A DNA stretch of 64,000 nucleotides from Sorangium aterium (GTDB lineage Bacteria > Myxococcota_A > Polyangia > Polyangiales > Polyangiaceae). Each line of letters opens with the position of its first letter. Positions within the stretch are counted from its first letter, which is position 1. A program made the position numbers and the translations under genes. Shown here piece by piece: positions 1 to 64,000 of this stretch. The DNA lies in contig NZ_JAQNDK010000001.1 of NCBI RefSeq assembly GCF_028368935.1, positions 1,054,001-1,118,000 of the forward strand, given 5' to 3'. The notes beneath the pieces were generated by a model. It worked only from the letters and a program-made list of their open reading frames with translations, searched no databases and was not told the origin of the DNA.

Positions 1-104
1 GCGTGTGCCTTGGCCAGCTGCTCGCGCAGCTGCCGGAGCGCTGGGCCCTCCGGCTCGCGGGCGCGCTGAAGAAGCACGGCGTCACGCCGGTCCGGCCGCA
101 ATGA
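1..104 (+). CDS. C-terminal fragment of an upstream gene, probably a MoxR-type AAA ATPase
   Basis: Codons read from position 3 give an open frame of about 33 residues ending LKKHGVTPVRPQ at a TGA at 102-104. The stop overlaps the ATG of the next gene (ATGA), so the two are translationally coupled. The fragment has no diagnostic motif. The assignment rests on context only: genes for DUF2201-type metallopeptidase/VWA proteins usually follow a MoxR-like AAA+ ATPase gene. The start lies outside the window. Confidence 0.6.
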   Translation, partial: VCLGQLLAQLPERWALRLAGALKKHGVTPVRPQ

Positions 105-1345
105 GCGAGGCGGCGGGGCGCGGCGGGCGCGGCGAGGTGTCCGAGGACGCGCTCGCCGCGTGGCTCGACGCCTTCGTGCGCGATCCCGGCTTCCTGGAGA
201 AGTACCCCTGCTACGCGGCGATCCTCGCGCGGCTCGCGCCGGTCGCGGACCCCTCGGTCAAGCGCATGGCCGTCTCGCTGTTCGATGGCCGCTTCTTCCT
301 CCACGTCAACGTGGAGTCGTTCATGAACGAGCCCGTGTTCCTGCGGGGCGTGCTCCTCCACGAGGTGCACCACGTCGCGCTCGGGCACCTGTGCCACCCC
401 AAGTTCGCGGGCGCGGACGAGCCGGAGCTCATGGACCTCGCCCTGGAGATGTCGGCCAACGAGTACATCGAGGAGCCGCTCCCCGACCCGATCCGCTGGC
501 AGCCCTACGCCTCGATCGGCCTGCGCGGCGGCCAGAGCACGCTCGAGCGCTACGAGCTGCTCGTGAGCGCGGCGCGCGAGGGCAAGCTCCCGCAGCGCGG
601 CGGCGAGGCCGTCGACGATCACCGCGTGCTCCGGCGCCCCTCGCGGGAGCCGGGCGCTGTGGAGCAGACGCGGCAGCTCCTGCTGCGCGCCGCCGAGGAG
701 GCGGACGCGCTCGCGGAGGACGGCGATCCGGCGGACGTGCCCGGCCTGCTGCTCGCGGGCAAGACGCCGGGGCGGCTCATCGAGGAGCTGACGGACGCGC
801 TGGGCCCGCCCGCGCACCCGCTCGACTGGAAGACCGCGCTCAGGATGTTCGTGGCGAGGGAGCGCGCGCCGGTGCACACGTACGCGCGGCCGAACCGGCG
901 CTTCCCGGGCCGCGTCGGCGAGGTCCCCGGCAGGACGTACGCGCCCCGCGCGATCACGAAGCCGTCGGTGCTCGTCGCGATCGACACGTCGATGAGCATG
1001 CGGCGCGAGGAGCTCTCGGAGATCGCCCGGCAGCTGCAGGTGATGAGCGAGTCGGCGCGCATCACCGTGGTCGAGTGCGACGTGGAGATCGGGCGCGTGT
1101 ACGCGTTCGACGGGCGGCTCGACGAGGTCGGCGGCCGCGGCGGGACCGATCTGCGTCCGGTGTTCGCCCCGGAGTTCCTGGCGGCGCGGAAGGTCGCCGG
1201 CGTGATCTATTTCACGGACGGCGCGGGGCCCACGCCCCCGGCGCCGCCGCCGCTCCCGGTGCTCTGGATCCTGACGAAGCCGCAGGATTTCGCGTGCCCG
1301 TGGGGCGAGCGTGCGTGGCTTGCGAGGAAGCCTCGGCCAAGGTGA
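101..1345 (+). CDS. VWA-like / DUF2201 putative metallopeptidase protein
   Basis: A 414-residue cytoplasmic protein. The N-terminal half carries an HExxH-type zinc motif (LLHEVHHVALGH, H87-E88-x-H90-H91), as in the DUF2201 metallopeptidase-like domain. The C-terminal half is VWA-like, with a MIDAS-type segment VAIDTSMSM (D295) and a later VIYFTDGAG strand. Such proteins usually act with a MoxR-like AAA ATPase, which fits the coupled upstream fragment. The start at 101 is chosen because it overlaps the upstream stop by 4 nt; the open frame extends further 5' but that part lies inside the upstream gene. The cellular substrate is unknown. Peptidase activity is inferred from the motif only. Confidence 0.85.
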   Translation: MSEAAGRGGRGEVSEDALAAWLDAFVRDPGFLEKYPCYAAILARLAPVADPSVKRMAVSLFDGRFFLHVNVESFMNEPVFLRGVLLHEVHHVALGHLCHPKFAGADEPELMDLALEMSANEYIEEPLPDPIRWQPYASIGLRGGQSTLERYELLVSAAREGKLPQRGGEAVDDHRVLRRPSREPGAVEQTRQLLLRAAEEADALAEDGDPADVPGLLLAGKTPGRLIEELTDALGPPAHPLDWKTALRMFVARERAPVHTYARPNRRFPGRVGEVPGRTYAPRAITKPSVLVAIDTSMSMRREELSEIARQLQVMSESARITVVECDVEIGRVYAFDGRLDEVGGRGGTDLRPVFAPEFLAARKVAGVIYFTDGAGPTPPAPPPLPVLWILTKPQDFACPWGERAWLARKPRPR

Positions 1346-1419
1346 TGTGAAGGCGGCGCGCGAGGGCGCGAAGGCGCCCGCGCGGCGTGGGCTCGCCGCG
1401 CGGGCTCGGACTCGGGGCC

Positions 1420-4200
<2,781 letters not shown>

Positions 4201-4379
4201 GGGCACCTCGAAGGCGGGAGATGAGCGACATTTTATGATCCATCGAAAGGCGCCCACGGAGCAAGGGACAGACGAATGGAATCAACCCACGTTGTTTGGC
4301 AAGACACTTTGCGGAGTGCCTCGGCGGCGGGAGCGCTCCACAACACACCACAGGTCTCCCACGGTGGGGCCCCGCCCCA

Positions 4380-4393
4380 CAACAACGTTGTTG
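4380..4393. promoter_or_regulatory. 14-bp perfect palindrome upstream of the cytochrome gene
   Basis: CAACAACGTTGTTG is a perfect palindrome in the 403-bp gap (4201-4603) between two minus-strand genes, about 180 bp upstream of the cytochrome lipoprotein start. Flanking CCCACGG (left) and CCGTGGG (right) arms could form a larger stem around it. This is an operator candidate, but the binding protein is unknown. Confidence 0.35.
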
Positions 4394-4439
4394 CCGTGGG
4401 GGAGTCTCGTCGTTGATCACGAGATGAATGCCCGCGTAC

Positions 4440-4508
4440 AAAAAAAAACGCAGCCCGTCGGCTCCTCGCCGGCGGCGCTCCCGAGGCAGAGGGCGTCCTC
4501 GGGAGCGC
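4440..4508 (-). terminator. Probable intrinsic terminator of the NCS1 permease transcript
   Basis: Read on the minus strand after the permease stop: a perfect 12-bp stem (GCGCTCCCGAGG and its complement, 4475-4508, 10-nt loop), then a second imperfect stem around 4455-4475, then nine consecutive T (4440-4448 as A on the plus strand). Homopolymer T runs are rare in this GC-rich DNA, so the arrangement is meaningful. Confidence 0.6.
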
Positions 4509-4603
4509 GCTCCGCGGGAAAGACGCGGCGTTCGCGGCTGACCGCGCTGATGCTGAGTTGAATGGGCGGCGGGGTCGCGCGCCTCGCCGCGAGGCGATGA
4601 AGA

Positions 4604-6145
4604 TCAGGCCGCGGCGAGCTTGGCCGGGCGGCGAATCAGCGAGAGGGCGACGTAGACGACGAACGAGATGGCGAAGCCCGAGAACCAGGCGTAGCTATAG
4701 AGATCCATCCATGCGCTGGAGACCGTCGCGACCTTGATGGTGCCGAAGAAGCCAGGCAAGTTGGGCAGGATGCCGAGGACGAGGGCGACGATCGCGATGG
4801 GGTTCCACCCGCCCGCGTACCAGTAGATCCCCCCCCGCTTGTAGAGCTGGGCGAGATCGAGGTTGGTCCTGCGGACGACGTAGTACTCCGCGATCAGGAT
4901 CGCGCCGAGGGGCCCGAGCAGCGCGGAGTAGCCGACGAGCCATGTGAAGATATAACCCGTCGGGTCGCTGACGAGCCGCCACGGCTGCATCAGGATCCCG
5001 ATGATGCCTGTGATGAGGCCGCCGGTGCGGAAGGAGATCCGCGACGGCCAGAGGTTCGAGAAATCGTTGGCCGGGCTCACCACGTTCGCGGCGATGTTGG
5101 TCGCCAGGTTGGCGATGCAGAGGGCCGCGAGCGAGATGATCAAGACGACCGGGTTCTCGAAGCGGGTGATGACGACGACCGGATCCCAGAGGGTCTCGCC
5201 GTAGATGACGACCGTGGCGGAGGTGACGGCGACGCCGATGAACGAGAAGAACGCCATCGTGGGCGGCAGGCCGATCGCCTGCCCGATGACCTGATCGCGC
5301 TGCGAATGCGCGTAGCGAGTGAAGTCCGGGATGTTGAGGGCCAGGGTGGCCCAGAAGCCGACCATCGCCGTGAGCGCCGGGAAGAAGAAGACCCAGAACT
5401 GACCTTCCTTGGGCTGCCCCACCCCGAAGGACGAGGGCTTCTCGAGCATCGGGCCGAACCCGCCGGCGCGGCTATAGGCCCAGAGGAGCAGCGCCATGCC
5501 GAGGCCGATCAGGAGAGGCGCCTTGACGTTCAGCAGGATCCGGATCGACTCGATGCCCATGCGAATGATCCAGATGTTGATGCCCCAGAAGAACAGGAAG
5601 CAGACGAGCTGCGGGACGTTGATCCCCAGCGGCGTCGGCGGCATCTGCTCTATCGACGGGACGAAGACGGCCACGATCTTGTAGATGGCCCACCCGCCGA
5701 GCCACGTCCCGATCCCGAACCAGCCGCAGGCCACGAGGGCGCGCAGCACCGCGGGCACGTTCGCGCCTCGGACGCCGAACGCGCTCCGGCAATAGACGGG
5801 GAAAGGGATACCGTACTTCGTGCCCGCGTGCGCGTTGAGGATCATGGGCACGAGCACGATGACGTTGCCGAGGAGGATCGTGAGGACGGCCTGCCCCCAG
5901 CTCATCCCCTCGGAGATCAGCCCCGAGGCGAGCATGTACGTCGGCGTGCAGGCGCACATGGAGACCCAGAGCGCAGCGATGTCCTTCATCCCCCATTTGC
6001 GCTGGTCCGAGCGCACGGGCGCGATGTCTTCGTTGATGTAGCGCGAGTCGATGTCCCCTCCTAACCCCTGAAAGCCCTCGCCGGCTTTCGCACCGTGAGC
6101 AGCCGAATGCACGTCGGGTTGATCAGTCGTTTGCGTGTGCGCCAT
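4604..6145 (-). CDS. NCS1-family nucleobase/hydantoin-type permease
   Basis: A 513-residue inner-membrane transporter of the usual NCS1 length, with about 12 hydrophobic segments starting near residue 60. Family features are visible: the N-terminal IAPVRSDQRKWGMKDIAALW block, KYGIPFPVYCRSAFGVRGANVPAVLRALVACGW-type helices (two adjacent family blocks) and NIPDFTRYA in the middle. Family members import cytosine, uracil, allantoin, hydantoins or thiamine-like compounds with Na+ or H+; the substrate cannot be told from sequence. The ATG at 6145 begins MAHTQTTDQ. The open frame reaches 22 codons further but lacks a ribosome site there. It lies 80 bp downstream of the PAS-STAS gene on the same strand and may be cotranscribed with it. 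Confidence 0.9.
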   Translation of the reverse strand: MAHTQTTDQPDVHSAAHGAKAGEGFQGLGGDIDSRYINEDIAPVRSDQRKWGMKDIAALWVSMCACTPTYMLASGLISEGMSWGQAVLTILLGNVIVLVPMILNAHAGTKYGIPFPVYCRSAFGVRGANVPAVLRALVACGWFGIGTWLGGWAIYKIVAVFVPSIEQMPPTPLGINVPQLVCFLFFWGINIWIIRMGIESIRILLNVKAPLLIGLGMALLLWAYSRAGGFGPMLEKPSSFGVGQPKEGQFWVFFFPALTAMVGFWATLALNIPDFTRYAHSQRDQVIGQAIGLPPTMAFFSFIGVAVTSATVVIYGETLWDPVVVITRFENPVVLIISLAALCIANLATNIAANVVSPANDFSNLWPSRISFRTGGLITGIIGILMQPWRLVSDPTGYIFTWLVGYSALLGPLGAILIAEYYVVRRTNLDLAQLYKRGGIYWYAGGWNPIAIVALVLGILPNLPGFFGTIKVATVSSAWMDLYSYAWFSGFAISFVVYVALSLIRRPAKLAAA

Positions 6146-6225
6146 CGTCGATGAGGCTACACGATCGGACGTGAGACTGGATAGTGGGCAGGCGCGCCCT
6201 CTCCGGCGCACGCCGAGGCTCGGAG

Positions 6226-7185
6226 CTAGCTGCCCTGGAGGGCCGGAGGTCGAGAGGCGGTGAGCCCGCGCCGCAGGGCGAACGCGATACCCTCTTTCAG
6301 GGTCCGAAGCGTCACGACGCCGCCCACGCCGACGCCCTGCGCGACCAGCGTCTGCGCGATCCGCGGCTGGATGCCGGTGAGCACCACCTGGGAGCCGAGG
6401 AGGTTCACGGCCTTGGCCAGCCGGATGAGCGAGTCGGCCACCTGGGAGTCGATGACCCCCACGCCGGTGATGTCGAGGACCACCGTCCTGGCGCTGTGCG
6501 TGACGACCCCGTTGAGCACGGTCTCGAGCGTCGCCGCGGCGCGGTCGCTGTCGAGGAAGCCGATCAGCGGCACCGCGATGACCTGATCCGCCACCGGCAT
6601 CAGCGGGGTCGACAGCTCGCGGACCATCTGCTCGAGCCGCTTCGTCTTGTCCGCCACGCGCGCCTCGAGCTCGGCGTTGAGGCGCCTCACCTCGTCCTCC
6701 GCGTGCCGTCGCTCGGTGACGTCGACGCCGATCGCCTGGAACTCGGCGAGCGGCCCCCCCTCGCCGAGCGGGGCGCGGTTGGTCCAGTGCAACCAGCGGA
6801 TCGAGCCGTTCGGGAGGATGACGCGGTGCTCGGTGTGGACGATCGGGTTCTCGGGGCCGAGCTTCGCGAACTGCCGAGCGAGGTGCGGCCCGTCCTCGTC
6901 GGGGACCATCGGCATGAAGCGGTGGCCGACCAGCTCCTCCCGCGTCTTCTCGAAGTACCGGCAGTAGATGTCGTTGACGAAGGTCAGCGTGCCATCCATC
7001 CGAAAGCGGCAGATGAGCTCCGTCTGGTCCTCGACGATGCCCCGGTAACGCGCCTCGCTCTCCCGCAGCGCGTCCTCGACGCGCTGCTTCTCGGCGAGCT
7101 CCCGCTCGAGCTCGGCGTTGCGCCAGCGGAGCATCTCCAGTTCCGCTCGCATCGTAGCGACAACATCCGCTTCGCCGTCGTTCAT
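6226..7185 (-). CDS. PAS-STAS regulatory protein (RsbR-like)
   Basis: A 319-residue cytoplasmic signalling protein. An N-terminal coiled coil (residues about 10-45, Glu/Arg-rich) leads into a PAS domain (about 45-165, ending DVTERRHAEDEV), a second short coiled coil, and a C-terminal STAS domain (about 195-305). The linker RELSTPLMPV and the strand LDITGVGVIDSQVAD are typical of RsbR-type stressosome proteins, where Thr/Ser residues in this region are phosphorylated. No RsbS or RsbT kinase gene is nearby. A second protein of the same build lies at 51870-53096. What its PAS domain senses is unknown. Confidence 0.85.
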   Translation of the reverse strand: MNDGEADVVATMRAELEMLRWRNAELERELAEKQRVEDALRESEARYRGIVEDQTELICRFRMDGTLTFVNDIYCRYFEKTREELVGHRFMPMVPDEDGPHLARQFAKLGPENPIVHTEHRVILPNGSIRWLHWTNRAPLGEGGPLAEFQAIGVDVTERRHAEDEVRRLNAELEARVADKTKRLEQMVRELSTPLMPVADQVIAVPLIGFLDSDRAAATLETVLNGVVTHSARTVVLDITGVGVIDSQVADSLIRLAKAVNLLGSQVVLTGIQPRIAQTLVAQGVGVGGVVTLRTLKEGIAFALRRGLTASRPPALQGS

Positions 7186-7468
7186 GATCCGGTGATTCCT
7201 TGGCGCGCCGTGTGGACAGTTACGTCCGTCCTAGCTATCTTACCAGAGGACGATAGCGCCGGGTCAACTTCGAGCGTGCCGGAGGCGCGTGCAGCGCATC
7301 CCACAGCGCATGCGTTGTCATTCCATCGACGCACCGGAGCGCACCAGAGCAGGCCTGCACGAGCATCCGTCTCTTCGTCTCATCAAGAGAGCATGTCAGG
7401 CGCATCGCGCGCGGATCTGCTCCAGCTCCGCTGCTGACGGGCGTCGACGCGAGAGGGCCGGCCGCCCG

Positions 7469-7960
7469 CTACTGTGCCCGCCGGAGCGTGGCGACGCCCT
7501 TCCAGGGCGGCGTCTGTGCGTGAACGATGAGCTCTTCCTGGCCCGAGAACTCGCACAGCGCCTCGTAGGCGACCCCCGCCTCGTCATAGGAGACGATCTT
7601 GAACCGATCCCACGCGGGGTCGCGGATCTCGTAGGCGCGGTCCACGTGGAGGCCGGGTGAGTCGGCGAGGATGCGCTTCCCATCGAAGCGGACGACCAAG
7701 TGCGCGTACTGGAACTCGAGCATCGACGCGAGCATCGGCTCGAGCGGGACCTCGGGCTCGAACCGGACGAGCCTGAAGCTGCCGCGCAAGCGCGCGTCGA
7801 TCGACGAGATCGCGGCGCCTGCGTCGGGCCCCCGGGAAGCGCTCGAGCCGCAGCCTGCCGCCTGCGCGGCGAGGACGGCGGCGCAGGCGGCGAAGAGGAA
7901 GCGGGGTGCGCGGGGCGCGCGGGACGGACGCAGGGAGAGACGGCTCGCCGGGGGCGACAT
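7469..7960 (-). CDS. Hypothetical lipoprotein
   Basis: 163 residues starting MSPPASRLSLRPS, with an Arg-rich n-region, a hydrophobic stretch (FLFAACAAVLAAQAAGC) and a lipobox ending in Cys. The mature part has a beta-rich composition (FRLVRFEPEVPLEPML, HLVVRFDGKRILAD) and no recognisable catalytic motif. I do not recognise the family. The start could be 12 codons earlier (7996), but 7960 gives the better signal peptide. A surface or periplasmic role is inferred from the lipobox alone. Confidence 0.65.
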   Translation of the reverse strand: MSPPASRLSLRPSRAPRAPRFLFAACAAVLAAQAAGCGSSASRGPDAGAAISSIDARLRGSFRLVRFEPEVPLEPMLASMLEFQYAHLVVRFDGKRILADSPGLHVDRAYEIRDPAWDRFKIVSYDEAGVAYEALCEFSGQEELIVHAQTPPWKGVATLRRAQ

Positions 7961-8111
7961 GGGGCGGAGCTTAGGGCGAGCGGACGGACAGCGCAAAGCG
8001 GCACGGGAGCGTGCGGCCGTAGACGAGAGAGCGAAACACCTTCCTGCCGCGCCCGCTTCCGCTCACGCTTCCACCTCGAGCGCCGCGGTCGCGCTCGCGG
8101 GAGGGGGGAGC

Positions 8112-8906
8112 ATGACAGACGTCCTGAGAGGCACCGATTTCGTCGCAGGCCTTCCAGAGCACGCGTGCGCGGCGCGCGAGGAGGCCATCCTGGAAGCGGT
8201 GCAGGCCGGCTACCTGGCGCCGATCTCGTGGGTCCCTGTGTACAGCCAGCTCGACGATCGCCGCGCGACGTTCCTCGTGAGCGCCGACGCGCTCCGCATC
8301 GGCGACGCGGAGGACTCCGTCCGCGTGAATGCCTCCGCGCGGACGACCCAGCGAATCGCGGATCTGCTCGAGTGCGCGTTGCTGACGACGCACCTCTGCG
8401 ACCTCGTGTGGGAGCAGGCCAGCGTGCGGATCCCGCCGTGCATCGGCGCCCCGGATGCCACGATGGCCAGCACCTCCCGCATGCTGGAGCATCACCGCCG
8501 CGTCGAGGAGCACGTCGCGGGGCGCACCGGGCTCATCGAGAACGTGGGCAAGCACTGGGTACTCACCAACCGCCTCGCGGATCGCCCCGACCGGGCCGCC
8601 AACTACGGCTGGTTCGACCCGGGCGCGGCCCACAGGTACGGCCAGCACACCCTGTGGCAACCCCTCGGGCTCGCGCACGATCCGGATCACGTGGACTACT
8701 CGCAGGTCGTCCGCCTCGTGCGGCGACGGTGCACGGTCGACGACACGGAGCGCGACCTCCTCGAGGTGATGACCGATCCGGCGCTCGCCGGACTGCTCTC
8801 GTCCGAGGGCCCCCTGCATGTCTTCCGGCTGCCCGGGGTGCCCGAAGAGGCGAGGGTCGCCGCGCGCCCGAAAGACAGGGCTGACCCCGCGCCCGAAGAC
8901 ACATGA
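8112..8906 (+). CDS. Conserved-looking protein of unknown function
   Basis: 264 residues. The ATG at 8112 follows a G-rich ribosome site (GGGGGGAGC). No signal peptide or membrane segment is seen. The N-terminal part has WVPVYSQLDDRRATFLVSADALRIG. The C-terminal part has a His/Asp/Tyr-rich core (ENVGKHWVLTNRL, ANYGWFDPGA, GLAHDPDHVDYSQVVRLV), which could be a metal or catalytic site but matches no family I can name. It is transcribed divergently from the lipoprotein gene at 7469-7960. The longer open frame upstream of 8112 reads through that gene's promoter and is rejected. Confidence 0.75.
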   Translation: MTDVLRGTDFVAGLPEHACAAREEAILEAVQAGYLAPISWVPVYSQLDDRRATFLVSADALRIGDAEDSVRVNASARTTQRIADLLECALLTTHLCDLVWEQASVRIPPCIGAPDATMASTSRMLEHHRRVEEHVAGRTGLIENVGKHWVLTNRLADRPDRAANYGWFDPGAAHRYGQHTLWQPLGLAHDPDHVDYSQVVRLVRRRCTVDDTERDLLEVMTDPALAGLLSSEGPLHVFRLPGVPEEARVAARPKDRADPAPEDT

Positions 8907-8952
8907 TGCCGCGCGCCGGATCGGCGTGCGCGCGGTCCTCAGGCCGCGTCGC

Positions 8953-9936
8953 TCACTGGTTCACGAGCTGCATGCCCGGCTCCGGGTAGCGGAGGCCGAC
9001 GGCCGCGCCCTTCGGCACCACCGCGTCGAGGCGCCGCAGATCGCCCTCGGTGAGCTCGAGCGCCTCCGCGGCGACGTTCTCCTCGAGGTAGGTGCGACGC
9101 TTCGTGCCGGGGATCGGGACGATGAAGTCCCCCTGCGCGAGCACCCAGGCGAGCGCGAGCTGCGACGCCTTCACGCCCTTCTCCCGCGCGATGCCCTCGA
9201 CCTTCGCGACGAGATCCAGGTTCCGCTGGAAGTTCTCGCCCTGGAACCGCGGCGAGATGCGGCGGTAGTCGTCCGGCGCGAGATCCTCGAAGCGCCGGAT
9301 CTGCCCCGTGAGGAAGCCGCGGCCGAGGGGGCTGTACGCGAGGAAGCCAATGCCTAGCTCGCGGCACGTGGCGAGCACGTCGTCCTCGGGATCGCGCGTC
9401 CAGAGCGAGTACTCCGTCTGCACCGACGCGAGCGGGTGCACGGCGTGGGCGCGCCGGAGCGTCGACGAGCTCGCCTCCGAGAGGCCGATTGCACGCACCT
9501 TGCCGGCCTTCACGAGGTCCGCCATCGCGCCGACGCTGTCCTCGATAGGCGTCTTCGGATCCACGCGGTGCAGCTGGTAGAGATCGATCACATCGACGCG
9601 CAGGCGCCGCAGGCTCGCGTCGCACGCCGAGCGGATGTACGCCGGCGCGCCGTTGATGCCGCGGACCGTGACGTCGTTCGGGTCGCGGACGATGCCGCAC
9701 TTGGTCGCGAGGACGACGCGATCGCGCCGGCCCGCGATGGCCCGGCCGACGAGCTCCTCGTTCGTGAAGGGACCATACATGTCCGCGGTGTCGAGCAGCG
9801 TGACGCCGAGCTCGATGGCGCGGTGGATCGTGGCGATCGACTCGGCCTCGTCGCGCTCGCCGTAGAAATCGCTCATGCCCATGCAGCCGAGGCCGAGGGC
9901 GGAGACCTGCAGAGTTCCGAGCTTGCGAGTGTGCAT
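8953..9936 (-). CDS. Aldo/keto reductase
   Basis: 327 residues, a full-length NADPH-dependent oxidoreductase with a TIM-barrel fold. The catalytic tetrad is visible: D49 (LLDTADMYG), Y54, K79 (VVLATKCG) and H123 (LYQLHRVDP). The [12 protein letters not shown] start and [11 protein letters not shown] block match the AKR13-like group acting on aldehydes and ketones. The ATG at 9936 has an AAGGAG site 8 nt upstream, so the ATG 7 codons earlier is rejected. Its upstream region holds the 42-bp palindrome array at 10042-10216, which may control it. It is on the same strand as, and downstream of, the sigma-DoxX-YCII genes. Confidence 0.93.
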
Positions 9937-10041
9937 GGTTGGGCTCCTTGGCGCCACGGAGAGGCCGCGGCGGCGGACGCCAACGTAAAAGTTAGCGCAC
10001 GCACTAAGTCAAGGGCGGTTCGACCTCTCGAGCGACCGGTT

Positions 10042-10216
10042 GGAGGGTGCTGGCACCCTCCCAGGAGAGATGAAACTCTGGCCGGAGGCTGTCGACACCT
10101 TCCCGGGAAAGACGAAACTCTGGCCGGAAGCTGTCGGCACCTTCCCGGGAAAGATGAAGCTCTGGCCGGAGGCTGTCGACACCCTCCCGGGAGAGATGAA
10201 ACTCAAACCGGAGGCT
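10042..10216. repeat. Four 20-bp palindromes at exact 42-bp spacing (operator-like array)
   Basis: Near-perfect 20-bp palindromes start at 10042, 10084, 10126 and 10168. A degenerate left half follows at 10210. The half-site is GGAGGCTGTC or a close variant. Copy 1 is a perfect 9-bp inverted repeat (GGAGGGTGC) around TG. The 22-bp spacers are also conserved and contain CCCGGGA-type centres and GAAACTCTGGCC. 42 bp equals four helical turns, so all sites face the same side of the helix. The array lies 105-280 bp upstream of the aldo/keto reductase start, in the 340-bp gap 9937-10276. Confidence 0.85.
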
Positions 10217-10276
10217 TCAAACAGCCGTCACGCTGTACAATTCAGACGACAGCGCAACGGCGCACGGCTGGCGCGC

Positions 10277-10630
10277 TCAGGAGGGCGGAGGCCCGTCCAT
10301 CAGCGGCAGCACCTCGCAGTAGCCCTCCCCCGCGACATGGAGGAAGCGCTTCGCCCCCGCGATCGCCTCCTCCTTCGAGGCCGCCCGGATCAGCGCGTAG
10401 CCGACCATCGGATCCTTCATGTCCGGGAGCGCCCCGTCGCTCACGGTGAGCTCGGCGCCTGCTCTCCGGACGCGCGCGCCCATCGCGGTGGGGAGGAGCG
10501 CGTCGGTGCCGAGGAGCACGCCCTCCCGCGTCATCTCCTCGACGAGCTTCCCCATCTGCGCCATGTGCTCCGGATCGGGTGCGCAGAGCTCCTGGCTTTT
10601 GTCAGGTCGATACAGCATCAAGAATCGCAT
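10277..10630 (-). CDS. YCII/DGPF-domain protein
   Basis: 117 residues, the usual length for a single YCII-related (DGPF) domain: MRFLMLYRPDKSQE start, GALPDMKDPMVGYALIRAASKEEAIAGAKRF core and a PLMDGPPPS end. These small dimeric ferredoxin-fold proteins have no settled biochemical role but are very often encoded beside ECF sigma factors, as here (sigma gene at 11297-12289). The three genes, sigma, DoxX and YCII, run on one strand with gaps of about 100-135 bp and probably form one regulon unit. Confidence 0.9.
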   Translation of the reverse strand: MRFLMLYRPDKSQELCAPDPEHMAQMGKLVEEMTREGVLLGTDALLPTAMGARVRRAGAELTVSDGALPDMKDPMVGYALIRAASKEEAIAGAKRFLHVAGEGYCEVLPLMDGPPPS

Positions 10631-10733
10631 CGTCGTCTCTCCTTGGGTGCTCGCCCGGCACGGCGGGCGTTCCTCGATCGGACCGCGCGAGCCGCTCCGA
10701 CTCCTCGATCGCGCGGCGGTTTCTCGACCCCAG

Positions 10734-11162
10734 CTACTTCCGGAGCGGAAACAGCGCGCGCAGCCGCTCGTCGCGCAGGAGCAGCCCGCCCCAGATCATC
10801 GCGGCGACGTACACAGGGAACAGGACGTGGCTGAACAGCGGGTTGTCGACGCGCACATGCGTGGCGATGGCGCCGCCCAGGAAGCCCGTCAGCAGGACCG
10901 CGCCGAGCACGGAGGTGCGCGGGATCACGTACGTGACGACGCTCGCCAGCAGGACGAGCCCGATGCCGCGGACGGAGCTCACGGGATATCCGAGCTGCTC
11001 GGACCCCTCCAGCACCTGGGGCACCATCATCAGCTTCCCGATGCTGTCGAAGAGCAGGAACGCCACCGAGAGGCCGCTAAGGACACGCCCGGCCCAGACC
11101 TTCTTGTTCGACACCACCACCGGCTCCACGTGCTTCTCCGACATCAAGGCGCTCATCTCCAT
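10734..11162 (-). CDS. DoxX-like small membrane protein
   Basis: 142 residues with four hydrophobic segments (WAGRVLSGLSVAFLLFDSIG, GIGLVLLASVVTYVI, VLGAVLLTGFLGGAIATHV, FPVYVAAMIWGGLLL), the topology of DoxX-like proteins. The motif FDSIGKLMMVPQV and the late HVRVDNPLFSHVLFPVY segment fit the family. The ATG at 11162 is preceded by GGAGGAGACG, so an earlier in-frame ATG at 11213 is rejected. It sits between an ECF sigma gene and a YCII gene on the same strand and is likely part of the sigma factor's output. Confidence 0.88.
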   Translation of the reverse strand: MEMSALMSEKHVEPVVVSNKKVWAGRVLSGLSVAFLLFDSIGKLMMVPQVLEGSEQLGYPVSSVRGIGLVLLASVVTYVIPRTSVLGAVLLTGFLGGAIATHVRVDNPLFSHVLFPVYVAAMIWGGLLLRDERLRALFPLRK

Positions 11163-11296
11163 CGTCTCCTCCGGGTCGTTCTGGACAGATCGGTCCGCCC
11201 ACCCCGGGGTCACGGTGGCGCGGCGCGGCCGATTCGATCCCTAGGACCGCGCGACGGCGCCCGATTCATCGGTCGTCCGAAAGATTTTTTTCGGAG

Positions 11297-12289
11297 CTAC
11301 GCCTCGGGCCGGAGGGGCAGGCCGAAGAGCGGGAAGAGCCGCTCGGCGTCGAGGAACGAGCACACCCCGACGATCTCCCCGGCGGACAGCTCGATGACCT
11401 GGATCGCCCACGGGACGAAGGCGCCGCCAGGGCCGCTCGGCCGGTACTGCCCCAGCGCGAAGGATCCGTTCGCCGCCACCGGCAGGAGCCGCGAGCCTCT
11501 GCACCCCTCGCCCACCTTGAGGAGCCAGGCGTGCACCGAAGGACGCCCCCGGAGCCACAGCCGGTAGGGCGGCATCGACCAGGTCGCGTCCTCCCGGAGC
11601 AGCGAGACCAGCGCATCGACGTCCTGCCGCTCGAAGGCCGCGACGTAGCGGCCGAGCAGGGACCGCTGCGCCTCGTTCATCGGCTCATGGAGGTCGGTCT
11701 TCTCGTCCTGGCCCATCGTCGCCCGGGCGCGCTGCAGCGCGCTGTTGACCGAGGCGACGGTCATCCCGAGCAGCTCCGCGATCTCGGCGGCCTCCCAGGA
11801 CAGGACCTCCTTCAGCAGCAGCGCCGCGCGCTGCCGGGGCGGGAGCCGCTGGAGCGCCGCCACGAACGCGAGCCGGATCGTCTGCCGCGACGAGACCAGC
11901 TCCGCCGGGTCGCAGGACGCCGCCAGCACCCGACCGTCGGGGATCGGCAGCACCCACGTCGCCTCCACCAGCGTGTCGAGGACCGGGTTCTCGGCCGAGC
12001 CCGCCGGGCCGAGATCCATCGGTCGAGCCCGCCTCGACCGGCCCCGCAGCATGTCGAGGCACACGTTGGTGGCGATGCGGTACAGCCACGATCGCATCGC
12101 CGCGCTGCCCTCGAGCTGATCGAAGCTGCGCCACGCCCGCACCATCGTCTCCTGCACGGCGTCGTCCGCGTCGAACGCGGAGCCGAGCATCCGGTAACAG
12201 TGTCCGGTCAGCTCCTGCCGGTGCTGCTCCAGACGCAACGCCATCTCGCTGGGAGGCGGGCTGGCTGCGGGGATCGAGGAGATATCCAT
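11297..12289 (-). CDS. ECF sigma factor with C-terminal SnoaL-like domain
   Basis: 330 residues, much longer than a plain ECF factor. Region 2 (DADDAVQETMVRAWRSFDQLEG, then AMRSWLYRIATNVCLDMLRGR) and region 4 (LPPRQRAALLLKEVLSWEAAEIAELLGM, HTH) lie in residues about 15-195. From about 205 a SnoaL-like domain follows (RYVAAFERQDVDALVSLLREDATWSMPP). This matches the TIGR02960/SigG-like group, in which the extra domain is thought to modulate activity in place of an anti-sigma factor. No anti-sigma gene is adjacent. It is divergent from the first EF-hand gene and heads the DoxX-YCII unit. Confidence 0.9.
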   Translation of the reverse strand: MDISSIPAASPPPSEMALRLEQHRQELTGHCYRMLGSAFDADDAVQETMVRAWRSFDQLEGSAAMRSWLYRIATNVCLDMLRGRSRRARPMDLGPAGSAENPVLDTLVEATWVLPIPDGRVLAASCDPAELVSSRQTIRLAFVAALQRLPPRQRAALLLKEVLSWEAAEIAELLGMTVASVNSALQRARATMGQDEKTDLHEPMNEAQRSLLGRYVAAFERQDVDALVSLLREDATWSMPPYRLWLRGRPSVHAWLLKVGEGCRGSRLLPVAANGSFALGQYRPSGPGGAFVPWAIQVIELSAGEIVGVCSFLDAERLFPLFGLPLRPEA

Positions 12290-12531
12290 CGCGGTAGGTT
12301 ACCTCGTGGGACGCCTCGTCCCTTGAGCCTTCGCGACCCCTGCCCTCCGTCCGCGCGGCAGGCGCCTTGGCGAGCCCAGCCGGCACGAGGCCCACCGCGA
12401 GCGCGCCGGGGGTCCGCCTCGTCACCGCTCACAAAAGATCGAGGGGCGCGGAGGGAGGGCGGCTTGGGGAGGGTCCCAGGAACAAAAGCCGGCACGCAGA
12501 CGCTGTCCGGTGCACCAAGGAGCACAACCCA

Positions 12532-13080
12532 ATGACCCTCGCTCTCTTCTCCAACGAGACCCACAGCGCGATCCGTCGCTTCGCACTCGGCAGCTTTCTC
12601 GCGGCGGCCGTCCTTGCTGGCGGCGGAGCGGCCTACGCGGCGGACGGCGCGGGCGGCACGGGAGGCAAGCCGGCGCCGCACCAGAGCCAGAGCAAGAACG
12701 CCCACCGCGAGCACGGCCAGAAGGACCCAGCCCGCCTCATCAAGCGCTTCGATAAGAACGGCGACGGCAAGCTGACCGTCGCAGAGCTCCCCGAGAAGAT
12801 GCAGAAGCAGCTCGGCCAGGCCGACACGAACAAGGACGGCACCCTGTCGGCCGAGGAGCTCAAGGCGAACGCCGAGCAGCAGGTGAAGGAGCGGCAATCG
12901 AAGCAGAGCGCGCGCTTCGCCCAGAACGACAAGAACGGCGACGGCTTCCTCACCAGGGACGAGGTGGGGGAAAAGCGCTGGGAGCAGATGAAAGCGGCGG
13001 ACGCGAACCGCGACGGCAAGCTCAGCCCCGATGAGCTGCGCGCGGCGCACCCCGCGCATAAGGCGCCGGCAGCGCGGTAG
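12532..13080 (+). CDS. Secreted EF-hand protein, copy 1
   Basis: 182 residues: a Sec-type signal peptide (FALGSFLAAAVLAGGGAAYAA), a His/Lys/Gln-rich stretch, then four canonical EF-hand loops: DKNGDGKLTVAE, DTNKDGTLSAEE, DKNGDGFLTRDE and DANRDGKLSPDE. It should bind Ca2+ outside the cytoplasm, as a buffer or matrix protein; no enzymatic domain is present. The ATG at 12532 has an AAGGAG site 9 nt upstream. A close paralogue with the same upstream region lies at 13817-14356, so this is a recent tandem duplication. Confidence 0.92.
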   Translation: MTLALFSNETHSAIRRFALGSFLAAAVLAGGGAAYAADGAGGTGGKPAPHQSQSKNAHREHGQKDPARLIKRFDKNGDGKLTVAELPEKMQKQLGQADTNKDGTLSAEELKANAEQQVKERQSKQSARFAQNDKNGDGFLTRDEVGEKRWEQMKAADANRDGKLSPDELRAAHPAHKAPAAR

Positions 13081-13123
13081 ATCCCAGGCGAGCGCGAGAC
13101 GTGGAGAGGCGCGGTCCGCCCGC

Positions 13124-13519
13124 TCAGGAGCCGAGCGGCGCGCCGCAGCGATTGCAATCCTTCGATCGGTACGAGTGCTTCGCCTCGCAGTTCAGGCAGT
13201 GCTTCGGCAGGAAGTAGAGGAGCGCCAGCCCGATGCAGGTGGCCAGCCCCACGATGCCCCACGCGCCGCTCCGGCCGCGCATCTTCGCGTAAACCACGAG
13301 GGCGAGGATGAACAGGACGACGCCGAGGAGCGAGAGGGGAGCGCTGTCCATCGCGCGACCCGCCGATTGCAGGAGGAACCCCGGCACCCCGAAGAGGAAG
13401 CTCAATCTGCTGAAGCGACTCAGCTTCTTCTGGATCTCGAGGCGCCGCTCCGGGCTGATCGGCTCGACGGCCGCGGCGTGAGGCTCGGTGGATGCGGTCG
13501 GAGGTGCATAAGGGTTCAT
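13124..13519 (-). CDS. Small membrane protein with a Cys4 motif
   Basis: 131 residues beginning MNPYAPPTASTEPH after a GAAGGA site. Two hydrophobic segments (LSFLFGVPGFLLQSAG and LSLLGVVLFILALVVYAKM) and a third (GIVGLATCIGLALLYFLP) precede a C-terminal CLNCEAKHSYRSKDCNRC, which resembles a small zinc ribbon. Function is unknown. It is convergent with EF-hand copy 1 (44-bp gap) and lies between the two EF-hand copies, on the opposite strand. The much longer open frame to 14557 is antisense to EF-hand copy 2 and is rejected. Confidence 0.8.
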   Translation of the reverse strand: MNPYAPPTASTEPHAAAVEPISPERRLEIQKKLSRFSRLSFLFGVPGFLLQSAGRAMDSAPLSLLGVVLFILALVVYAKMRGRSGAWGIVGLATCIGLALLYFLPKHCLNCEAKHSYRSKDCNRCGAPLGS

Positions 13520-13716
13520 GCGTTCATCCTTCTCGGCGCGCGTTCCGGCGCGGTCTCGCCGGGCGCCGCGCGGTGAGGATCCCACGTTATGCGCCTTCCC
13601 GACGCGGAATAGCAGGATTTGCACAGGATACCTGCGGGCAAAGGCGTCCTCGACCTCGAACCGGGGCACCCCGCCGTGACCCCCGAGGCGCCGGGGGTCG
13701 CGCCCGCGCCCGCTGA

Positions 13717-14356
13717 AAAAAGATCGAGGGGCGCGTAGGGAGGGCGGCCCGGGGCGCGTCCCAGGAACAGAAGCCGGCAAGAACAGGCTGGCCCTTGCAC
13801 CAAGGAGCACGACCCAATGACCCTCGCCCTCTTCTCCAACAAGACCCACAGCGCGATCCGTCGCTTCGTCCTCGGCACCTTCCTTGCAACGGCCGTCCTT
13901 GCCGGCGGCGGGGCGGCCTACGCGGCGAACGGCACGGGGGACAAGCCGGCGCCGCACCAGGGCCAGGGCAAGGATGCCCGCCGCCAGCACGGCCCGAAGG
14001 ACCCGGCCCGCCTCATCAAGCGCTTCGATAAGAATGGCGACGGCAAGCTGACCGTCGCGGAGCTCCCCGAGAAGGCGCAGAGGCGGCTCGGCAAGGCGGA
14101 CACGAACAAGGACGGCAACCTGTCGGCCGAGGAGCTCAAGGCGCACGCCGAGCAGCGCATGAAGGACCGGCAGGCGAAGCAGAAGGCGCGCTTCGCCAAG
14201 AAGGACAAGAACGGCGACGGCTTCCTCACCAGGGACGAGGTGGGCGAGAAGCGCTGGGAGCGGGTGAAGGCGGCGGACGCGAACCGCGACGGCAAGCTGA
14301 GCCCCGATGAGCTGCGCGCGGCGCGCGGCGCCCGCAAGGCCCCGGCAGCGCGGTAG
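13717..14356 (+). repeat. Tandem duplication unit, second copy (first copy 12433-13080)
   Basis: The segment 13717-14356 repeats 12433-13080 at a constant offset of 1285 bp. The similarity covers about 95 bp of promoter/leader (AAAAGATCGAGGGGCGCG, TCCCAGGAACA, CAAGGAGCAC) with no visible indel, then the whole EF-hand gene, with one 9-bp deletion in copy 2. The promoter was therefore duplicated with the gene. Confidence 0.85.
13817..14356 (+). CDS. Secreted EF-hand protein, copy 2
   Basis: 179 residues, very similar to the protein at 12532-13080: the same MTLALFSN start, signal peptide (TFLATAVLAGGGAAYAA) and four EF-hand loops (DKNGDGKLTVAE, DTNKDGNLSAEE, DKNGDGFLTRDE, DANRDGKLSPDE). It has lost three residues after the signal peptide and is richer in Lys/Arg between loops 2 and 3 (MKDRQAKQKARFAKK). 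All four calcium loops are intact, so it is expected to be functional. It has the same AAGGAG ribosome site and leader. The next gene, on the minus strand, ends 10 bp away. Confidence 0.92.
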   Translation: MTLALFSNKTHSAIRRFVLGTFLATAVLAGGGAAYAANGTGDKPAPHQGQGKDARRQHGPKDPARLIKRFDKNGDGKLTVAELPEKAQRRLGKADTNKDGNLSAEELKAHAEQRMKDRQAKQKARFAKKDKNGDGFLTRDEVGEKRWERVKAADANRDGKLSPDELRAARGARKAPAAR

Positions 14357-14366
14357 AGCAGCGAGG

Positions 14367-14942
14367 TCAGCGCCGCGGCGCCGTCGCCTCGCCGGACGCC
14401 GTCTCCTCGGCGGGCGCTGTCTCCTCGCCAGCGCCCGCCGCCGCCGTGGCGGCGCGCTTCCTCGGACGCTTCGGGAAGAGCGGGAGCTGCCGCTCCAGCA
14501 CCTGGCTCCGCCAGGCGAGCAGGGTCTGCGCGCGCCGGCGCGCCGTCTCCTTCCCAATGCCCGCGGTGAAGCGGAAGATGCGCCGCGCGAGCGCCTCCCG
14601 CGTTGGCGCCGAGGGCTCGAAGAGATCCGGCGCGACCTCCTTCACGACCTCGCAGGCGAAGATCGCGCGCCGCAGGTGCGTCCGCTCGTCGGCAGAGCCG
14701 GACGAGGTGGCGAGCAGCTCGCGTGCCGCGGGCGTGATCGAGGCGCCGTCGTCGCCGAGCCAGCCGAGGACGCGGGCAGCGGCGAGCGCATAGCCGACGT
14801 GCCGCAAGGAGATGCCCGTCTGCTCGGAGATCCGCTCCTTCTCGGTCACCCCGCCCGAGAGCGCCTCCAGCACGCGCCGCACGTTCGCGAGGTTGTCGGC
14901 CTGGGGGATCTCGGCGCTGTGCAACAGGCGGGTCGTCGGCAT
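14367..14942 (-). CDS. Putative winged-helix protein of unknown function
   Basis: 191 residues starting MPTTRLLHSAEIP. Residues about 15-75 (NLANVRRVLEALSGGVTEKERISEQTGISLRHVGYALAAARVLGWLGDD) read as a winged helix-turn-helix. The middle (RRIFRFTAGIGKETARRRAQTLLAWRSQV) is helical and basic. The C-terminus is a low-complexity tail with EETAPAEETASGEAT after KRPRKR. It could be a DNA-associated accessory protein like the wHTH domains near restriction genes, but no such genes are adjacent. The in-frame extension to 15704 is a proline-rich shadow of the next gene and is rejected. Confidence 0.65.
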   Translation of the reverse strand: MPTTRLLHSAEIPQADNLANVRRVLEALSGGVTEKERISEQTGISLRHVGYALAAARVLGWLGDDGASITPAARELLATSSGSADERTHLRRAIFACEVVKEVAPDLFEPSAPTREALARRIFRFTAGIGKETARRRAQTLLAWRSQVLERQLPLFPKRPRKRAATAAAGAGEETAPAEETASGEATAPRR

Positions 14943-15321
14943 GGGCGGCAAGGAACCCCCGGCCCCCGGCCGGGAGACGACACCATAGCGCGCCAAGGCA
15001 CGGCGTGGGTCTCGAAGACGCCCGCCGGGCTGGGCGCGTCGCCGCCGCTCTTCTCCAGCGCGCACGCTGCGCCGGCGGGCCGTGGGCGCCTGGTCCCTGT
15101 GCCAGAGCTGTCTGCGCCTGGCACACATGGCGCAGCGCGCCAGCGGGCGCGCTCGGGAAAGCGCCCGGATCGCGCGGAGCGGCGATGGAACGGTTGCTGC
15201 CAAGTCTGCCAGGGCCGACGCTGACGTCGAGTCCGCCACGGCCCTCCGGGACATCGCGCCTGAAGGTAAAGCGCTCCGGTCTTCCCCCCTACAGCTCTCT
15301 CGCGTGTTCCAGGTGCTCCCC
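14943..15321. other. 379-bp divergent intergenic region
   Basis: This gap separates the minus-strand winged-helix gene and the plus-strand Gly/Ser lipoprotein gene and must hold both promoters. I see GC-rich inverted stretches but no clear promoter box, operator or RNA gene. Open frames crossing it disagree in strand and have shadow-like composition. Confidence 0.5.
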
Positions 15322-16116
15322 ATGAGAATGAGGTCCTTTCTTCGCGCATTGACCCGCTGGCAAGCAACTCCCGTGTTCACCCTCGCGCTGCTGTGTCTCC
15401 ACTGCAGCTCGAGCGTCGAGGCGGACTCGATGGGCGGCGGCGCCGCCGGCGAGGGCGGCAGCGGTAGTTCCACCGGCGAGGGGAGCGTCGGCAGCGCCTC
15501 GACGGGCGAGGGCGGCGGCAGCAGCTCCAATGGAGCGGGCGCTGGCGGCTCCACGGGGGAAGGCGGCAGCTCCACGGGGGAAGGTGGCGGCGGAGGCTCC
15601 ACGGGGGCGGGCGGTGGCGGCGGGTGCCGCCTGCCGGACAACCCCGCGGTGTTCGAGATCGGGACCGGCGAGACCTGCTTCGAGAGCATCGAGGGGGGCG
15701 CCACGCTGCCGGTGACGGCCGGGCCCCAGGGGGGATATCACCTCTGGTTCGCCGTCGGCTGCACCGACTGCGGGGAGAGGGTGCGTGTTCGGTACAGCGT
15801 CAAGGACCCTGCGACCGGGGACCTGTTCCCGCCGGGCGTGCCGCAGGAGGGGATGATCGAGCTCGTCCCCGGGGAGTTCCCGCACGCGTACGGGCTCATT
15901 GCGTTCCTCCCCGGAAGAGTGTGGGATCCGGCCGCCGCGCTCAAGGAGGGGACCCACGTGCTCCTCGCGGCGGAGGCGCGCAACGACGACGGTTCGGCGA
16001 AGCACACGGCGCAGGTGGAGGTCGTCCTCGGCGCCACCGTGGCCTGGGGGCCGCCGTGCAGCGACGATCCGGCGACCTGCGGCGCCCCCGGCGGGGCGCC
16101 GTGCTGCACCGACTGA
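15322..16116 (+). CDS. Secreted lipoprotein with Gly/Ser-rich linker
   Basis: 264 residues. The N-terminus MRMRSFLRALTRWQATPVFTLALLCLHC ends in a lipobox Cys. A long low-complexity linker follows (repeated STGEGG units, residues about 35-100), then a compact globular domain with Cys pairs (CRLPDN, CFESIEGG, GCTDCGERVRVRYSV, CSDDPATCGAPGGAPCCTD). The layout, lipid anchor then flexible stalk then exposed domain, is common in myxobacterial surface proteins. The function of the globular domain is unknown. An ATG two codons downstream (15328) is an equal start candidate. Confidence 0.8.
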   Translation: MRMRSFLRALTRWQATPVFTLALLCLHCSSSVEADSMGGGAAGEGGSGSSTGEGSVGSASTGEGGGSSSNGAGAGGSTGEGGSSTGEGGGGGSTGAGGGGGCRLPDNPAVFEIGTGETCFESIEGGATLPVTAGPQGGYHLWFAVGCTDCGERVRVRYSVKDPATGDLFPPGVPQEGMIELVPGEFPHAYGLIAFLPGRVWDPAAALKEGTHVLLAAEARNDDGSAKHTAQVEVVLGATVAWGPPCSDDPATCGAPGGAPCCTD

Positions 16117-16195
16117 GCGATGCAGCGCGGAGCCCATGTTCGGTGCGCCCGGCGCGGGTTCTCCCGACTTGCGCGCCGGGCGGCGGCGGCGTGGA

Positions 16196-17050
16196 TCAGA
16201 AGACGACGCCGCCGGGCGAGCAATACTGGTCGAGGAGGGGCGAAGGCGTCGCCGACACGTTGGCGTCGTCCACGTAGTACACGGCCGGCCCGCCGATCGT
16301 GTAGATATAGACCTCGTTGTTGAAGGACGTGCCGCAGGTCTGGAGGTACTCCCACTTTCCGGTCTGGGTCGAGGTCCTCGTGTTATAACCCGTCCCGCCG
16401 CTGCCGAGCCCTATTGTCACCTGCCCGGTCACTGTATAGACCCAGACGCTGAACCGCAGGTAGGGGTTGTTCGGCGGCGGGCTGGCAGATGTCCAGTACT
16501 GCTGGGCGATGCCGCCGTTGGTCGTCGTCGCGGACACGAGGAGGCTGCGCCTGTTGGCCGTGTGCACGACGTCGGTCTTGAGCCATGTCGCGATGGCGCC
16601 GTAGTTCAGATCATTGCTCGTGGCAGGCCAGGAGTCCGCCGCGGTGCCCCAGCCGGCGAACCATGACGCATTGGCGCTACCATGATCGATGAAGCCCGAC
16701 GGGATGCCGGCCTGCGCGTTCTCGAAGCCGGGGTTATAAAGCAAGTTGACGATCGGGAGCTGGAGGAGGACGAGGGACTGCGCGCTGCCGGAGCTGACCG
16801 CGATCTCTGCGCCAGACTTCCCGACGGGGCTCATCGTCTCCTGGGCGAGGGCGTCCGGGGCCGGCGCGGTGTTCTGCGCGCCGATGCCTTCGGACGGCTG
16901 CACCTCCGCCGGGGCGCGGGCTGCCTCGGGGAAAGCGGCGACCTCCTCGACGTCCATGGGCCCCTCGTCGTAAAGTTCGGAGTCCGAGACGCAACCGACG
17001 AGGGCGACGGGGACAACGAGGCTGCTGAGGATGAATGCGGTAGATTTCAT
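16196..17050 (-). CDS. Secreted lipoprotein with carbohydrate-binding-like fold
   Basis: 284 residues: a signal peptide with lipobox (ILSSLVVPVALVGC), an acidic/Pro-Ala linker to about residue 95, then a beta-rich domain starting LLYNPGFENAQAGIP with AIATWLKTDVVHTANRRSLLVSATTTNGGIAQQYW, PYLRFSVWVYTVTGQVTIGLG and WEYLQTC. The 'NPGFE...W...' opening and the strand order resemble CBM4/9- or galactose-binding-like modules. It could bind a polysaccharide or serve as a surface adhesin; no catalytic domain is present. A GGAGAG site precedes the ATG. Confidence 0.75.
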   Translation of the reverse strand: MKSTAFILSSLVVPVALVGCVSDSELYDEGPMDVEEVAAFPEAARAPAEVQPSEGIGAQNTAPAPDALAQETMSPVGKSGAEIAVSSGSAQSLVLLQLPIVNLLYNPGFENAQAGIPSGFIDHGSANASWFAGWGTAADSWPATSNDLNYGAIATWLKTDVVHTANRRSLLVSATTTNGGIAQQYWTSASPPPNNPYLRFSVWVYTVTGQVTIGLGSGGTGYNTRTSTQTGKWEYLQTCGTSFNNEVYIYTIGGPAVYYVDDANVSATPSPLLDQYCSPGGVVF

Positions 17051-17395
17051 GACGGGTTCTCTCCGGTCGGGGATCGATTGTTCGACTGACGATCCTTCCT
17101 CCTGAGCACGCTGAGCACGCAGCGTGCCGGTCCGGCGGGCGCGGATTTCCGGCGATCTCGAGGGGGCGCTCGTGGAGCGAGCGCCGGTACGGGAGCACGG
17201 CGACAGTCTTGCTAAAATGCTGGGCGCCTCTATGGAGGCTGTGGCCTGGAGGCCAAGACCTTCAGGCGCGGAGGCGTGCCCCTCCAGGGCGCCGCGCCGA
17301 TGGTGCTGCCTGCACGCGAGCGCCGCGTGCTGTGCGCGAGCGCCGGGTGGATGGAGGACGCGCTGCGGTGGAGCGTGCCGTGCCGCCGCCGGGCG
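17051..17395. other. 345-bp intergenic region with a hairpin
   Basis: This lies between two minus-strand genes and contains a perfect 8-bp inverted repeat (GCACGCTG and its complement, 17106-17127, loop AGCACG). The hairpin is 56-77 bp upstream of the lipoprotein start at 17050, so it could be a leader or operator element. Nothing else is recognised. Confidence 0.4.
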
Positions 17396-17914
17396 TCAGG
17401 CCGGCGGGAGCAGGGCGAGCAGCGCTCTGGCGGCAACCTTCTTGTCGAGGACAAGCACGCTCCGGATCAGTCTTGCGCTCCCCGTGAGCTTCTCACCCAG
17501 CGACTCGCCGGCGATCTCGAGCCGGCAGGCCAGGAGGCGCTGGGGGTAGCGGGAGAGGAGCGCGTCGCAGTCGCGATAGAAGCGGGTGCTGCCGTCGCTC
17601 GCGAGGAAGAGGATGCGCGACGCGCGTGCGTTCTGCGGGCTCTCCGGGGCCCTCCTGGCCGCGGCGTCCAGCCCCTTCTGCTCGCCGGCGAGCTTCTCGG
17701 CGATGAGCTCGAGGCCGTGGCAGGCGTGCTCGGCCGCGAGCGCGCCGCGGAGCTCCGCGGCCAGCGCGTCGGTCATCGGGAGCGTCGCCACCTGGTTTCG
17801 GCCGCTCTCCCACAAGAGACCCGCGTGCTTGGTGAGGAGATCGGACACCGCGTCATGGCGCGGATCGGCGACGAGATCTTTCGGCAGCTTGAGCACAGGC
17901 ACCTCTGTGCGCAC
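17396..17914 (-). CDS. Hypothetical protein
   Basis: 172 residues from a GTG at 17914. No signal peptide or membrane segment. The sequence is mostly helical with Leu/Ala/Arg content and balanced charge (CHGLELIAEKLAGEQKGLDAAARR, SRILFLASDGSTRFYRDCDALLSRYP, RLIRSVLVLDKKVAARALL). Codon composition and the absence of low-complexity runs support a real gene, but I recognise no family. An internal start is possible because the ribosome site for the GTG is weak. Confidence 0.6.
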   Translation of the reverse strand: MRTEVPVLKLPKDLVADPRHDAVSDLLTKHAGLLWESGRNQVATLPMTDALAAELRGALAAEHACHGLELIAEKLAGEQKGLDAAARRAPESPQNARASRILFLASDGSTRFYRDCDALLSRYPQRLLACRLEIAGESLGEKLTGSARLIRSVLVLDKKVAARALLALLPPA

Positions 17915-18197
17915 CCTACCAGACCCGGAGCGCGGCGACGACCGCGGCGGCGGCGAGCCTCCCGCACGCGGATCCGTCGGACCAGGCCGTCCCTTCCGTG
18001 GGCTCGCGCGCCCGGCATTCCGGAGCTTCCAGCGGGAACCCTAGCCGCGCGGGGATCTCCGTCGCCATCACGGGCTCAGTGTTGGGCCGACGATGATACC
18101 GATCATGGCACGGCAGAGGGGAACGGCCGGCTGCGCCTCGCGCTGCGCCTTGTACCGCCGGGCTTGCTGGCCTCGACGGCCCATCGTAAACTAGGAT

Positions 18198-18620
18198 ATG
18201 GCCGTTCAAGCCGTTACCGTGAACCTGCCCGAGCCGCTGTACGAGCGCCTGGCTCGCCGCGCGCAGAAAACGCAACGAACCGTCGAGGCCGAGCTCGTCG
18301 ATGCGGTGGCAACCTCCCTCCCTGACGAACCCGACGAGCTGGCGGTCGACATGGCGGAGGCCATCGCCGCGCTGCACCTGCTAGGCGACGAGGATCTCTG
18401 GCGGGCCGCCAGGCAGAGCCTCGCCCCGGAGAAGGCAGCAGAACTAGAGGATCTGCACATCAAGCGCCAGAGCGAAGGGCTCTCCGCGTCGGACATCGAG
18501 GAGCTCGCGACGCTCATGAAGGAGTACACGCGGATCATGCTGGTTCGTTCCCGATCTGCCGCGCTGCTCAAGCAGCGAGGTCATGACGTCTCGGGGCTTC
18601 ACCAAGGACATGAGCCGTAG
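18198..18620 (+). CDS. Small RHH-like protein upstream of an HNH nuclease
   Basis: 140 residues. The N-terminus MAVQAVTVNLPEPLYERLARRAQKTQRTVEAELVDAV has a ribbon-helix-helix pattern, as in antitoxins and small repressors. The rest is helical and acidic, ending KEYTRIMLVRSRSAALLKQRGHDVSG. Its 3' end overlaps the HNH gene start by 11 nt, so the two are coupled. In comparable pairs the partner is an HNH protein of unknown role, and a toxin-antitoxin-like relation is possible but unproven. Local GC is visibly lower than in the flanking DNA. Confidence 0.75.
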   Translation: MAVQAVTVNLPEPLYERLARRAQKTQRTVEAELVDAVATSLPDEPDELAVDMAEAIAALHLLGDEDLWRAARQSLAPEKAAELEDLHIKRQSEGLSASDIEELATLMKEYTRIMLVRSRSAALLKQRGHDVSGLHQGHEP

Positions 18621-19037
18621 CTACATCGGGAGGGCGCTGCGTGAGCAGGTCGCCAGTGAGGCGCGCCATCGCTGCGGCTATTGCCTGACATCAGCGCGTA
18701 TAATCGGCACGCCGATGGAGATCGACCACATTATCCCTGAGTCGCTGGGCGGACCTACTGCCAGGGAAAACCTCTGGCTCGCATGCTCGATGTGCAACGA
18801 TCACAAAGGCAATCGAATCGCTGCTCCCGACCCGCACACCGGGAAGTCGTGCGTCTCTTCGACCCACGACAACAGGTCTGGCTGGTTCATTTCGGCTGGA
18901 ACACGGAGGGATCTCTGATCATCGGCAAGACGCCAACTGGCCGTGCTACGATCGCTGCGGTTCGCCTGAACCGCGCCGAGCTCGTGAAAGCCCGGCGAGG
19001 CTGGGTCATCGCGGGTTGGCATCCGCCCGAGGATTGA
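18610..19037 (+). pseudogene. HNH endonuclease gene with a -1 frameshift
   Basis: From the ATG at 18610 (MSRSYIGRALREQVASEARHRCGYC) the first frame holds the HNH core: CGYCLTS, MEIDHIIPESLGG, ENLWLACSMCNDHKGNRI, with two CxxC zinc pairs and the H-N-H residues. After DPHTGK the frame is lost. A second frame continues the expected protein: EVVRLFDPRQQVWLVHFGWN, then TPTGRATIAAVRLNRAELVKARRGWVIAGWHPPED, ending 19037. One missing G in the GGG at 18841-18843 explains the switch. Either the gene is broken or this is a sequencing error. If unrepaired, the truncated product ends at 18918 with the HNH core intact. Confidence 0.8.
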
Positions 19038-19048
19038 GCCATGAGGCC

Positions 19049-19086
19049 GCCCAACGAAATTGCGCTAAAACGCTATTTCGTTAGGC
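19049..19086 (+). repeat. attC-like imperfect hairpin, 38 bp
   Basis: The site starts with GCCCAAC and ends with GTTAGGC, matching the integron attC core patterns RYYYAAC and GTTRRRY. Between them lies an inverted repeat: AACGAAAT paired with ATTTCGTT, an unpaired T on each side, then GCG/CGC around a CTAAAA loop. It is 12 nt after the HNH stop. It is shorter than typical attC sites (about 57 bp or more), and no integrase or second site is seen. A plain transcription terminator is the main alternative. Confidence 0.45.
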
Positions 19087-19110
19087 ATCACATGGGCAGG
19101 GAGGATTCAC

Positions 19111-19371
19111 ATGTCTTCTACTGACACTCCCAAGTATTGGTTTCCCGCCAAGCACCACGGTTGGGGGTGGGGCCTGCCCTCTACATGGCAAGGCTGGGTC
19201 GTCCTCCTTATCTATTTCGTATTGGTCCTTGGTGGCATTCCTCTCGTTCACGCCACAAGGGGGACGGTTGTCTACTTCATTCACGTACTCGTCCTCACGG
19301 CGGCGCTCATCGCCATCTGCTGGCTCACGGGTGAACCTCCCCGCTGGCGGTGGGGAGGCGATGATGCCTGA
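19111..19371 (+). CDS. Small membrane protein
   Basis: 86 residues after a GGGAGGA ribosome site. Two hydrophobic segments (WVVLLIYFVLVLGGIPLVHA and VVYFIHVLVLTAALIAICWLTG) are joined by a short loop; the N-terminus WFPAKHHGWGWGLPSTWQG is aromatic and amphipathic. Likely an inner-membrane protein of unknown function, resembling small uncharacterised DUF-type two-helix proteins. It lies just downstream of the attC-like hairpin in the lower-GC patch and may be recently acquired. Confidence 0.8.
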   Translation: MSSTDTPKYWFPAKHHGWGWGLPSTWQGWVVLLIYFVLVLGGIPLVHATRGTVVYFIHVLVLTAALIAICWLTGEPPRWRWGGDDA

Positions 19372-19442
19372 ACCGTCGCGGTGGATCCGGCGCGCCGGCC
19401 CCCTGGCTCCTTGATCGATAGGCTTCAACCGGGATCGTTTTC

Positions 19443-20051
19443 ATGGCACCGATCATTCCCAATCCAGACAAGATAAAGAGCTTCCCCACCGAGGCGGCCT
19501 TCGAAGCCTGGCTGGCCGCGAACCACGCCCGCGAGACCGAGCTGTGGCTGAAGATTCACAAGAAGGACTCGGGCGTGCCGACGGTGACCTACGCGCAGGC
19601 GCTGGACGTGGCCCTGTGCTGGGGGTGGATCGACGGCATCCGGAAGTCCTTCGACGAGATCTCGTTTCTGCAGCGGTACACCCCTCGTAAGGCGAGGAGC
19701 GTCTGGAGCCAGATCAACAGGGATCACATCGCTCGGCTCACGACGGCCGGCCGCATGACCCCGCACGGCCAGCGGCACGTCGACGCCGCAAAGGCGGATG
19801 GCCGCTGGGAGGCCGCCTATGCCCCCATCCGCAGCGCGACCGAAGACACCCTTCCTGCGGACCTGCGCGCGGCCATCGAGGCGAACCCACGGGCGCGCAA
19901 GACGTTCCAGACCCTCGGACGCCAGAACCTCTTCGCGCTGGCGTTTCGCATGAACAACGTGAAGACGCCCGCCGGGCGCGCGAAGAAGATCGAGACGCTG
20001 GTGGCGATGCTGGCGCGCGGTGAGACCATCGTGCCGGAAGGGCGGCGCTGA
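19443..20051 (+). CDS. YdeI/OmpD-associated family protein
   Basis: 202 residues with the family's typical blocks: SFPTEAAFEAWLAANHARETELWLKIHKKDSG, then VTYAQALDVALCWGWIDGIRKSFDEISFLQRYTPRKARSVWSQIN, and a C-terminal helical part (FQTLGRQNLFALAFRMNNVKTPAGRAKKIETLV). Homologues are annotated as bacteriocin-protection or OmpD-associated proteins, but the molecular role is not established. Length and domain order are normal. It is separated by 29 bp from a VOC-domain gene on the same strand. Confidence 0.9.
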   Translation: MAPIIPNPDKIKSFPTEAAFEAWLAANHARETELWLKIHKKDSGVPTVTYAQALDVALCWGWIDGIRKSFDEISFLQRYTPRKARSVWSQINRDHIARLTTAGRMTPHGQRHVDAAKADGRWEAAYAPIRSATEDTLPADLRAAIEANPRARKTFQTLGRQNLFALAFRMNNVKTPAGRAKKIETLVAMLARGETIVPEGRR

Positions 20052-20080
20052 CCTCGGTCGGCGCGCGCGGCTCCCCTCCG

Positions 20081-20434
20081 ATGAGCGTGCAACGTGTTGC
20101 CTACCTGGTCCTCCGATGCGCGGACCTCGAGCGCTCGCGGCGGTTCTACGAGGGCCTTGGCCTGCGATTGTCCCCGGAACAGCACGGCAGCGGAGCAAAG
20201 CACTACTCGTGCGATGTGGGAGGAATGATCCTCGAGCTCTATCCGCTCTCGGACAGGCCGACCTCCGGTCTCCGCCTGGGGCTCGTCGTCTCCGACCTCG
20301 CGCGGGTCCTGGAGTCGCTCAGAGCATCGGGCGCCGTCGTCGGCGCCGTCCGCGCCGTGGGCTCCGAAGGCAGCTCGCCCGTGACAGTCATCGATCCCGA
20401 CGGCCATTGGATCGCCCTGGAACAAGAACGCTGA
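20081..20434 (+). CDS. VOC-family (glyoxalase/bleomycin-resistance-like) protein
   Basis: 117 residues, one VOC module with the paired beta-alpha-beta-beta-beta units: RVAYLVLRCADLERSRRFYEGLGL, then GMILELYPL, LGLVVSDLARVLESL and VTVIDPDGHWIALEQ. Two of the usual metal-ligand Glu positions (ILELY, IALEQ) are present; the first ligand, usually His, is replaced in VAYLVL. It may act as a metal-dependent lyase/dioxygenase-like enzyme or a small-molecule binder; the substrate cannot be inferred. Confidence 0.88.
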   Translation: MSVQRVAYLVLRCADLERSRRFYEGLGLRLSPEQHGSGAKHYSCDVGGMILELYPLSDRPTSGLRLGLVVSDLARVLESLRASGAVVGAVRAVGSEGSSPVTVIDPDGHWIALEQER

Positions 20435-20474
20435 GCCGCTCCAGGGCAAAGCAGAGGAGCGAGCGCAGCACCTC

Positions 20475-21716
20475 ATGAGCCGCTCCCGCCCGTCCTCCGC
20501 GGGCGACGAGGCACCTGTCGCGAACAGCGCGCGGAACTTGGCCCTCCCGCGCGCCGCCTGGCATCTCCGCGCGGTGCGATCGCGTCTCTTCCTCGCGCTC
20601 GCCGCCGCGATCGCCGTCGGGATCGCGCCGGCGACGGCATCTCCGGCGCCGCCGGGCGTCCGAAAGCTCCACGTAGAGGCCGGGGCGGTCCACGCCACGG
20701 TCGGCGCGTCGGGCAAGCAGGTGCGCCTCACGCTCGATCCCGAGCTTCAGCGCGCCGCCGAGCGCCTCCTCGCCCGCTCCGGCGCCCCGGAGGGCGCCAT
20801 CGTCGCCTCCGACGTCCGCACCGGCCGCATCCTCGTGTGGGCGAGCCGCGGAGACCGGGACTACGTTGCCACCCCGCTCGCCCCCAGCGCGAGCCTCTTC
20901 AAGATCGTCACCGCGGCGGCGCTGCTCGAGGGCCGCAAGGTGAACATCGCCACGCCCGTCTGCTACACGGGCGGGATGAGCGCGATCACCGCGGCCGATC
21001 TGGAAGGCCGCGGCGCCACCTGCACCGTCTTCGGCGAGGCGCTCGGCCGCAGCATCAACGGCGTGTTCGCCCGCCTCGCAGGCCGGCACCTCACGGCCGA
21101 CGACCTGCGCAACAAGGCGCGCGACCTCGGCTTCGACGGCGAGGTCCCCATCGACATCCCCGTCGCGCCGAGCACCGCCAACATCCCCGCCGGCGGGCTC
21201 GGTTTCGCCCGCGCCGCCGCGGGCTTCTGGAGCGGGCGGCTCAGCCCGCTCGGCGCCCTGTTCGCGATGCAGACGATCGCCAACGACGGCGAGCGCGTCC
21301 GCCTCTCGCTGCTCGCGCCGCCGGGCGCGCAGGACCGCGAGGACGCGGACGCCGTCACGCCGCGGAGCACCGACGGCCGCGGCCTCCGGACCGACGTCGC
21401 GCGCACCCTCCGATCGATGCTCGAGATCACGACGCGGCGGGGCACCTGCGCCAAGGCGTTCCGCAAGCCCGACGGCACCCGCGCCCTCGGCACCATGCCC
21501 GTCGCCGCCAAGACCGGCACGCTCGTCGGCGGCAGCCCGTCGCGGATGTTCTCGTGGTTCGCCTCGTTCGCGCCCTCGGATCGCCCCGAGATCGCGGTCT
21601 CCGTGATGCTGGCCAACGACATCGCGTGGCGCACCAAGGCGAACCTCGTGGGACGCGAGCTGCTCGAGATCTACTTCGGCCGGAGACGGCCGGGGCCCGT
21701 GGCGCGGCGGCGCTGA
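20475..21716 (+). CDS. Penicillin-binding-protein-like transpeptidase
   Basis: 413 residues with an N-terminal signal or membrane anchor (RLFLALAAAIAVGIAPATA) and a transpeptidase domain but no glycosyltransferase domain. All three penicilloyl-serine motifs are visible: SLFK (S140-K143), SIN (S193-N195) and KTG (K346-G348). The opening VRLTLDPELQRAAERLL and GAIVASDVRTGRILVWAS match class A/B PBP transpeptidase domains. It should cross-link peptidoglycan or act as a carboxypeptidase-like or regulatory relative in the periplasm. No division or elongation genes adjoin it, so its place in wall synthesis is unclear. Confidence 0.9.
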   Translation: MSRSRPSSAGDEAPVANSARNLALPRAAWHLRAVRSRLFLALAAAIAVGIAPATASPAPPGVRKLHVEAGAVHATVGASGKQVRLTLDPELQRAAERLLARSGAPEGAIVASDVRTGRILVWASRGDRDYVATPLAPSASLFKIVTAAALLEGRKVNIATPVCYTGGMSAITAADLEGRGATCTVFGEALGRSINGVFARLAGRHLTADDLRNKARDLGFDGEVPIDIPVAPSTANIPAGGLGFARAAAGFWSGRLSPLGALFAMQTIANDGERVRLSLLAPPGAQDREDADAVTPRSTDGRGLRTDVARTLRSMLEITTRRGTCAKAFRKPDGTRALGTMPVAAKTGTLVGGSPSRMFSWFASFAPSDRPEIAVSVMLANDIAWRTKANLVGRELLEIYFGRRRPGPVARRR

Positions 21717-21887
21717 CGGCCCTGACGGCCATCGACGCCGCGCACACGACGCGCCCGTGGCGCATCGCCTTCACCGATCACACGCGCAGCTGCTTCCGTG
21801 ACGGCGCCCGCGCGTCAGGCGCAGCCCTTTGCTCGACCTGCATCACGCCTTGCGCTCCCCTCCCCGAGGATGTGACGCTCACGCGCC

Positions 21888-24800
21888 ATGGCGAAGGTTA
21901 CCGCACTCGGCATGGACACGATCACCGAGAAATCCGGTCATCAGATGACGGGGACGGCCGTGAGCGTGTGCCTCACGCCGGCCGCGCCGAGCCCGTTACC
22001 CATCCCCTACCCCACGATGGGCACCGTCGCGGAGGGGATCATCGACCCGTGCATGCGCACGAAGATCGAGGGCGCGAAGATCCTCACCGTCGGCGGCTGC
22101 ATGAAGGCCTGCCACGGCAATGAGCCGGGCACGCTCAAGGAGGTCGTCAGCCTCAACACCGGCGGCCCCTGCTTCCCTTGGCTCGGCGCGCCGAACGTCA
22201 TCATCGAGCTCGGCATGGCCGGCATCACCGGCAGCATGGGCCAGATGAACAAGAGCATCACCGTCGGCGCCGGCGCCAACGCGAGCGGCGCAGGCGGGGG
22301 CGGCGGCGGCGGAGGGGGCGGCGGCGGCGGCGCCGGAGGCCCGGGCGGCGGCAGCCCGCAAGGCGGCGGCAACGGCGGCGGAGGCGGCGGCGGCGGCAAC
22401 AGCGGCGCCGCGCCGCCGAGCCCGCCTGCGCCGCCGGGCGCCGAGGGGCAGGCCAGCGGTGGGCACCCGGTCGATGTCGTGACCGGCACGATGTTCACCC
22501 ATCCCACGATCGATTTCTCGATGCCGGGCTTCCTCTCGGCGCAGATGACCCGGAGATACCGCAGCTCTGCGGTGCGACACAAGGTCGGCCTCGGCTGGGG
22601 TTGGTCGCACGGATTCTCGTGGCAGGCCACGCGCGCCGGAGATCGCGTCGTCCTCGTCGATCCCGACTTCCGCGAGGTTCCCCTCGCGCTCCGAGGCGAG
22701 GACGAGGTCGTCGCGCTCGCGTTCGGCGTCCAGGTTCGCTTCGTCGGAGACGACATCGTGGTTGCGCTGAACGACGGCTATTTCCGCGTGCTGCGCCGCG
22801 CGGCAGGCTCCCCCGTCTACCGGCTCGCGGCGCTGCGGGACGAGACCGGAAATGCCATCGAGTGCGTCTGGGAGGCCGGAGAGCTGGTCGCGCTGCTCGA
22901 CTCCGCCGGACGGCGCGCGACTTTGCGGCGCGACGGCTCCTACCGGAGCTGGATCCAGTCGGTCGACGGCGAGGACGGCAAGACGCACGAGCGACGCCTC
23001 GTCACGTACGAGATCGACGCGCGGGGCGATCTCGTGCGGGTCATCGACGCGGGCGGCGTCGAGACGAGCTATGCTTACGACGAACATCACTACCTCGTCA
23101 GCGAGAGCTTGCCGGACGGGACGGTCTATCGCTTCCTCTACGCCGACCACGCCGGGCAGCGTCGCTGTGTCGAGACCTGGGGCGAGTTGCAGGGAGGCGA
23201 CATACTGGGCTCCCTCGGCGCGCGCTCCGCGGGCTCGCCTGTGCAGGCGAGAGGTCTCTTTCACGCTCGTTTCGACTACGGGCCTGGCCCCTTCGAGACG
23301 CGGATGATCGACGCGGCCGGCGGGGCGCACCGCTACCGGGGCAACGCTCTCGGGCTCGTGGAGGAGTACGTGGATCCGCGCGGCTATTCTTGGACCTACC
23401 GCTATGACCAGGCGGGCCGCCTGATCTCCACGAGCGACGGCGGGGGTCGCCTCGAGCGACGCAGCTTCGACCTGCACGGCCGCATGCTCGGCCTCACCAG
23501 GCCAGACGGCGCGCGGTGGGCCTGGAAACGAGACGACGAGCAGAGCAAGGTCGTCAGCGTCGACGCCGCTGGCAAGCGGGAGATCGAGACGACGTGCGGC
23601 ACGCGGACGGTGGAGCACCAGGACGCCCGCGGGCGCATCACCCGCTTCGCCTACGATGCCCACGGGTTGCTGCGCGACATCGCCTATCCCGACGGCACGG
23701 TGGAGACGCGCTCGTACGATGCTCACGGCAACATAAGCGAGCATACCTTCGAGGATGGCAGCCGGGCGCGGTACACGTTCGATCTCTTCGGTCGCCCCGT
23801 GTGGATCAGGACGCCGCACGGAGCGGAATACGAGCTCGGCTACGACTCGCGAGGCGATCTCGTGTTCATCGCCGAGCCGGGCGACAAAACGACAGAGTTC
23901 CGGATTGGCCCGACCCGCCTGATCGAGGCGATGCGCGATCCGTCTGGCGCGGTGACGCGCTACCGTCACGTCGCGGGCGCTCTTGTCGAGTGCGTGCGCG
24001 CGGATGGAACCCGCTACGCGTTCGGTCATGATGCCCTGCACCGCCTCGTGTGGATCGAAAACCCGGCCGGCGAGCGCTACCAGCGCGCCTATGACGCCGC
24101 GGGGAACATCGTCCGCGAGACATCGTTCGCGGGCGTGACGACGGAGTACGCTTACGACGGCTCGCGCCAGCTCGTGTCCGTCACCCGTGCAGACGGGGCG
24201 TGGATCCACCTGCTCCGCGACGCGGAGGGGCGAATCGTGGCACGGGAGCACTCGACCGGGCTCGTCGAGCGGTTCACCTACGGCGCGGGCGGCGCGCTGA
24301 CAGCGGCCGAGAGCCACGGCGTTCGCGTGCAGTTCGAGCGCGACGAGGACGGGCGCATCCTACGCGAGATCCAGGAGGCGGGCGGGTGGCGGTTCGAGAT
24401 CGGCACGGAGTACGACAGCAACGGGGGCGTCCTCGGGAAATCGTACTCGACCGGCTGGAGCGTCTCGTTCATCCGGCGCCCGGGAGACGGCGTACCCCTC
24501 GCCCTGCGTGCCGTCGCGACGACCCCGGAAGAGCTGCGCTTCGAGTACGACGATCGCGGGGTGGAGACGCTCCGCCGGCGCGCCATCGGCCCAGGCGCCA
24601 TCGCGACGGAGAGCGATGCGTATGGGCTCCCGACGCGCGTCTCCGTGTTGGGCGAGGACGAAGCAATGCTGCGCGAGCGACGGTACGAGTGGGCCGTGGG
24701 TGGGCCGCTGCGGCGAGTCGTCGACACCCACGCCGGGCAGCGGCGGTACGAGCTCGATCCGCTCGGACGACCGCTCGCGGCGGAGGGGCTCGGAGCTGCG

Positions 24801-26108
24801 GAGCATTTCCACTACGCCCCTCACGGTACGCCGGTGCCCCGCGCACAGCCGTGGGCGATCGGCCGCGGCGGGCGCCCGACGAGCGCCGGTGACGTGCGCG
24901 TCGCGTGGGATGCGCTCGGACGTCTCGCCGCGCAGAATACCCCCGATCCGCTGCGGAGCTGGGCGTATACCTATGACGAGAACGATCGCCTGATCGAGGC
25001 GCGGCGCGGCGACGGCCGGAGCGTGCGGTACCTCTACGACCCGTTCGGGCGGCGCCTCGCGGAGACGTATGACGACGGCGAGAGCACCTGGTTCGGGTGG
25101 GACGTCGACAGCCCCGTCGAGGAACGCAGCACGAAAGGAGGCGTGGTACGCCGCGTCTTCCGCGACGACGGGTACGTGCCGCTGCTCGAGGCGGAGGACG
25201 GACGCGCATTCCGGATGATCGCCACCGACGCGGCGGGCACGCCGTGGCTGTACGTGGATCCGAGCCACGACTGCGACGAGATCGATCTCTCGGCGTGGGG
25301 CACGGTCGCTCGCCGGAGCGGCCAGCCGGGCGGTCTGCGGTTCGCCGGGCAACGCGAGGACGCGTTCACCGGGCTGCACTACAACCATCACCGGCACTAC
25401 GCCCCCGCGCTGCACGTCTTCCTCACGCCAGATCCGCTGGGGATCGACGTAACGCTGAACGACGTGGGCTTCGTGCCCAATGTGACGCTGTACGTCGATC
25501 CTCTCGGGCTCACGACCATCGTGGTGGGCGCTCCGCACGACCCCACGATCAAGAGCCACGCGAAGCTCCTCAGGAAGCAGTACCCGGGCGCGAAGGTGAT
25601 CTCCTCGGATCAGCTGGGAAAGCCTCCGAGCTTGTGGCAGAAGCTCCGGGGCAAGAACAACAAGATCGATCCCAATGAAAACCATGTCGTCGTGACGACG
25701 CACGGCGCGCCCGGGAGCGCACAGTGGGGCAATGGCAGCGCGAGCGGCGAGCAGATCGGTGATATGCTGAAGAACGCCGGGTTCCAGGGCGGCCCGGGCG
25801 CGGTGGTGGACGTCTCCGCCTGCAACGCGGCGACGCCCGCGGCGGGCCAGAAGAGCATCGCCCACGGGATCGCTTCGTCCACGGGCGCCAACGCGAACGG
25901 CGCCATGCGCGACCCGTCGGTCGATCCGAACCAGGTCCACAACTACCAAGGCAAGAAACCCTCCTGGAAATTCTGGGGGAAGCCCCCCCAGTATCCCTAT
26001 CGTCCTGGCGAGATGTGCCCCACGCCCCAGGGCCCCTTCGTGCATCAAGGCTACTACGTCGGAGTGACGCCATCCGGATCGGTCAGCGGCGTCCCGTTCA
26101 AGCCATGA
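21888..26108 (+). CDS. PAAR/Rhs polymorphic toxin with clan-CD-peptidase-like tip
   Basis: 1406 residues. Residues 1-125: PAAR-like (DUF4150-type) spike domain (GTAVSVCLTPAAPSP, TVGGCMKACHGNEPGT). About 126-190: poly-Gly/Ser linker. About 195-300: DUF6531-type opening (GHPVDVVTGTMFTHPTIDFSMPG, two adjacent blocks). 300-1150: many YD/Rhs repeats (YDAHGNI, YDPFGRRLAETYD). About 1160-1207: Rhs core end (GLRFAGQREDAFTGLHYNHH, then YVDPLGL), where such proteins are cut. About 1210-1406: the variable tip, with HVVVTTHG (H1272) and AVVDVSACNA (C1312), the His-Gly and Cys pattern of clan CD cysteine peptidases. Likely delivered by a type VI system. The partner gene overlaps its stop by 4 nt. Confidence 0.88.
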   Translation: MAKVTALGMDTITEKSGHQMTGTAVSVCLTPAAPSPLPIPYPTMGTVAEGIIDPCMRTKIEGAKILTVGGCMKACHGNEPGTLKEVVSLNTGGPCFPWLGAPNVIIELGMAGITGSMGQMNKSITVGAGANASGAGGGGGGGGGGGGGAGGPGGGSPQGGGNGGGGGGGGNSGAAPPSPPAPPGAEGQASGGHPVDVVTGTMFTHPTIDFSMPGFLSAQMTRRYRSSAVRHKVGLGWGWSHGFSWQATRAGDRVVLVDPDFREVPLALRGEDEVVALAFGVQVRFVGDDIVVALNDGYFRVLRRAAGSPVYRLAALRDETGNAIECVWEAGELVALLDSAGRRATLRRDGSYRSWIQSVDGEDGKTHERRLVTYEIDARGDLVRVIDAGGVETSYAYDEHHYLVSESLPDGTVYRFLYADHAGQRRCVETWGELQGGDILGSLGARSAGSPVQARGLFHARFDYGPGPFETRMIDAAGGAHRYRGNALGLVEEYVDPRGYSWTYRYDQAGRLISTSDGGGRLERRSFDLHGRMLGLTRPDGARWAWKRDDEQSKVVSVDAAGKREIETTCGTRTVEHQDARGRITRFAYDAHGLLRDIAYPDGTVETRSYDAHGNISEHTFEDGSRARYTFDLFGRPVWIRTPHGAEYELGYDSRGDLVFIAEPGDKTTEFRIGPTRLIEAMRDPSGAVTRYRHVAGALVECVRADGTRYAFGHDALHRLVWIENPAGERYQRAYDAAGNIVRETSFAGVTTEYAYDGSRQLVSVTRADGAWIHLLRDAEGRIVAREHSTGLVERFTYGAGGALTAAESHGVRVQFERDEDGRILREIQEAGGWRFEIGTEYDSNGGVLGKSYSTGWSVSFIRRPGDGVPLALRAVATTPEELRFEYDDRGVETLRRRAIGPGAIATESDAYGLPTRVSVLGEDEAMLRERRYEWAVGGPLRRVVDTHAGQRRYELDPLGRPLAAEGLGAAEHFHYAPHGTPVPRAQPWAIGRGGRPTSAGDVRVAWDALGRLAAQNTPDPLRSWAYTYDENDRLIEARRGDGRSVRYLYDPFGRRLAETYDDGESTWFGWDVDSPVEERSTKGGVVRRVFRDDGYVPLLEAEDGRAFRMIATDAAGTPWLYVDPSHDCDEIDLSAWGTVARRSGQPGGLRFAGQREDAFTGLHYNHHRHYAPALHVFLTPDPLGIDVTLNDVGFVPNVTLYVDPLGLTTIVVGAPHDPTIKSHAKLLRKQYPGAKVISSDQLGKPPSLWQKLRGKNNKIDPNENHVVVTTHGAPGSAQWGNGSASGEQIGDMLKNAGFQGGPGAVVDVSACNAATPAAGQKSIAHGIASSTGANANGAMRDPSVDPNQVHNYQGKKPSWKFWGKPPQYPYRPGEMCPTPQGPFVHQGYYVGVTPSGSVSGVPFKP

Positions 26109-27781
26109 GCCCTCGTCTCGCGAGCGTACCGTCCCCCTTTGGCGGGCTGCCCCGGCAGGCGGATATCGACGCGCTGCTCTCGCGGGCCAGCTTCGGGCGC
26201 GTGCTGGCGCGACCGCCGGCGCCGGGGCGCAGCGTCGCGCCGACGCTCTCGTGGGTCGACCGCAGCGCGCTCGCCGAGCTGCGGCCGCTGCTCCAGATCG
26301 GCGACGGGGCGCCACCGGCCGAGAGCGCATGGCATGAGGCGCCGGTGCTCGAGCTGATCGGCCGAGGCGAGCGCGTCGCAACGCTGACGCTGCATCACGG
26401 GCTCGCGGTCGGCTATCCCGGCTGGAACGCAGCCGCCCCGCTCGCGCGCCCGGAGAAACTCGCGCGCTGGCTGGCCGAGCGGGGGTGTCTCACGCCGCCG
26501 GGGGGGACGCCGGGCGCCGGGCCCGAGAGCGCGGCGGAAGGGCCCCGCTGGCCGGAGGGCGCTCCGCCTGACCTCGCGCCGCTCCGCGGGGCGCTCGCAG
26601 CCCCGGCGGGGGGCCGCCTCGGAGGAGCCGTCGAGGCGTTGTCGGTGCTGGGGCAAGCGCGTCCGGCGCCCCTGGATCAGGCCACGATACTGCTGGAATG
26701 GCTCGGTCATGACGCGGGCGCCTGGACGGCCGCGCCACACAGCGATCCCGTGCCGCTCGCGCTGCTCCGCGTGCTCGGGGATGCCGTGGTGGACGACGCC
26801 ATCCGCGCCGGGCTGAGCTCGGCCGAAGCGCGGCGCGGAGCGGCTCGCTTCGTCGCAGCGACGATCGCGACCCGCGCGGATCAGAAGCGGCGGCGCGAGC
26901 GGCTCGCGGGAACCCTCGTCGCCCTGCGGGAGGCCGCGCGGACTTCGGGGGTCGAGGGGAGCAGCCGCGCTCTCGAGGCAGCGCTCGCTCCCGCTCCGCT
27001 GGCCGCTCCCGAGGGCACCCGGCTCCTCGCGGCGGCGCAGCACGGTCGCCTCTCTCGGATTTGCCGAGACGGCGATCACGTCGCTGCGCTGGACGGGCTC
27101 TCCATCACCCGGTTCAGCGCCGGCGCGCCCGAGGGGCAAATCCTGTTCGAGCTACCCGGCGTGCACACCCCCCTCTTCGCGCGCAACGGGCGCGCATACT
27201 TCCTGCTGAACGGCCGCGTCTGCGAGGTATCGACTCCAGGGGGACCGCTCGTCGCAACCGAGCCCAGCCTCTGGTCCCGCATCGCGCGCTCGTCGCTTTC
27301 CTACGGCGTCGCGCGCGCGCGGTGGGAGCGCGCGCGGCGACGCTGCGCAGAGCGGGCGGAAGCGCAGGAGCCAATGCCCATCTTCCTCGAGATTGACGAA
27401 GAGGAGGAGGAAGCGTACGCGAAGCTCGGCGCGATCGGGGCGCCATTACCGCGCGCGGTAGCGACACGCGCGCTCGCGTGGTTCGCGCCGGGGCTCAACC
27501 TCGTCGCCTGGGAGGGTGCGCGCTCCGGGTCCGCCAAGCTCGGAGGTCGACCCATCCACCTCGCAGCCGGCGATGACGGGCTCTACGTGCTCGTCGAACA
27601 CGCGCCGGGAGAGCACGCCGTCCTCCGGATCGACGGCGGGGCGATCACGACGTCAGCGCGCTTCCAGGTGGAACCTCGGGCCATCGTACACTGGAGGCCG
27701 GCAGGAGAGAGCGTGCACCTGCTCTTGGAAGCGCCGCTCGGCGACGTGCTCGTGGACGTGGCGCTCGGCAAGAAGGCGTGA
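26105..27781 (+). CDS. Large partner gene of the Rhs toxin (candidate immunity or adaptor)
   Basis: 558 residues. The ATG at 26105 overlaps the toxin stop (ATGA), giving strict coupling. No signal peptide or membrane segment. Residues about 75-125 (LELIGRGERVATLTLHHGLAVGYPGW, ARPEKLARWLAERG) form a small alpha/beta unit; residues about 180-290 are helical; from about 325 strand-rich repeats suggest a propeller-like half (DHVAALDGLSITRFSAGAP, ARNGRAYFLLNGRVCEVS, DDGLYVLVEHAPGEHAVLRID). Position directly after a polymorphic toxin suggests immunity, but immunity proteins are usually smaller, so a loading adaptor is an equal possibility. I do not recognise the family. Confidence 0.75.
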   Translation: MSPRLASVPSPFGGLPRQADIDALLSRASFGRVLARPPAPGRSVAPTLSWVDRSALAELRPLLQIGDGAPPAESAWHEAPVLELIGRGERVATLTLHHGLAVGYPGWNAAAPLARPEKLARWLAERGCLTPPGGTPGAGPESAAEGPRWPEGAPPDLAPLRGALAAPAGGRLGGAVEALSVLGQARPAPLDQATILLEWLGHDAGAWTAAPHSDPVPLALLRVLGDAVVDDAIRAGLSSAEARRGAARFVAATIATRADQKRRRERLAGTLVALREAARTSGVEGSSRALEAALAPAPLAAPEGTRLLAAAQHGRLSRICRDGDHVAALDGLSITRFSAGAPEGQILFELPGVHTPLFARNGRAYFLLNGRVCEVSTPGGPLVATEPSLWSRIARSSLSYGVARARWERARRRCAERAEAQEPMPIFLEIDEEEEEAYAKLGAIGAPLPRAVATRALAWFAPGLNLVAWEGARSGSAKLGGRPIHLAAGDDGLYVLVEHAPGEHAVLRIDGGAITTSARFQVEPRAIVHWRPAGESVHLLLEAPLGDVLVDVALGKKA

Positions 27782-27906
27782 GCGGCGCTGGCCGCTCGGG
27801 AAGGCGAGCGCCGACGCCCCGCGCTCGCCGCGCACAGCCTCGTCGCCCGGCGTCGCTGAGGGGCCGAGCGCCGCTGACGGGCGGCCCGGGGCTGGGTTAC
27901 GCTGCG

Positions 27907-28548
27907 ATGACCCCCATGAACGCCCGAGACCGCATCCCCCTCCTCCTCGCTCAACTGCGCGAGGAGTACCCCGACGCGCGTTACGAGCTCGACTGGAAGA
28001 CGCCGCTCGATCTGCTCGTCGCGACCATCCTGGCCGCGCAGTGCACGGACGAGCGCGTCAACCGGGTGACCGCCACGCTCTTCCCGAAGTACCCGACGGC
28101 GCAGGCGTACGCCGACGCGCCCACGGCGGAGCTCGAGGAAGAGCTCAAGCCGACCGGCTTCTACCGCCAGAAGACGAAGATGGTGCAGGCCATGTGCAGG
28201 GAGCTCGTCGCGCGCTTCGGCGGCGAGGTGCCCGCGACCATGGCCGATCTCACCACGCTGCCGGGCGTGGCCAGGAAGACGGCGAACGTCGTGCTCAACA
28301 CGGCGTTCGACATCGCCTCGGGGATCATCGTCGACACCCACGTCGCCCGCCTCAGCGGGCGCATCGGCCTCTCGAAGCGCGAGAAGCCCGAGCAGATCGA
28401 GGAGGATCTGATGAAGATCGTGCCGAAGGATCAATGGACGTTCTTCGGCCCCGCGCTGGTGCTGCACGGCCGCTACACCTGCGTCGCCAGGAAGCCGAAA
28501 TGCGGGGAGTGCCGGATGAGCGAGTTCTGTCCGAAGGAAGGGGTCTGA
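27907..28548 (+). CDS. nth: Endonuclease III (DNA glycosylase/AP lyase)
   Basis: 213 residues, normal length. It removes oxidised pyrimidines and nicks abasic sites in base-excision repair. The helix-hairpin-helix TLPGVARKTANVV carries the catalytic Lys124; Asp143 is in VDTHVARLSGR. The C-terminal 4Fe-4S ligand pattern Cx6Cx2Cx5C is intact (CVARKPKCGECRMSEFC). The ATG at 27907 (MTPMNARDR) is chosen; an in-frame ATG at 27778 would add an Arg/Pro-rich stretch of shadow type. It is followed after 7 bp by the uracil-DNA glycosylase gene, a sensible repair pair. Confidence 0.97.
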   Translation: MTPMNARDRIPLLLAQLREEYPDARYELDWKTPLDLLVATILAAQCTDERVNRVTATLFPKYPTAQAYADAPTAELEEELKPTGFYRQKTKMVQAMCRELVARFGGEVPATMADLTTLPGVARKTANVVLNTAFDIASGIIVDTHVARLSGRIGLSKREKPEQIEEDLMKIVPKDQWTFFGPALVLHGRYTCVARKPKCGECRMSEFCPKEGV

Positions 28549-28555
28549 GCGAGAG

Positions 28556-29239
28556 ATGAAGATCGATCTACCTGCCTCGTGGGAGCGCGTGCTCGCCGGA
28601 GAGCTCGAGCAGCCGTACTTCAAGAAGCTGGCGCGCTTCGTCGAGGACGAGCGGAAGGCGCACCAGGTGTTTCCCGCGGAGGAGGACGTCTTCGCCGCGT
28701 TCAAGCTCACGCCGTACGAGAGCGTGCGCGTGCTGCTCCTCGGCCAGGACCCGTACCACGACGACGGGCAGGCCCACGGGCTGTGCTTCTCCGTGCGCCC
28801 GGGCGTCACGCCACCGCCGTCGCTGGCCAACATGTACAAGGAGGCGGTCTCGGATCTGCCGGGCTTCGCGATCCCCAGCCACGGCTGCCTCACCACGTGG
28901 GCGACCCAGGGGGTGCTGCTGCTGAACACCGTGCTCACCGTCCGGGCGCACACGCCGAACTCCCACAAGAACCAGGGCTGGGAGTCGTTCACCGACGCGG
29001 TCATCAAGAAGGTCAACGACAGGCCCGACGGGGTGGTGTTCGTGCTCTGGGGCGGCCACGCGCAGAAGAAGGCGAAGCTCATCGACGCGAAGCGCCACAC
29101 GGTCATCAAGGCGGCTCACCCCTCGCCGCTGTCGGCGAGGAGCGGGTTCTTCGGCAGCAAGCCGTTCTCGACCATCAACAGCGCCCTCCGCGCCCGCGGC
29201 GCCGAGGAGATCGACTGGCGGCTCCCGGAGACCGCGTAA
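28556..29239 (+). CDS. ung: Uracil-DNA glycosylase, family 1
   Basis: 227 residues, normal length. It excises uracil from DNA. The water-activating motif LLGQDPYHDDGQAHGLCFS (Asp65) and the late HPSPLSARSGFFGSKPFS motif with the catalytic His are both intact, as are GVLLLNTVLTVR and VVFVLWGGHAQKK. It lies between nth (7-bp gap) and a Cys-cluster gene (7-bp gap), all on one strand, so the three are very likely one operon. Confidence 0.97.
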   Translation: MKIDLPASWERVLAGELEQPYFKKLARFVEDERKAHQVFPAEEDVFAAFKLTPYESVRVLLLGQDPYHDDGQAHGLCFSVRPGVTPPPSLANMYKEAVSDLPGFAIPSHGCLTTWATQGVLLLNTVLTVRAHTPNSHKNQGWESFTDAVIKKVNDRPDGVVFVLWGGHAQKKAKLIDAKRHTVIKAAHPSPLSARSGFFGSKPFSTINSALRARGAEEIDWRLPETA

Positions 29240-29246
29240 CGCCGCG

Positions 29247-30011
29247 ATGACGCCGCGGAAGCGCTCCCTGCCGCTCTCCCCGGGGACGCGGTACACCCCC
29301 GCCGTCCTCGAGGGGATCGCCGACGGGGAGCGCGCCGCGCTCGCGCCGTCGCTCGCCGCGCGCACCGAGGCCGGCGCGGTGTCGGCCGCGGCCTCGGCGC
29401 TCGCGCGGGCCGAGGCGCTGCAACGGGCCTCGGTGGGCGCCGAGCCGCCCGAGCGGCCCATCGCCTGCAGGGAAGGCTGCTCGACCTGCTGCGTCAGCAA
29501 GGTGCTCGTGCTGGCGCCGGAGGTGCTCCGCATCGCAGCCCACCTGCGCGCCACGCGGAGCCAGGCGGAGCTCGCCGCGCTGGAGGAGCGCGTCCGCGCG
29601 GCCGACGCGGCGACGCGCGGGCTCTCCCGCCTGGAGCGCGCCGAGGCCGGCGTCACCTGCCCGCTGCTCGACGAGCGCGGCGCCTGCTCGATCCACGCTG
29701 TCCGCCCTATCGTGTGCGCAGGCTGGAGCTCCCTCGACGCCGCGGCGTGCGAGCGCCACTTCGCCGCGCCCGCGTCCATCCCCACGGCGCCCATGCACCG
29801 CCCGGGCTACGAGGTCGCCAACGCCGTCCTCGCCGGGCTCGGATGGGCTGCGAAGGAGCAGGGCCTCGACGCCGCGCCGCTCGAGCTCATCGCCGCGCTG
29901 CGCATCGCGCTCGAGCGCCCGAACGCCGGCGAGCGGTGGCTCGCGCGCCTCCCGGTCTTCGCCGCGGCCCGCGACGCCGAGTGGCAGGAGGATCGGCGGC
30001 GCGAGGGATGA
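29247..30011 (+). CDS. YkgJ-family Cys-cluster protein
   Basis: 254 residues. A metal-chelating Cys cluster is spread over CREGCSTCCVSK (around residue 75), TCPLLDERGACSIHAVRPIVCAGW (around 135-155, two adjacent blocks) and a late Cys in AACERHF, the pattern of the zinc/iron-chelating YkgJ family. The protein is soluble. Function in this family is undefined; proposals include Fe-S or zinc handling. It is the third gene of the nth-ung operon, so a link to the Fe-S-dependent Nth is conceivable but only inferred. Confidence 0.88.
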   Translation: MTPRKRSLPLSPGTRYTPAVLEGIADGERAALAPSLAARTEAGAVSAAASALARAEALQRASVGAEPPERPIACREGCSTCCVSKVLVLAPEVLRIAAHLRATRSQAELAALEERVRAADAATRGLSRLERAEAGVTCPLLDERGACSIHAVRPIVCAGWSSLDAAACERHFAAPASIPTAPMHRPGYEVANAVLAGLGWAAKEQGLDAAPLELIAALRIALERPNAGERWLARLPVFAAARDAEWQEDRRREG

Positions 30012-30135
30012 GCGCGCGCCGCGATCGGCCGCGTCATCTGGGCGCTCGCGGTCGGAGAAATCCGTTTAGGCTAGCGCGCCGCGGAGGTCGCCGCCGGTCG
30101 GCGCCTCGCGACGGAACACAGGACAAGGAGACGCG

Positions 30136-30753
30136 ATGAAGATCTACGGACATCCCATGAGCACGTGTACGCGCAAGGTGCTGACGGTGCTCGCCGAGAA
30201 GGGCCAGGAGGCGCAGTTCGTGCTCGTCGACCTGACGAAGGGCGCGCACAAGCAGCCCGAGCACCTCGCGCGCCACCCGTTCGGCGTGATCCCGGTGCTC
30301 GAGGACGAGGACTTCACGCTCTACGAGTCGAGGGCGATCATGCGTTACCTCGATCACAAGCTCCCGGGAGCTCCGCTGACGCCGACCGAGCTCAGGGCGA
30401 GGGCGCTCATGGATCAGTGGCTCAGCGTGGAGCAATCGTACTTCGCCACCCCGGCGGTCAAGATCGCCTTCCAGCGGGTCTTCCTGCCGATGCAGGGCAA
30501 GCCGGGCGACGAGTCCATCGTCGATGCGTCCAAGGCCGAGGTCTCGAGGACGCTCGACGTGATCGAAAAGGCGCTGGCCGGCCACGAGTACCTCGCGGGC
30601 TCGAGCTACTCGCTGGCCGACATCTCGTGGATGCCGTACCTCCAGTGTCTCGTGGTGTCGAACGTCGGGGAGCTCATCACCGATCGGCCGAACGTCGCGG
30701 CGTGGTGGAAGCGGATCAGCGCGCGCCCCGCCTGGGTGAAGGTGTCGTCCTGA
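30136..30753 (+). CDS. Glutathione S-transferase
   Basis: 205 residues with the two-domain GST layout. The thioredoxin-like N-terminal domain has MSTCTRKVLTVLAEKG (S/T/C active-site region, phi-like), the cis-Pro loop FGVIPVLED, and the glutathione-binding ESRAIMRYLD. The helical C-terminal domain has the conserved SLADISWMPYL N-capping motif. It conjugates glutathione or acts as a peroxidase or isomerase on unknown substrates in the cytoplasm. The ATG follows AAGGAG. It stands 124 bp after the nth-ung operon and probably has its own promoter. Confidence 0.93.
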   Translation: MKIYGHPMSTCTRKVLTVLAEKGQEAQFVLVDLTKGAHKQPEHLARHPFGVIPVLEDEDFTLYESRAIMRYLDHKLPGAPLTPTELRARALMDQWLSVEQSYFATPAVKIAFQRVFLPMQGKPGDESIVDASKAEVSRTLDVIEKALAGHEYLAGSSYSLADISWMPYLQCLVVSNVGELITDRPNVAAWWKRISARPAWVKVSS

Positions 30754-30897
30754 CGCCTGCCGGCCTGCCCTGAGCGGGCGTCTTCTGCGCAGAGAGCGAC
30801 GGGGGGGTCGCCGACGCCTGAGACGCCGGAGCATCGCTGCCGCCCCTGCGCGGCCATGCTGCCGGACGGCCAGGCGCGGCGGGCCTTCCTCGGCCCT

Positions 30898-31842
30898 TCA
30901 GCTCGGGGCGCCGAGCACCTCGTCGAGCGTCCGCGCGCCGAGCACCCGCTCGCCCCACCGCTCGAGCTCGGCCACGTCGGCTGCATCGATGCGAGCGACG
31001 ACGGCCGCGGGCAGCTCGCCGAAGCGGGCGCGGAGCTGCCGCAGCAGGAGGTTGCGCCCCCCCTCCTTCAGCCCCTCGTCGCGCCCTTCCTTCAGCCCCT
31101 CGTCGCGCCCTTCGTTGCGCAGCTTCTGCTGGTAGTCCTCGAACCACGCCCGGATCTCTGCGCTCACGTCGTCCTCCTCGCTCGTCGCCTGCTCATCGAG
31201 CCCGAGCTGGAAATGTACCAGGAGAGGCGTGGCGACGCTCCTCTCCCAGGCATCCTCCCGCATCGCCGCCAGATCGGCGAGCGCCTCGCGCAGCACGCGC
31301 CCGGATCCGAGCAGGCGCAAGAGCAGCGTCTCCTGTGTCCGGGGCAGCTCGGACAGCACGACGATGCGAAGCGCGAGCCCCGGCGCCGCGTGGTACACGC
31401 CGGGCTTCACCTCGTGGCACTCGTACGCTGCGAGCACGCTCTCCGGCCGGCCCGAGCTGATGACGACGAGCGCAGGGAAAGCCACGGCCGGCTGGGTCGA
31501 TGCGTCGGGTTCGGCATCGTTCGACGAGGCGCCAACGGGAGACGCAGACGCGCGGGCCCGGCGTTCGAGCTCGTGATACCAGGTGAGCTGCTTGCGGAGA
31601 CACGAGCGGACCTGCCGCAGGCCGGGCGTGCGGTGAAACGGCTCGAACAGGCTCGGCTCCGCGGAGAGCTCGCCCAGCAAGCCCATCCCGGCGCGCTCAG
31701 CGTCCCGCGCGGGATCGGGCACGCTGTAGACATCGATCTTCTGCGTCGCCGCGAGCACCTCCACCTCCGTCTCCGGAGACGAGGCTCGGCTGAGCGCCTC
31801 GCGCAGAATGTTCTTCGCGAACTGGTCAGCGCCGTTGTGCAT
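30898..31842 (-). CDS. Rpn/DUF4351-type putative nuclease-related protein
   Basis: 314 residues. The N-terminal part (HNGADQFAKNILREALS, ATQKIDVYSVPDP, LTWYHELERRARA, PALVVISSGRPESVL) fits the cyanobacterial/myxobacterial relatives of the Rpn/PDDEXK family. The C-terminal part (LLLRQLRARFGELPAAVVARIDAADVAELERW) fits DUF4351. Between them is an exact tandem octapeptide GRDEGLKE, twice, encoded by a 24-bp direct repeat near 31066-31113. Rpn proteins promote recombination and degrade DNA, and are often multicopy. Catalytic residues could not be assigned with confidence, so activity is uncertain. Confidence 0.75.
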   Translation of the reverse strand: MHNGADQFAKNILREALSRASSPETEVEVLAATQKIDVYSVPDPARDAERAGMGLLGELSAEPSLFEPFHRTPGLRQVRSCLRKQLTWYHELERRARASASPVGASSNDAEPDASTQPAVAFPALVVISSGRPESVLAAYECHEVKPGVYHAAPGLALRIVVLSELPRTQETLLLRLLGSGRVLREALADLAAMREDAWERSVATPLLVHFQLGLDEQATSEEDDVSAEIRAWFEDYQQKLRNEGRDEGLKEGRDEGLKEGGRNLLLRQLRARFGELPAAVVARIDAADVAELERWGERVLGARTLDEVLGAPS

Positions 31843-31936
31843 CGGCGGCGCACCCTAACCGCATCACGGAGAACGGCCCACAAGATAGAGCGGAATATGA
31901 GCGGCAAGCATGCTTACGCGAGGAGCTCTGTGCTCA

Positions 31937-32161
31937 TCACGAAAACGACTCTCCAAGCTGCGGCGCCCGCCAATAGGCGCTACCGAGCCACGCCGGGGTC
32001 GACGCTTCAAGCCACCTCATCCCTCGCCTGGCGTGTCCGCCGGAGAGCACCTCCACTTCGCCGGAGAACGGCAGGACGCGCCGCTCGATCTCGGCGCGCG
32101 CGAGGGTCTGGACGTGCGTGGCGCGCTCCCACGCGCGCTCGGGGTTGGGGAGCAGTCTCAT
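31937..32161 (-). CDS. Possible small protein in a 509-bp gap
   Basis: 74 residues from an ATG at 32161 (MRLLPNPERAWERATHVQTLARAEIERRV, two adjacent blocks). A weak purine-rich stretch (GAAGAAGAGA) precedes the start. Composition is less biased than in shadow frames, but there is no motif and no supporting neighbour. It may be a remnant or no gene at all. The rest of the gap 31843-32351 shows nothing recognisable beyond the PP2C promoter region. Confidence 0.3.
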   Translation of the reverse strand: MRLLPNPERAWERATHVQTLARAEIERRVLPFSGEVEVLSGGHARRGMRWLEASTPAWLGSAYWRAPQLGESFS

Positions 32162-32351
32162 GCGGTCTCTTCTTCATTTCAGGTACGAGGCGCGCCGCGC
32201 GTCGAGCGCCCACGTCGCCTCGGCGAGGGCTCCGCCGGGCGTGGCCGCCGCGGTCGCCGCACGCGGCAGCTCCACGCCCGCCGTGGCGATCTCGACGAGC
32301 GGCGCGTCGAGCGCCCTCCCTCGGACAGCGCCCCCGCGGTACGATGCGCGC

Positions 32352-33257
32352 ATGCCCGTGTACCGCACGTCCGCCGTCGAACACGCCGCGGCGGTCGCCG
32401 TGGCGGCCCGGACCGACGTGGGCCACAGCCGCGAGCACAACGAGGATACCTTCCTGATCAGCGATCTCGCGCGCGGGCTCGCCCATGGGCCCCCGGCCGT
32501 CCAGGCGTCCATCGAGCCGCCGCTCGCCCTGTCGCTCGGCGTCTACGACGGCTCGGGCGGCGCGTCGTCCCCTGACGCTGCGAGCCGGCTCGCGGCGCGC
32601 ATGGTCCACGCCCTCCTCACCCGCTCCGCGCCCCGATCGAGCGACGCCCTCGAGCGGAGCCTCCTCGAGGCGATCGGCGAGGCCGGACGCGCGGTCCGCG
32701 AGAACGCCCGCCGGAGCTCACAGCACCGGAACAGCGGCACCACGGCGACCGTGGCCGCGCTCTGCGATGAGCGCCTCCTGCTCGCGCAGGTCGGCGACAG
32801 CCGCGCCTACCTCCTCCGCAGCGGCGTCCTCACCCAGCTCACGCGCGACCAGACCCTCCTCCAGTCGCTGCTCGAGAGCGGCAAGCTGCGGCCCGAAGAG
32901 GCCGCCACCTTCGAGCACAGGGGCGTGATGCTCCAGGCGCTCGGGCTCCGCGAACACCTCAGGATCGCGCTCTCCGCCGTCGAGCTCCGCCGCGAGGACA
33001 CCCTGCTGCTCTGCACCGACGGGCTGAGCGACCTCATCGACGATCGGCACATCGCCGCCACGCTCGACGCCCACCCCGAGCCGGCGGCAGCCGCCAGCGC
33101 CCTGATCGACGCCGCGCTCGCCGCCGGAGGCCGCGACAACGTGACCGCGCTGGTCACGCGGTTCGACGGCCCCTGGCTCGCTCCGCCGGCCAGCGACCGC
33201 GCCGCGGAGATCATCGAGATCGCCAGGTTCTCCGAAGGGTCGACGCGCCGCTCCTGA
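32352..33257 (+). CDS. PP2C-type protein phosphatase
   Basis: 301 residues from the ATG at 32352 (MPVYRTSAVEHAAA). It dephosphorylates Ser/Thr, likely opposing Hanks-type kinases, which are numerous in myxobacteria. Family motifs are in order: RTDVGHSREHNEDTF, GVYDGSGG (metal-binding Asp kept; usual GMGG altered to GSGG), SGTTATVA, QVGDSRAYLL, LTRDQTLLQ, LLCTDGLSD and GRDNVTALV. All metal-binding Asp residues expected in these motifs are present. The 78-residue in-frame extension upstream is Ser/Ala/Arg-rich and rejected. No kinase gene is adjacent. Confidence 0.93.
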   Translation: MPVYRTSAVEHAAAVAVAARTDVGHSREHNEDTFLISDLARGLAHGPPAVQASIEPPLALSLGVYDGSGGASSPDAASRLAARMVHALLTRSAPRSSDALERSLLEAIGEAGRAVRENARRSSQHRNSGTTATVAALCDERLLLAQVGDSRAYLLRSGVLTQLTRDQTLLQSLLESGKLRPEEAATFEHRGVMLQALGLREHLRIALSAVELRREDTLLLCTDGLSDLIDDRHIAATLDAHPEPAAAASALIDAALAAGGRDNVTALVTRFDGPWLAPPASDRAAEIIEIARFSEGSTRRS

Positions 33258-33276
33258 CGGCGCGCCGGCCCCGCGA

Positions 33277-34176
33277 TCACGAGCGCCGCGACCGGCGCCC
33301 GGCAGCGTCCCGCCGCGGCGCCAGCCGGCCTCGCCTCCGCCCGCGCGCCGCGAACGCAAGGGCGGCGAGCGCGCCGAGCCCCGCCGAGATCGGAGCCCCG
33401 CCCGCCGCGCCGCCGAAGCTGCACCCGCCGTCGTCCTCCGCTGCGCCAGATCCCTCGTCAACGCCAGCGCCCGTCGTTGCGCCCCCGCCCGTGCCCGCGC
33501 CAGCGCCCGTCGTTGCGCCCCCGCCCGTGCCCGCGCCCGCGCCCGTCGTCGCATCCCCGCCTGCGCCCACCGTGGCGCTGCTGCTCGCGCTCGTCGTTGC
33601 GCCCCCGCCCGCGCCCGTCGCGCCGCCACCGGCGCCGGCGCTGGCGCTGGCGCTGGCGCTGGCGCTGGAGCTTGCGGGGGCAGGGTCGGAGGACTTGAGC
33701 ACCAGATCCGCACAGCGGTAGTACAGGGTGGCCGGCCTCCTGTCCGTCATGACCTGGATGAGCTGAAGCGTGCAGTTGTCACACTCCACGTCCGGGAGCG
33801 TGACCTCCGCCGAATACGACCCTCCCTTCTTGTCGGCGATGCCGTCGAGCAGGCAGCCCTTGTCGACCCCCGGCTCGCAGAGATCGTTCTCGTTCGCCGG
33901 CTCCGGGAAATCGTCGAAGCCGTCGTCGTCGAACATGATCCGGAAATGCCCGGGGTGATCGATCGTCTCGTTCCACATCACCGTGATGGTCTCGCCCGGC
34001 TCGAACACGGTGACGGTCTCGCCCCGCGCATCGCCACGAGCACCGCAAGGCGACACCTTCTGCTGGTCGTCCGCGTGCCTCGGCGCGGGGGACGTGAGGT
34101 CGATGTGCGCGCTGCTCACGCCAGCGAACGACATCACGGCGGCCAGTACGAACGATCCCATCAGCATGCAACGCAT
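33277..34176 (-). CDS. Secreted polysaccharide-monooxygenase-like protein with MYXO-CTERM-like tail
   Basis: 299 residues. A signal peptide (MRCMLMGSFVLAAVMSFAGVSSA) precedes His24, so the mature N-terminus would be HIDLTSPAPR, as needed for the copper histidine brace of lytic polysaccharide monooxygenases. A second candidate ligand lies in WNETIDHPGHFRIMF. Cys pairs (CGARG, CEPGVDKGC, CDNC) suggest disulfides. The region resembles the SCE4755-type monooxygenase-like family known from Sorangium. A Gly/Ala/Thr/Ser-rich stalk (about 165-255) leads to GGCSFGG, a hydrophobic segment and RGRRRGR, a MYXO-CTERM-like surface-sorting tail. The start follows GAGGAGG. Oxidative polysaccharide cleavage is inferred, not shown. 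Confidence 0.82.
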   Translation of the reverse strand: MRCMLMGSFVLAAVMSFAGVSSAHIDLTSPAPRHADDQQKVSPCGARGDARGETVTVFEPGETITVMWNETIDHPGHFRIMFDDDGFDDFPEPANENDLCEPGVDKGCLLDGIADKKGGSYSAEVTLPDVECDNCTLQLIQVMTDRRPATLYYRCADLVLKSSDPAPASSSASASASASAGAGGGATGAGGGATTSASSSATVGAGGDATTGAGAGTGGGATTGAGAGTGGGATTGAGVDEGSGAAEDDGGCSFGGAAGGAPISAGLGALAALAFAARGRRRGRLAPRRDAAGRRSRRS

Positions 34177-34460
34177 CGATCTACCTCCTCAGAGCTCGCG
34201 GGCAGCGCAATCTACACAGCGGCTCATCGTCTGTCTGCGACATCCTCAAGCAAGGAATTTTCTATGGACAAGGCGCCAGCGACCGACGGCGCGAACCGCC
34301 GGGCTCAGCCCGGTGAAGGCGCTCGGGCTTGCCTTTCGTGGCGAATTCAGCGATCCCACCCGGGGCGGAGGGGCGCCCCTGGAACGCCGATCAGGTAGAA
34401 ACGCTGTGTCCATGCGGCTCTCCGTGAAGGGAGGCCAGCACGGACCGCGTGGGGGCGGGG
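34177..34460. other. Divergent intergenic region, left part
   Basis: This lies between the monooxygenase-like gene (minus) and an aldo/keto reductase gene (plus). It contains a 12-bp palindrome AGGGGCGCCCCT at 34369-34380. No RNA gene or clear promoter box is seen. Confidence 0.4.
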
Positions 34461-34484
34461 CGGGGGCGGCGCGTGCCGCCCCCG
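34461..34484 (+). promoter_or_regulatory. Strong 10-bp hairpin in the leader of an aldo/keto reductase gene
   Basis: A perfect stem (CGGGGGCGGC and its complement) with a GCGT loop lies 25 nt before the ATG, directly upstream of the GCGGAGG ribosome site. It has no T tract. It could limit translation, stabilise the mRNA 5' end or bind a regulator. Confidence 0.5.
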
Positions 34485-34509
34485 GTGACAAAAGCGGAGG
34501 TTCATCATC

Positions 34510-35355
34510 ATGGAGCAGCGCGCACTCGGTTCTACTGGCGTCAAGATCCCGGTCGTCGGACAGGGTACCTGGCAGATGGAGATAGGCGATGAGGCCGCCT
34601 GCATCGACGCCATCCGGCGGGGGATCGACGCGGGCATGACGCACATCGACACGGCGGAGATGTACGGCTCGGGTGCTGTCGAGGCGCTCGTCGGCAAGGC
34701 GATCGCCGGCCGCCGCGACGAGGTGTTCCTCGCCTCCAAGGTGCTGCCGAGCAACGCGAGCTACTCCGGCACGATCGCCGCATGCGAGCGCAGCCTGGAG
34801 CAGCTCCGCACCGACCGGCTCGACCTCTACCTCCTCCACTGGCCCGGGCCGCACCCGCTCGAGGAGACGTTCCGCGCCTTCAAGGACCTGAGGGACCGGG
34901 GCAAGATCCGGTATTTCGGCGTCAGCAACTTCGACCAGGCGGAGCTCTCGAAGGCGATCGCCATCGCCGGAGCGCGCGAGATCGCCTGCAACCAGGTGCT
35001 CTATCACCTGCTCGAGCGGTCGATCGAGCACCGGGTGCTGCCGCTCTGCGAGCGGCACGGCATCGCGGTCGTCGCCTACAGCCCGTTCGGCTCGGGCCGG
35101 TTCCCGGCGCCGGACAGCACGGCGGGCAGGGTGCTCGCGTCCGTCGCCGCCGCCCACCGCGCGACGCCGTGGCAGGTCGCGCTGCGCTTCCTGCTCCGCC
35201 GCCAGCCGCTCTTCGTGATCCCCAAGGCCGCGAACGCCGCACACGCGCTCGACAACGCGGCCGCGGGCGATCTGCGCCTCAGCAGCGAGGACATCGCTCG
35301 CCTCGAGACGGCCTTTCCGCTCGGGCGGGATCGCGGCGTGCTGCCGACGCTGTAA
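34510..35355 (+). CDS. Aldo/keto reductase
   Basis: 281 residues, full length. Catalytic tetrad: D47 and Y52 (HIDTAEMYGSG), K77 (FLASKVLP), H110 (LYLLHWPG). GVSNFDQAEL and AYSPFGSGRF are typical loops of the barrel, and VIPKAAN is the NADPH-phosphate-binding segment. It reduces carbonyls in the cytoplasm; substrate unknown. It is monocistronic as far as visible. A stable leader hairpin (34461-34484) suggests post-transcriptional control. It is one of three aldo/keto reductases in the window, not close copies of each other. Confidence 0.94.
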   Translation: MEQRALGSTGVKIPVVGQGTWQMEIGDEAACIDAIRRGIDAGMTHIDTAEMYGSGAVEALVGKAIAGRRDEVFLASKVLPSNASYSGTIAACERSLEQLRTDRLDLYLLHWPGPHPLEETFRAFKDLRDRGKIRYFGVSNFDQAELSKAIAIAGAREIACNQVLYHLLERSIEHRVLPLCERHGIAVVAYSPFGSGRFPAPDSTAGRVLASVAAAHRATPWQVALRFLLRRQPLFVIPKAANAAHALDNAAAGDLRLSSEDIARLETAFPLGRDRGVLPTL

Positions 35356-35524
35356 AGCGGGCGGCGAGCAGAGGAACCGTGAGGACGCCAGAAGCCACCA
35401 AGATTGGAATTTCCGTCTGACGCCTTCTGGCACCTGGGCGTGTCTTTCCTTCGCGAGCTCGGCTTCGTTCCGCCGAACGGCGGGGGCCCTCTTGGCGGGC
35501 GGCCGAGCGTGGCATACTACGCAC

Positions 35525-36397
35525 ATGAGCCACGCACGCCTATCCTCGCTTCTCTTCGGGCTTTCTCTCGCCGCCTGCAGCGGCACGGTCGAGATCCCGT
35601 CGAGCGACGGTGGCGCCGATGATTTTCGCAATCTCTGCGGCGGCACGGTCGACATGCCGTCCGGCACCGGCGGCGCCGGCGACAGCGGCGGCACGGCCAG
35701 CACTGGCGACACCGGCGGCGGCGGTGCTGGCGGCTCCGCCAGCTCGACCTCGAGCGGCGGGACACCGCTCGCCTGCGGAGGGCGCAGCGGTGGGATCTGC
35801 AGCGCGGAGGAGTACTGCGACTTCCCCGACGACTCGTGCGGAACGTTCGACACCATCGGCAGGTGCACCCCCCGGCCCGGGGGGTGCCCGGAGGACTGCC
35901 CGGGCGTCTGCGGGTGCGACAACCAGTTCTACTGCAATGCGTGCGCTGCGCAGCAGGCCGGCGTGGACGTCTCGGCGAATGCGTCCTGCGTCGAGCCCGA
36001 GGTCGGCCGCTACACCGTCTCTTACTGGCCCGGCGGGTACGATCACCTCACCATCTACAAGGCCCGACCCGAGGCGGACCTCTGCGTGGTGCTCTACGCC
36101 GAGGCGCCGAGCAGGCAGTCGCCCGAGGGCTTCGCCATCGTCACGGTCCCGGAGGTGTGGAGTGTGTCGCGCATCCTGATGAGCAAGGGGGCGGCCAGCT
36201 GCACGCCGGACGGCCAGGGCTCAGCTGGCGCCGCCGTGAGCGCGACCAGCGCGACCGGGAGCCTGACGGTGCAGACCTCGGGGAGCACTTCCTTCCCATC
36301 CACCATCGACGTGGACATCACCGTGTTCTTCCCGGAGGAGCCCACGACCGACCGCCTCCGCGCGACGGGCCTTGTCGTGGGCACCGGGGAGAACTAG
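35525..36397 (+). CDS. Secreted lipoprotein with Kazal-like Cys domain
   Basis: 290 residues. The start MSHARLSSLLFGLSLAAC gives a short lipoprotein signal. A Gly/Ser/Thr-rich stalk follows (about 40-80). A Cys-rich module comes next (GGICSAEEYCDFPDDSCG, IGRCTPRPGGCPEDCPGVCGCD, FYCNACAAQQAGVDVSANASC) whose spacing and final block resemble Kazal-type inhibitor domains. The C-terminal part (about 165-290) is beta-rich with Ser/Thr and no catalytic motif. Surface-anchored inhibitor-like proteins could shield the predator from proteases; this is inference. An ATG 11 codons earlier lacks a good signal peptide. Confidence 0.78.
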   Translation: MSHARLSSLLFGLSLAACSGTVEIPSSDGGADDFRNLCGGTVDMPSGTGGAGDSGGTASTGDTGGGGAGGSASSTSSGGTPLACGGRSGGICSAEEYCDFPDDSCGTFDTIGRCTPRPGGCPEDCPGVCGCDNQFYCNACAAQQAGVDVSANASCVEPEVGRYTVSYWPGGYDHLTIYKARPEADLCVVLYAEAPSRQSPEGFAIVTVPEVWSVSRILMSKGAASCTPDGQGSAGAAVSATSATGSLTVQTSGSTSFPSTIDVDITVFFPEEPTTDRLRATGLVVGTGEN

Positions 36398-36416
36398 CGG
36401 CCCCTGGAAGCCGCCG

Positions 36417-37898
36417 TCAGCGCTTCTTCACACCGCCGCCGCGCTGGGCCTTCTCCGCCTCGTCGAGCCGCCGCCGCGCGTCGTCCAGGGCCGCCTGGCT
36501 GGCGTGGCCCTTCGGGAGCGCCTCGTAGCCGGCCACCTCCTCGCGCAGCGTGGCGATCTGCTCCGCGCCCCGCCCGAGCCGCTGCTGGATCTCCGCGCGG
36601 AGCTTCAGGTAGCGCAGCCGGCGCGGGCCATAGGCGCGCCCGACGGCGCGCTCCACCGCGGCGAGCGCCTCCGCCTCGCGGCCCATCGCGTGGAGCACCT
36701 GCGCGAGCCGCGCGGGCGGCTCGTACGACGCGGGCATCTGCGCCTCGCGCTGCGAGAGCATCGCGATCGCCTCCTCGCCGCGGCCGAGCGCGACATAGGC
36801 CATGGCGCGCCCGTAGTCGTACGCGGCGGCCGCCTCGGGCGTCTTCGCCTCCTTCGCGGCCCGCTCCAGCACGGCGAGCTTCGACTCGCTCGCAGCGCGG
36901 GCCCCGCCCGCATCGCCGAGCGCCTCGAGCCCCTCGGCGAGCAGGCCCCACGCGTCGGCCCTGTCGTCTGCGCTCGCGTCCGCGGGCGGGCTCGCGACGA
37001 TCGACCGCAGCCGGGCGACGGCCGCCTCGCGCGCGGCCCGCTGGGCCTTGCCGCCGGGGAGCGCGGCCGCGCAGGAGAGCAGGACGCTCGCGAAATCGGC
37101 GGGCAGCGCCGCGCCCTTCACCTCGCCGACGTGCGCGCTGCCGAGCTCCACGCACGCCGCAGCGTCCTTCTTGCGGTAGAGCGCCGCCAGGAGACCGAGC
37201 AGCGCCTCGCTGCGCCGCGGCCACGCCTCTCCGCCCCGGGCCAGGGCGCGCCGGTAGGCGGACACCGCCGCGGCGTGGTCACCGGCGCTGTGGGCCCGCT
37301 TCGCCTCGACGAGCAGGCGGTTCGGATCGTCCGCCGGCAGCGCCGACGCAGCCTTGGAATCCATCGCGAGCAGCGCGTCGCGGATCAGCTCGCGCAGCTC
37401 CTCGACCGAGGCGGCGCCCCGCCAGAGCCCGATCACCTCGCCGGCCGCCGGCTCGAGGACGAAGAACGTCGGCCACACCGTCACCTCGTGACGCTCCAGG
37501 AACGGCGCGCTCTCCGGTCGATCCGTGTCGACGTCCGCGAACACCACCCGATCGGCGAGCGGGCGCAGCGACGGATCCGTCAGCACGTAGTGCTTCATGC
37601 TCAGGCACGTGTGGCACCACGGCGCCCACGCATCGACGAACAGCGCCTTGCCCTCCGTCCGAGCCTTCTCGCGCGCGCGAGACACGTCGTCGTGGATGAA
37701 CTCGAGCGGCGGCCTCGCCGCGGTCGGCTCCGGCCTCTCGGCCGGCACCGGCCTCCCGGCGGGCTCCGCAGCCGCGGCCGCGGGCGCCGCGGCAGCCGGC
37801 GGCGCGGGCGCGCGCGGCGGCGGCGAGGCAGTACAGGCGGCGAGCGTGGAGAGCGCGGTCGCGGACAGGAGGACGGGGAGCGACGCCGTGGGACGCAC
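36417..37898 (-). CDS. Thioredoxin-fold lipoprotein with TPR-like repeats
   Basis: 493 residues from a GTG at 37898. That start gives a clean lipobox (ATALSTLAAC, Cys22), while the upstream frame is Arg-rich noise. After a Pro/Ala linker, residues about 65-185 form a thioredoxin-like domain with redox motif WAPWCHTC (C95, C98) and a cis-Pro loop VTVWPTFFV. The remainder (about 210-490) is Ala-rich helical repeats of TPR type (AVSAYRRALARGGEAWPRRSEAL, AMAYVALGRGEEAIAMLS). Likely an outer-membrane or periplasmic thiol-disulfide protein whose repeats bind a partner. It is downstream of the biosynthetic operon by 166 bp; a link is not established. Confidence 0.85.
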   Translation of the reverse strand: MRPTASLPVLLSATALSTLAACTASPPPRAPAPPAAAAPAAAAAEPAGRPVPAERPEPTAARPPLEFIHDDVSRAREKARTEGKALFVDAWAPWCHTCLSMKHYVLTDPSLRPLADRVVFADVDTDRPESAPFLERHEVTVWPTFFVLEPAAGEVIGLWRGAASVEELRELIRDALLAMDSKAASALPADDPNRLLVEAKRAHSAGDHAAAVSAYRRALARGGEAWPRRSEALLGLLAALYRKKDAAACVELGSAHVGEVKGAALPADFASVLLSCAAALPGGKAQRAAREAAVARLRSIVASPPADASADDRADAWGLLAEGLEALGDAGGARAASESKLAVLERAAKEAKTPEAAAAYDYGRAMAYVALGRGEEAIAMLSQREAQMPASYEPPARLAQVLHAMGREAEALAAVERAVGRAYGPRRLRYLKLRAEIQQRLGRGAEQIATLREEVAGYEALPKGHASQAALDDARRRLDEAEKAQRGGGVKKR

Positions 37899-38064
37899 GC
37901 CGCCATGGTAGCCCGAGCGCGGCGGCCACGACAGGGGTTCACCCGGACGGTCGCAGCCGCCAGCCCGCAGCCGGGTAGCAGCGCCGCGATCATCGCGACG
38001 CACGCGAGGCGCCGTCGAACGGCTCAACCAACAAGGAGCGTCGGCGTCATGAGCCGTGGCCATC

Positions 38065-39435
38065 CTATCTGGCGCCCTCGAGCGCTGCCGCGCCGTCCTC
38101 GCCTGCATGTGGCCGCGCGCCAGCCTCCCGGAGCGCCGACGGCTCGCTCCCGGTCTTGAAGCGCCGGTCGACCACGAGCGGGACCTTCCCCGTGCGCTCG
38201 CTCCGCAGCAGCGCGCCCTCCGCGAGGACGTCGACCGACACCAGGATCGAGCCCCGCTCGACGGACTTCCCGAGGACCGGCAGGCGTTCCAGGATCTTCC
38301 GCCGTATCTCTCTCTCGTCCAGGTGAGCGCCCTCGAGGCGGACCACCAGGTGGGCGTTGTGCTTGTAGCGATCGAGCACGATCTGCATGGCCGAGGGGCC
38401 CTCGTCGGAGAAGGCCTTGACGAGCTGGTGCACCCAGACCGTGGCGTCGCTCGAGAGCTTCAGGAACTCGCCCCCGCGGCCGAGGAACTCGATCTTTCGA
38501 TAGGGCAGCCCGCACGCGCATGCCTCGTCGAGGAAGCGGCCTCGATCGCCGATGTCGTAGCGGACCAGCGGATAGAGCGTCCGGTAGAGCGACGTGAGGA
38601 CGATGCGCCCCTCCTCGCCCTCCTCCACCGGCCTGCCGTCGTCGTCGACGATCTCGACGTGGTTGAAATCGTCGAGGGTGTGGTGCTCGTTCCCCGTGCA
38701 ATGCGAGCACTGGAAGCCGAACTGCAGGGCGTCGACCGACGCGATCACGGAGGCGATGCGCCTCACCCCCATGTGCGTCCTGAGCCAGTCGGCGTCCACC
38801 GGCGACAGCCCAGCGCCGCCGTAGAGGAGCAGCTCGAAGCCGAAGGACGGCTCGACCTCGTGGATCTTGCGCAGCTTGTGCATGAAGGAGAGCGGATTGG
38901 CGAACAGCACGTCGATGCGCATCCGGCGGGCGGCGTTGAGGAAGAAGGCCGGCTCGACGTGGGGGCCAAAGGGCAAGCTGCGCGCCCCGAGCTCGAGCAG
39001 CTCGTGCTCCAGCGTGATCAGCCCGCCATAGAGCTCGCCGATGGCGAGGCAATTGGCGACATTGTGCTCCTTGCGCACCCCCATCAGGCTCAGCATCCTG
39101 ACGCCGGAGCGGATCATCTCCCTGATCTCGGCGCCCGAGTAGATCGAGAACTTCGGCTCTCCGGAGGTCCCGCCCGTCTGGAGGACGACGCCGCCGTGCT
39201 CCTCGCCGCTCTTCAGGCGCTCGGGGGCCGTCATCATCGCGTCGCTGTAGGCCTTCTGCGTGGTGACCGGGGCCAGCGCCAGCGCGTCGAAGCCGGTCGC
39301 GTCCCGCGGGAGGATCCCCGCGTAGTATTCGGCGCGGCGCGCGGCGGTGAGCACCCGGTCCAGGCGTCCCACGACCTCCCTACGGAGCTCCCGTGCCGTG
39401 CGCGCCGCCGGCGCGCTCTCGTATCTCATGCTCAT
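38065..39435 (-). CDS. PaaK-like adenylate-forming ligase
   Basis: 456 residues, similar in length to phenylacetate-CoA ligase. It activates a carboxylic acid as an adenylate and then passes it to CoA or another acceptor. Visible motifs: P-loop-like QTGGTSGEPKF, aromatic/acid core LLLYGGAGLSPVDADWL, VRYDIGDRGRF, LGRGGEFLKLSS, and a C-terminal RTGKVPLVVDRRF with the likely catalytic Lys. CSHC and CAC segments may hold zinc. The ATG at 39435 follows GGAGG and overlaps the MFS gene stop by 4 nt (ATGA). It is the last gene of the six-gene operon. Substrate unknown. Confidence 0.87.
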   Translation of the reverse strand: MSMRYESAPAARTARELRREVVGRLDRVLTAARRAEYYAGILPRDATGFDALALAPVTTQKAYSDAMMTAPERLKSGEEHGGVVLQTGGTSGEPKFSIYSGAEIREMIRSGVRMLSLMGVRKEHNVANCLAIGELYGGLITLEHELLELGARSLPFGPHVEPAFFLNAARRMRIDVLFANPLSFMHKLRKIHEVEPSFGFELLLYGGAGLSPVDADWLRTHMGVRRIASVIASVDALQFGFQCSHCTGNEHHTLDDFNHVEIVDDDGRPVEEGEEGRIVLTSLYRTLYPLVRYDIGDRGRFLDEACACGLPYRKIEFLGRGGEFLKLSSDATVWVHQLVKAFSDEGPSAMQIVLDRYKHNAHLVVRLEGAHLDEREIRRKILERLPVLGKSVERGSILVSVDVLAEGALLRSERTGKVPLVVDRRFKTGSEPSALREAGARPHAGEDGAAALEGAR

Positions 39436-40613
39436 GACATTTCCTCCGAAAAGGCCTGACGGCCGACTGCTAGGGTGACGAGGCAGAACAGGGTGGCCAT
39501 GCCCGCGACGAAGCCGACGCCCCACGGCGCGCTCCAGCTCAGCATCTTGGTCGTGCCGCCGATGCCGATGACGGTGACGATGGACACCAGCAGAAAGCGG
39601 AAGCTCGATATGCGGCCCTTCTGCGCCGGCGGCATCCGCTGGTAGAGCTTCGACGTGAGCAGCGCGTTGGTGAAGCCGATCGCGGCGCCGAGGCCCAGGA
39701 ACGACGCGGTCGTCGCCGCCCTGCTCCGCGCGACCGTGATGACCGTGAGGAACAGGACCTGGAGCAGCTGAAACCCGACGAGGTGCCGCGGGCTCCCCCC
39801 CTTCCTCGCGAGCAGGAACGTGATGACCGCCCCGGCCGCGAACGCACCGTCCAGCCCCGAGAGCCACACCGCATCGCCGCCGAACCGGCTGTTGACGAGC
39901 GGCACGAGGATCAGGTTCAAGCATGCCATGACGGCGAGATCGCCTGTCGAGATCGCCACGTGGACGAAGAGCGACGGCGTGCGCCGCATCCCTTGCGCCA
40001 GCTCCTTCCAGTCCTTGATCACCTGCGAGACCGAGACGAGCGCGGCGCGCCGCGCCGGATCGCCGGAGACCTCCAGCCTCCAGAGGATCAGGCTCGTGGC
40101 CAGGAACAACCCAGCGTCGATGAGGAACACGACGGAGTAGCTGAGGCGCGCGAGCAGCACGCCGACGGCCCCGACGCCGAGCAGCTGACCGAGCTGGAGC
40201 AGCAGCATCGCGAGCGACGAGTAGCGGACCTGCTCCTCTTTCGCGACCACCCCCGGCACCAGCGCGAAGGCGGCGGTCTTGTAGAAATGGGAGCCTACCT
40301 TGAGCAGCGCCGAGAGGGCCACGACGGCGATCGTGGCCTCGTACCCTGGATGGAGCGCCAGCGCGGCCAGCATCACCATGATGAGCGCGCGGTTGATCCC
40401 GGCGGCCGAGGCGACGAGCTTGGGATTGAGCCTGTCGATGATCGGCCCCGCGTAGATCTGGCTCAGCACGCCGATCAGGTAGTCGAAGCCGAGCACGAAC
40501 GCGAAGGACGACACCGCTCCTGTCCGGTCGAACAGGAACTTGCCCAGCGCCAGCGTGTGCATTCCATCGGCGACGTTGGTGAGGAGCGTCGCGGTCAGGA
40601 GGCGCCGCTTCAA
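39432..40613 (-). CDS. MFS transporter, probable exporter of the pathway product
   Basis: 393 residues with about 12 hydrophobic segments and MFS-type loops (YAGPIIDRLNPKLVASAAGINRALI; LLARKGGSPRHLV). It starts at TTG (40613), well placed after GGAGG, with TTG overlapping the ATP-grasp stop (TTGA). This kind of MFS protein, related to multidrug or enterobactin exporters, usually exports the product and gives self-resistance. Coupled on both sides by 4-nt overlaps, so it is made in fixed ratio with the ATP-grasp and adenylating enzymes. Confidence 0.88.
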   Translation of the reverse strand: MKRRLLTATLLTNVADGMHTLALGKFLFDRTGAVSSFAFVLGFDYLIGVLSQIYAGPIIDRLNPKLVASAAGINRALIMVMLAALALHPGYEATIAVVALSALLKVGSHFYKTAAFALVPGVVAKEEQVRYSSLAMLLLQLGQLLGVGAVGVLLARLSYSVVFLIDAGLFLATSLILWRLEVSGDPARRAALVSVSQVIKDWKELAQGMRRTPSLFVHVAISTGDLAVMACLNLILVPLVNSRFGGDAVWLSGLDGAFAAGAVITFLLARKGGSPRHLVGFQLLQVLFLTVITVARSRAATTASFLGLGAAIGFTNALLTSKLYQRMPPAQKGRISSFRFLLVSIVTVIGIGGTTKMLSWSAPWGVGFVAGMATLFCLVTLAVGRQAFSEEMS

Positions 40614-41863
40614 CTGAGCACCTCCGTCGCGTGCGGGACGACCCGGATCTCCTCGCTGAGCCGCCGCACGACCTCGGCGACCTCGGCGCTGTCCCCGCCG
40701 CGCAGGATTGCCGCGGCGGGGACTTCCCAGTACTGGTGCGTCACCGATTTCTTCAGCCGGTCGTGGGGCTGCGCGACACGGAGCTTCACGACAGCGCCCG
40801 AGCCCGGGAGCCAGTCAGGCGTCGTCACACGGCACGAGGCCTCGGGAAAATGATGGCCCGGCACGACCAGCCAGCCGAACCACGGCCCCTCTGTCTTCGT
40901 GACCTCCCGGACGGGCCCCCCGGGCAACGGGCGACCGAGCCGCCGCGCCTGAGCCCGGATGAGGACGTCGATCTCCTCGGTCGGTATGTGGACGCCGGTC
41001 GAGGCCTCCGTCGCCGGGATGACATCGGCGCCGCCCGCGCGGTTGGCGACCTCCAGGAACACGAGCTCCTCCGGCCCCTCGATCACCTCGAGGTGGAAGG
41101 CGCCGTCGACGATGCCGACCGCGCGCAGGCAATCGAGGAAGAACGCCCGGTACTGGTCCGACATCCTGAACTGCGCCGAGCCGAGCGGCTTGCTGCCCCA
41201 CGCGTACTCGAGCGGCGTGTTGACGTAGCGGCTCGCCACGATGAGGCGCGGGGCGCCCCCATCCATCACGCCGTCGACATGGAGGATGGGCCCCTCGACG
41301 AACTCCTCGATCTCTCCGTCCGCGTAATACTCGTCGTTCTCCGGCCGGACGACGAAGGCGAGCGCCTCGCGCGGTGAGCCGAAGACGTGCACGCCGATGC
41401 TGCTGGCGCCCAGCGTCGGCTTCAGGATGGTGCGCCCCTCCCACGGCACGGACGCGACCGGGGCGCCCTTCTCCACCGTCCGGAGGTCGATGTTGCGCGG
41501 GCTCCTCAGGCCGGCCGCCGCCACGAGCCGCTTCATGAGGATCTTGTCCTTGAACTTCAGCAGCTCGTCGTAGCGAGGACCCGGGATCCCGAGGTGCTCG
41601 CGCACCTCGCCCGCCTCGTGCAGGTCGAACTCCGACAGGGCCATGACCATCTCGTAGCCGTCCGCCGCCGAGACGATCGCGTTGATCTCCACGTGACGCT
41701 TCGCCACGCCTGGGATCACGAGCCTCTCGCAGCGCAGACCGGCCGGCAGATCCGCGATGCGCGCCGCCGTACCCACGTACGTGACGTCGTGCGCGCCGTG
41801 ATCGAGCGCGCGATGATACTCCATTTTTCGATAAGGCACGGTGTGCATGATGAGGATTTTCAT
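40610..41863 (-). CDS. ATP-grasp carboxylate-amine ligase
   Basis: 417 residues. An N-terminal Rossmann-like preATP-grasp part (MKILIMHTVPYRKMEYHRALDHG) is followed by the ATP-grasp fold: FKDKILMKRLVAAAGLRSP, TILKPTLGASSIGVHVF (phosphate loop and Lys), EEFVEGPILHVDGVMDGG, and the Mg2+-binding end FHLEVIEGPEELVFLEVANRAGG. Such ligases join an acyl phosphate to an amine or other nucleophile, forming an amide bond. It sits between the FabH-like gene (12-bp gap) and the MFS gene (4-nt overlap) and probably couples the two halves of the product. Substrates are unknown. Confidence 0.9.
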   Translation of the reverse strand: MKILIMHTVPYRKMEYHRALDHGAHDVTYVGTAARIADLPAGLRCERLVIPGVAKRHVEINAIVSAADGYEMVMALSEFDLHEAGEVREHLGIPGPRYDELLKFKDKILMKRLVAAAGLRSPRNIDLRTVEKGAPVASVPWEGRTILKPTLGASSIGVHVFGSPREALAFVVRPENDEYYADGEIEEFVEGPILHVDGVMDGGAPRLIVASRYVNTPLEYAWGSKPLGSAQFRMSDQYRAFFLDCLRAVGIVDGAFHLEVIEGPEELVFLEVANRAGGADVIPATEASTGVHIPTEEIDVLIRAQARRLGRPLPGGPVREVTKTEGPWFGWLVVPGHHFPEASCRVTTPDWLPGSGAVVKLRVAQPHDRLKKSVTHQYWEVPAAAILRGGDSAEVAEVVRRLSEEIRVVPHATEVLS

Positions 41864-41875
41864 ACCTGGGACCTT

Positions 41876-42829
41876 TCAGACCTGAATGAGGCTCGCTCCC
41901 CAAGAGAAGCCCACGCCGCTCGACACGACGACGACCCGCTGACCGGGACGGAGCCTCTTCGTCCTGAGGCCGTCGGCGAGCGCGAGGGCCGTGTCCGTGG
42001 AGCCGAGGTGACCGTAGTCGCGGAAGCTAAGATACGACTGCGACTCGCTGAGGCCGAAGCGCGCGAGGACCTCGCGCAGCACCCGCTGATCGCCCTGGTT
42101 CATGAACAGATAATCGATGTCCCGCGCCCGCAGGTTGGCCTCGTCCAGGACCTGCCCAACCAGCCTGGTGATGTAGTGCAGATACTGATCATGAAGGCTC
42201 ACCTCCGCCGTGCACGGCTCCGTGACGATCGTGGACGCGCCCCGGGGGAGCTTGTACAGATCCACGTACGTGCCGTCCGTCGCGAACGCGCTCGACAGGA
42301 CGTGGAGCGACGGCGCGTACCGGTCGCACAGCAGCGCCGAGGCGGCGTCGGCGAAGTTGAACAGGCTCTTCGACCCGGGATCCGTGTGATCGACGTAGCT
42401 CGACAGCGTGTCGGCGCAGATCAGGAGCGCCCGCCGGTAGGAAGAGGTCGCCAGCATCAGCCCCTTGATCACGTGGAGCGCCGCGTTCAGCGAGTTGCAG
42501 CCGTTGCTCAGCTCGAAGCAGAACGCGCCCTTCGCGCCGATGGCCGCCTGGATCTTGCCTGCCGGTGACCAGAGCGCGTGGTCGGTGAGGCCGGTCGAGG
42601 CGTAGACCAGGAGATCGATGCTGTCCGATGCGAAGGGGTGGCGCGCCCTCAGATCGTCGATCGCCTCCAGCGCGAGCTCGACGCACCGCCGCCCTTGCGC
42701 CACCGGCTTGGAGGCGAGCTGCATCTTGTCCGTGAAGAACTCGATCGGCACCCCGGACGCCGCGCTGATCGAAGAGGCGCTCATGCGCGCCGGCGGGACG
42801 CAGAGCCCTAGTTCAACGATGCCAAACAT
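41876..42829 (-). CDS. Divergent FabH-like (KAS III) condensing/acyltransferase enzyme
   Basis: 317 residues, the same length as E. coli FabH. The nucleophile Cys111 is in FELSNGCNSLNAAL. The usual His of HQAN is Asn here (FMNQGDQ, N244), and the usual Asn of the GNTSAAS block is His (DYGHLGSTD, H274), so the two partner residues look exchanged. C-terminal VVVSSGVGFSWGASLI is typical of the fold. Such variants may transfer an acyl group or condense unusual substrates. The gene is in the operon between the dioxygenase (16-bp gap) and ATP-grasp (12-bp gap) genes, preceded by GCAGGAAG. It is not a housekeeping FabH: no fatty-acid genes are near. Confidence 0.87.
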   Translation of the reverse strand: MFGIVELGLCVPPARMSASSISAASGVPIEFFTDKMQLASKPVAQGRRCVELALEAIDDLRARHPFASDSIDLLVYASTGLTDHALWSPAGKIQAAIGAKGAFCFELSNGCNSLNAALHVIKGLMLATSSYRRALLICADTLSSYVDHTDPGSKSLFNFADAASALLCDRYAPSLHVLSSAFATDGTYVDLYKLPRGASTIVTEPCTAEVSLHDQYLHYITRLVGQVLDEANLRARDIDYLFMNQGDQRVLREVLARFGLSESQSYLSFRDYGHLGSTDTALALADGLRTKRLRPGQRVVVVSSGVGFSWGASLIQV

Positions 42830-42845
42830 GCTTCCTGCTCCGCGG

Positions 42846-43685
42846 TCAGCGCGTCACGCCGGACTCGATGGACAGGCGGTACATCGTGCGCGGGATCTCG
42901 GGGTCGGAGGCCATCGCGGCGTGGATCAGCGACGGGTTGTCCCAGATCAAGAGGTCGCCGACACGCCATTGGTGGCGGTAGATGGCGTGCTCGCGCGTCG
43001 CGTGCGCGTGCAGCTCCTCGAGCATCTGCTGGCTCTGCTCCCACCCCATCCCCTCGAAGCTCAGGGTGTATCCGTCGCTGATATAGAGCGCGGGCCGCCC
43101 GGTGAGCGGGTGCTTGCGGACGACGGGGTGGGTGACATCGGGGATGGTGAGCCGCAAGCGATCGTCGATCTCCCGGAGCGACTGACCCACGTCCTGGGCC
43201 GTGACCTTGTATCGCTTGCGGATCGTGTGGACGGCCGTGCGTCCCTCCAGCGTCGCGCGGAGCTCCGGCGAGAGCTCGTCGAGGGCGAGGTACATGGAGG
43301 CGAACAGCGTGTCCCCCCCCGCCGGCGGCACCTTGAGGGAGTAGAGGAGCGTCGTGTTCGCGGGGTTCGCGATGTACGAAGAGTCCGAGTGCCAGAAGTT
43401 GCCCACGCGCGCGACGCCGAGCGGCTTCCCGTCGACCTTCTCGTTCGACGTGACGAGGATCTCGTCGAACTCCGGGTGGCGGTAGTTCGAGAGGAGGAAC
43501 GGCAAGATCGGCCCCATGCGCCGGCCCGTGGCGACGAGCTCGGCGGGCATCAGCTCCTGATCGCGGAGCAGGAGGAGCTGGTGCCGGAGCAGGAGGTCGA
43601 GCAGCGCCCCCCCGTTGCGTCTCACGTCGAAGCCGACCAGCTCGGCGCCGAAGTACTTTGAAAGAGGCCTCGATTCATAGCTCAT
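42846..43685 (-). CDS. TauD/TfdA-family Fe(II)/2-oxoglutarate dioxygenase
   Basis: 279 residues. The metal triad is present: H99 and D101 (GNFWHSDSSY), H255 (NPSLIHAAM); R270 (TMYRLSI) binds 2-oxoglutarate. The overall sequence follows TauD (PLSKYFGAELVGFDV start, ANTTLLYSLKVPPAGGDTLFASMYLALDEL). It should hydroxylate or desaturate a pathway intermediate in the cytoplasm. The ATG at 43685 follows GGAG; 20 more in-frame codons upstream include a Phe run encoded by the 15-A tract and are rejected. Second gene of the operon, 139 bp after the oxoamine synthase gene. Confidence 0.92.
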   Translation of the reverse strand: MSYESRPLSKYFGAELVGFDVRRNGGALLDLLLRHQLLLLRDQELMPAELVATGRRMGPILPFLLSNYRHPEFDEILVTSNEKVDGKPLGVARVGNFWHSDSSYIANPANTTLLYSLKVPPAGGDTLFASMYLALDELSPELRATLEGRTAVHTIRKRYKVTAQDVGQSLREIDDRLRLTIPDVTHPVVRKHPLTGRPALYISDGYTLSFEGMGWEQSQQMLEELHAHATREHAIYRHQWRVGDLLIWDNPSLIHAAMASDPEIPRTMYRLSIESGVTR

Positions 43686-43716
43686 ACGCAGTTCTCCAAT
43701 GGCCAAGCAGGCCCTC

Positions 43717-43731
43717 AAAAAAAAAAAAAAA
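43717..43731. repeat. 15-nt A homopolymer inside the operon
   Basis: Fifteen consecutive A on the plus strand (T on the coding strand) sit in the 139-bp gap between the oxoamine synthase stop (43825) and the dioxygenase ATG (43685). Read in the operon direction it is a U15 tract following GC-rich sequence, so it could partly terminate transcription. It could also be a slippage-prone tract that changes spacing. Confidence 0.75.
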
Positions 43732-43824
43732 TAATGACTCGACATACCCGCGCGAGATGCTCGGGGAATGCCGCGCTCCCCGCGTCCTTCGCGTCGAAAT
43801 GCGCCGCGGATCTGCTCAGTGGCT

Positions 43825-45060
43825 TCAGCTGGTCGCGGCGATGATGTGCGCCAGCGCGATGACGAAAGCGCGAATCTCGCGCTCTGTGTGCGACGAGGAC
43901 ACGATCACGCGGAGCCGCTCCTGCCCGCGCGGCACGCTCGGGAAATTGATGGGTTGCACGTAGAAGCCGTGCTCTCTGAGCAAGGTATCCGAGATGCTCT
44001 TGCACCTGAAGGAGTCGCCGATCATCACCGGCACGATGTGGCTCGGGCTGTCCATGACCGGGAGACCGTGGCGTCGGAGCTCGTCCTTGAGCAGGCTCAC
44101 GTTGGCGAAGAGCCGCTCCCGCTCGACGTTGCTCTGCTTCAGGTGCCGCACCGACGCCAGCGCGGCGGCCAGGACGAGCGGCGGGAGCGAGGTCGTGAAG
44201 ATGAAGCCCGGCGCCATGAGCCGGACGGCGTCGACGACGAAGCGGTCCCCCACCACGTAGCCGCCGGTCGCCCCGTGGGCCTTGCCGAAGCCGCCCTGGA
44301 ACATGTCGATCTCGTGTGCCAGGCCCAGGGAGTCCGCGACGCCGGCCCCGGTACGACCGTAGACCCCGACGCCGTGGGTCTCGTCGAGGAAGATCATGGC
44401 GTTGTGACGGTGCTTGAGGCGACACACCTCTTCGAGCAGCCCGAAATGGCCGTCCATCGAGTAGATCGACTCGAGGACGATCAGCTTCGGCGCGTCCGCC
44501 GGCAAGGCCTTGAGCTTGGCCTCGAGATCCGAGACCGAGTTGTGCTCGAAGATGACCCTCTTGAGCCCGCTCTTGCGGATGCCTTCGATGAGCGACCGGT
44601 GGTTCTTGCTGTCCGAGAGCACGGTGATCTCGGGCATCAGCTTGCCGATGACGCCCAGCGTCTCCTCGTTCGCCACGTAGCCGCTGTTGAAGAGCAGAGC
44701 GGACTCCTTGCCGTGCAAGGCTGCGAGCTCGGCTTCCAGCTCCACGTGGTAGTGGGAGGTGCCGGAGATGTTGCGCGAGCCGCCGGAGCCGAGGCCTTGC
44801 TCGTCGAGCACGTTCCGGGCTGCAGCGACCACGCGCTCGTGGTTGCTCATCCCGAGGTAGTCGTTGCTGCAGAACACGCTCGCCTTGTGCTGCGCGCCGC
44901 GCCTGTCGAAATAGGCGTTCGGGTAGTCGTCGGCGATGCGGCGGAGCGGCAGGAACGTCCGGTAGCTGCCGTCCACCATGGCCTTGGTGACAAAATCCGC
45001 TGCTGCCTTCACGAGGACGTTGCGTTGATTGCGAGAACTGACGGGAGTCGTCTGCGTCAC
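43825..45060 (-). CDS. Alpha-oxoamine synthase, ALA-synthase-like
   Basis: 411 residues, PLP-dependent. It should condense an amino acid with an acyl-CoA with loss of CO2. PLP Lys260 is in GGFGKAHGATGG, the ring-binding Asp226 in FLDETHG, and His154 in SDSKNHRSLIEG. It is close to bacterial 5-aminolevulinate synthases (SYRTFLPLRRI, CSNDYLGMSNH, SRNISGTSHYHVELEAE, APGFIFTTSLPP, VQPINFPSVPRGQERLR). It departs from them where ALA synthases have TRN (here SRN) and the RFTPxP end (here RVIVSSS). GTG start after AAGGAG. It heads the operon, so a biosynthetic role is favoured over heme supply. Confidence 0.9.
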   Translation of the reverse strand: MTQTTPVSSRNQRNVLVKAAADFVTKAMVDGSYRTFLPLRRIADDYPNAYFDRRGAQHKASVFCSNDYLGMSNHERVVAAARNVLDEQGLGSGGSRNISGTSHYHVELEAELAALHGKESALLFNSGYVANEETLGVIGKLMPEITVLSDSKNHRSLIEGIRKSGLKRVIFEHNSVSDLEAKLKALPADAPKLIVLESIYSMDGHFGLLEEVCRLKHRHNAMIFLDETHGVGVYGRTGAGVADSLGLAHEIDMFQGGFGKAHGATGGYVVGDRFVVDAVRLMAPGFIFTTSLPPLVLAAALASVRHLKQSNVERERLFANVSLLKDELRRHGLPVMDSPSHIVPVMIGDSFRCKSISDTLLREHGFYVQPINFPSVPRGQERLRVIVSSSHTEREIRAFVIALAHIIAATS

Positions 45061-45739
45061 GTTCGATATCTCCTTCTATGTACCGATGGGTGTCCGCCGG
45101 TCTGCGGCGCACACACGAAACCTCAGCCATGTGGACATCCGCCATGAACCGCGCCCAGGCCGTGATCCGCGGCGCAGTCGATGAAGCAATCCGGATTGGG
45201 CCTCACCTCGGCGCCGAAGAGGCGCCGGTGCTTCTGGCGGCCCCGGTCGACGGCCTGGCTCCGCTCGTCGCTCGATCCAAGAGACGTTGATACGCCTGAA
45301 GAACATTCTTTCGATGGGATCGAGCCCTGCATGGCGACAGGAACGCCGCGGCCGAGTGCAACCCACGGTCCATCCGGCCATCGCCCCTCTCCGGCCCCGG
45401 ATCGCGCTGGCGCGGCCCGGGCGGCGGTCGAGGCCATCAGCGGGCTTCGGACGAGCGCTTGCGCGACTGCGCAACACGGGTGAGCAAGGGTCGGGAGGCG
45501 GACCTGCGAAGAGATCGCTTGTCCTGGCTCGACGTCGGCCGGACGATCCCGGGAGGCTCGCCGGCACGGGGCTCGCGGCCGCGACCGACAGGTCCCCCCG
45601 CCGGGCGAGCAGCGCCGGTTCGCCGGCCGGAGCCGGAAGGCGGGCGAGCCGGAGCCGGACGTCGCGCGCGAGCCGCCTGGCCAGCTCGCGCCCAGATTGC
45701 GCTGCCGGTCGCGCGCAAAGCTGGTACAGTCCGGCCGCG
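45061..45739. other. 679-bp intergenic region upstream of the biosynthetic operon
   Basis: This lies between the divergent oxoamine synthase gene and a plus-strand Cys-motif gene, so both promoters must be here. Open frames on both strands are mutually inconsistent and Arg/Pro-rich. A short inverted repeat AAGAA-CA-TTCTT lies at 45299-45310, in slightly AT-richer sequence, and could mark a promoter or operator. I see no regulator gene or RNA gene. Confidence 0.45.
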
Positions 45740-46420
45740 GTGAACGATTACGCGGGCCGGTGCGGAAGCTGCGCGGCATTTACCAGGGTGCACGAGGATC
45801 CAGCGCGCGGCCGCGTCGGCGAGTGCGCCCTCGAGGTGTACCCGCCGCCGATCAAGGCGACAGCGACGTGCGCCCGCTACCGCGCCAAGGGCGCGCCGCC
45901 GCCGCCGCCGCCACCCCGGGCGGCGGGCCAGCCGCGCGGCACCGGCGTCAGGCCGCGGGCGCCCGAGCGCGCCCCGTCGCCGGAGCGTCGGCCGAGCGCA
46001 GCGCCGCAGAGCGCGGCGCCGCAGCCCTTCCGTTCGCCGCTGCCAAGGGAGATCGACATCGACATGGATATCGACGAGTTCCGCCGTGTGCTGCGCGAGG
46101 TGCTGTCCGAGGAGCTCGGCGTCGGCCGCGCGGAGCTGGGCGGCCGCTGGGAAGGCGGGGAGATCGTGCTCCGGCCGGGGAAGGAGGGCACGGCCGAGAA
46201 GCGCATCCCGCTCGACGTGTTCTTCCACAAGATCGTGATGCTCCGCGACAAGCTGCGCGTGCTGGAGCAGAAGATCAACGCGCACGAGGGGCTGAGCGAC
46301 GCGGAGAAGGTCCAGCTCCAGGCGTACATCACGGGCTGTTACGGGACGCTCACGACGTTCAACGTGCTCTTCGCGCGCCGGGAAGACGGGTTCGCCGGCA
46401 GCGGCCGAGACAGCGACTGA
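45740..46420 (+). CDS. Hypothetical protein with N-terminal Cys motif
   Basis: 226 residues from a GTG at 45740 (MNDYAGRCGSCAAF). The first 45 residues have CGSC, GECAL and ATCARY, which could bind zinc or an Fe-S centre. A Pro/Ala/Arg-rich linker follows (about 50-105), then a helical C-terminal domain (DIDEFRRVLREVLSEELGVGRAELG, VFFHKIVMLRDKLRVLEQKINAHEGLSDAEKVQLQAYITGCYGTLT, in separate blocks). No catalytic motif. The longer open frame to 45287 is Arg-rich shadow sequence. Unknown function; it is divergent from the biosynthetic operon but not obviously linked. Confidence 0.72.
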   Translation: MNDYAGRCGSCAAFTRVHEDPARGRVGECALEVYPPPIKATATCARYRAKGAPPPPPPPRAAGQPRGTGVRPRAPERAPSPERRPSAAPQSAAPQPFRSPLPREIDIDMDIDEFRRVLREVLSEELGVGRAELGGRWEGGEIVLRPGKEGTAEKRIPLDVFFHKIVMLRDKLRVLEQKINAHEGLSDAEKVQLQAYITGCYGTLTTFNVLFARREDGFAGSGRDSD

Positions 46421-46541
46421 TACCCCATCTGAGCTGCGCCGAGAGCGCCACGGCTCTCGATCTCGCGCGCGCGATGGGGGTCTGATCGCTCGGCCCTCAC
46501 CTTCGGCCTGCCGGGCGGGGGCGCGGCGCTATACTTGCCGC

Positions 46542-47294
46542 GTGTTCCGTTCCGATCGAGACGCCCTCGCGGACAAGCTCGACGACGTGCAGGCCGAGAA
46601 CGAGCGCCTGCGCCGGCAGAACGAGGCCATGCGTCACGCCCTGCTGGCGCAGCGCGTCGGCGGACAGCCTGTTGCCTCGAACACGTATCGCGGCGGCGTG
46701 GCCGGGCTGGGCGCCGGCGAGCGGGTCGCGCTCGCGCGGCATCGGCTCGAGGCGTTTCCGGTGTGGGCCACGGCGCTGCTGCACGTCGTGACGTTCGGGA
46801 TCGTGTCGTTCGTCCGCTTCAACGCGATGCACGCCCAGCTGCCCCAGGCCGAGCGCGACGATCCCTCCGTGGGGAAGGCCATCGGCCTGCACTTCGCCCC
46901 GTACTTCAACTACTACTGGATCTTCTGGAACGGCCTCCGGCTCTGTGATCGCGTGAACCTGCAGTGCCGCCTGCGGGGCATGCCCGACGGCGTGCCGCGG
47001 GGCCTGGTCATCGCGGCGTGTGTGGCGAGCGTCATCCCGTACATCCAGCTCCTGGCCGGCCCGATCACCTGGCTGTTCGTCGCCATCGCCATGCAGCGCA
47101 CCGTGAACCGGATCGTCGAGCTCGACGCGCGGACCACGAGCGAGCGCGTGGAGCCGGTCGACGTGGGCGCTGGCGTGTTCGGCGTGCGGTTCCCTGCGGT
47201 TCAGGCGCTGCCGCAGCCGGACGACGTCGCCATCCAGGCGGAGGCGGAGGCGGAGGCCGCGGCGGCGATCGCCGAGCAGCGGCAGCGCCGCTAG
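46542..47294 (+). CDS. DUF4234-like membrane protein with coiled coil
   Basis: 250 residues from a GTG at 46542. Residues about 5-35 form a coiled coil (DALADKLDDVQAENERLRRQNEAMRHALL). The central part has hydrophobic segments (FPVWATALLHVVTFGIVSFVRF, FAPYFNYYWIFWNGLRL, LVIAACVASVIPYIQLLAGPITWLFVAIAMQ). The first of these, with its TFGI...FVRF pattern, resembles DUF4234. The C-terminus is acidic and Ala-rich (AEAEAEAAAAIAEQ). Likely an inner-membrane protein with unknown function. Confidence 0.75.
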   Translation: MFRSDRDALADKLDDVQAENERLRRQNEAMRHALLAQRVGGQPVASNTYRGGVAGLGAGERVALARHRLEAFPVWATALLHVVTFGIVSFVRFNAMHAQLPQAERDDPSVGKAIGLHFAPYFNYYWIFWNGLRLCDRVNLQCRLRGMPDGVPRGLVIAACVASVIPYIQLLAGPITWLFVAIAMQRTVNRIVELDARTTSERVEPVDVGAGVFGVRFPAVQALPQPDDVAIQAEAEAEAAAAIAEQRQRR

Positions 47295-47427
47295 AGCGCC
47301 GCTCGGCGTGATCGGCAGTCGGTCGCATCCTCTGGCTTCTTCGTACCCATCCAGCGAAGCGCCGTCATCGTCGCCATGAGGCCCGCAGGCCGCGGGGTGA
47401 GCGCGACCTCTTCGACGCATGGATTAG

Positions 47428-47450
47428 GTGGTTGATACGGTATCACCCAC
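47428..47450. promoter_or_regulatory. 23-bp palindrome upstream of the OPT transporter gene
   Basis: Half-sites GTGGTTGATAC and GTATCACCCAC flank a single G; 10 of 11 positions pair. It lies in the 347-bp gap 47295-47641, about 190 bp before the transporter ATG. A dimeric repressor or activator operator is the simplest reading. Nothing else is recognised in this gap. Confidence 0.55.
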
Positions 47451-47641
47451 CCGGCTTGCAGGGAGAGCCTCGTGACACGGGGCCAGCAATTCCGTCGCAG
47501 CGTGGATTCGCCGGGTTCGGCCGCGGGTCCGCGGGTGACGGTTCGAGCGGGGATCGGCGAGATCTGCGCCGCCAGCCCTCGCGGAAGAGATGCACGGCGC
47601 GTCGCCCACCATGGTACAAGGTGCGAGGAGGTCGCCGCGCA

Positions 47642-49687
47642 ATGACCATCAAACAGCTCACGCCAGAGCAGGTTCACACCATGTCGCTCGAAGAGAAGGA
47701 CGCATGGTGGCTGAAGAACGTCTACCGCGGCGACATGCCCCAGCTCACGTGGCGCTCGGCCATCACGGGCATGCTCCTCGGCGCGTTCCTGTCGCTCACG
47801 AACCTGTACATCGGCGCGCGCACAGGCTGGTCGCTCGGCGTCGGGATCACGAGCGTGATCCTGGCCTTCGGGCTCTTCAAGGTGCTCTCCAGGCTCGGCC
47901 TCGGCAGCGACATGACCGTGCTCGAGAACAACGCGATGCAGTCCATCGCGACGTCGGCCGGCTACATGAACGCGCCGCTCTTCACGAGCCTCGCGGCCTA
48001 TTCGATGGTCACGACGACGATCATCCCCATGGGCCGGGCGATGATCTGGATGTTCGTCCTCGCCATCCTCGGCGTGCTCTTCGCCTTCCCGATGAAGAAG
48101 CGCTTCATCAACGACGAGCAGCAGCCCTTCCCCGAGGGGATGGCCGCCGGCGTCGTCATGGACGCGCTGCACGAGAGCGACGAGAAGGAGGGCCTCTTCA
48201 AGGCGAAGCTCCTCCTCGGCGGCGGCCTCCTGAGCGCCGCGCTCGAGCTCCTCCGCGACGACAAGGTGATGCGCGCGCTCTTCGCGCTAAGGAACATCCC
48301 GCATTACTACGACGAATTCCTCTATGGCGGGCGCTTCGCCGATCTGCTCAAGCGCTGGGGCATCTCGCCGGCCATCCGCGGCACCCCCCTGAACGAGCTC
48401 ACCATCCGGTTCGACACGAGCATCATCTTCGTCGCCACGGGCGGCCTGATGGGCATCCGGACCGGCGTGTCGCTCCTCCTCGGCGGGATCCTCAACTACT
48501 GGATCCTCGCGCCGATCCTGATCCAGCGCGGGATCATCCTGCCGAAGAACGGGCATTTCGGGTTCGGGGCGATCACCCTCTGGGCGCTGTGGGGCGGCGT
48601 CGCGTGCATGACAACGTCGTCTCTCTACGCCTTCTTCTCCAAGCCGAAGGTGATCCTCGACGCGTTCAAGGGCCTCACCAAGAAGGGCGGAGCGACCGAC
48701 GTGCTCGCGGACATCGAGCTTCCGGTGAAGCTGTCGATCATCGGCATACCCGTCGTCGGCGCGGTGATCGTGGTGCTCGGGCAGCTCTGGTTCGGGATCT
48801 CCTGGTGGCTCGGGGCGCTCGCGATCCCGCTCGTCTTCATCTTCTCGCTCATCGCGGTCAACTCGACGGCCATCACGGCGATCACCCCGACCGGGGCGCT
48901 CGGCAAGCTGACGCAGCTCACCTACGGCGCCCTCGCGCCGAAGAACATCACGACGAACCTGATGACGGCCGGGGTCACCGCCGAGGTCGCGAGCAACACC
49001 GCGAACCTGCTGATGGATATCAAGCCGGGCTACATGCTCGGCGGCAAGCCCCGCCACCAGGCGATGGGGCACGTGCTCGGGACGGTCTCGGGGCTCGTGC
49101 TCTCGGTGCCCATCTGGTACCTCGTGCTGATCCAGGGCGACATCGGCCGCTACGGGACGGAGCGGCTTCCGGTCCCGAGCGCGCTCACGTGGAAGGCCGT
49201 CGCCGAGGTGCTGATGAAGGGGCTCGATTTCCTCCACCCGACCGCCAAGTCCGCGGTGGTGGTCGGGGCGATCGTCGGGCTCCTCGTCGAGATCACGAGG
49301 CAGGTCACGAAGAACCGATTCCCCCTCTCCGCGGTCGCGCTGGGGCTCGCGTTCATCCTCAACTTCACCGATATCTGGTCGATGTTCCTCGGCTCGTTCC
49401 TCTTCTGGCTGCTCGATCGGCGCGCCGCGCTCTGGCGCAAGAAGCGCGAGCAGGAGACGCGGCTCAGCGAGACGGCGCCCGGCGGGCGAGCGGACGCGCC
49501 GCCCGCGCGGCCCTGGTACGCGCTCGCCGCGGAGAACACCGAGGCCATCTGCGCGGGTGTGATCGCCGGAGGCTCGTTGATGGGCATCGGCCTCAGCGTG
49601 CTCGGCGTGCTTGTGCTGCCCGACGTGCTGGAAGCGGCGAGCTTCACCAAGGCGCTCGGGCAGATCCTCGATTTCCTCCCGAAGTGA
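47642..49687 (+). CDS. OPT-family oligopeptide/metal-chelate transporter
   Basis: 681 residues with about 14-16 hydrophobic segments. Family features: MLLGAFLSLTNLYIGARTGW near the start, VLENNAMQSIATSAGYM, RFINDEQQPFPEGMAAGVVMDAL, and VTAEVASNTANLLMDIKPGYMLGGKPRHQ (several adjacent blocks). OPT proteins import oligopeptides or metal-siderophore complexes with protons across the inner membrane. The ATG at 47642 (MTIKQLTPEQ) is chosen; the open frame reaches 47432 with Arg-rich shadow sequence. Single gene with a palindromic operator candidate upstream and a hairpin after the stop. Confidence 0.93.
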   Translation: MTIKQLTPEQVHTMSLEEKDAWWLKNVYRGDMPQLTWRSAITGMLLGAFLSLTNLYIGARTGWSLGVGITSVILAFGLFKVLSRLGLGSDMTVLENNAMQSIATSAGYMNAPLFTSLAAYSMVTTTIIPMGRAMIWMFVLAILGVLFAFPMKKRFINDEQQPFPEGMAAGVVMDALHESDEKEGLFKAKLLLGGGLLSAALELLRDDKVMRALFALRNIPHYYDEFLYGGRFADLLKRWGISPAIRGTPLNELTIRFDTSIIFVATGGLMGIRTGVSLLLGGILNYWILAPILIQRGIILPKNGHFGFGAITLWALWGGVACMTTSSLYAFFSKPKVILDAFKGLTKKGGATDVLADIELPVKLSIIGIPVVGAVIVVLGQLWFGISWWLGALAIPLVFIFSLIAVNSTAITAITPTGALGKLTQLTYGALAPKNITTNLMTAGVTAEVASNTANLLMDIKPGYMLGGKPRHQAMGHVLGTVSGLVLSVPIWYLVLIQGDIGRYGTERLPVPSALTWKAVAEVLMKGLDFLHPTAKSAVVVGAIVGLLVEITRQVTKNRFPLSAVALGLAFILNFTDIWSMFLGSFLFWLLDRRAALWRKKREQETRLSETAPGGRADAPPARPWYALAAENTEAICAGVIAGGSLMGIGLSVLGVLVLPDVLEAASFTKALGQILDFLPK

Positions 49688-49699
49688 AGCGCTAACGGT

Positions 49700-49717
49700 C
49701 GACGGGCGGGCCCGTCG
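49700..49717 (+). terminator. Hairpin after the OPT transporter gene
   Basis: CGACGGGC, GG, GCCCGTCG: a perfect 8-bp inverted repeat 13 nt after the stop codon. There is no T tract, so it is a weak terminator or mRNA 3'-end stabiliser candidate. Confidence 0.4.
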
Positions 49718-50030
49718 GTTCTGCTCACGCTCGCTCGACGCGCTCGCCCCGCGCTCGCGTGTTCGGGACGGGCCCCGCGGCGAACGCGCGTCCCTGCGAC
49801 GAGCGCCCGCCCCGGCGATCGCGGGGCCTCTCGCCGTCGCGGGACGAACCAGCGACGCCTCACTGTGACAGGAATGCGCGCCCTCGCGCCCCTCGGCGAG
49901 CCGCAACGGGCGCGGCGCGTCGCCCTGCCGAGCCGCTCTGCTCGCGAGCGCCTCTGGCGCGCTTCGTGCAGCCCTGTTTGCACCGCGTCAACACGAGCTC
50001 AGGAGAGGACGCGCGAGGGAGAGAACATCG
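49718..50030. other. 313-bp intergenic region
   Basis: GC-rich DNA between the OPT hairpin and a Pro-rich small gene. Overlapping open frames on both strands are Arg/Pro-rich and contradictory. No RNA gene, repeat or promoter is recognised. Confidence 0.4.
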
Positions 50031-50300
50031 ATGCCAGTGAACCCGCCCCCGTCCCGGGGCACACCCCGCCCCGCGCCGGTCGGCGAGCCCGAGCAGGGCC
50101 CGCCGGCGCGGGATCCAGCGCCGCCCGAACCTCCCCGAGGGGATCCCGATCCGGGCGAACCGGCGCGCCGGGACCCCCCGCCCCCTGCTCCCGAGCCCGG
50201 AGAGCGGCTCCCGGAGATCAAGGATCCTCCGGCGTCGGACCGACCGACCGAGCCGCCCGGCGCGTTCGCGAGAGCCGGCCGCGCTCGGCCGGCGGTGTGA
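50031..50300 (+). CDS. Small proline-rich protein
   Basis: 89 residues, about one third proline with many Glu/Asp/Arg (PRPAPVGEPEQGPPARD; EPGERLPEIKDPPASDRPTEPP). The ATG follows GGGAGAG at good spacing. Composition suggests an intrinsically disordered protein; no domain is recognised. It precedes a Cys-rich small gene by 29 bp on the same strand. It may instead be an unexpressed frame in GC-rich DNA. Confidence 0.45.
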   Translation: MPVNPPPSRGTPRPAPVGEPEQGPPARDPAPPEPPRGDPDPGEPARRDPPPPAPEPGERLPEIKDPPASDRPTEPPGAFARAGRARPAV

Positions 50301-50329
50301 CGTCATCACCCAACCGTCGAGAGGTTTCC

Positions 50330-50566
50330 ATGAACACGTGTGACTGCTGCGGCAACAGCTACGACAAGGCCTTCCAGATCATGGTGGGCGGCACGAGCTA
50401 CACGTTCGATTGCTTCGAGTGCGCGATTCACAAGCTCGCGCCCGTGTGCGCCCATTGCGCCTGCAGGATCGTGGGGCACGGCATCGAGGCCGGCGGGGCG
50501 TTCTACTGCTGTGCGCACTGTTCCAAGCAGGAGGGCGTGGAGGGGGCGATCGATCGGGTGGCCTGA
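50330..50566 (+). CDS. Small Cys-rich zinc-binding-like protein (prokaryotic metallothionein-like)
   Basis: 78 residues with Cys pairs throughout: MNTCDCCGNSYDKAF, YTFDCFECAIHKLAPVCAHCACRIVGHGI and FYCCAHCSKQ. The CAHCxCRIxGHG...FYCCAHC block is typical of small proteins annotated as prokaryotic metallothionein-like. They bind zinc or other soft metals in the cytoplasm. The ATG at 50330 follows GAGAGG. The 3' 64 nt overlap the end of the convergent gene at 50503-50769. Confidence 0.85.
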   Translation: MNTCDCCGNSYDKAFQIMVGGTSYTFDCFECAIHKLAPVCAHCACRIVGHGIEAGGAFYCCAHCSKQEGVEGAIDRVA

Positions 50567-50769
50567 GCCGCCGCCAGGGCGCCGGCGGCGCGCGGCCCGC
50601 CGTTCGCGCGGCCCTGCGGGTCGATCTGCGCGAGGTCGTACCGCGCGCTCGGCGGGGTCGACCCGCCCTGCGCCTGGGGTGTCGCCGCGAGCCGATCTCC
50701 GACCAGCGCGGCGGCCAGGATGAAGAACAGCAGCGCGACGCCCGTGTGCCCGCGAGCCTGGGTGAGCAT
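50503..50769 (-). CDS. Small exported or membrane-anchored protein
   Basis: 88 residues. A textbook AAGGAGG ribosome site lies 4-5 nt before the ATG at 50769. MLTQARGHTGVALLFFILAAALVGDRLAA gives one signal or membrane segment; the rest is polar with Pro/Ala/Gln and ends CLEQCAQQ. Its final 64 nt are antisense to the metallothionein-like gene, so either the true stop overlap is tolerated or the reading frame is longer than the functional protein. Function unknown. Confidence 0.6.
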   Translation of the reverse strand: MLTQARGHTGVALLFFILAAALVGDRLAATPQAQGGSTPPSARYDLAQIDPQGRANGGPRAAGALAAAQATRSIAPSTPSCLEQCAQQ

Positions 50770-50884
50770 GGATCCTCCTTCACGGCGAGGCGATCGCCTC
50801 GTCCTCCAGGAAACTAGATCTGGAGCAGGCGCGTGATAATCCTGGTCGGCCGACGAGGATTGCGTCGCGGAAGGAACGAATGGG

Positions 50885-51793
50885 ATGGATCCGCTGGGCG
50901 GTCACCTGGACGAGATGAGGGCGTTCCTCGAGGTCGCGCGGCGGCAGAGCTTCTCGGCGGCGGCGAGGGCGCTCGGGCTCACGTCGTCGTCGGTCAGCAA
51001 GCAGGTCGCGCGGCTGGAGGAGCGCCTCGGCGCGCAGCTCCTCCGGCGCACCACGCGCCGCGTGAGCCTCACGGAGGCGGGGAACCTGTACGCCGAGCGC
51101 GCAGACCGGATCCTCTCGGACATCGAGGAGGCGCGGCGGGCGGTCGCCGATCTCGACGGGACGCCGCGCGGGACGCTCCGCATCTCGGCGCCCACGGTCC
51201 TCGGCTCGATCCGCGTCGCGCCCGCGGTGCTGGCCTGTCGCGCGAGGTACCCGGAGCTCCGCATCGATCTCGACCTCACCGACCGCATCGTCGATCTGGT
51301 GGCCGAGCGCGTCGACGTGGCGGTGCGCCTGGCCGCCGAGATCTCCCCTGCTTCGCTCGTCGCGCGGCGGCTCGCAGACGACCTGCGCGTGCTCTGCGCG
51401 AGCCCGCGGTACCTGCGGCGCCACGGGGCGCCGCGCTGCCTCGAGGACCTGGCCGCCCACGACTGCATCACGCTCAACCTCGAGCCTGTCGCCCGGTGGA
51501 CGCTCGTGGGCCCCGAGGGCGAGCGCGTCGTCCCGGTGAGCGGCACGTTCCGCACCAGCGACACGATCACGCTGCGCGACGCCGCGGTCGCCGGCCTCGG
51601 CCTGGCGAACCTCCCCGACTACGTCGTCCAGGATCAGCTCGAGAGCGGCGCGCTGCGGCGCGTGCTGCCGGAGTACGGCGCCTCGCAGCGCGCGAGCTTC
51701 GCGGTCTATGCGGCGCCCGCGCGCGCCGCGGTCCGCGTCGTCGTCGATGCGCTGGCCAAGGCGATGGGGGCAGCGGGGACGGCGAAGCCCTGA
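50885..51793 (+). CDS. LysR-family transcriptional regulator
   Basis: 302 residues, normal length. The winged HTH is at residues about 8-65 (MRAFLEVARRQSFSAAARALGLTSSSVSKQVARLEERLGAQLLRRTTRRVSLTEAG, in blocks) and the effector-binding periplasmic-protein-like domain at about 95-300 (GTLRISAPTVLGSIRVAP, VAVRLAAEISPASLVARRLADDLRVLCASP). It resembles the LysR group that often controls oxidoreductase or efflux genes. It is divergent from the small exported protein gene at 50769 with 115 bp between, so that gene is a possible target. Confidence 0.95.
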   Translation: MDPLGGHLDEMRAFLEVARRQSFSAAARALGLTSSSVSKQVARLEERLGAQLLRRTTRRVSLTEAGNLYAERADRILSDIEEARRAVADLDGTPRGTLRISAPTVLGSIRVAPAVLACRARYPELRIDLDLTDRIVDLVAERVDVAVRLAAEISPASLVARRLADDLRVLCASPRYLRRHGAPRCLEDLAAHDCITLNLEPVARWTLVGPEGERVVPVSGTFRTSDTITLRDAAVAGLGLANLPDYVVQDQLESGALRRVLPEYGASQRASFAVYAAPARAAVRVVVDALAKAMGAAGTAKP

Positions 51794-51869
51794 GCCAGCG
51801 CGGCGATCGTGAGGGATCGCAGGGAGGCCGAGGGAGCGCCGCGCCGGAGCGGTCGTCCGCGCGGCGCTG

Positions 51870-53096
51870 TCACGCGGGCCGCGGAGCAGCGCCCTGGTGC
51901 GAGGCGTGCGCCGCGCCGGCCGCGCGCTCCTTGCTCATCTGACGGATGCAGTACTGGAGCGCCGCCCGGAGGTTCCCGAGGGTGGTGATGTTGGCCAGAT
52001 CGAGCCCGAGGCTGACGATGGTCTGGGCGACGTTCGACCGGATGCCCGTGACGATGCCCTCGGCGCCGAGCAGCCGGATCGCGCCGACGAGATCGAGGAG
52101 GTAGCTCGCGGTCTTCGTGTCGACCAGCTCGACGCCGGTGAGATCGAGGATGGCGAAGCGCGAGCCCGTGCGGACGATCGCCTCGAGCAGGGTATCCATC
52201 ACCTCCGCTGTCCTGGCGCTGTCGAGCACGCCGATCATCGGCAGGGTCAGCACGCCCTCCCACACCTGGATGATGGGAGTCGACAGCTCGCGGATGACCC
52301 GCTGTTGCCGCTCGATGAGCTCCAGCCTGGCCCGGAGCTCCTGCTCGGTGTTCTTTGGCTTGCTGATATCGAGGGTGAAGCCGACGACCGAGGACACCTC
52401 GCCCTGATCGTCGCGCATGGGGATCTCCCAGTTGTCCCAGTACACCCCGTGCGTCAGGGACTCCGAGTGGCTCGCTTCGCCCGCGAGCGCCCGCCGCACC
52501 ATCTCGCACCCTTGCGGGTTGCTCGCGTAGAGGTCGAACAAGTTCTTGCCGATGTGCGCGCCCTGCTGGAGCCCGATGCCCTCGAGCGCCTTGCCCTCGT
52601 GGCACGTGAAGTTCCCCTCGCGGTCGATCGCCCAGACGATGATCGGGAGCGACTGCGTGATGGCCTGCAGGATCACCTCTCTCTGATGGTGGCGACGGGT
52701 CTGCTCGATCCGCTCCGTCACGTCCTGCCCGAACACGCCGACGCCGACGACCTCTCCGTGCTCGTCGAGGATGCGCTCGTGGTGCCACTCGACGCTCACC
52801 ACGGCGCCGCCCTTCCTGACGTGGCTCCACACCCGGGGGGCCGCCCCGTCCTCCGCGAGGAGCCGCCGCCACACGTCGGGGCTGCCGGACGCCGGCAGGA
52901 GCTCGTCCACGCGCTGGCCGAGCGCCTCGTTCCGCGCGTGGCCGAGCAGGCGCTCGGCCGCGCCGTTCCAGTCCTCGATCGTGAGCTCCTTGCCGTACTG
53001 GACGATCGCGACCGGCGCCCGTTCGAAGAGGCGTGCGCGTTTGCCCGCGAGTTTCTCAGCGTCGACTTCTCCCCATGAAGTGGTGGCGGCGGTCAT
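51870..53096 (-). CDS. Dual-PAS STAS regulatory protein (RsbR-like)
   Basis: 408 residues. Two PAS domains (about 22-130, ending DVTERIEQTRRHH; about 140-255, ending FTLDISKPKNTEQ) precede a short coiled coil and a STAS domain (about 280-385). The linker RELSTPIIQVWEGVLTLPMIGVLD and the strand LDLTGVELVDTKTASYLLDL are shared with the protein at 6226-7185, pointing to a paralogous pair of RsbR-type sensors. The second PAS has NFTCHEGKALEGIGL, possibly ligand-binding. No RsbS/RsbT/RsbX genes are near. Convergent with the LysR gene (76-bp gap). Confidence 0.88.
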   Translation of the reverse strand: MTAATTSWGEVDAEKLAGKRARLFERAPVAIVQYGKELTIEDWNGAAERLLGHARNEALGQRVDELLPASGSPDVWRRLLAEDGAAPRVWSHVRKGGAVVSVEWHHERILDEHGEVVGVGVFGQDVTERIEQTRRHHQREVILQAITQSLPIIVWAIDREGNFTCHEGKALEGIGLQQGAHIGKNLFDLYASNPQGCEMVRRALAGEASHSESLTHGVYWDNWEIPMRDDQGEVSSVVGFTLDISKPKNTEQELRARLELIERQQRVIRELSTPIIQVWEGVLTLPMIGVLDSARTAEVMDTLLEAIVRTGSRFAILDLTGVELVDTKTASYLLDLVGAIRLLGAEGIVTGIRSNVAQTIVSLGLDLANITTLGNLRAALQYCIRQMSKERAAGAAHASHQGAAPRPA

Positions 53097-53199
53097 GGGT
53101 GGAAATTTACCCCGGGCGTTCCCCGCTCGTCGAAATAACTGTCATGCGTCCCCATCGGACCGTCCGCAGACCGCCCTGATTCGTAAGGACGGATCCACT

Positions 53200-53250
53200 G
53201 TTGCTGTAGCAACACTCCTCGAGCAAGCGCCTGCTGCCCCAGCAGCAGGC
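53200..53250. promoter_or_regulatory. Two adjacent hairpins in a divergent promoter region
   Basis: GTTGCT-GT-AGCAAC at 53200-53213, and a 9-bp perfect stem GCCTGCTGC / GCAGCAGGC with CCCA loop at 53229-53250. They lie in the 397-bp gap (53097-53493) between the PAS-STAS gene and the ABC ATPase gene. Operator or leader structures are possible; no T tract follows. Confidence 0.45.
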
Positions 53251-53493
53251 CGCCATCTGTTATAGCGGATTTGCGTCTGCGGAGCCGGCTCACACTTGGT
53301 ACGCGGCGTGCTCAACGCCACCGGAACGGTCGAGGATGGCGCTCCACGACCGCGCCTGAATGGGCCTCATGGCGGTGCGACGGTGCGCACCGGATGGCGG
53401 GATTTGACGAGCCGTACAGCGAGTTCGACCCGTTTTGGAAGGGCGGTCCGTGAAGGGGCCCACCCTCGTCGAGGTTCGGGAGCAGGAGGAGCC

Positions 53494-54363
53494 ATGAGCA
53501 ACAAGATCCAGTTCCACAACGTGAGCAAGACATTCGCCGTCAAGGGGCCGGCGGGGACCAAGGAGGACGCGCGGTTCACGGCCATCGAGGACCTCAACCT
53601 CGACGTGAGGGCCGGCGAGCTGATGGTCCTCGTCGGGCCGAGCGGGTGCGGCAAGTCGACGCTCATCGATCTGCTCGGCGGCCTGTCGAAGCCATCCAGC
53701 GGCAAGCTCCTGCTCGACGGCGAGCCGATCACGGGCCCTGCCCTCGATCGGGGGATCGTGTTCCAGCAGTACGCGCTGTTCCCGTGGCGGACGGCGCGCG
53801 AGAACGTCGAGTTCGGGCTCGAGGCCAAGGGCATCCCGGAGAGCCGGCGCAAGGAGATCGCGCAGGATTACCTGGATCTGGTCAGCCTCTCCGGCTTCGA
53901 GGATCGGTATCCGCACGAGCTGTCGGGCGGCATGAAGCAGCGGGTGGCCATCGCGAGGAGCCTCGCCTACGACCCGGAGGTGCTGATGATGGACGAGCCG
54001 TTCGCGGCGCTGGACGCGCAGACGCGCGAGTCGCTGCAGGCCGAGCTGCTCCGGATCTGGGAGAAGTCGCGCAAGACGATCCTGTTCATCACGCACAGCA
54101 TCGACGAGGCGGTGTTCCTCGGGCAACGGGTGGCGATCATGACGTCCCGGCCCGGCCGCGTGAAGCGGGTGATCGACATCCCGGAGGAGATCCGGGGCTA
54201 TGAGGACGCGCGGTCGACTCCCGAGTTCGGCAGGCTGCGGCACGAGATCTGGACGCTGCTGCGCGAGGAGGTGCTGAAGGCCGAGGAGCAGGAGCGGAGC
54301 AAGCGACAGAAGCGCGCGGCGGAGAGCCGCCCCGTGGCGGGCGTGGTGGCGGTCAATGGCTAG
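53494..54363 (+). CDS. ABC transporter ATPase, nitrate/sulfonate/taurine type
   Basis: 289 residues. Walker A GPSGCGKST, Q-loop FQQYALFPWRTARENV, signature LSGGMKQRVAIARSLAYDP, Walker B VLMMDEPFAALDAQTRE and H-loop FITHSIDEAVFL are all intact. The sequence is of the SsuB/TauB/NrtD type, which imports sulfonates, taurine, nitrate or related small compounds. The ATG at 53494 follows AGGAGG. The permease gene overlaps its end by 8 nt. No substrate-binding protein gene is next to the pair. Confidence 0.94.
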   Translation: MSNKIQFHNVSKTFAVKGPAGTKEDARFTAIEDLNLDVRAGELMVLVGPSGCGKSTLIDLLGGLSKPSSGKLLLDGEPITGPALDRGIVFQQYALFPWRTARENVEFGLEAKGIPESRRKEIAQDYLDLVSLSGFEDRYPHELSGGMKQRVAIARSLAYDPEVLMMDEPFAALDAQTRESLQAELLRIWEKSRKTILFITHSIDEAVFLGQRVAIMTSRPGRVKRVIDIPEEIRGYEDARSTPEFGRLRHEIWTLLREEVLKAEEQERSKRQKRAAESRPVAGVVAVNG

Positions 54364-55189
54364 CCTGGAGCAATCGATTCCGCTGCCCGAGGAGTCGCAG
54401 CAAGGGCAGCTCGTGGGCGACGCGGCGCGGTGGTTCGGCCGCGCCGTCGCGCGCACGGGGATCCTCCTCGCGGTCGCCGCCCTGTGGGAGACGGCGCCGC
54501 GGGTGGGCCTCGTGGAGGCGGCGTTCCTGCCGCCGCTGTCCGAGGTGCTGGGGACCGGGTGGCAGCTCCTCCAGAACGGGCAGCTCCTGAGCCACATCAA
54601 GGCGAGCCTGTCGCGCTCTCTCGTCGGCTTCACGCTGGCGATCTCGGTGGGCGTGCCGCTCGGGCTCGCGATCGGGTGGTACAAGGGCGTGGCGGACGCG
54701 CTCAATCCGCTGCTCGAGGTGCTGCGCAACACGGCCGCGCTCGCGCTCCTGCCCGTGTTCCTGCTGCTGCTCGGGATCGGGGAGGCCTCCAAGATCGCGC
54801 TCGTCATCTACTCGTGCACCTGGCCGATCCTGCTCAACACGATCAGCGGGGTGCGCGGGGTCGATCCGCTGCTCATCAAGTCGGCGCGCACGATGGGGCT
54901 GTCGCCGCTCCAGCTGTTCCGCAAGGTCATCCTGCCGGCCGCCGTCCCGACGATCTTCGTGGGTATCCGCCTGGCGGGCGCGTACTCGCTGCTCGTCCTC
55001 GTGGCGGCGGAGATGATCGGGGCCAAGGCGGGGCTCGGATACCTGATCATCTACGCGCAATACAATTTCCAGATCCCGAGCATGTATGTCGGCATCTTGA
55101 CGATCACGGCGCTCGGGCTGACGTTCAATCACCTGCTCATGCGCGTCGAGCGGCGGTTCACGTCGTGGAAGGTCGCCCCGAAGGAGTGA
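54356..55189 (+). CDS. ABC transporter permease, SsuC/TauC type
   Basis: 277 residues with six or so membrane segments (GILLAVAALWETAPRVGL, LVGFTLAISVGVPLGLAIGW, ALALLPVFLLLLGIGEASKIALVIYSCTWPILLN, YSLLVLVAAEMIGAKAGLGYLI, MYVGILTITALGLTFNHLL, in blocks). The EAA-type loop for ATPase docking is SARTMGLSPLQLFRKVILPAAVPTIF (blocks). The gene overlaps the ATPase gene by 8 nt. With the ATPase it forms an importer lacking a local binding protein; the next gene is an aldo/keto reductase 57 bp downstream. Confidence 0.93.
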   Translation: MASLEQSIPLPEESQQGQLVGDAARWFGRAVARTGILLAVAALWETAPRVGLVEAAFLPPLSEVLGTGWQLLQNGQLLSHIKASLSRSLVGFTLAISVGVPLGLAIGWYKGVADALNPLLEVLRNTAALALLPVFLLLLGIGEASKIALVIYSCTWPILLNTISGVRGVDPLLIKSARTMGLSPLQLFRKVILPAAVPTIFVGIRLAGAYSLLVLVAAEMIGAKAGLGYLIIYAQYNFQIPSMYVGILTITALGLTFNHLLMRVERRFTSWKVAPKE

Positions 55190-55246
55190 GCCCGCGCCCG
55201 GCGTGGGCTCCGTGAAGATCACCGTTCATCGAGGGAGAGGACGACC

Positions 55247-56176
55247 GTGAATCGAATCACCCTGGGCCGGACCGGCCTCGAGGTCAGCGTGCTCGGCCTG
55301 GGCGCGGGCGGCGACAGCCGGCTCGGGTCAGGGCGCATCGCGGAGGCCGAGTCGCTCCGGCTCGTCCGTGCGGCCATCGAGCGCGGCGTGAGCTTCATCG
55401 ACACGGCGGAGGCGTACGGGACCGAGGGGCTCGTCGGGAAGGCGCTCCGCGAGGTGCCGCGCGACAGCGTCGTGCTCTCGACGAAGAAGACGACGCGCCT
55501 CGAGGCGCCGCTCCGGCAGGAAGACGTGGTGTCGTCGCTGCATGCGAGCCTCGATCGGCTCGGCACGGATCACGTCGACGTCTACCATCTGCACGGGGTG
55601 CTGCCGCACCAGTACGCCGATCTGCGCGAGCGGATCGTCCCCGTGCTGCTGCGCCTGCGCGAGCAGGGCAAGATCCGCTTCCTCGGCATCACGGAGGCGT
55701 TCGCCGCCGATCCGACGCACGCGATGCTCGAGCAGGCGCTCCTCGACGATGTGTGGGACGTCGTGATGGTCGGGTTCAACCTTTTGAACCAGTCGGCGCG
55801 AGCGCGGGTGTTCCCGCTGACGCGGGCGAAGGACATCGGGACGCTGATCATGTTCGCGGTCCGGCGCGCGCTGAGCCGGCCCGAACGGCTGCGGGAGTTG
55901 CTCGCCGACCTGGCGGCGCGGGGCAAGGTGTCGCCCGAGCTCGGCGACGAGGGGCTGGAGCGTCTCCTGGAAGGAGAGCGCGCCTCGTCGCTCCCGGACG
56001 CGGCGTACCGCTTCTGCCGGGACGAGCCCGGGGCGCACGTGATCCTGTCGGGGACGAGCAGCGTGGAGCACCTCCTGGAGAACGTGCGATCGATCGAGGC
56101 GCCGCCGCTGTCGGCGCGGGCGCGCGAGCGCCTCATCCGGGCCTTTGCGCAGGTCGACGACGTGTCGGGGCACTGA
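55247..56176 (+). CDS. Aldo/keto reductase
   Basis: 309 residues from a GTG at 55247 after GAGGGAGAGG. Catalytic tetrad: D52 and Y57 (FIDTAEAYGTEG), K80 (VVLSTKKT), H116 (VYHLHGV). The late segment HVILSGTSSVEHLLENV is the cofactor-binding end. It may be missing part of the usual C-terminal loop, and MVGFNLLNQSARARVFPL is typical of a distinct AKR subgroup. As the third gene after an ABC ATPase and permease on the same strand, it may act on the imported compound. Confidence 0.9.
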   Translation: MNRITLGRTGLEVSVLGLGAGGDSRLGSGRIAEAESLRLVRAAIERGVSFIDTAEAYGTEGLVGKALREVPRDSVVLSTKKTTRLEAPLRQEDVVSSLHASLDRLGTDHVDVYHLHGVLPHQYADLRERIVPVLLRLREQGKIRFLGITEAFAADPTHAMLEQALLDDVWDVVMVGFNLLNQSARARVFPLTRAKDIGTLIMFAVRRALSRPERLRELLADLAARGKVSPELGDEGLERLLEGERASSLPDAAYRFCRDEPGAHVILSGTSSVEHLLENVRSIEAPPLSARARERLIRAFAQVDDVSGH

Positions 56177-56208
56177 AGGGCGCTCGCGGGCGGGAGCGCG
56201 GCGCGGGG

Positions 56209-57153
56209 TCACGCGACCGGCGCGGCGAGCCCGGGCGGCGCGGGGGGCGGCGCGACGTCGGCGGCGTCACGCGCGGCGTCGCTCCCGAGGAAGCGCGCGA
56301 TCCGCTCGCAGAGCCGCGCGCGGAAGGCGTCGTCGGTGGGGGGCGAGTGGCGGCACCCCTCGAGCAGCTCGGTCTCGGCGCGCGGCAGGAGCTCCTTCGC
56401 GCGCGCCAGCAGCTTCGCGCCGGGGAAGCTCACGTCGTCGTCGGCGCCGAACACGAGCGCGGGCCGCGTGAACCCGGCGAGGGACGCAGGGGTGGCGAGC
56501 GGGGGCGGGCGGAAATCGAGCCGGTAGCTGCGCACGGCGTCGCCGAAGTAGGAGCACCACATGTCGTCGTGCGTGGAGAACAGCCCGGAGACGAGGCGCG
56601 CGAGGCGCTCTTCCGAGGGGAAGGCGCGGTAGAGGGCCATCGGGATCGCGATGCGGGTGAGGCCTTGCCACGCCGAGCCCGACACCAGGGCCGCCGGCAC
56701 GATCAGGACGAGCCGGTCGATGCGGGCGGGCGCGGCCTGGGCCATGCGCAGGGCCGCGAAGCCGCCCCAGCTGACGCCGAGGAGGTGGGTGCGCGCGAGG
56801 CCGAGCGCGTCGAGGACGTCGGTGAGCCACTCGGCGTAGGCGGGCCCGTCGATCGGCAGGCGGACGTCGGCGCTCTTGACGGACTGGCCGATGACGTCGA
56901 CGACGTGGACGCGGTAGCGCGTGAGGAGCGGGCCGAGCTCGGGCATGAGGTGCGCGGAGCTGGCGAGCGCGCCGTGCAGGCAGACGAGCGGCGGGGCGTC
57001 CTCGGGGCCGGCGACGAGGACGTGCGTGGCGCCGAAGCGGGTCGAGACCTCGCGCGATCGGGCCGGAACCGGGAGCTTCTCGTGGAACCTGTCGAACCAC
57101 GCCGCGATGCGCGCGCGCGCCTCTGGACTGCGGAACATGATGGATGACGTCAT
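56209..57153 (-). CDS. Alpha/beta hydrolase under TetR control
   Basis: 314 residues. Oxyanion segment CLHGALASSAH, nucleophile elbow GVSWGG (Ser128), acid in VFGADDDVSF and His in EGCRHSPP give a complete Ser-Asp-His set. Without membrane or signal segments it should be a cytosolic hydrolase of esters, lactones or similar. The ATG at 57153 has AGGAGGG upstream and overlaps the TetR stop by 4 nt. The TetR gene is directly upstream on the same strand, so the two are one unit and the hydrolase probably handles the ligand sensed by TetR. Confidence 0.92.
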   Translation of the reverse strand: MTSSIMFRSPEARARIAAWFDRFHEKLPVPARSREVSTRFGATHVLVAGPEDAPPLVCLHGALASSAHLMPELGPLLTRYRVHVVDVIGQSVKSADVRLPIDGPAYAEWLTDVLDALGLARTHLLGVSWGGFAALRMAQAAPARIDRLVLIVPAALVSGSAWQGLTRIAIPMALYRAFPSEERLARLVSGLFSTHDDMWCSYFGDAVRSYRLDFRPPPLATPASLAGFTRPALVFGADDDVSFPGAKLLARAKELLPRAETELLEGCRHSPPTDDAFRARLCERIARFLGSDAARDAADVAPPPAPPGLAAPVA

Positions 57154-57782
57154 CGAGCCCTCCTGACGTTGGCTGCGGGGCGGAGGCCGCAAAGGTGCTG
57201 AGCGACGAGCCGATCGAGCAGGGCGATGGGCGACGGGTGCGCGCCCTGGGCCCAGGCGATCAGCGCGAAGTAGTAGAAGGAGAAGAAGGCGACGCCGAAG
57301 AGCGCGGGGTCGGCGTCGTCGGCGACCTCGCCCTGCGCGCGGGCGGCGTTGAAGAGCTCAACGACGCGGCCGTGCACGGCGGCGACCTGCTCGGTGAAGC
57401 GAGCCTGCCAGGGCGGGTCGGCGAACAGCGCGTCGCGGAGCAGCGTCTTCGAGAGGGCCGGCCGGCGGGCGTAGTACGCGAAGAAGGCGGCCCCGAGGCG
57501 GTGGAGCCGCTGCTCGAGGGGGCCGGGCTCCTCGTCGAGGACGGCCTCGGCCGCGGTGGCGGCGAGGTCGTCGAACAGCGCGGCGTGGAGCAGGTCGCGC
57601 TTGTCGGCGAAGTGGAGGAGGACCGTGCCAGCGGCCACGCCGGCGTCCGCGGCGATGGCGCGGACGTTGGCGGCCTCGAAACCGTGGCGCTCGAAGTGGT
57701 CGCGCGCGGCCTCGAGGATCCGGGCGCGCGTCGCGTCCTTCTGGGCGTCGCGCCTGCCGGGCTTTTGAGTGAACGCGTTCAC
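57150..57782 (-). CDS. TetR-family transcriptional regulator
   Basis: 210 residues. N-terminal TetR HTH: ATRARILEAARDHFERHGFEAANVRAIAADAGVAAGTVLLHFADKRDLLHAALF (in blocks, residues about 15-65). The helical C-terminal part would bind the ligand (LFGVAFFSFYYFALIAWAQ). The start is a GTG at 57782: the in-frame stop just 5' (57792-57794) excludes earlier starts. No Shine-Dalgarno is seen, and a TATAAT box lies only 11 nt upstream, so the message is probably leaderless. Its operator-like palindromes cover the start (57769-57794), so it should autoregulate. Four-nt overlap with the hydrolase gene. Confidence 0.93.
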   Translation of the reverse strand: MNAFTQKPGRRDAQKDATRARILEAARDHFERHGFEAANVRAIAADAGVAAGTVLLHFADKRDLLHAALFDDLAATAAEAVLDEEPGPLEQRLHRLGAAFFAYYARRPALSKTLLRDALFADPPWQARFTEQVAAVHGRVVELFNAARAQGEVADDADPALFGVAFFSFYYFALIAWAQGAHPSPIALLDRLVAQHLCGLRPAANVRRAR

Positions 57783-57799
57783 TGAACTTGTTCATTATA
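57769..57799 (-). promoter_or_regulatory. TetR promoter with paired operator
   Basis: The -10 box TATAAT reads on the minus strand (57799-57794). Directly downstream are two palindromes with one half-site: TGAAC-TT-GTTCA (57783-57794) and GTGAACGCGTTCAC (57769-57782), centres 13 bp apart, covering the likely start of transcription and the GTG codon. A repressor bound here would block RNA polymerase. Confidence 0.75.
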
Positions 57800-57839
57800 C
57801 GAAAAGGAGCGGCGCACAAGGGGGAATTGATGAGTCCAG

Positions 57840-58140
57840 CGCGCAATGGTGGGCGTCCGACCCAGGTTGAGGGCGGGCGGGGGTGAGGGTGCCCGACCGA
57901 GGTTGAGGGCGTCGTCGTACGTCCGGTGCGTCCGATGACGGTTCAGGGCGTCTGAGGTTCAGGGCGTCCGTCCGGCGTCCGACCCAGGTTGAGGGGGCGT
58001 CCGGCGTCCGACGACGGTTCAGGGCGTCTGAGGTTCAGGGCGTCCGCCCGGCGTCCGACCCAGGTTGAGAGGCGTCCGGCGTCCGACCCAGGTTGCGACC
58101 GAGGTTCAGGGCGTCCGAGGTTGAGGGCGTCCGCCCCTAC
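57840..58140. repeat. Degenerate GC-rich repeat block with 76-bp higher-order unit
   Basis: About 300 bp built from variants of GGTTCAGGGCGTCCG and GGTTGAGGGCGTCCG. A larger unit beginning GACGGTTCAGGGCGTCTG recurs at 57941 and 58017 (76-bp period) and in decayed form near 58104. It lies in the 429-bp gap between the TetR promoter and the minus-strand membrane gene ending at 58212. It has no plausible coding content. Repeat expansion or a protein-binding array are possible explanations. Confidence 0.8.
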
Positions 58141-58211
58141 GACACTCGAGCGGTCTCGTGCCGGACATCTTTTTGCGTACGCCCCTCGCAGGCGACGAGC
58201 GCCGATAAGGC

Positions 58212-59525
58212 TCAGCCCGCCGCGGAGGCCTGCTGCGCCTGGGCGCGCGCCCGGAGGCGCTGCTTGGCGGAGGGACCGCCGGCGTGGCGCACCGAGGCGA
58301 CGGCGCGATCCATCGCGTCCCGCCAGTAGCGCGCGACGTCCTCGCGCTCGGTGAGGAGGGCGTCGATGGGCCCGTGGTCGGTGTCGATCTCGACCGCGAA
58401 CCGGTCGCCGCGCGGGAGCACGCGGATGTCGCGGACCTCCCCGGCGGAGACGGCCGCCCCGAGCCGGCCCTCGGGGCGCAGGTCGATCGCGCCGGTGCGG
58501 CTCACCCAGGGGGCGACGACGAAGCGGCCCGGGCCGAACGACACGACCGGGGCGGAGCGCGCCGCGTAACGGGACGAGAACCTGGCGACGCCCAGGAAGG
58601 CGTAGCCCGCGAGCGAGAGCAACGCGGCGGCGCTGCCGACGCCGATGGCAATGCCGCTGTCCCCCGCGGAGACGCTCCGCATGACCTGGATCCAGAGCGC
58701 GAGCGCGGCGAGCAGCAGCGCGGCCCCGATGAGCGCGTTGCGGGCCGCGGAGCCGCGCGGGCCGTGACTCGCGTGGTCCCGCAAGACGAGGAGCTCGCCC
58801 TCGCTCCGGATCGCGAACCGCGACAGCGCGGCGGCCGGCAGCGCTGGCAGCGGCGTCGGCGCGGGCTCCGGGAGGGGCCGCGGCGCGATGGCGCCGGGCG
58901 GCTCGGTCCCCCGCGCCGTCTCCAGCGGGACGCCCAGCGCAGTCGCGAGCGGCGCCGCCACCGCCTCGACGAGCGCCTCCGCGCGCTCGGCCTCGAGATC
59001 CTGCGCCTCGGCGACGAGCAGGCGCCGCGCCTCCGTGGCGCGCGCGGGCCCGGCGAGCGCGAGCCAGGCGGCGACGTAGGTCCGCTCGCGCGCGCACGTG
59101 GGTGCGCCGCAGCACGGGCGCCGCTCCGAGATCACCTGGACGCCCACCGCGTCGCGAGGCTCGGCCGTCCCCTCCCCGGCCGCGCCCGCGCTGGCCTCTA
59201 CGCCGCCTGCCTGGGGCCGCGCGTGGCGGGCGCCCGCGAGCCTCAGCGGCGCGAGCCGGACGACGCTCGCGCCGCGCTCGATCCGGAGCCACACGGGGTC
59301 CCGCGGCGCCGGGCCGAAGCCCGTATCCTGCTCCCGCCGCAGCGCGCCAAGCTCGGGCGCCACCCGGAGGATCAGCGGCGCGCCGGCGCCCTCCGCCGAG
59401 AGCGCGCACGCCGCCCCGGCCGGATCGCCGAGCGGATCGAGGGAGGGAACGGTGCTTTCGGCCTCAAGGGAGCGGAGGGCACACGCGACCTCCGCCTCGA
59501 ACGCTGCGGTGCTCGGCTCGGGCAT
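58212..59525 (-). CDS. Hypothetical membrane protein
   Basis: 437 residues from an ATG at 59525 (MPEPSTAAFEAEV). The soluble N-terminal part holds Cys motifs RPCCGAPTCARERTY. Two hydrophobic segments (ALIGAALLLAALALWIQVM and IAIGVGSAAALLSLAGYAFLGV) lie near residues 270-330. A beta-rich C-terminal part (VVSFGPGRFVVAPWVSRTG, GDRFAVEIDTDHGPIDALLTERED) ends in a basic helix. Family not recognised. The N-terminal 62 nt overlap the end of the matrixin-like gene in another frame. Confidence 0.72.
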   Translation of the reverse strand: MPEPSTAAFEAEVACALRSLEAESTVPSLDPLGDPAGAACALSAEGAGAPLILRVAPELGALRREQDTGFGPAPRDPVWLRIERGASVVRLAPLRLAGARHARPQAGGVEASAGAAGEGTAEPRDAVGVQVISERRPCCGAPTCARERTYVAAWLALAGPARATEARRLLVAEAQDLEAERAEALVEAVAAPLATALGVPLETARGTEPPGAIAPRPLPEPAPTPLPALPAAALSRFAIRSEGELLVLRDHASHGPRGSAARNALIGAALLLAALALWIQVMRSVSAGDSGIAIGVGSAAALLSLAGYAFLGVARFSSRYAARSAPVVSFGPGRFVVAPWVSRTGAIDLRPEGRLGAAVSAGEVRDIRVLPRGDRFAVEIDTDHGPIDALLTEREDVARYWRDAMDRAVASVRHAGGPSAKQRLRARAQAQQASAAG

Positions 59526-60504
59526 GGCGGCACGTTTGCCCCGGCTGCGCTGGGTTGTAAAGCGCACCCGTCCGCGCGACAACGCGGGCGGCCCGCCCTC
59601 CTGCCCGGCCCGATTGCTGCCGCTCGCGCAGGGTCTGGCGCGGCCGCCTGCACCAGAGGGCCAGCAGCGCGCCGAGCGCCGTCATCGGCAGGGCGCCGCG
59701 AGCGCTCGGCGGCTGGCCAGCGCCCGAACAGGAGCAGCCGGCGTCGCCCTCGGCCTCGTCCCCATTGCCGCTCTTCGGCCCGTCCTCGCTCCCCGACGCC
59801 GCGCCGCCCGAGGTCGCCGCCGCGCCCGCGCCGAAGCCGCCGCCGCCCGAGCTCGCGGCGCCCGTCCCGGCGATCGGGTAGAGCGCGCAGACGCCTTCGA
59901 TGTCGTCGTCCTCGAGCGTGCGCGCCGACGTGCCGCCCGGGTAGAACCCCAGCATCGTCGCGCCGCGCACGTTCGTGTGGCCGAGGCCAAGGAAGTGCCC
60001 TTCTTCGTGCGTCGCGATCGACCGCACATCGATGCAGTCTCCTTCGCCCGTGTCGTCCCAGCAGAAGCCGACGTTGTTGAAGATCATGTCGGCCTCGCCG
60101 ATGACGCCGTCGGGATCCCAGACCGGCATCGTGACGGCGATGACCGAGCCGGCTTGCCCGAGCTCGCCAGGCCAGCTGTCGCTGATCCAGAGGAACACGC
60201 TCTTGCCGTCGTCGAAGTCGTAGCCGTCGTCCGTGTCGCCGAGGAGATCGGCCTCCCACGCCGTGCATCCGGGGCTCGACCACGCCGCGAAGCCGGCCTC
60301 GATGCTGGCGGCAGCGAAGCTGGAGAGCGGCCCCGGGATCGTCCCCCCGTTGATGTGGTAGCCGACCGGCAGCTCGCGCCAGCGGGGGACGACCTCGAGA
60401 TCGAGCGGCGCCCACGCGGCGGCCTCGCGGGCCCCCGCGAGCAGCGCCAACGCGGCGGCGAGCGGGGTGCCCAGGGCGACCGCGGCCCTGAAGCCTCTCT
60501 TCAT
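59464..60504 (-). CDS. Matrixin-like secreted metalloprotease with MYXO-CTERM-like tail
   Basis: 346 residues. Signal peptide ALGTPLAAALALLAGAREAAA. The catalytic zinc motif HEEGHFLGLGH (H166, E167, H170, H176) is the metzincin HExxHxxGxxH, with Met-turn M184 (GATMLGFY). A calcium-like DTDDGYDFDDG loop is at 91. After a Gly/Ser linker comes GCSCSGAG, a hydrophobic segment and CRRPRQ, a MYXO-CTERM-like tail. About 48 more residues of Arg/Gly-rich sequence follow, unusual after such a tail, and they overlap the next gene by 62 nt. A lost stop codon is suspected. Probably a surface-exposed protease. Confidence 0.88.
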   Translation of the reverse strand: MKRGFRAAVALGTPLAAALALLAGAREAAAWAPLDLEVVPRWRELPVGYHINGGTIPGPLSSFAAASIEAGFAAWSSPGCTAWEADLLGDTDDGYDFDDGKSVFLWISDSWPGELGQAGSVIAVTMPVWDPDGVIGEADMIFNNVGFCWDDTGEGDCIDVRSIATHEEGHFLGLGHTNVRGATMLGFYPGGTSARTLEDDDIEGVCALYPIAGTGAASSGGGGFGAGAAATSGGAASGSEDGPKSGNGDEAEGDAGCSCSGAGQPPSARGALPMTALGALLALWCRRPRQTLRERQQSGRAGGRAARVVARTGALYNPAQPGQTCRHARAEHRSVRGGGRVCPPLP

Positions 60505-60519
60505 CCCCCCATCATCGGC

Positions 60520-62367
60520 TCATCGGTCCTGCGGGACCACCTCGAGCTCCTCGGGCGCCGCGCTCCCCGCGAGGGGCAGCGTCACCTCCACCCCCTCGTG
60601 CACCGGCAAGGTCGCCGCGACGGGCCAGGAGCGCGGCGCGCTGCCCTCGCCTGCCGCGACCTCGCGCAGCGTGACGCCGCGCACCGGATTCACGCCGCCG
60701 TTGAAGAGGCACGCGCGAAGCCGCCCCTCGACGACCGCGGCCGAGCAGGGGATGACATCGGCCGTCGCGCGCCGGATCCGGCCGAGCATCGCCTCCTCCG
60801 CGGGCGCGGCGGGCAGGAGCGACACGAGCGCGTCGCGGGCGCGCGGGTCGCGGAGCCAGGCGAGCATCATCGCCGCGTGGATGCGCACCACGCGGTAGCG
60901 CGCGCGCGTGAGCTGGAAGAAGGCGTCGGGCGACGCCACGCCGGTCTCGCCGTCGAGCATGCCCGTCACGCCCGGCTCGATCTTCACCTCCGTGCCGGGC
61001 GCCTCGACGTGCCACTTCACCGCGCGCCCCGGCCCGAGCGCGCCTTCCCAGAACAGCCCGCGCTCGGTGATGCCGGCGCGCTCGCCGCGGCGATCGCGCC
61101 GCGCGAACGTGAGCAGCACGCGGAAGTCGCTGACGGGCGCGCCGCTGTTGTTCACGACCGCGAGCTCGAAGTCGTAGCGGCCGCGCGCCGGCCGCGTCGC
61201 GCCGCCGTCCCGGCCCGCGTCGCCCGGGTCCACCCCGGCGTCGCCCGGCTCCCCGGCGGCGTCGCCCTGCCCCGCGCCGGCCTCGCTCTCCGCGTCGTCG
61301 TCCGCGCGTTCCTGCCGCAGGATCGGCGCGATCACCCCGGCGCCGTCGTCCGGCCCTGTCGATCCGAGCAGGCTGAGGATCGGCACCCCCGCCCGCCAGA
61401 GCGGCGAGTCGGCGCGATCGCAGAGGCAGTGCGGGAACGACGGCTCGGCGCGCTCCCGGACCTCGCTCGCGAGGAGCGCGGCGGTGGCTCCGCGGGTCGC
61501 CTGCACGACGCCGCGCGCCGCCTGTCGCTCGGCCGGCGGCTGATCGCGGGGCGCCGCGAACCGCTGCACGAACGCCATCGTCGCCACGATGCCGATCACC
61601 GCGAGCGCCGCCGGCACGAGCACGCGGGCCCGGAGCGGGAGCGCGTCGATCCCCTCCTCGACGCCGCGCCTTTGTTCGCGCCCCGGCCGCTCGCCGAGCG
61701 GCGTCGGGCGGGGCGCGAACACGGGCGCAGCCGGCGAGCCGGGGGACGAGGCCGCGAGCCGCTCCGACGCGAAGCCCATGCGGCTCGACATCTCCGCCAC
61801 GAGCGCGTCGCGCAGGCGGTCCGAGGGCGGCCCTCCCCAGGTCGCGAGCCGCGCGACGAAGCGCAGCGCGAGCCAGGTCGCGAGCGCGACGAGGCACGCG
61901 AGCGACGCGGTCCCGAGCGGGCCGCTCGCGAGATAGTCGGGGGACAGAGCGGCCGCGAGCACGCCGAGCGGCGCCGGCGCGATCCAGCTCGCCATGCGGG
62001 CGTTGAGGCGCGCGCGGTAGGCGCTCTCCATCGCCTCCATCGCCGCCGGCGAGGTCACGCCGGGCACGCCGGGCAGATCGCCCTCGAAGCGCGCGAGGAC
62101 GAAGCAGTTGTGCGGCGAGCACGCGGACGGATCGAGCGCCACGCAGAGCGCCTTGCCGCGCCGGAAGAGGCCGCGGATCGCTGTGTAAGGCACCCCGAAG
62201 CGGACCGGCGCCGCCACGGCGCCCAGGGCGAACCCCTCGGCGTAGCCGGCGACGCGGACCAGCTCGACCTCGAGCTCCGCCTCGGCGCAGGTGAAGCGCA
62301 CCGCGCCAACGGCATTGGCGCCCCCCTCGGCGATCGCCAGGGCAGCGACGGAGAACGCGCGAGCCAA
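60520..62367 (-). CDS. Large hypothetical membrane protein
   Basis: 615 residues. The N-terminal ~90 residues look like a small beta-rich domain (RFTCAEAELEVELVRVAG). Hydrophobic segments follow (WIAPAPLGVLAAAL, ASLACLVALATWLALRF, RVLVPAALAVIGIVATMAFV). A polar linker with GDAAGEPGDAGVDPGDAGRD repeats leads to a C-terminal beta-sandwich-like part (YDFELAVVNNSGAPVSDFRVLLTFARR, KWHVEAPGTEVKIEPGV). Family not recognised. It lies 15 bp upstream of the matrixin-like gene on the same strand, so it may be cotranscribed with it and the next membrane gene. Confidence 0.75.
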   Translation of the reverse strand: MARAFSVAALAIAEGGANAVGAVRFTCAEAELEVELVRVAGYAEGFALGAVAAPVRFGVPYTAIRGLFRRGKALCVALDPSACSPHNCFVLARFEGDLPGVPGVTSPAAMEAMESAYRARLNARMASWIAPAPLGVLAAALSPDYLASGPLGTASLACLVALATWLALRFVARLATWGGPPSDRLRDALVAEMSSRMGFASERLAASSPGSPAAPVFAPRPTPLGERPGREQRRGVEEGIDALPLRARVLVPAALAVIGIVATMAFVQRFAAPRDQPPAERQAARGVVQATRGATAALLASEVRERAEPSFPHCLCDRADSPLWRAGVPILSLLGSTGPDDGAGVIAPILRQERADDDAESEAGAGQGDAAGEPGDAGVDPGDAGRDGGATRPARGRYDFELAVVNNSGAPVSDFRVLLTFARRDRRGERAGITERGLFWEGALGPGRAVKWHVEAPGTEVKIEPGVTGMLDGETGVASPDAFFQLTRARYRVVRIHAAMMLAWLRDPRARDALVSLLPAAPAEEAMLGRIRRATADVIPCSAAVVEGRLRACLFNGGVNPVRGVTLREVAAGEGSAPRSWPVAATLPVHEGVEVTLPLAGSAAPEELEVVPQDR

Positions 62368-62488
62368 GGTGGCCGCACCCTAACCGCGCGGGCCGGAGCG
62401 CTGCAACGGAAACCCGGACGGCCAGGAGGCCCCGGGCGCGGCGGGTGACCGTTGATCGCCCCGCGCCGGGTGCGTAATACGTGGCGCC

Positions 62489-63097
62489 ATGAAGCCTCTC
62501 CAGATCGTCATCGCCATCTCCTGCGCTGTCCTCCTCGGCCCGGTCGCGGGCTGCGAGGAGAAGGTCCCCGAGCCGGATCTGCCGCCGGGCAGCGCCGTGC
62601 CGGCGGTGAAGCCCGCCGAGCCGGAGCCCGCCGATCTCATCAAGGAAGACACCGTCGTGGGCACCGGCCCGGAGGCGAAGGACGGCGACAAAGTCCGCGT
62701 CCACTACACGGGGCGCCTGCTGAAGAACAACGCCGAGTTCGACTCCTCCGTCGGCCGCGAGCCGTTCGAGTTCACGCTCGGCGCGTCGGAGGTCATCAAG
62801 GGCTGGGACCAGGGCGTGGCCGGGATGAAGGTGGGCGGCAAGCGCAAGCTCACGATCCCCTCCCGCCTCGCGTACGGCGACGCGGGCAGCCCGCCGAAGA
62901 TCCCGGCCAAGGCGACGCTGGTCTTCGACATCGAGCTGCTCGGCGTCGGCGACGCGGCGAAGGACGCGGCCGGGGAGGACAAGGCCGGGAAGACCACGGC
63001 CGACAAGGCGGCCAAGCCCGCGGGCGACAAGGCGGCCAAGGGCAACAAGCCCGCGGCGCCGGCCGAGAAGAAGGAGGCGCCCAAGGAGGCGAAGTGA
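62489..63097 (+). CDS. FKBP-type peptidyl-prolyl isomerase lipoprotein
   Basis: 202 residues. Signal peptide and lipobox (IAISCAVLLGPVAGC), a short acidic/Pro linker, then an FKBP domain at about 55-150 with the active-site aromatic and polar residues in KVRVHYTGRLLKNNAEFDSS, EVIKGWDQGVAGMKVGGKRKLTIPSRLAYGD and TLVFDIELLGV (blocks). It catalyses proline isomerisation in exported proteins. The Lys/Ala/Gly-rich C-terminal tail (GDKAAKGNKPAAPAEKKEAPKE) is low complexity. It is divergent from the large membrane protein gene at 62367 (121-bp gap). Confidence 0.94.
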   Translation: MKPLQIVIAISCAVLLGPVAGCEEKVPEPDLPPGSAVPAVKPAEPEPADLIKEDTVVGTGPEAKDGDKVRVHYTGRLLKNNAEFDSSVGREPFEFTLGASEVIKGWDQGVAGMKVGGKRKLTIPSRLAYGDAGSPPKIPAKATLVFDIELLGVGDAAKDAAGEDKAGKTTADKAAKPAGDKAAKGNKPAAPAEKKEAPKEAK

Positions 63098-63137
63098 GCC
63101 GCGGGCGGCCGCGCGAAGTAAGCCGCGGGCGCCGCGC

Positions 63138-64000
63138 TCAGACGACGCGCGCGAGCGCCTTGAGGAAGATCTCGTAGGCCTCGAGCGGGTACTCGCCCAT
63201 GTGGAAGATCCGGAACAGCCGGTCCGAGAGCTTCCCCTGGGCCGCGTAGATCTCGAACACGTGCCCATCGACCGGCTCGCTGGCGAGCCGGCTCGCCATC
63301 TCGTCATAGGTCCGCCCGGCCGGGATGTGCAGCGCCGTCCCGATCGACTGGAGCGGCATGTTCTCCCAGCGCGCGATCGTCAGCCCGAGGCGCTCGTAGC
63401 CGGGGCGCAGGATCGCGCAGCGCGCCTGGTACACGGCGTGACGCCCGGCGACGCCGCCGGTCGCGGCGAGGTGATCCAGCGCTGCGATCACCTGGCAGAG
63501 GCTCATCGGATCGATCGTGTACGGGTGCGCGCCGCCCTGCTGGGCGCGCCACGTCTTGTGGAGCTCCAGGCTCGGTACGCGGGCGGGGATCCGCTCCATC
63601 TCGGCGAGCAGGTCCTTGCGGACCAGCGCCACCGTCAGGTTGGGGTGGCTGTGGAGGCCCTTGTTGCACGAGCCCATGACGGCGGCGATGCCTGAGCCCT
63701 CGAGGGCCAGCGGCTCGACGAAGAGCGCGCTGATGCCGTCGACGAGGAGCTTCTTGCCGTACTTCCGGGCGAGCGCGCCGACCTCGGGCACGGGGTTCAA
63801 CGTGCACGTCGACGTGCCCCCGTAGACCATGGCCACCGCGTCGACCTCGTCCGCCGCCAGGATGGCCTCGATCCTCGCGAGGTCCGGCCTCTCGCCGTAG
63901 GGCAGGCACATGTCGACCGCCGGCTGGCCGAGCGTGGCGGCGTACTCGAAGATCCGGTCGCCGTAGGCGCCGTTCCGGACGACGAGGAGCCGCTCGTCGC
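63138..64000 (-). CDS. Class V aminotransferase, 2-aminoethylphosphonate/alanine-glyoxylate type (partial)
   Basis: The frame runs to the window edge (at least 287 residues; N-terminus outside). The PLP Lys is in SCNKGLHSHPNL; other blocks are VVRNGAYGDRIFEYAATLG, VDAVAMVYGGTSTCTLNPVPEVGALARKYGK, KKLLVDGISALFVE and HIPAGRTYDEM. It resembles PhnW and serine/alanine-glyoxylate aminotransferases and should transfer an amino group to pyruvate or glyoxylate. An internal ATG at 63911 is not the true start because the family sequence continues upstream. No phosphonate genes are visible in the window. The FKBP gene converges 40 bp away. Confidence 0.88.
   Translation of the reverse strand, partial: DERLLVVRNGAYGDRIFEYAATLGQPAVDMCLPYGERPDLARIEAILAADEVDAVAMVYGGTSTCTLNPVPEVGALARKYGKKLLVDGISALFVEPLALEGSGIAAVMGSCNKGLHSHPNLTVALVRKDLLAEMERIPARVPSLELHKTWRAQQGGAHPYTIDPMSLCQVIAALDHLAATGGVAGRHAVYQARCAILRPGYERLGLTIARWENMPLQSIGTALHIPAGRTYDEMASRLASEPVDGHVFEIYAAQGKLSDRLFRIFHMGEYPLEAYEIFLKALARVV

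Follow-up and report, generated by a model that had tools for sequence, protein, structure and literature searches.

Related biosynthetic systems

In gene clusters of the alaremycin type, a GNAT acetyltransferase is encoded beside the 5-aminolevulinate synthase (ALAS). In the C5N pathway, a cyclizing ALAS generates 2-amino-3-hydroxycyclopent-2-enone and is part of a gene triad that also includes an amide synthase and an ALA ligase; the T83S change is described in PMC4525017 as crucial for cyclization by the asukamycin enzyme. The dynaplanin and ketomemicin pathways (PMC9239090) are small and use a stand-alone PLP-dependent alpha-oxoamine synthase; in the dynaplanin case phenylacetyl and arginine are needed and the synthase is described as a C-acetyltransferase relative. 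The operon of Sorangium aterium described here shares with the latter systems the stand-alone synthase and the small size of the pathway, whereas its synthase is a true ALAS by model score. Its ATP-grasp enzyme has profile similarity to the L-amino-acid ligases (BL00235, BacD) across most of the fold, but the operon is without genes of the bacilysin type. No cluster with this set of genes is described in the open-licence PMC papers that were searched, in agreement with the sequence-only reading, in which the pathway looked undescribed.

Organization of the operon

Sorangium is a soil myxobacterium. The window, which is the whole 64,000-nt stretch of S. aterium DNA that was analysed, contains the operon as six ORFs at 38065-45060, all on the minus strand. 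The features are listed below in the order of transcription, followed by the surrounding segment.

43825..45060, minus strand: ALAS variant, 411 aa, GTG start; TIGR01821 517 bits; T83S, T365S, Gly-Phe at 245-246
43686..43824, minus strand: gap between the ALAS and TauD genes; about 110 nt, with a run of 15 T, inserted relative to So ce26 (pairwise alignment)
42846..43685, minus strand: TauD-type Fe/2-oxoglutarate oxygenase, 279 aa; PF02668 205 bits
41876..42829, minus strand: KASIII-like enzyme, 317 aa, active site altered; PF08541 and PF08545; Cys111 kept
40610..41863, minus strand: ATP-grasp ligase, L-amino-acid-ligase-like, 417 aa; matches of a 9-row profile
39432..40613, minus strand: predicted MFS exporter, 393 aa, TTG start; PF07690 74 bits
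38065..39435, minus strand: PaaK-like adenylating enzyme, 456 aa; matches of PaaK-type models and of a 5-row profile
37926..45714, no strand: presence/absence segment around the operon; approximate limits, where homology ends in operon-free genomes

The ORF coordinates confirm the six same-strand genes at the place where they had been reported, and together with the sequence they reproduce the reported spacing, with two 4-nt overlaps (ATGA and TTGA) followed by gaps of 12, 16 and 139 nt. The last gap is 28 nt in Sorangium cellulosum So ce26, the S. aterium gap having about 110 extra nucleotides that include the 15-T run. An alternative ATG upstream of the TauD gene, at 43745, would extend this protein from 279 to 299 aa. 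The six family assignments made earlier agree with the profile matches, the PaaK match being slightly below its cut-off and the ATP-grasp assignment coming from profile comparison.

The ALAS variant

The first enzyme had been called an ALAS-like oxoamine synthase; the family is retained, and the assignment is refined in that the protein passes the curated ALAS cut-off itself (TIGR01821, 517.2 bits versus 338.55). The alignment shows that the catalytic Lys248 is kept, as are R21, N54, N85, S137 and R374, and that the T83S and T365S changes are present (Ser95 and Ser375 in the S. aterium protein). This pair of changes occurs in none of 82 other ALASs, a set drawn in part from the best 80 of 180 relatives. 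Position 149 is Ile in the enzymes of S. aterium, So ce26 and Burkholderia stagnalis, so that I149L/V is absent, and F363A is not found in the operon ALASs either. Residues 231-233 are Asp-Ser-Leu (Glu-Arg-Asp in the reference), without a Thr; the numbering of D231T in PMC4525017 does not fit position 231 of 2bwn, and the Streptomyces rows also have no Thr here. The Gly-Phe pair at 245-246 is found in the operon ALASs and in none of the remaining rows of the alignment. Q370 was considered as a further private mark and rejected, as one Streptomyces row shares it. In the tree the operon ALASs form a single clade (support 100/98 and 99/96).

Elsewhere the genome encodes HemA and HemL and so has the glutamate pathway for ALA, from which it follows that the first enzyme, as judged from its sequence, is a dedicated 5-aminolevulinate synthase variant. 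Since the residues of the succinyl-CoA site are kept except for the two Thr-to-Ser changes, the core of the product is probably ALA or a near homologue. The aminoketone core proposed earlier is retained as likely, and the enzyme that would make it is specified as an ALAS variant.

The other five proteins

The nearest solved relatives of the TauD enzyme are 6l86, ScoE and TauD. The His-X-Asp...His iron site is present, the HSD of FWHSDSSY and the His of WDNPSLIH aligning with the corresponding residues of 6l86 and of the B. stagnalis protein; these residues are what we take to be the iron-site motif. The KASIII-like enzyme belongs to the ACP_syn_III family (Pfam matches of 80 and 52 bits) and keeps Cys111, but the position of His244 of FabH is Asn and that of Asn274 is His. 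Because the canonical Cys-His-Asn set is altered in this way, a plain FabH identity is rejected and the ordinary FabH condensation suggested earlier is not supported.

The ATP-grasp protein has no Pfam match at E<=0.001, its PF13535 score of 15.5 bits being below the cut-off of 27, and a single-sequence search finds 4wd3 at only 25 bits. With the 9-row profile the matches are 3vot at 79 bits, 4wd3 at 70 and BacD at 47; at the level of sequence profiles this protein clearly resembles L-amino-acid ligases. The predicted structures, made with the S. aterium and So ce26 rows, have a mean pLDDT of 29.8 for the ATP-grasp protein and 45.2 for the KASIII-like enzyme. The PaaK-like protein scores 27.3 bits with PF00501, slightly less than the cut-off of 29.9; several PaaK models match it, and among proteins of solved structure its 5-row profile is close to PaaK and PaaK-like ligases, natural-product ligases among them.

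Conservation and patchy distribution

The six genes are present in So ce26 in identical order and with 82-88% identity. The dN/dS values between the two species are 0.25-0.60, below 1 for all six genes, the constraint being weakest for the PaaK gene (0.60). A plasmid of B. stagnalis encodes ALAS, TauD, KASIII, ATP-grasp and PaaK in the same enzyme order, followed by an MFS protein; the PaaK protein, whose gene lies before that of the MFS protein there, has an extra N-terminal part, and the MFS protein matches that of S. aterium only weakly and is not clearly related to it. The five enzymes are thus kept together across two phyla, and the operon is seen in three genomes or records in all. The fragment 'aminolevulin' is absent from the main text of PMC12195442, which is on B. 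stagnalis YJ-2.

Two more Sorangium genomes (G003 and G004) keep both flanks and have no operon, the homology stopping at 37935 and 37925, respectively, and restarting at 45688 and 45715; the ATP-grasp type is found in two of six Sorangium genomes. The cassette is patchily distributed, being present or absent at one chromosomal site. Of possible marks of a mobile element, tRNA genes are absent from the 64-kb window, and the longest direct word common to the two edges has 10 nt and the longest inverted one 9 nt, which does not exceed what shuffling gives (87 of 200 shuffles reach it). There are no Rfam matches within 37000-48000.

The grouping is more than chance, as the set and its order recur in So ce26 and the five enzymes recur in another phylum. 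The genes are grouped in relatives and not scattered, and the view of the operon as one small-molecule unit, with no PKS or NRPS among its six genes, is in line with their being conserved together. The lack of such genes also means that module-based cluster finders may not highlight this operon.

Proposed pathway and alternatives

We see about an even chance that the six-gene cassette makes and exports a small metabolite from an ALA-type aminoketone without a PKS or NRPS, a proposal that is built on the enzyme families. The ALAS would condense succinyl-CoA with glycine, or with another small amino acid if the T83S change permits it. The TauD enzyme would oxidise either the resulting aminoketone acid or an intermediate further along the pathway, and the PaaK-like enzyme would adenylate a carboxylic acid, for conversion into a thioester or for direct transfer onto an amine or hydroxyl. 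The KASIII-like enzyme may act as an acyltransferase or as a non-standard condensing enzyme, the ATP-grasp enzyme would link a carboxylate and an amine, probably that of an amino acid, and the MFS protein would export the product. We infer from this chemistry that the product is likely an ALA analogue that is acylated, capped with an amino acid, or both, and that may act as an antimetabolite.

This proposal is to be weighed against three alternatives. In the C5N reading the ALAS product would cyclize, the PaaK-like enzyme would be an ALA-CoA ligase, and the ATP-grasp or KASIII-like enzyme would replace the amide synthase. The operon resembles C5N loci in having an ALAS outside heme synthesis with T83S and T365S, the former counting in favour in view of the asukamycin result, and in having an adenylating enzyme and a ligase; moreover, the AU test does not reject a tree that groups the operon ALASs with the two Streptomyces C5N-type ALASs compared (p 0.22). 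However, Ile149 is kept, whereas these two Streptomyces enzymes carry Leu149 and Ala363; there is also no Thr at or near 231, a residue that the Streptomyces rows lack as well. The amide synthase-ALA ligase pair is also absent: the operon has one PaaK-like enzyme (PF00501, 27.3 bits), whereas two Streptomyces loci have PF00501 matches of 164 and 325 bits, and it has TauD, KASIII and ATP-grasp enzymes instead. The T83S and T365S changes are, in addition, found in a Rahnella locus of a different kind. The operon is not filed under C5N, and we consider this reading unlikely.

The Rahnella locus, on a plasmid, has the arrangement MFS-hemA-GNAT-oxidoreductase, which we take to be alaremycin-like, and it bears on the second alternative, in which the ALAS would use serine or another amino acid and a decorated ALA analogue would block heme synthesis. 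Its ALAS has T83S, T365S and Ile149, as has the operon ALAS, an MFS exporter is common to both loci, and the AU test does not reject a tree in which the Rahnella ALAS joins those of the operon (p 0.221). Against this, its ALAS is without the Gly-Phe pair, its GNAT and oxidoreductase genes have no counterpart among the six, and the S. aterium operon has TauD, KASIII, ATP-grasp and PaaK enzymes, the five enzyme families being different. The operon is not filed under alaremycin either, and such a mimic is improbable here. Far less probable still is a housekeeping or back-up heme ALAS with neighbours from an unrelated pathway; passing the TIGR01821 cut-off would agree with it, but it is rejected in view of HemA and HemL, the T83S/T365S pair, the absence from sister genomes, and the same four enzymes adjoining the ALAS in the same order in another phylum.

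The preferred reading of an exported ALA-type metabolite can be taken further, with the balance somewhat against it: next to C5N and alaremycin, the operon may represent a third kind of secondary metabolism that is built on an ALAS, in myxobacteria and Burkholderia, in which an oxidised ALA-type warhead would be capped by the ATP-grasp enzyme, the PaaK-like enzyme and the His/Asn-swapped KASIII, giving a new class of exported antimetabolite. If the preferred reading is right, the operon would be a further route to ALA-derived compounds, beginning at a building block that is usual for heme, and it would provide a KASIII whose active site is unusual within a set of discrete, assayable enzymes. 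The metabolites of Sorangium strains that carry the operon at the one site can be compared directly with those of strains that lack it there.

Wider searches

The ALAS scan of genome contigs, with six exact peptide patterns from a single protein, confirmed 180 relatives, and among the best 80 of these the So ce26 enzyme is 88% identical and the next 54%; distant operons can be missed with such patterns. When 377 genomes of the phylum were drawn, without So ce26, the S. aterium KASIII query has one match at E<=1e-40, its own, and the 3-row KASIII profile, in the draw without So ce26, has six at E<=1e-35, the five besides its own being 27-29% identical, with no other operon genes within their 0.3-1.5 kb flanks. 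Among plasmids, one of 72,556 records has a KASIII match at E<=1e-25, and a search at E<=1e-15 that starts from the B. stagnalis protein finds this same record. ATP-grasp matches occur in 56 of 97 relatives at E<=0.001, and among the best 20 loci other operon genes lie within 1.5 kb only at its own and the G001 loci.

The plasmids of Streptomyces NBC_01006 and NBC_01343 also have adjacent ATP-grasp, PaaK and MFS genes, which counts in favour of the proposed cassette. The front end differs there: its genes are for methylaspartate mutase, aspartate kinase and semialdehyde dehydrogenase, and the stretch examined contains neither an ALAS nor a KASIII gene. Their PaaK protein has an extra N-terminal part, and in NBC_01006 the ATP-grasp, PaaK and MFS proteins are 43, 33 and 26% identical to those of S. 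aterium, respectively.

Layout of the operon and identity of its first enzyme

The six genes of the operon (window 38065-45060, minus strand) are transcribed in the order ALAS, TauD, KASIII, ATP-grasp, MFS and PaaK, in a genome of 13.47 Mb and 7 contigs (the window being C1:1054001-1118000), and the gene coordinates agree with the intergenic spacing described in the sequence-only reading. The ALAS-TauD gap is 139 nt, of which about 110 nt, including a 15-T run, have no counterpart in the alignment with Sorangium cellulosum So ce26, where this gap is 28 nt by coordinates.

The first enzyme is classed by its profile scores as a 5-aminolevulinate synthase (ALAS), with 517.2 bits for TIGR01821 (cut-off 338.55); its scores for bioF, Kbl and serine palmitoyltransferase do not reach the cut-offs of those models. 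The genome also encodes HemA (401 bits, cut-off 210) and HemL (598 bits, cut-off 527), so that, judged from gene content, the operon ALAS gene would be dispensable for making the 5-aminolevulinate of heme. ALAS is found at E<=1e-95 in 4 of the 377 phylum genomes, and the three ALASs from outside the window have Thr at positions 83 and 365. ALAS-type hemA genes also occur on the 9.3-kb Staphylococcus capitis plasmids NZ_CP103052.1 and NZ_CP102090.1 (matches H106 and H108).

Recurrence of the gene set

All six genes recur in So ce26 in the same order, with 82-88% identity, and the dN/dS values between the two operons are 0.25 (ALAS), 0.33 (TauD), 0.38 (KASIII), 0.32 (ATP-grasp), 0.35 (MFS) and 0.60 (PaaK). 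Plasmid plas2 of Burkholderia stagnalis YJ-2 carries consecutive hemA, TauD, KASIII, ATP-grasp, PaaK (662 aa) and MFS genes, with identities to the window proteins of 50, 39, 34, 36 and 30% for ALAS, TauD, KASIII, ATP-grasp and PaaK, respectively. Its MFS protein is not counted as a conserved member, because the match is weak (24% over 142 aa) and the gene is last, instead of preceding PaaK as in the window. The B. stagnalis PaaK (L117:14151-16139) has a central tandem repeat of about 35 residues and an N-terminal extension to which no family was assigned.

On two Streptomyces plasmids, ATP-grasp, PaaK and MFS genes adjoin methylaspartate mutase genes, which suggests that ALAS, TauD and KASIII may form the front end of the operon, and that its ligation and export end may be separable from it. 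In these plasmid loci, of NBC_01006 (L118:3706-14726) and NBC_01343 (L125:1-11543), the three genes are of the types found in the operon and stand next to genes for aspartate kinase, semialdehyde dehydrogenase and an oxygenase; the loci apparently encode a pathway distinct from that of the operon.

When 97 relatives were searched with the ATP-grasp protein, 56 had a match at E<=0.001, with identities of 87% in So ce26 and 40% in genome G024, and among the best 20 loci further operon genes lie nearby only in the window's own genome and So ce26. The G024 match belongs to a different locus, with three consecutive ATP-grasp genes (L027:6096-13385), which is also seen in B. stagnalis plas2 (L116:4901-11245), together with the ALAS operon, and on a S. 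cyaneofuscatus plasmid (L119:7264-11263); in G024 and B. stagnalis it includes haem-oxygenase-like iron enzymes and a pyridoxal decarboxylase.

The operon is present in two of six Sorangium genomes, and the other four (G002-G005), of which G002 and G005 are fragmented assemblies, have no ATP-grasp match. In G003 and G004 both flanks are retained and none of the six genes is detected (tblastn, E<=0.01): left-flank homology stops at window 37935 and 37925, respectively, right-flank homology restarts at 45688 and 45715, and 1.6 and 0.8 kb of other sequence lie between. The So ce26 operon adjoins the same right flank. Such a patchy distribution could reflect gain or loss; gain may be the likelier, because the operon genes are rare in the phylum and a relative is plasmid-borne. 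No tRNA was found in the 64-kb window, and no repeats above chance level at the edges of the operon segment. Between the So ce26 operon and the left flank lie about 9 kb of other sequence (L142:1794-10792), which contain a caspase-domain ORF and a gene for a sigma-54 activator. A right-flank stretch (window 46434-47581) interrupts the alignment to So ce26, G003 and G004. The predicted product of window 33277-34176 has BIM1-like and LPMO_10 matches.

ALAS residues and relation to known pathways

The window ALAS retains R21, N54, N85, S137, H142, K248 and R374 (Rhodobacter capsulatus 2bwn numbering), and has Ser at positions 83 and 365. The residues Ser83, Ser365 and Gly-Phe at 245-246 are found in the ALASs of all three operons (that of the window and those of So ce26 and B. 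stagnalis) and in none of 82 others, being 79 loci from an ALAS contig scan (best 80 of 180 relatives) and three from phylum genomes. The markers of cyclizing ALASs, which make 2-amino-3-hydroxycyclopent-2-enone (C5N), include T83S, I149L/V, D231T and T365S (PMC4525017). Two Streptomyces plasmid ALASs of C5N type, from loci with AMP-ligases, share Ser83 and Ser365 with the operon enzymes but differ in having Leu149 and Ala363; they retain Thr-Leu at 245-246, and Gln370, which is present in the operon ALASs, also occurs in one of the pair. In a Rahnella ALAS, positions 83 and 365 are Ser and position 149 is Ile. Its locus on an R. aquatilis plasmid (L124:6826-10789), with consecutive MFS, hemA, GNAT and oxidoreductase genes flanked by transposase genes, is presumably alaremycin-like. 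Since both serines also occur in this Rahnella enzyme, they would, in the sample compared, mark secondary-metabolism ALASs generally and not cyclization.

The operon is not assigned to the C5N pathway, as its ALAS does not have the I149L/V change and the partner ligases are absent, nor to the alaremycin type, as it has no GNAT gene. In a tree of 33 rows the three operon ALASs form a single clade (100/98), which persists (99/96, 26 rows) when 12 signature columns are removed. Grouping them with the Streptomyces pair (AU p 0.22) or with the Rahnella ALAS (AU p 0.221) is not rejected. The B. stagnalis and Rahnella sequences are long branches. No described cluster with this six-gene set was found in open-licence PMC papers, and the operon is filed as a variant of ALAS-based secondary metabolism whose gene set was not found described.

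Predicted chemistry of the other enzymes

The gene set, the residues, the grouping, the selection and the patchy presence are observations, and each chemical step of the pathway, the order of the steps and the product are predictions. All three operon KASIII copies have Cys at the FabH Cys112 position, Asn at that of His244 (motif NQGD) and His at that of Asn274 (motif GHLG), the pairing with FabH being the same in a second comparison. The corresponding motifs in five distant relatives from the phylum are LHMKRS and GH; acyl transfer or an altered condensation would be likelier than ordinary FabH chemistry. The operon ATP-grasp protein matches Pfam weakly, and a 9-row profile matches L-amino-acid ligases. 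The TauD iron site is retained. The PaaK profile matches solved phenylacetate-CoA ligases, the PaaK-like ligase 6siw and AjiA1, and K417, near the C-terminal end, which we take to be the adenylation lysine, is the same in all five aligned rows.
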